From Desulfobacteraceae bacterium (lineage in GTDB: Bacteria > Desulfobacterota > DSM-4660 > Desulfatiglandales > Desulfatiglandaceae): a stretch of 8,460 bases of DNA. Below the pieces are notes generated by a model. The model saw only the letters and a program-made list of their open reading frames with translations, was not told the DNA's origin and ran no database searches. The stretch covers positions 1-8,460 of the forward strand of contig JABMQV010000631.1 in the NCBI GenBank assembly GCA_013203065.1, read 5' to 3'. Below are positions 1 to 8,460 of this stretch, one piece after another (within the stretch, counting starts at the first letter, position 1; every line of letters begins with the position of its first letter). A program made the translations under genes and the position numbers.

Positions 1-1
1 C

Positions 2-571
2 CCTGGTTTTACCACCAGCTCGAATTTAGAAAAAATTGGGTGGAACCATGCAGACACGCGAAACCTGTATTTCGAAGATGTAAGGGTACCGAAGGAGAAT
101 CTCATTGGAACCCGGGGAGAGGGATTCAAGCAATTTCTCAGCGTCTTAAACATCGCACGGATTACCGTAGGCGCCACAGCCCTCGGCCTTTCCCAGCAAT
201 GTTTGAATGAATCGCTTAAATACGCCAAGGAGAGGGCTCAATTCGGCCAACCAATCTCCAGTTTTCAACTCATTCAGGCGAAACTGGCTGAGATGGCAAC
301 TGAAATTGAGGCGGCCCGCCAGCTTATGCACTACACGGCTTGGTTGTTTGAGAATGGAAAGCGATTCGTCAAGGAAGCCAGCATGTTCAAGTTGTTTGTC
401 AGTGAAGTGGCGAGACGTGCCGCGAATGAGGCTGTACAGATACACGGTGGGTATGGATACATGATGGAGTATCCGGTAGCGAGGGCCTTTAGAGACTATA
501 AGGTTATGGAGATCGGGGAGGGGACCTCTGAGGTTCAGAAGTTGATCATAGCGAGAGAACTGGGTTGCTGA
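2..571 (+). CDS. Acyl-CoA dehydrogenase ACAD-1, C-terminal part (5' end outside window)
   Basis: The open frame enters at base 2 and gives 189 residues before TGA, about half of a usual 380-residue acyl-CoA dehydrogenase. An internal ATG at 203 is not the start, because good family sequence precedes it (middle-domain LEKIGW, then FEDVRVPKENLIG). Visible in the fragment: the conserved helix Arg (R53), the FAD-contact stretch YAKERAQFGQPI (74-85), QIHGGYGYMMEYPVAR (146-161) and IGEGTSEVQ (171-179), in which E173 aligns with the catalytic base Glu of medium-/short-chain dehydrogenases. It therefore looks catalytically complete. The family is cytosolic, FAD-dependent, introduces a 2,3-double bond into acyl-CoAs and passes electrons to ETF; the etfBA pair downstream fits. 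The SDR follows after 15 bases. Chain-length or substrate specificity cannot be read from this fragment. Family confidence is high. Confidence 0.93.
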   Translation, partial: PGFTTSSNLEKIGWNHADTRNLYFEDVRVPKENLIGTRGEGFKQFLSVLNIARITVGATALGLSQQCLNESLKYAKERAQFGQPISSFQLIQAKLAEMATEIEAARQLMHYTAWLFENGKRFVKEASMFKLFVSEVARRAANEAVQIHGGYGYMMEYPVARAFRDYKVMEIGEGTSEVQKLIIARELGC

Positions 572-586
572 ACTGTAAGTGAGCGA

Positions 587-1366
587 GTGAAGATCAAGAT
601 GAAAAAGCCTTTCTTTGACCTGAGTGGCAAAGTCGCCCTTATCACGGGAGGCACCAGAGGCATCGGCAGAGCTATGGCATTGGCCCTGGCTGAAGCTGGC
701 GCCAATGTGGTAGCGACGAGCCGAAGTTTGGATCACGTTCAAGGGGTGACGCAGGAAATCCTGTCGTTGGGGCGGGAGTCAGTAGTGGTCACAACGGATG
801 TGACACGGGCCCATGAACGCAGACGGATGGTTCAAAAGACCTTAGAGGCGTTTGGCCGGATAGACATCTTTGTGAGTAATGCTGGGGGTAACCCTTTGTT
901 CAAGAGACCCGAGCACACAACCGAGGCAGAGTGGGACCATATCATCAATTTGAACCTTAAGGCCTCTTTTTTTTGTTGCTTGGAGGCAGGAAAAGAGATG
1001 ATAAGACAGAAAAGCGGGCGGATCATTATCATGGGGTCCATATTCTCACGGGTGACAGGCCCCAGAGTCGCGCCTTACACTATCGCCAAAACGGCCCTCT
1101 TGGGAATGACCAGGGCCTTGGCCCTGGATTGGCATAAACATAATATCAGGGTGAATTGTCTGGCCCCAGGTTATGTGGATACCGATTTTACCGCTGATGT
1201 AATCAAAAACCCTGCCCTTTACGAGGCCAGTCTTGAGGAAATCCCTCTCAAGCGATACGCTAAACCCGAGGAAATTGCCAAGGTCGCCGTGATGCTTGCC
1301 TCAGATGCAAGCGACTACATGGTTGGGGAGACCATTTGGGTGGATGGTGGATATGCCATTCATTGA
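587..1366 (+). CDS. SDR-family oxidoreductase (FabG / 3-hydroxyacyl-CoA dehydrogenase-like)
   Basis: This is a 259-residue classical short-chain dehydrogenase of normal length. In order it has the Rossmann glycine motif TGGTRGIG (20-27), an acidic D71-V, the NAG motif (98-100), Asn at 121/123, catalytic S151, Y164 and K168 (YTIAK, with the usual 12 residues between Ser and Tyr), PGYVDTD (194-200) and the C-terminal WVDGGY. R24 and R46, near the 2' position of the adenosine ribose, suggest NADP(H), though weakly. The start is the GTG at 587; an in-frame ATG at 599 is possible, and neither has a strong Shine-Dalgarno sequence. Among acyl-CoA dehydrogenases it most plausibly oxidises a 3-hydroxyacyl-CoA or a related alcohol, comparable in context to the SDRs AtuB/AtuG of acyclic terpene clusters. 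That role is inferred; reductases of this family cannot be told apart by motif alone. Confidence 0.92.
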   Translation: MKIKMKKPFFDLSGKVALITGGTRGIGRAMALALAEAGANVVATSRSLDHVQGVTQEILSLGRESVVVTTDVTRAHERRRMVQKTLEAFGRIDIFVSNAGGNPLFKRPEHTTEAEWDHIINLNLKASFFCCLEAGKEMIRQKSGRIIIMGSIFSRVTGPRVAPYTIAKTALLGMTRALALDWHKHNIRVNCLAPGYVDTDFTADVIKNPALYEASLEEIPLKRYAKPEEIAKVAVMLASDASDYMVGETIWVDGGYAIH

Positions 1367-1406
1367 GTCTACTTGTATAATAAGTTAACTCAGGAGGGAA
1401 TAGGCT

Positions 1407-2552
1407 ATGAACTTCGCATACACAGAAGAAATGCAGATGTACAAGAAGATTGCCATAGACTTTTGCGATAGGCATATCGCTCCTACAGCGGGAGAGTATG
1501 ACAAAAGTCGTGAGTTTCCGTATGAAGTTCTAGAAAAAATGGGTAAGGAAGGTTTCATGGGGATCAATGTACCTGAAGAATATGGCGGCTTAGGCCTGGA
1601 CCACCTCACAAATGCCGTGATTGTGGAGGAACTGGCTCGGGCCTCGGCCACGATCGCTTTAATCCATCAGGTTCATCGTGTTTGCATCAACCATCTGATC
1701 AATTTTGGAAGCGACGAGCAAAAACAGCGATTTCTGCCAGGATTAGCGACAGGCGAACACTTGGGGGGCTTTTGTTTTACCGAGAGTCAGACTGCTTCAG
1801 ATCCCATGGATTTTACATGCTTCGCAGAAAGAAAGGATGATCACTACGTCGTAAATGGCGCAAAGGGATGGGTGACGAATTCAGTAGCAGGGACGGTTTT
1901 CGTTGTTTTCATGCGAATAGCGAAGGAGAATGCGCGAAATTCCTTTAACAACTTCTTGGTGGAGAAGGAATTTCCTGGATTTACCGTAGGTCCGCGGTAT
2001 CGGACGGTAGGCTTTTGTGCCTCAACAACCTGTGATTTCAAATTCAAAGACATGAGGGTTCCTATGGAGAACCGACTGGGTGAAGAGGGAGAAGGATTGG
2101 CCCATATCGGGAAAACGATACATTGGGGACAGGCATACCTCGGCGTAATTGGAGTAGGTATTGGCGAGGCATGTCTGGAGCAGGCCGCAAAATATGCAAA
2201 GCAGCGGGTTATTTCCGGGAACCCCATCATAAAGTATCAATTGATCGCCCAGAAACTAGCAGATATGTTCATTGAAATCGAATCCGCACGCCTGCTGTGT
2301 CATAAGGCGGTATGGATAATCGAAAACGGCATCAACCCGGCGTTGAACAGTCGGGCTGCCAAGGTCGCCGCAGGGGAGGCGTGCATGAAAGCGGCTGTCG
2401 AGACCCTGGAGATTATGGGCAGTGCCGGTTACTGTGATGAATATCCGGTAGAGCGGTATTTTAGAGATGCCAAATTTATCGCCGTTGGCCTGGGGCCGGC
2501 GGAGATACAACGGATTAACATGGGACGGGCAATAGAAAAGATTTATTCATGA
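1407..2552 (+). CDS. Acyl-CoA dehydrogenase-family protein ACAD-2, lacking canonical catalytic Glu
   Basis: The 381-residue protein has full ACAD length, and its ATG sits 9 bases after AGGAGG. The fold is clear: N-terminal helical domain with GINVPEEYGG (52-61), middle beta domain with CFTES...SD (123-132) and GAKGWVTNS (151-159), and C-terminal helices with YAKQR (263-267) and GYCDEYPVERYFRDAK (341-356). The catalytic signature is altered. Where ACAD-1 and ACAD-3 have xEGTSEVQ this protein has GLGPAEIQ (361-368), placing L362 at the Glu site. The alternative base site used by isovaleryl-CoA and long-chain dehydrogenases aligns with G241, and the neighbouring conserved Arg is Q242. The FAD-contact HGG triplet is replaced by MGS (337-339). 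It may be a non-catalytic partner in a mixed ACAD complex, or catalyse another acyl-CoA reaction; both are inferences. The fold assignment is secure. Confidence 0.92.
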   Translation: MNFAYTEEMQMYKKIAIDFCDRHIAPTAGEYDKSREFPYEVLEKMGKEGFMGINVPEEYGGLGLDHLTNAVIVEELARASATIALIHQVHRVCINHLINFGSDEQKQRFLPGLATGEHLGGFCFTESQTASDPMDFTCFAERKDDHYVVNGAKGWVTNSVAGTVFVVFMRIAKENARNSFNNFLVEKEFPGFTVGPRYRTVGFCASTTCDFKFKDMRVPMENRLGEEGEGLAHIGKTIHWGQAYLGVIGVGIGEACLEQAAKYAKQRVISGNPIIKYQLIAQKLADMFIEIESARLLCHKAVWIIENGINPALNSRAAKVAAGEACMKAAVETLEIMGSAGYCDEYPVERYFRDAKFIAVGLGPAEIQRINMGRAIEKIYS

Positions 2553-2577
2553 TAGTTTCAAGGGAGACCCGGGAATC

Positions 2578-3546
2578 TTGAATATCGTTGTATATCTTAA
2601 ATTAGAGAAAAATTATCGGGCATATGCCAAAGTGGATGGATCTACGTGTGAGAATTGCGGAATCTGTGCGAAGATTTGCCCCTTTGACGTACCGGATAGT
2701 ATTCAGGATGGCTCTACGGAAATCTCACCCGAAACGTGCAAGGGCTGTGGTGCCTGTGTCCCCTACTGTAAGACGAATTCCATTCACATGCACTACACCC
2801 TCAATTCCAAGCCTTACGAACCGGGCAAGTTTGCGTCACTTGGCCTGAGATACCCCTTGGACAGAAACGCCATAGAGGCAGGGCTTGCCCTTCGCGATGA
2901 ACTGGGCGGTAACGTCCGGATTTTGGCGGAAGGGTCTCCACGGTTTGAGGAATCGGTAAGAGAGGCGTTGGTCATGGGGGCTGATGAAGGCATCCTGCTC
3001 TGTGACAGGAAATTTCTGGGTTCGGATCACTGGGCATCATCGATTGTCCTTGAGAAGAGCTTGAAAAAGCTGGGAGATTGTGATCTGTTGATAGCTCCCC
3101 AGCGAAACGGGTATGGGGAGCAGCTCTTGTGTGTGGCGTGGGTAGCTGAGCGTCTGGGCATGTCCTACATGCCCTTTGTGACCTCCATTAAGCCCGCTGG
3201 GGATAGCCTGATTGTGAGACGAAATGGGCCAACCAGCCTTCTTGAACTGTCTGTTTCCCTACCCGCTGCCGTGACCGTGGAGCGCGGTATTAATGAACCC
3301 AGGGGATTATCCCTTCTGGCTGCTTCTCGCGTCATGGGCCGGAAAGTGCCGTACTGGACTTCCGAGGATCTGAATACGGAAGACAATCAAACAGGGGAGC
3401 TGGGGTCTCGCCTCAGGCTCGCACGGGTGCAGGCGCCTCCCAAAAGGAAGACAAAAAGGAGGCAGGGGGGGCAGATTTTGAGGGGATCTCCTGAGGTGTT
3501 GGCAGAAATCCTGGTCGAACGTCTTAAGGAGTGGCATGCGCTTTAG
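2578..3546 (+). CDS. Electron transfer flavoprotein beta subunit with inserted 2[4Fe-4S] ferredoxin domain
   Basis: The protein has 322 residues, longer than the usual EtfB of about 250-260. Residues 1-8 look like the first EtfB strand. A ferredoxin module follows with two complete CxxCxxCxxxC motifs (C24, C27, C30, C34 and C54, C57, C60, C64). EtfB sequence then resumes at YPLDRNAIEAGLALRDE (92-108), continues through REALVMGADEGILL (128-141) and reaches the family signature LPAAVTVERGINEPRGLSL (228-246). The tail is basic (289-295). The nucleotide-binding consensus DGDTxQ is replaced by a YGEQ-type sequence (179-182). Translation appears to begin at TTG 2578, 11 bases after GGGAG; no in-frame ATG lies nearby, and GTG 2632 would remove the first EtfB strand. 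With EtfA, 24 bases on, it should carry electrons from the flanking dehydrogenases in the cytosol. The ferredoxin domain suggests direct iron-sulfur exchange or bifurcation, which is inferred. Confidence 0.93.
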   Translation: MNIVVYLKLEKNYRAYAKVDGSTCENCGICAKICPFDVPDSIQDGSTEISPETCKGCGACVPYCKTNSIHMHYTLNSKPYEPGKFASLGLRYPLDRNAIEAGLALRDELGGNVRILAEGSPRFEESVREALVMGADEGILLCDRKFLGSDHWASSIVLEKSLKKLGDCDLLIAPQRNGYGEQLLCVAWVAERLGMSYMPFVTSIKPAGDSLIVRRNGPTSLLELSVSLPAAVTVERGINEPRGLSLLAASRVMGRKVPYWTSEDLNTEDNQTGELGSRLRLARVQAPPKRKTKRRQGGQILRGSPEVLAEILVERLKEWHAL

Positions 3547-3570
3547 GTAACGCAACAGGGGGAGAGCGAC

Positions 3571-4578
3571 GTGGGTTTTAATACAATTAGCAGAATCCTT
3601 GTGGTGGCAGAGGAAGAAGGCTGCGACCTCGCCCGCATCTCAAGGCAATCGGTAGGTGCAGCCCTGAAGTTCAAGGCCGAGTGGGGAAGTCAGGTTTTCG
3701 CTTTCTTGCCTTTGAATAGGAATGGCTCTGCTGTTGCAGCGCTGGCAAAATCAGGACCTCAGGGTGTCTACCAGCTTGAGCATGCCCTGGCAAATAAGCA
3801 TCCCTATGAGGTGGGTGTGGCGGGGCTTATCCGGTTGTTCGAAGAGGTGGAGACGGACCTGGTACTTTTTGGGGCCTCAGAGTGGGGAATTGATATGGCG
3901 GCGAGAACCGCTGCGAAGTTGGGAACCGGGCTGGTTCACGGGTTAATTGATTTAGAGAGAAGTCCTGAGGGTGAAAATGTAGTTGCTGTGTTTATGGGGT
4001 TTGAGGAGCAGCTCATCTGCAGAGCTCAGTTTAGGGGGCCAAAGCCCCTCATTGCCACGCTCAAACCAGATGTTTTTGTGCCGGCAACTGAAACCGATAG
4101 CGCCTGTCCGGTGGAAACGCTAAGCTTTTCGTCAGGTACGGGGAACACCGGGATTTCAGTAATCCGTAGCCTGCCATTTCAGCCCCATATGCCGGATTTG
4201 GAAAGCGCGGCCGTGGTGGTTGCAGGAGGTCAGGGGATAGGGGGTAAGGAGGGGTTCGCCATGCTTGAGGATCTGGCACGGCTGTTGGGTGGTGCGGTGG
4301 GCTGCACCCTTCCTCCGGCTGAGCAGGGTTGGGTGGATAGGGAGCTTATGATTGGATCTACCGGGAAGACCGTTCAACCCAAGGTATATATTGGATGCGG
4401 CATTCACGGAGATGCTTACCACACCTTGGGTATGGATGCGTCGGAAAATATCGTTGTGATCAACGACGATGATAAGGCGCCTTTTTTTGAGTTAGCTACC
4501 TGCGGACTCCTTGGCGATCTGCATGAAATTGTTCCTCAGTTGACAAAGAGAATCACGACTGAAAAAGGCCCTTCATAG
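3571..4578 (+). CDS. Electron transfer flavoprotein alpha subunit (EtfA/FixB family), divergent
   Basis: The 335-residue protein has near-normal EtfA length, with GTG start 3571 shortly after GGGGGAG (3558-3564). The N-terminal ETF domain includes DLVLFGASEWGIDMAARTAAKLG (residues 96-118). The C-terminal FAD domain includes VVAGGQGIGGKEGF (216-229), LGGAVG (239-244), GSTGKTVQPKVYIG (262-275), IVVINDDDKAPFFE (294-307) and GDLHEIVPQLT (315-325). The fold is clear but several FAD-site positions differ from the classical consensus: GGRG is GGQG; the Ser-Arg of GASR is T246-L247; QTG is STG; SGAxQH is H279-G-D-A-Y-H284. The conserved Asn298 and His284 remain. It has no ferredoxin domain itself; that domain is in its EtfB partner. 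It forms the heterodimer that receives electrons from the neighbouring acyl-CoA dehydrogenases. Whether it holds FAD normally is open. Confidence 0.92.
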   Translation: MGFNTISRILVVAEEEGCDLARISRQSVGAALKFKAEWGSQVFAFLPLNRNGSAVAALAKSGPQGVYQLEHALANKHPYEVGVAGLIRLFEEVETDLVLFGASEWGIDMAARTAAKLGTGLVHGLIDLERSPEGENVVAVFMGFEEQLICRAQFRGPKPLIATLKPDVFVPATETDSACPVETLSFSSGTGNTGISVIRSLPFQPHMPDLESAAVVVAGGQGIGGKEGFAMLEDLARLLGGAVGCTLPPAEQGWVDRELMIGSTGKTVQPKVYIGCGIHGDAYHTLGMDASENIVVINDDDKAPFFELATCGLLGDLHEIVPQLTKRITTEKGPS

Positions 4579-4622
4579 CGAGGCTCAAGCCGGGAAATCT
4601 AGCAAGGATTGGAGGAGGAAAC

Positions 4623-5984
4623 ATGAAAAAGATCAGGGTGGGAGCTGGTTCAGCATTCTGGGGAGACATGTTGGAACCTGCTATCGAACTCGTGGAGAAA
4701 GGAAACATTGACTATATTGGCTTTGATCACTTGGCAGAACTGACCCTTTCCATCCTTCAACGGGTTAGGGCAAAGGATCCTGCCAAAGGCTATATTCCCG
4801 ACATTATTCCCTATATGAAAGCGATTCTCCCGCCTGCCTGGGAAAAGGGGTGCAAAGTGATTACTAACGCGGGCGGGGCAAATCCGGAACAGGCTGCAGA
4901 GGAAGTCATAAAAATTGCCAGGGAAGCTGGTATGAAGGGAATGAAGGTGGGCGTTGTCACTGGTGATGATGTCTTTCCGAAATTGAACGAACTCTGTGAC
5001 AAAGGTATAAAGTTTCCAAATCTGGATACGGGTGAGGAAGATTTGGACCGCATCAAAGACCGAATCGTGGCAGCAAATGCCTATACGGGGTCGGGTGCAG
5101 TCATTGATGCCCTCAAAGGCGGCGCCCATGTGGTGATTGCGGGAAGAATATCGGACAATGCACTTTATGTGGCGCCTGTCATGTACGAATTTGGCTGGGA
5201 TTTTACCGAAGCAAATGTTGATCTGATCGCTTCAGCCATTACCATGGGCCATATTGTTGAGTGCTCGGAATGCTGCACAGGAGGGATGTCCAACATTTGG
5301 CAGGCCGTGCCTGAACCCTGGAGGATAGGGTTCCCCATAGCTGAATTTTATGAAAATGGAGAGTCAATCATCACGAAACCTCCGGATACGGGTGGGCTGG
5401 TCTGTGAATGGACCATAAAAGAGCATTTGGTCTATGAAGTCCTTGACCCGAGAAACTATATCATGCCCGACGGCGTTGCCGATTTCACCACAGTAACGGT
5501 TGAAGACGCTGGTGAAAATCGCGTGAAGGTCAGCCAGGCAAAGGGCAGGGGTAGACCAAAGGACTTGAAGCTCTGCATCGGCTTCAAAGACGGTTTTATT
5601 GGGGAGGCCCAGATATTTTTCCCTTGGCCTGACGCATTGGAAAAGGCCAAGAGAGCGGCTAACATCGTAAAAGAACGCTTTGATATGATCAACCTTGACG
5701 CAGAAGAGGTGCGCTTCGATTTTCTGGGGGTTAACACCATTCTCGGTGAAACTGTTCCGGTAGCGGACTTGGACTATAATGAGGTAGGACTACGTGTTGC
5801 CGCCAAAGCCCAATCTTTTGAGGAAGCAAATAAGGTGAGACGGGAGATAACTCACCTCTGGACCATCAGCAGTGTTGGAGCACATATGGGAGTCCCCAGC
5901 AAACCAAGGCCTGTTATTTCATTATGGCCCACCCTAATTCCGAGGGATGAGGTGACCCCTGAATTCGTTATTAAGGAGGTTTGA
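4623..5984 (+). CDS. AtuA-family (DUF1446) acyclic terpene utilisation protein
   Basis: The 453-residue protein has ATG 4623 closely preceded by a strong GGAGGAGG. It carries recognisable AtuA/DUF1446 features: RVGAGSAFWGD near the N-terminus, TNAGGANP (81-88), GRISDNALYVAPVMYEFGW (174-192), GHIVECSECCTGG (209-221), GFPIAEF (236-242), TKPPDTGGLV (251-260), PDGVADFT (282-289) and GFIGEAQI (324-331). No signal peptide or membrane segment is evident, so it is probably cytosolic. The family takes its name from the Pseudomonas atu cluster for citronellol/geraniol catabolism; its biochemical reaction is not firmly known to me. It is very common beside acyl-CoA carboxylases and dehydrogenases. Here its C-terminal companion domain is encoded by the next gene, two bases downstream, so the two are probably made together and form one functional unit. 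Family membership is secure; a terpene substrate is not. Confidence 0.92.
   Translation: MKKIRVGAGSAFWGDMLEPAIELVEKGNIDYIGFDHLAELTLSILQRVRAKDPAKGYIPDIIPYMKAILPPAWEKGCKVITNAGGANPEQAAEEVIKIAREAGMKGMKVGVVTGDDVFPKLNELCDKGIKFPNLDTGEEDLDRIKDRIVAANAYTGSGAVIDALKGGAHVVIAGRISDNALYVAPVMYEFGWDFTEANVDLIASAITMGHIVECSECCTGGMSNIWQAVPEPWRIGFPIAEFYENGESIITKPPDTGGLVCEWTIKEHLVYEVLDPRNYIMPDGVADFTTVTVEDAGENRVKVSQAKGRGRPKDLKLCIGFKDGFIGEAQIFFPWPDALEKAKRAANIVKERFDMINLDAEEVRFDFLGVNTILGETVPVADLDYNEVGLRVAAKAQSFEEANKVRREITHLWTISSVGAHMGVPSKPRPVISLWPTLIPRDEVTPEFVIKEV
5973..5980 (+). promoter_or_regulatory. Shine-Dalgarno AAGGAGGT deciding the start of the AtuA-related gene
   Basis: A near-perfect anti-16S complement lies inside the last codons of the atuA-like gene. 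It is 6-7 bases before GTG 5987 but directly against the in-frame TTG 5981, so GTG 5987 is the likely start. The placement also suggests translational coupling to the upstream gene. Confidence 0.8.
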
Positions 5985-5986
5985 TC

Positions 5987-6376
5987 GTGAAAAAGAGAGT
6001 GCGATTAGAGGAAATCAGTTTTGCAAGATCCGGGGATAAAGGGGATACATGTTCTGCCGGACTGATTGCGAAAACATCACGCGCCTATAAGACCTTGGTT
6101 GATGAAGTGACCCCGGAAAAAATCAAACGTCATTTTGGCAGCATGGTAAAAGGGAGCGTGGAACTTTATCCCATGCCAGGCGTAGAATGTCTTCACGTGG
6201 TCTTGCGAAATGCCCTCGGAGGCGGATCAACAAAGACGTTGCGATACGATCAGACAGGAAAGGCCATGGGACAGGCACTTCTTCGGATGGAGGTGGAAGT
6301 GGCGGATGATGTATTGACCGAAGCAAGACAGACGATGGAAAGGATCTATCATAAGTATGGAAAGGCATGGGGATGA
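5987..6376 (+). CDS. AtuA-related small protein (AtuA C-terminal domain as a separate gene)
   Basis: The 129-residue protein starts at GTG 5987, chosen from the ribosome binding site just upstream. It contains SFARSGDKGDT (11-21), GLIAKTSRAYK (25-35), HFGSMVKGSVELYPMPG (49-65) and RNALGGGSTKTLRYDQTGKA (74-93), then GQALLRMEV. These match the domain that follows the DUF1446 part in longer, fused AtuA proteins and also occurs as a stand-alone AtuA-related protein. No catalytic motif of known function or metal-binding cysteine cluster is visible. The two-base gap after the AtuA gene and their matched domains argue for a stable complex between the two products. The next gene begins about 20 bases downstream. 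Function is unknown; the identification rests on motif recognition and the neighbour. Confidence 0.88.
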   Translation: MKKRVRLEEISFARSGDKGDTCSAGLIAKTSRAYKTLVDEVTPEKIKRHFGSMVKGSVELYPMPGVECLHVVLRNALGGGSTKTLRYDQTGKAMGQALLRMEVEVADDVLTEARQTMERIYHKYGKAWG

Positions 6377-6395
6377 GATGAAGACTGGAAGAGAA

Positions 6396-7175
6396 ATGAA
6401 ATACGAGAACATCCTGTATAAAGTTGCCGAGGGTATCGCAACGCTTACGTTGAACCGGCCCGAAAAACGCAACAGACTGAGCATTCAGACTCTTTCGGAG
6501 ATCATTGATGCCCTGGAAACGGCCAAAGATGATGATGAGGTCAAAGTTATCATTATCACTGGCGCAGGTGATAAGGCCTTTTGCGCCGGCGCAGACATCA
6601 GGGAATTCATAGGTAACTCAAACCTCGACAATAGAAAGCAGTATGAGTTCTATGCAAAATTGTGCACCGTCTTCAACACGCTTGGTAAGCCTTCAATCGC
6701 TTCCGTGAGAGGGTGGGCACTGGCTGGCGGGTTTGGGCTTGCCATCTACCCGGACATTACCATCGCCAGTGAAGATGCTAAATTCGGGAGCCCGGAGATA
6801 AACGTGGGCGTTTGGCCGATGATGGTTTCAGTCAGTCTCATGAGGGCGGTGGGACGAAAAAAGGCGATCGAGATGATGTTCACCGGCGACATCATCGATG
6901 CCAGAGAGGCACAGGCCCTTGGCCTTGTTAACAGAGTTGTTTCGAATGAAGCACTAGAAAAAGAGACACTGGCTCTTGCCGACAAGCTCAAGGAGAAAAG
7001 CCCTGCGATCATGAAGCTCGGGCGAGACGCTTTTTACACCATGATGGACATGGAGTTCAACACCGCCATAGAGTATCTCAAGGAGATGATTGTTGTTTTG
7101 CTTGGAACAGAGGATGCACAGGAAGGCTGCAAGGCCTTTGTTGAAAAGAGAAATCCCGTGTGGAAGGGTCGCTGA
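6396..7175 (+). CDS. Enoyl-CoA hydratase/isomerase-family (crotonase-fold) protein
   Basis: From ATG 6396 the protein has 259 residues, typical of the family, and begins MKYENILYKVAEGIATLTL as homologues usually do. In-frame ATGs at 6378 and 6357 would add 6 or 13 residues; the latter overlaps the previous gene, and none has a decisive ribosome binding site. Motifs: LNRPEKRN (19-26), CAGADI (63-68, oxyanion hole), GWALAGGFGLAIYPD (106-120), FGSPEINVGVWPMM (130-143), RAVGRKKAIEMMFTGD (150-165) and the AxxxGLVNRVV region (172-182). G111, the second oxyanion-hole residue, is present and E134 matches Glu164 of rat enoyl-CoA hydratase, but the Glu144 position is G114. It may hydrate an enoyl-CoA, shift a double bond or perform another crotonase reaction. 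It sits between the AtuA pair and ACAD-3, consistent with the step after dehydrogenation. Confidence 0.92.
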   Translation: MKYENILYKVAEGIATLTLNRPEKRNRLSIQTLSEIIDALETAKDDDEVKVIIITGAGDKAFCAGADIREFIGNSNLDNRKQYEFYAKLCTVFNTLGKPSIASVRGWALAGGFGLAIYPDITIASEDAKFGSPEINVGVWPMMVSVSLMRAVGRKKAIEMMFTGDIIDAREAQALGLVNRVVSNEALEKETLALADKLKEKSPAIMKLGRDAFYTMMDMEFNTAIEYLKEMIVVLLGTEDAQEGCKAFVEKRNPVWKGR

Positions 7176-7184
7176 GAGGGAGGT
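7176..7184 (+). promoter_or_regulatory. Shine-Dalgarno GAGGGAGGT deciding the TTG start of ACAD-3
   Basis: This purine-rich site immediately follows the hydratase stop codon. Its GGAGG core (7179-7183) lies 9 bases before TTG 7193, whose product begins MSLELTEEQ as acyl-CoA dehydrogenases typically do. The longer frame from GTG 7160 would add 11 non-conserved residues and overlap the upstream gene. Confidence 0.75.
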
Positions 7185-7192
7185 ATAGAGGG

Positions 7193-8344
7193 TTGAGTTT
7201 AGAATTGACGGAAGAACAGGCACTCATACAAGACACGGTCAGAAGACTTGTACGCAAGGAGTTAGAACCTGTGGCTGCCGTAAATGATCAAGAAGAGACG
7301 TTTGCAGCCGAGTTTCTGGAACACCTTTCAGGCCTTGGATTGATGGGGATAACAACGCCTGAAAGCTATGGCGGCTCAAACGCCGGAACGGTGGCTCTTT
7401 TTCTGGTCCTTCAAGAGATTGCCCACGCCTGCCCTGCAACCGCTTTGGTGGTCTCAGTGAACCACCTCGTCGCTGCAGTCCTGCTGACCTATGGAACAAA
7501 GGGTCAGAAGGATCGTTTTCTTAGACCCCTGGCAGCCGGACAGTCCCTCGGCGCCATTGCCTTTACAGAGCCAGTGGGGGGGAGTAACCCTGAGATCCTT
7601 GAGTCCGTTTCTACGAAAAGAGGTGATCAATACTTTTTGAAGGGAACCAAACAGTGGGTCACCAGCGGCTCGCGGGCGGGAATCGTTCTGACTTTTGCAC
7701 GGCTTCGCAACCAGGACTCCAGTGAGGATAGGGGGCTGAACGCCTTTGTGCTCGAGAGAGACACCCCCGGCCTTCATGTGGGGACCCTTGAGAAAAAGAT
7801 GGGCATTCGTGCCTCCGACACGGCGGAGTTAATTTTTGATGACTGCCCACTTACAAGAGAGAATCTCCTCGGCAATGATGGTGAGGGTGTGGAGATCTTT
7901 AATCAGGCCTTGAACAGTGGTCGCATAGGCGTGGCTTCCCAGTGTATAGGCATCGGGCAGGCCTGCTTGGACGAAGCCATTTCCTTTTCAACCGGTCGGA
8001 TTCACAAGGGTAAGAGCATATTCAAGTATCAAGGCATTCGTATGATGATCGCAGAGATGGCGACTGAACTTGAGGCTGCCCGATACCTGACACTTGTTGC
8101 ATGCCAGCGAAAAGATAAGGGCAAGGAACATACAAAAGAGGCCTCCATGGCAAAATACTATTCCTCGGAAATGGCCAATCATCTGGCCTATAAGTCCCTT
8201 CAGATTCATGGTGCCCAGGGGTATTCGAAGGATTCCAAGATCGAACGTCTTTATCGGGATGCACGGGCAACGTCCATCTATGAGGGGACCTCAGAGGTAC
8301 AAAAAATCATCATTGCCAGAGAGGTTATCAGGCGTACATCCTGA
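7193..8344 (+). CDS. Acyl-CoA dehydrogenase ACAD-3 (canonical)
   Basis: Starting from TTG 7193 the product has 383 residues, the usual ACAD length. In order: N-terminal helices beginning MSLELTEEQALIQ; GLMGITTPESYGG (49-61); FTEPVGGSN (124-132), the FAD/substrate loop; KGTKQWVTSGS (150-160); KKMGIRASDTAELIFDD (201-217); helix Arg R244; QIHGAQGYSKDSKIERLYRDAR (337-358); and YEGTSEVQKIIIARE (363-377), with E364 as the catalytic base. HGAQGY instead of the common HGGYGY is a small deviation. It should oxidise an acyl-CoA at the 2,3-position and reduce the ETF encoded upstream. It is more conventional than ACAD-2 and of similar type to ACAD-1, so the two may act on successive intermediates. Substrate cannot be assigned from sequence. 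The upstream hydratase gene ends 17 bases before the start. Confidence 0.93.
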   Translation: MSLELTEEQALIQDTVRRLVRKELEPVAAVNDQEETFAAEFLEHLSGLGLMGITTPESYGGSNAGTVALFLVLQEIAHACPATALVVSVNHLVAAVLLTYGTKGQKDRFLRPLAAGQSLGAIAFTEPVGGSNPEILESVSTKRGDQYFLKGTKQWVTSGSRAGIVLTFARLRNQDSSEDRGLNAFVLERDTPGLHVGTLEKKMGIRASDTAELIFDDCPLTRENLLGNDGEGVEIFNQALNSGRIGVASQCIGIGQACLDEAISFSTGRIHKGKSIFKYQGIRMMIAEMATELEAARYLTLVACQRKDKGKEHTKEASMAKYYSSEMANHLAYKSLQIHGAQGYSKDSKIERLYRDARATSIYEGTSEVQKIIIAREVIRRTS

Positions 8345-8460
8345 AAGGCAGGTTCAGGTGCAGCAATTGCCCAGTTTACATAAAACAGGAGCCAGAAATA
8401 CCTGTGACAAGCCGGCCGTGACATGTGGTATGGTTTCTCGAACATGAGAAAGGGGAGGCA
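8345..8460 (+). other. Non-coding tail ending in a Shine-Dalgarno sequence
   Basis: No convincing gene is seen in these 116 bases. A 6-base inverted repeat (TTTCTC at 8434-8439, GAGAAA at 8446-8451, six-base loop) lacks a T-tract and is too weak to call a terminator. GGGGAGG at 8452-8458 is a strong ribosome binding site two bases from the edge, so another + strand gene probably starts within about ten bases beyond the window and the operon continues. Confidence 0.5.

What the first reader, a model, noticed from the sequence alone, without database searches (positions are those of the whole stretch)
2578..2860. Two-cluster ferredoxin domain inserted between the first strand and the rest of an ETF beta subunit
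Seen: eight Cys in two complete CxxCxxCxxxC motifs at residues 24-64, preceded by an EtfB-like first strand and followed by the EtfB core from about residue 92. Known: some anaerobic bifurcating ETFs, such as CarE of the Acetobacterium woodii caffeyl-CoA reductase complex, carry a ferredoxin domain on the alpha subunit N-terminus. A ferredoxin in the beta subunit, inside the loop where EtfB normally has its VPDT-type segment, is not an arrangement I recognise as described. Inference: it places two [4Fe-4S] clusters near the beta-subunit flavin/nucleotide site, giving a wired route to soluble ferredoxin or a membrane Fe-S oxidoreductase.
Basis: partly seen in the sequence, partly recalled or inferred. 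Interest (0 to 1): 0.75.

Follow-up and report, generated by a model that had tools for sequence, protein, structure and literature searches.

The report
Ferredoxin domain inside ETF beta subunit
This gene encodes an unusual electron-carrier protein subunit with a two-iron-sulfur-cluster domain inserted beside the place where related proteins hold a nucleotide or flavin, suggesting that clusters replaced the flavin as the electron relay.

Summary
ORF 2578-3546 (322 aa, TTG start) is an EtfB whose first strand (residues 2-8) is separated from the rest (93-322) by an eight-Cys 2[4Fe-4S] ferredoxin domain (about 16-72): Pfam, an AlphaFold2 model (mean pLDDT 89) and structural matches agree. It belongs to a family: 13 other proteins, 43-98% identical, from records naming no organism; 13 of the 14 rows were put in a tree and form one clade.

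All 14 rows lack the DGDTAQVGP stretch that recognises beta-FAD. The 15 related EtfAs (this one and 14 at 43-99% identity) all lack the Arg that touches beta-FAD N5, and have Leu for the alpha-FAD Arg (Arg in 39 of 39 and 99 of 101 other EtfAs, two without a letter). So this is probably not a bifurcating ETF with a ferredoxin adaptor. My best reading: two [4Fe-4S] clusters took over from the beta cofactor as a one-electron relay between alpha-FAD and an iron-sulfur partner. That is inference: no cofactor was measured and no dimer modelled. Ten searches of open-access papers showed no description; a key survey of ETF groups was not held. New variant of a known kind.

The parts
2578..3546 (+). 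Fer4-containing EtfB (322 aa, TTG start)
2581..2601 (+). EtfB strand 1 (residues 2-8)
   Evidence: model strand E2-8; aligned with strand 1 of ordinary EtfB
2623..2793 (+). inserted 2[4Fe-4S] ferredoxin domain (residues 16-72; Cys 24/27/30/34 and 54/57/60/64)
2854..3543 (+). EtfB core (residues 93-322)
   Evidence: PF01012 at residues 93-243; CarD 6fah_B phmmer E 3.9e-28 over residues 92-321
3106..3141 (+). degenerate beta-nucleotide loop (residues 177-188, NGYGEQLLCVAW) where bifurcating ETFs have DGDTAQVGP
3001..3003 (+). EtfB Cys142, specific to this family (14/14 vs 0/30)
3571..4578 (+). adjacent EtfA (335 aa), without a ferredoxin domain
3991..3993 (+). EtfA Phe141 at the column that I take for the Arg contacting beta-FAD N5 in bifurcating ETFs
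   Evidence: and the CarE alignment; role of that Arg from PMC9232219
4018..4020 (+). EtfA Cys150, specific to this family (14/15 vs 1/38)
4309..4311 (+). EtfA Leu247 replacing the alpha-FAD Arg
1407..2552 (+). acyl-CoA dehydrogenase directly upstream, a candidate redox partner; no Glu in the IYEGT-type motif

Best explanation
This is a distinct family of ETFs in which a 2[4Fe-4S] ferredoxin sits in the first loop of EtfB while the beta-nucleotide/flavin site has decayed. Shown: the domain insertion, its conservation, the loss of the beta-FAD recognition stretch in EtfB and of the Arg at the beta-FAD N5 column in the related EtfAs, and the replacement of the alpha-FAD Arg by Leu. Inferred: there is no bifurcating beta-FAD. 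The mobile EtfA domain II carries alpha-FAD between an acyl-CoA dehydrogenase and the EtfAB base, where it exchanges single electrons with the two clusters instead of with beta-FAD. The clusters pass them to or from an iron-sulfur partner, either soluble ferredoxin or an Fe-S oxidoreductase. Loss of the alpha Arg should lower the alpha-FAD/semiquinone potential and relieve the semiquinone lock, suiting exchange with low-potential clusters. The direction (acyl-CoA oxidation or enoyl-CoA reduction) is not determined.
For: Insertion. DGDTAQVGP stretch: the first Asp column is D in 28 of 30 ordinary EtfB rows and in 0 of 14 family rows; the Gln and Pro columns have no Q and no P in 14 of 14, and an invariant Ala-Trp ends the stretch. 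In LctBCD, replacing six residues of this stretch cut FAD from 2.9 to 1.7 per complex and NADH:DCPIP activity from 8.8 to 0.4 U/mg (PMC9232219, section 8). Arg at beta-FAD N5 (LctC R205): 0 of 15 related EtfAs; R in 95 and K in 4 of 101 EtfA ORFs from loci. Alpha-FAD Arg: L 15 of 15; R 39 of 39 ordinary rows and 99 of 101 locus rows, two without a letter. That Arg is one of three residues credited with the high alpha-FAD/semiquinone potential (PMC12630350, section 16; the roughly 200 mV figure is the title of a paper in its reference list).
Against: No cofactor has been measured. The column that I take for the Gly said to be invariant in bifurcating ETFs (PMC12630350 passage) is still Gly in 9 of 14, this protein included. 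F and G of the NADH-site RxFxG stay in 14 of 14, more than in the 30 ordinary rows (F 21, G 24), though R stays in 3 of 14, this protein included (ordinary 13 of 30). A remodelled loop could still bind AMP or FAD. The single-chain models hold no ligands and no coordinates were returned, so cluster-to-FAD distances are unknown. The N5-Arg loss is not unique: of the 39 ordinary EtfAs in alignment A6, R stands in 17, V in 17, T in 2, K in 1, with 2 gaps. The alpha Arg is not the only tuner: the Fusobacterium ETF keeps it and still has low, closely spaced potentials (PMC12630350).
Confidence: 0.5

Rival explanations
1. A non-bifurcating ETF that keeps a structural AMP (or nothing) at the beta site, in which the ferredoxin domain is mainly a docking adaptor for one partner and the clusters are not on the main alpha-FAD route.
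For: In CarCDE the EtfA-borne ferredoxin can be cut off without loss of bifurcation (stated in PMC9232219). The EtfB core fold is kept, and so is the G-S/A-D motif.
Against: The usual nucleotide loop has lost its first Asp, Gln and Pro in 14 of 14 rows. Eight Cys are invariant, which is more than a docking surface needs (inference).
Confidence: 0.22
2. Still a bifurcating ETF: beta-FAD is bound by a remodelled loop, and the inserted ferredoxin, like the EtfA-borne one of CarE, carries the low-potential electron out.
For: Best PDB sequence hit is CarD of the bifurcating caffeyl-CoA reductase. RxFxG Phe and Gly are kept in 14 of 14, and the small Gly in 9 of 14.
Against: Beta-FAD stretch lost 14/14, N5 Arg absent 15/15, alpha Arg absent 15/15. 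R205A alone abolishes bifurcation and confurcation in LctBCD (PMC9232219).
Confidence: 0.12
3. The base is re-used for another cofactor: two family-specific Cys (EtfB C142, EtfA C150), one two residues before the RxFxG motif and one nine residues after the beta-FAD N5 column, bind an extra metal or form a redox disulfide that works with the two clusters.
For: EtfB C142 14/14 vs 0/30; EtfA C150 14/15 vs 1/38.
Confidence: 0.08
4. Assembly or gene-calling artefact, or a decaying gene.
For: P0006 is listed from the later Val start.
Against: Same architecture in 13 other proteins at 43-98% identity, no internal stop, confident fold.
Confidence: 0.02

Closest known systems
CarDE of caffeyl-CoA reductase (Acetobacterium woodii, PDB 6fah)
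   Same: EtfAB with a two-[4Fe-4S] ferredoxin domain; CarD is the best PDB sequence hit to this EtfB
   Different: Ferredoxin is N-terminal on EtfA (CarE; PMC5861303 passage), and CarD/CarE show DGDTAQVGS and TRPAFGG; here the ferredoxin is inside EtfB and those motifs are missing
LctBC of lactate dehydrogenase-EtfAB (A. woodii, PDB 7qh2)
   Same: EtfAB with a ferredoxin domain needed for coupling (PMC9232219)
   Different: One cluster, on EtfA; DGDTAQVGP present and shown to be required
Fix/EtfABCX (PDB 7koe)
   Same: ETF coupled to a [4Fe-4S] protein; its EtfA is the best sequence hit to this EtfA
   Different: The cluster protein FixX is a separate subunit (PMC6085437 passage); bifurcating
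Canonical AMP-type ETF (human 1efv, Paracoccus 1efp)
   Same: One FAD, on EtfA domain II; same fold
   Different: Redox-inert AMP in the beta site (PMC12630350 passage) and no ferredoxin domain; the alpha Arg, Leu here, is said there to be conserved

Membership tests
ETF superfamily (EtfA/EtfB heterodimer) | PF01012 in both subunits, PF00766 in EtfA, adjacent genes | tested here: met
   24 bases between the two ORFs; folds
Bifurcating ETF | DGDTAQVGP beta-FAD recognition stretch in EtfB | tested here: not met
   0 of 14 family rows; motif definition from PMC9232219
Bifurcating ETF | EtfA Arg at beta-FAD N5 | tested here: not met
   0 of 15 related EtfAs; R 95, K 4 of 101 locus EtfAs; but R only 17 of 39 in the other rows of A6
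Bifurcating ETF | Arg at alpha-FAD that stabilises the anionic semiquinone (shared with canonical ETFs) | tested here: not met
   L in 15 of 15; R in 39 of 39 and 99 of 101 with 2 gaps
Bifurcating ETF | RxFxG NADH-site motif in EtfB | tested here: inconclusive
   F and G 14 of 14; R 3 of 14, this protein included
[quoted passage not shown]
   S 13 of 13, but no P and no T in 13 of 13 family rows with a letter; ordinary rows P 17 and T 20 of 30
Bifurcating ETF | Two FAD per heterodimer; NADH-dependent ferredoxin reduction | not testable with these tools
   needs purified protein
CarE/LctC-type ETF with ferredoxin on EtfA | Fer4 domain at the EtfA N-terminus | tested here: not met
   EtfA 3571-4578 has only PF01012 and PF00766
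Canonical AMP-type ETF | AMP bound in EtfB | not testable with these tools
   the usual loop has lost its first Asp, Gln and Pro in 14 of 14 rows, but binding was not measured
2[4Fe-4S] ferredoxin domain | Two CxxCxxCxxxC motifs and the clostridial ferredoxin fold | tested here: met
2[4Fe-4S] ferredoxin domain | Two bound clusters | not testable with these tools
   iron content not measured

The most novel reading that the evidence does not exclude
A third cofactor class of ETF: neither AMP (canonical) nor FAD (bifurcating) in the beta site, but a built-in 2[4Fe-4S] relay. With a retuned alpha-FAD (Arg to Leu) it makes acyl-CoA dehydrogenases exchange electrons directly with ferredoxin-type carriers without NADH and without bifurcation.
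Probability: 0.4. Interest if true: 0.75.

Novelty: new variant of a known kind. Interest (0 to 1): 0.6.

Why it matters
In the papers I saw, ETFs hold AMP or FAD at the beta site. A family whose beta site lost the usual binding residues while gaining two clusters in a neighbouring loop would show that this position can be swapped from flavin to iron-sulfur, and would give anaerobes a non-bifurcating link between acyl-CoA dehydrogenases and ferredoxin-type carriers. It also gives a natural test of what the conserved alpha-FAD Arg is for, because it is Leu in all 15 related EtfAs seen.

Tried and rejected
Start at GTG 2632: disfavoured.

Chance or artefact: rejected because of 13 further proteins of the same architecture. 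P0164, a 168-aa fragment without the ferredoxin part, was dropped from counts; P0009 (partial) was kept in alignment A5 but left out of the tree together with P0172. Both protein searches on EtfB scored only the 7999 and 7997 candidates sharing most words, so more distant members may be missed.

Finding the host genome: no whole genome is held for the window. A genome-contig scan with the single protein gave 11 pattern stretches and no relative. In the 110 loci then held, 104 ORFs matched the EtfB core (some are the same gene fetched twice) and 0 matched the ferredoxin part. Of 31 of the 80 loci looked at closely, 18 show an ORF with two CxxCxxCxxxC motifs of the CarE type just downstream of the EtfB. 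Whole-genome samples: EtfB profile, ordinary matches in 15 of 16 genomes (best 161.7 bits) and 0 of 395 genomes of the phylum of L029 at E 1e-48; EtfA profile, hits at 1e-65 in 12 of 301, 6 of 199, 10 of 43 and 75 of 299 genomes of four further phyla, best 269.8 bits, and 0 of 369 and 0 of 299 at 1e-85. No family member was available as a positive control there, and only part of the candidates was scored in many genomes, so these absences are weak. The 110 loci include the best hits, and none of the 99 locus EtfAs with a letter at that place has the family's Leu.

Using AtuA to guess the taxon was uninformative: 4 of 22 genomes matched, best 56% identity in the genome of L065, titled Armatimonadetes.

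Promoter/terminator scan of 2300-4800: one promoter-like site (1.4 expected) and no terminator (2.6 expected); nothing to build on.

Literature: ten searches. Garcia Costas 2017 (DOI from recall) and Mohamed-Raseek 2022 were not held, so novelty is judged against the open-access library only.

Full report

Family. The first protein search returned 41 hits: 11 with ferredoxin plus ETF, 27 EtfBs without ferredoxin, and 3 other ferredoxin proteins. A search with the core alone returned 23: 13 with the insertion (P0162 and P0163 new), 1 fragment and 9 ordinary. Both searches scored a capped candidate list. That makes 14 rows with the window. All eight Cys are invariant in the 12-row alignment, and both motifs are complete in P0162 and P0163. 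In 13 of 14 rows the strand-1 residues are present, with M (10), L (2) or V (1) at the start position; P0006 is listed from the later Val. A tree on 80 rows (42 of the 44 of A5 and EtfBs of 38 loci; ferredoxin part and strand 1 of the insertion rows cut off) puts the 13 insertion rows in one clade (SH-aLRT 100) on a long stem of 1.23 changes per column (quick method, midpoint root for drawing only, so depth and sister group are open).

The beta site. Bifurcating ETFs carry DGDTAQVGP in EtfB as the beta-FAD recognition motif; replacing six of its residues in LctBCD removed about one FAD per complex and nearly all NADH:DCPIP activity (PMC9232219, section 8 read in full). In this family the corresponding stretch is NGYGEQLLCVAW here and varies among members. 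The first-Asp column is D in 28 of 30 ordinary rows and 0 of 14 family rows. The family has an invariant Ala-Trp at its end (Trp188: 14/14 vs 0/30). The EtfA Arg that H-bonds beta-FAD N5 (LctC R205, whose Ala variant cannot bifurcate) is absent from 15 of 15 related EtfAs, against R in 95 and K in 4 of 101 EtfA ORFs from the loci. In the 39 other EtfAs of alignment A6, however, R stands in only 17 and V in 17, so that loss alone is not unique. The SPT anchor of the EtfB arm keeps only its Ser (P and T in 0 of 13). Against complete loss: RxFxG keeps F and G in 14 of 14 rows (R in 3 of 14, this protein included), and the Gly of the loop stays in 9 of 14.

The alpha site. The adjacent EtfA (3571-4578) has the ETF fold and FAD domain and no ferredoxin. 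The Arg next to alpha-FAD is Leu in 15 of 15, against R in 39 of 39 other rows and 99 of 101 locus rows, two having no letter there. Two neighbours in the flavin-binding stretch also change without exception: Asp281 and Tyr283, 15/15 vs 0/39 each. Thr264 and His284 are kept in 15 of 15. Published work credits this Arg, with a Ser and a His, for the high alpha-FAD/semiquinone potential (PMC12630350, section 16 read). The same section explains that bifurcation relies on that stable semiquinone, so its loss argues against bifurcation independently of the beta site; it also reports an ETF that keeps the Arg yet has low, closely spaced potentials, so the Arg is not the whole story. Matching its residue numbers to this protein is my alignment-based inference.

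Mechanism. Shown: insertion, conservation, loss of beta-FAD residues in both subunits, change at alpha-FAD. Inferred: alpha-FAD on mobile domain II shuttles between a dehydrogenase and the EtfAB base, and at the base meets clusters instead of beta-FAD; the clusters then hand single electrons to or from an iron-sulfur partner. The known alpha-to-beta FAD distance is 18 Å, modelled to 14 Å in the B-state (PMC5691135 passages), so a cluster at or near the vacated site could be in range. I could not measure this: models were single chains and no coordinates were returned. Direction is open. Ferredoxin-driven enoyl-CoA reduction is downhill; oxidation of acyl-CoA would need a higher-potential partner. 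The neighbours (three acyl-CoA dehydrogenases, one cut by the window edge, an enoyl-CoA hydratase, a short-chain dehydrogenase, an AtuA pair) look catabolic, which favours oxidation, but none of the nine proteins scanned is an electron-acceptor oxidoreductase.

Extra lead. Two Cys are specific to the family: EtfB C142 (14/14 vs 0/30), two residues before RxFxG, and EtfA C150 (14/15 vs 1/38), nine residues after the N5-Arg column. They may line the vacated site; whether they are close in the dimer is unknown.

Relation to known systems. It is an ETF by domains and fold. Of the five sequence marks of bifurcating ETFs tested, four are not met and one (RxFxG) is inconclusive. It is not of the CarE/LctC type because EtfA has no ferredoxin domain. 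In the passages seen of PMC9232219, PMC6085437 and PMC5861303, clusters on ETFs are placed on EtfA or on separate FixX (PMC6085437 in its text interchanges the names CarD and CarE but still says EtfA). Ten library searches showed no EtfB-borne case; the five-group ETF survey of Garcia Costas 2017 was not held. I rate it a new variant of a known kind.

Noticed in passing
window 1407-2552: The acyl-CoA dehydrogenase directly upstream of etfB has AVGLG where the other two window dehydrogenases have SIYEG and EIGEG, so the usual catalytic Glu (role recalled) is Leu.
   Followed up: partly
EtfB residue 142 (window 3001-3003) and EtfA residue 150 (window 4018-4020): Two Cys conserved only in this family, by sequence near the former beta-flavin site; possible extra ligands or a disulfide.
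   Followed up: partly
window 4623-6376: An AtuA protein and a separate small protein matching Pfam AtuA_ferredoxin; the small protein has only two Cys and no CxxCxxC motif, so the name seems to refer to fold only.
   Followed up: no
P0101: A 562-aa acyl-CoA dehydrogenase carrying an EtfA FAD-binding domain (PF00766) at its C-terminus: a dehydrogenase-EtfA fusion with Arg (GATRP) at the alpha-FAD position.
   Followed up: no
EtfA relatives such as P0056, P0057, P0065: A second group of EtfAs (named hits include Pelotomaculum thermopropionicum and Pelosinus) has Val at the beta-FAD N5 Arg column and an IGTSGK-type alpha site; possibly another non-bifurcating type.
   Followed up: no
18 of 31 loci examined, e.g. 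L001, L002, L004, L005, L009-L012: CarE-type ferredoxin-EtfA ORFs directly follow ordinary etfB, among others in Omnitrophota, Aminicenantes, Chitinispirillaceae and Tissierellia records.
   Followed up: no
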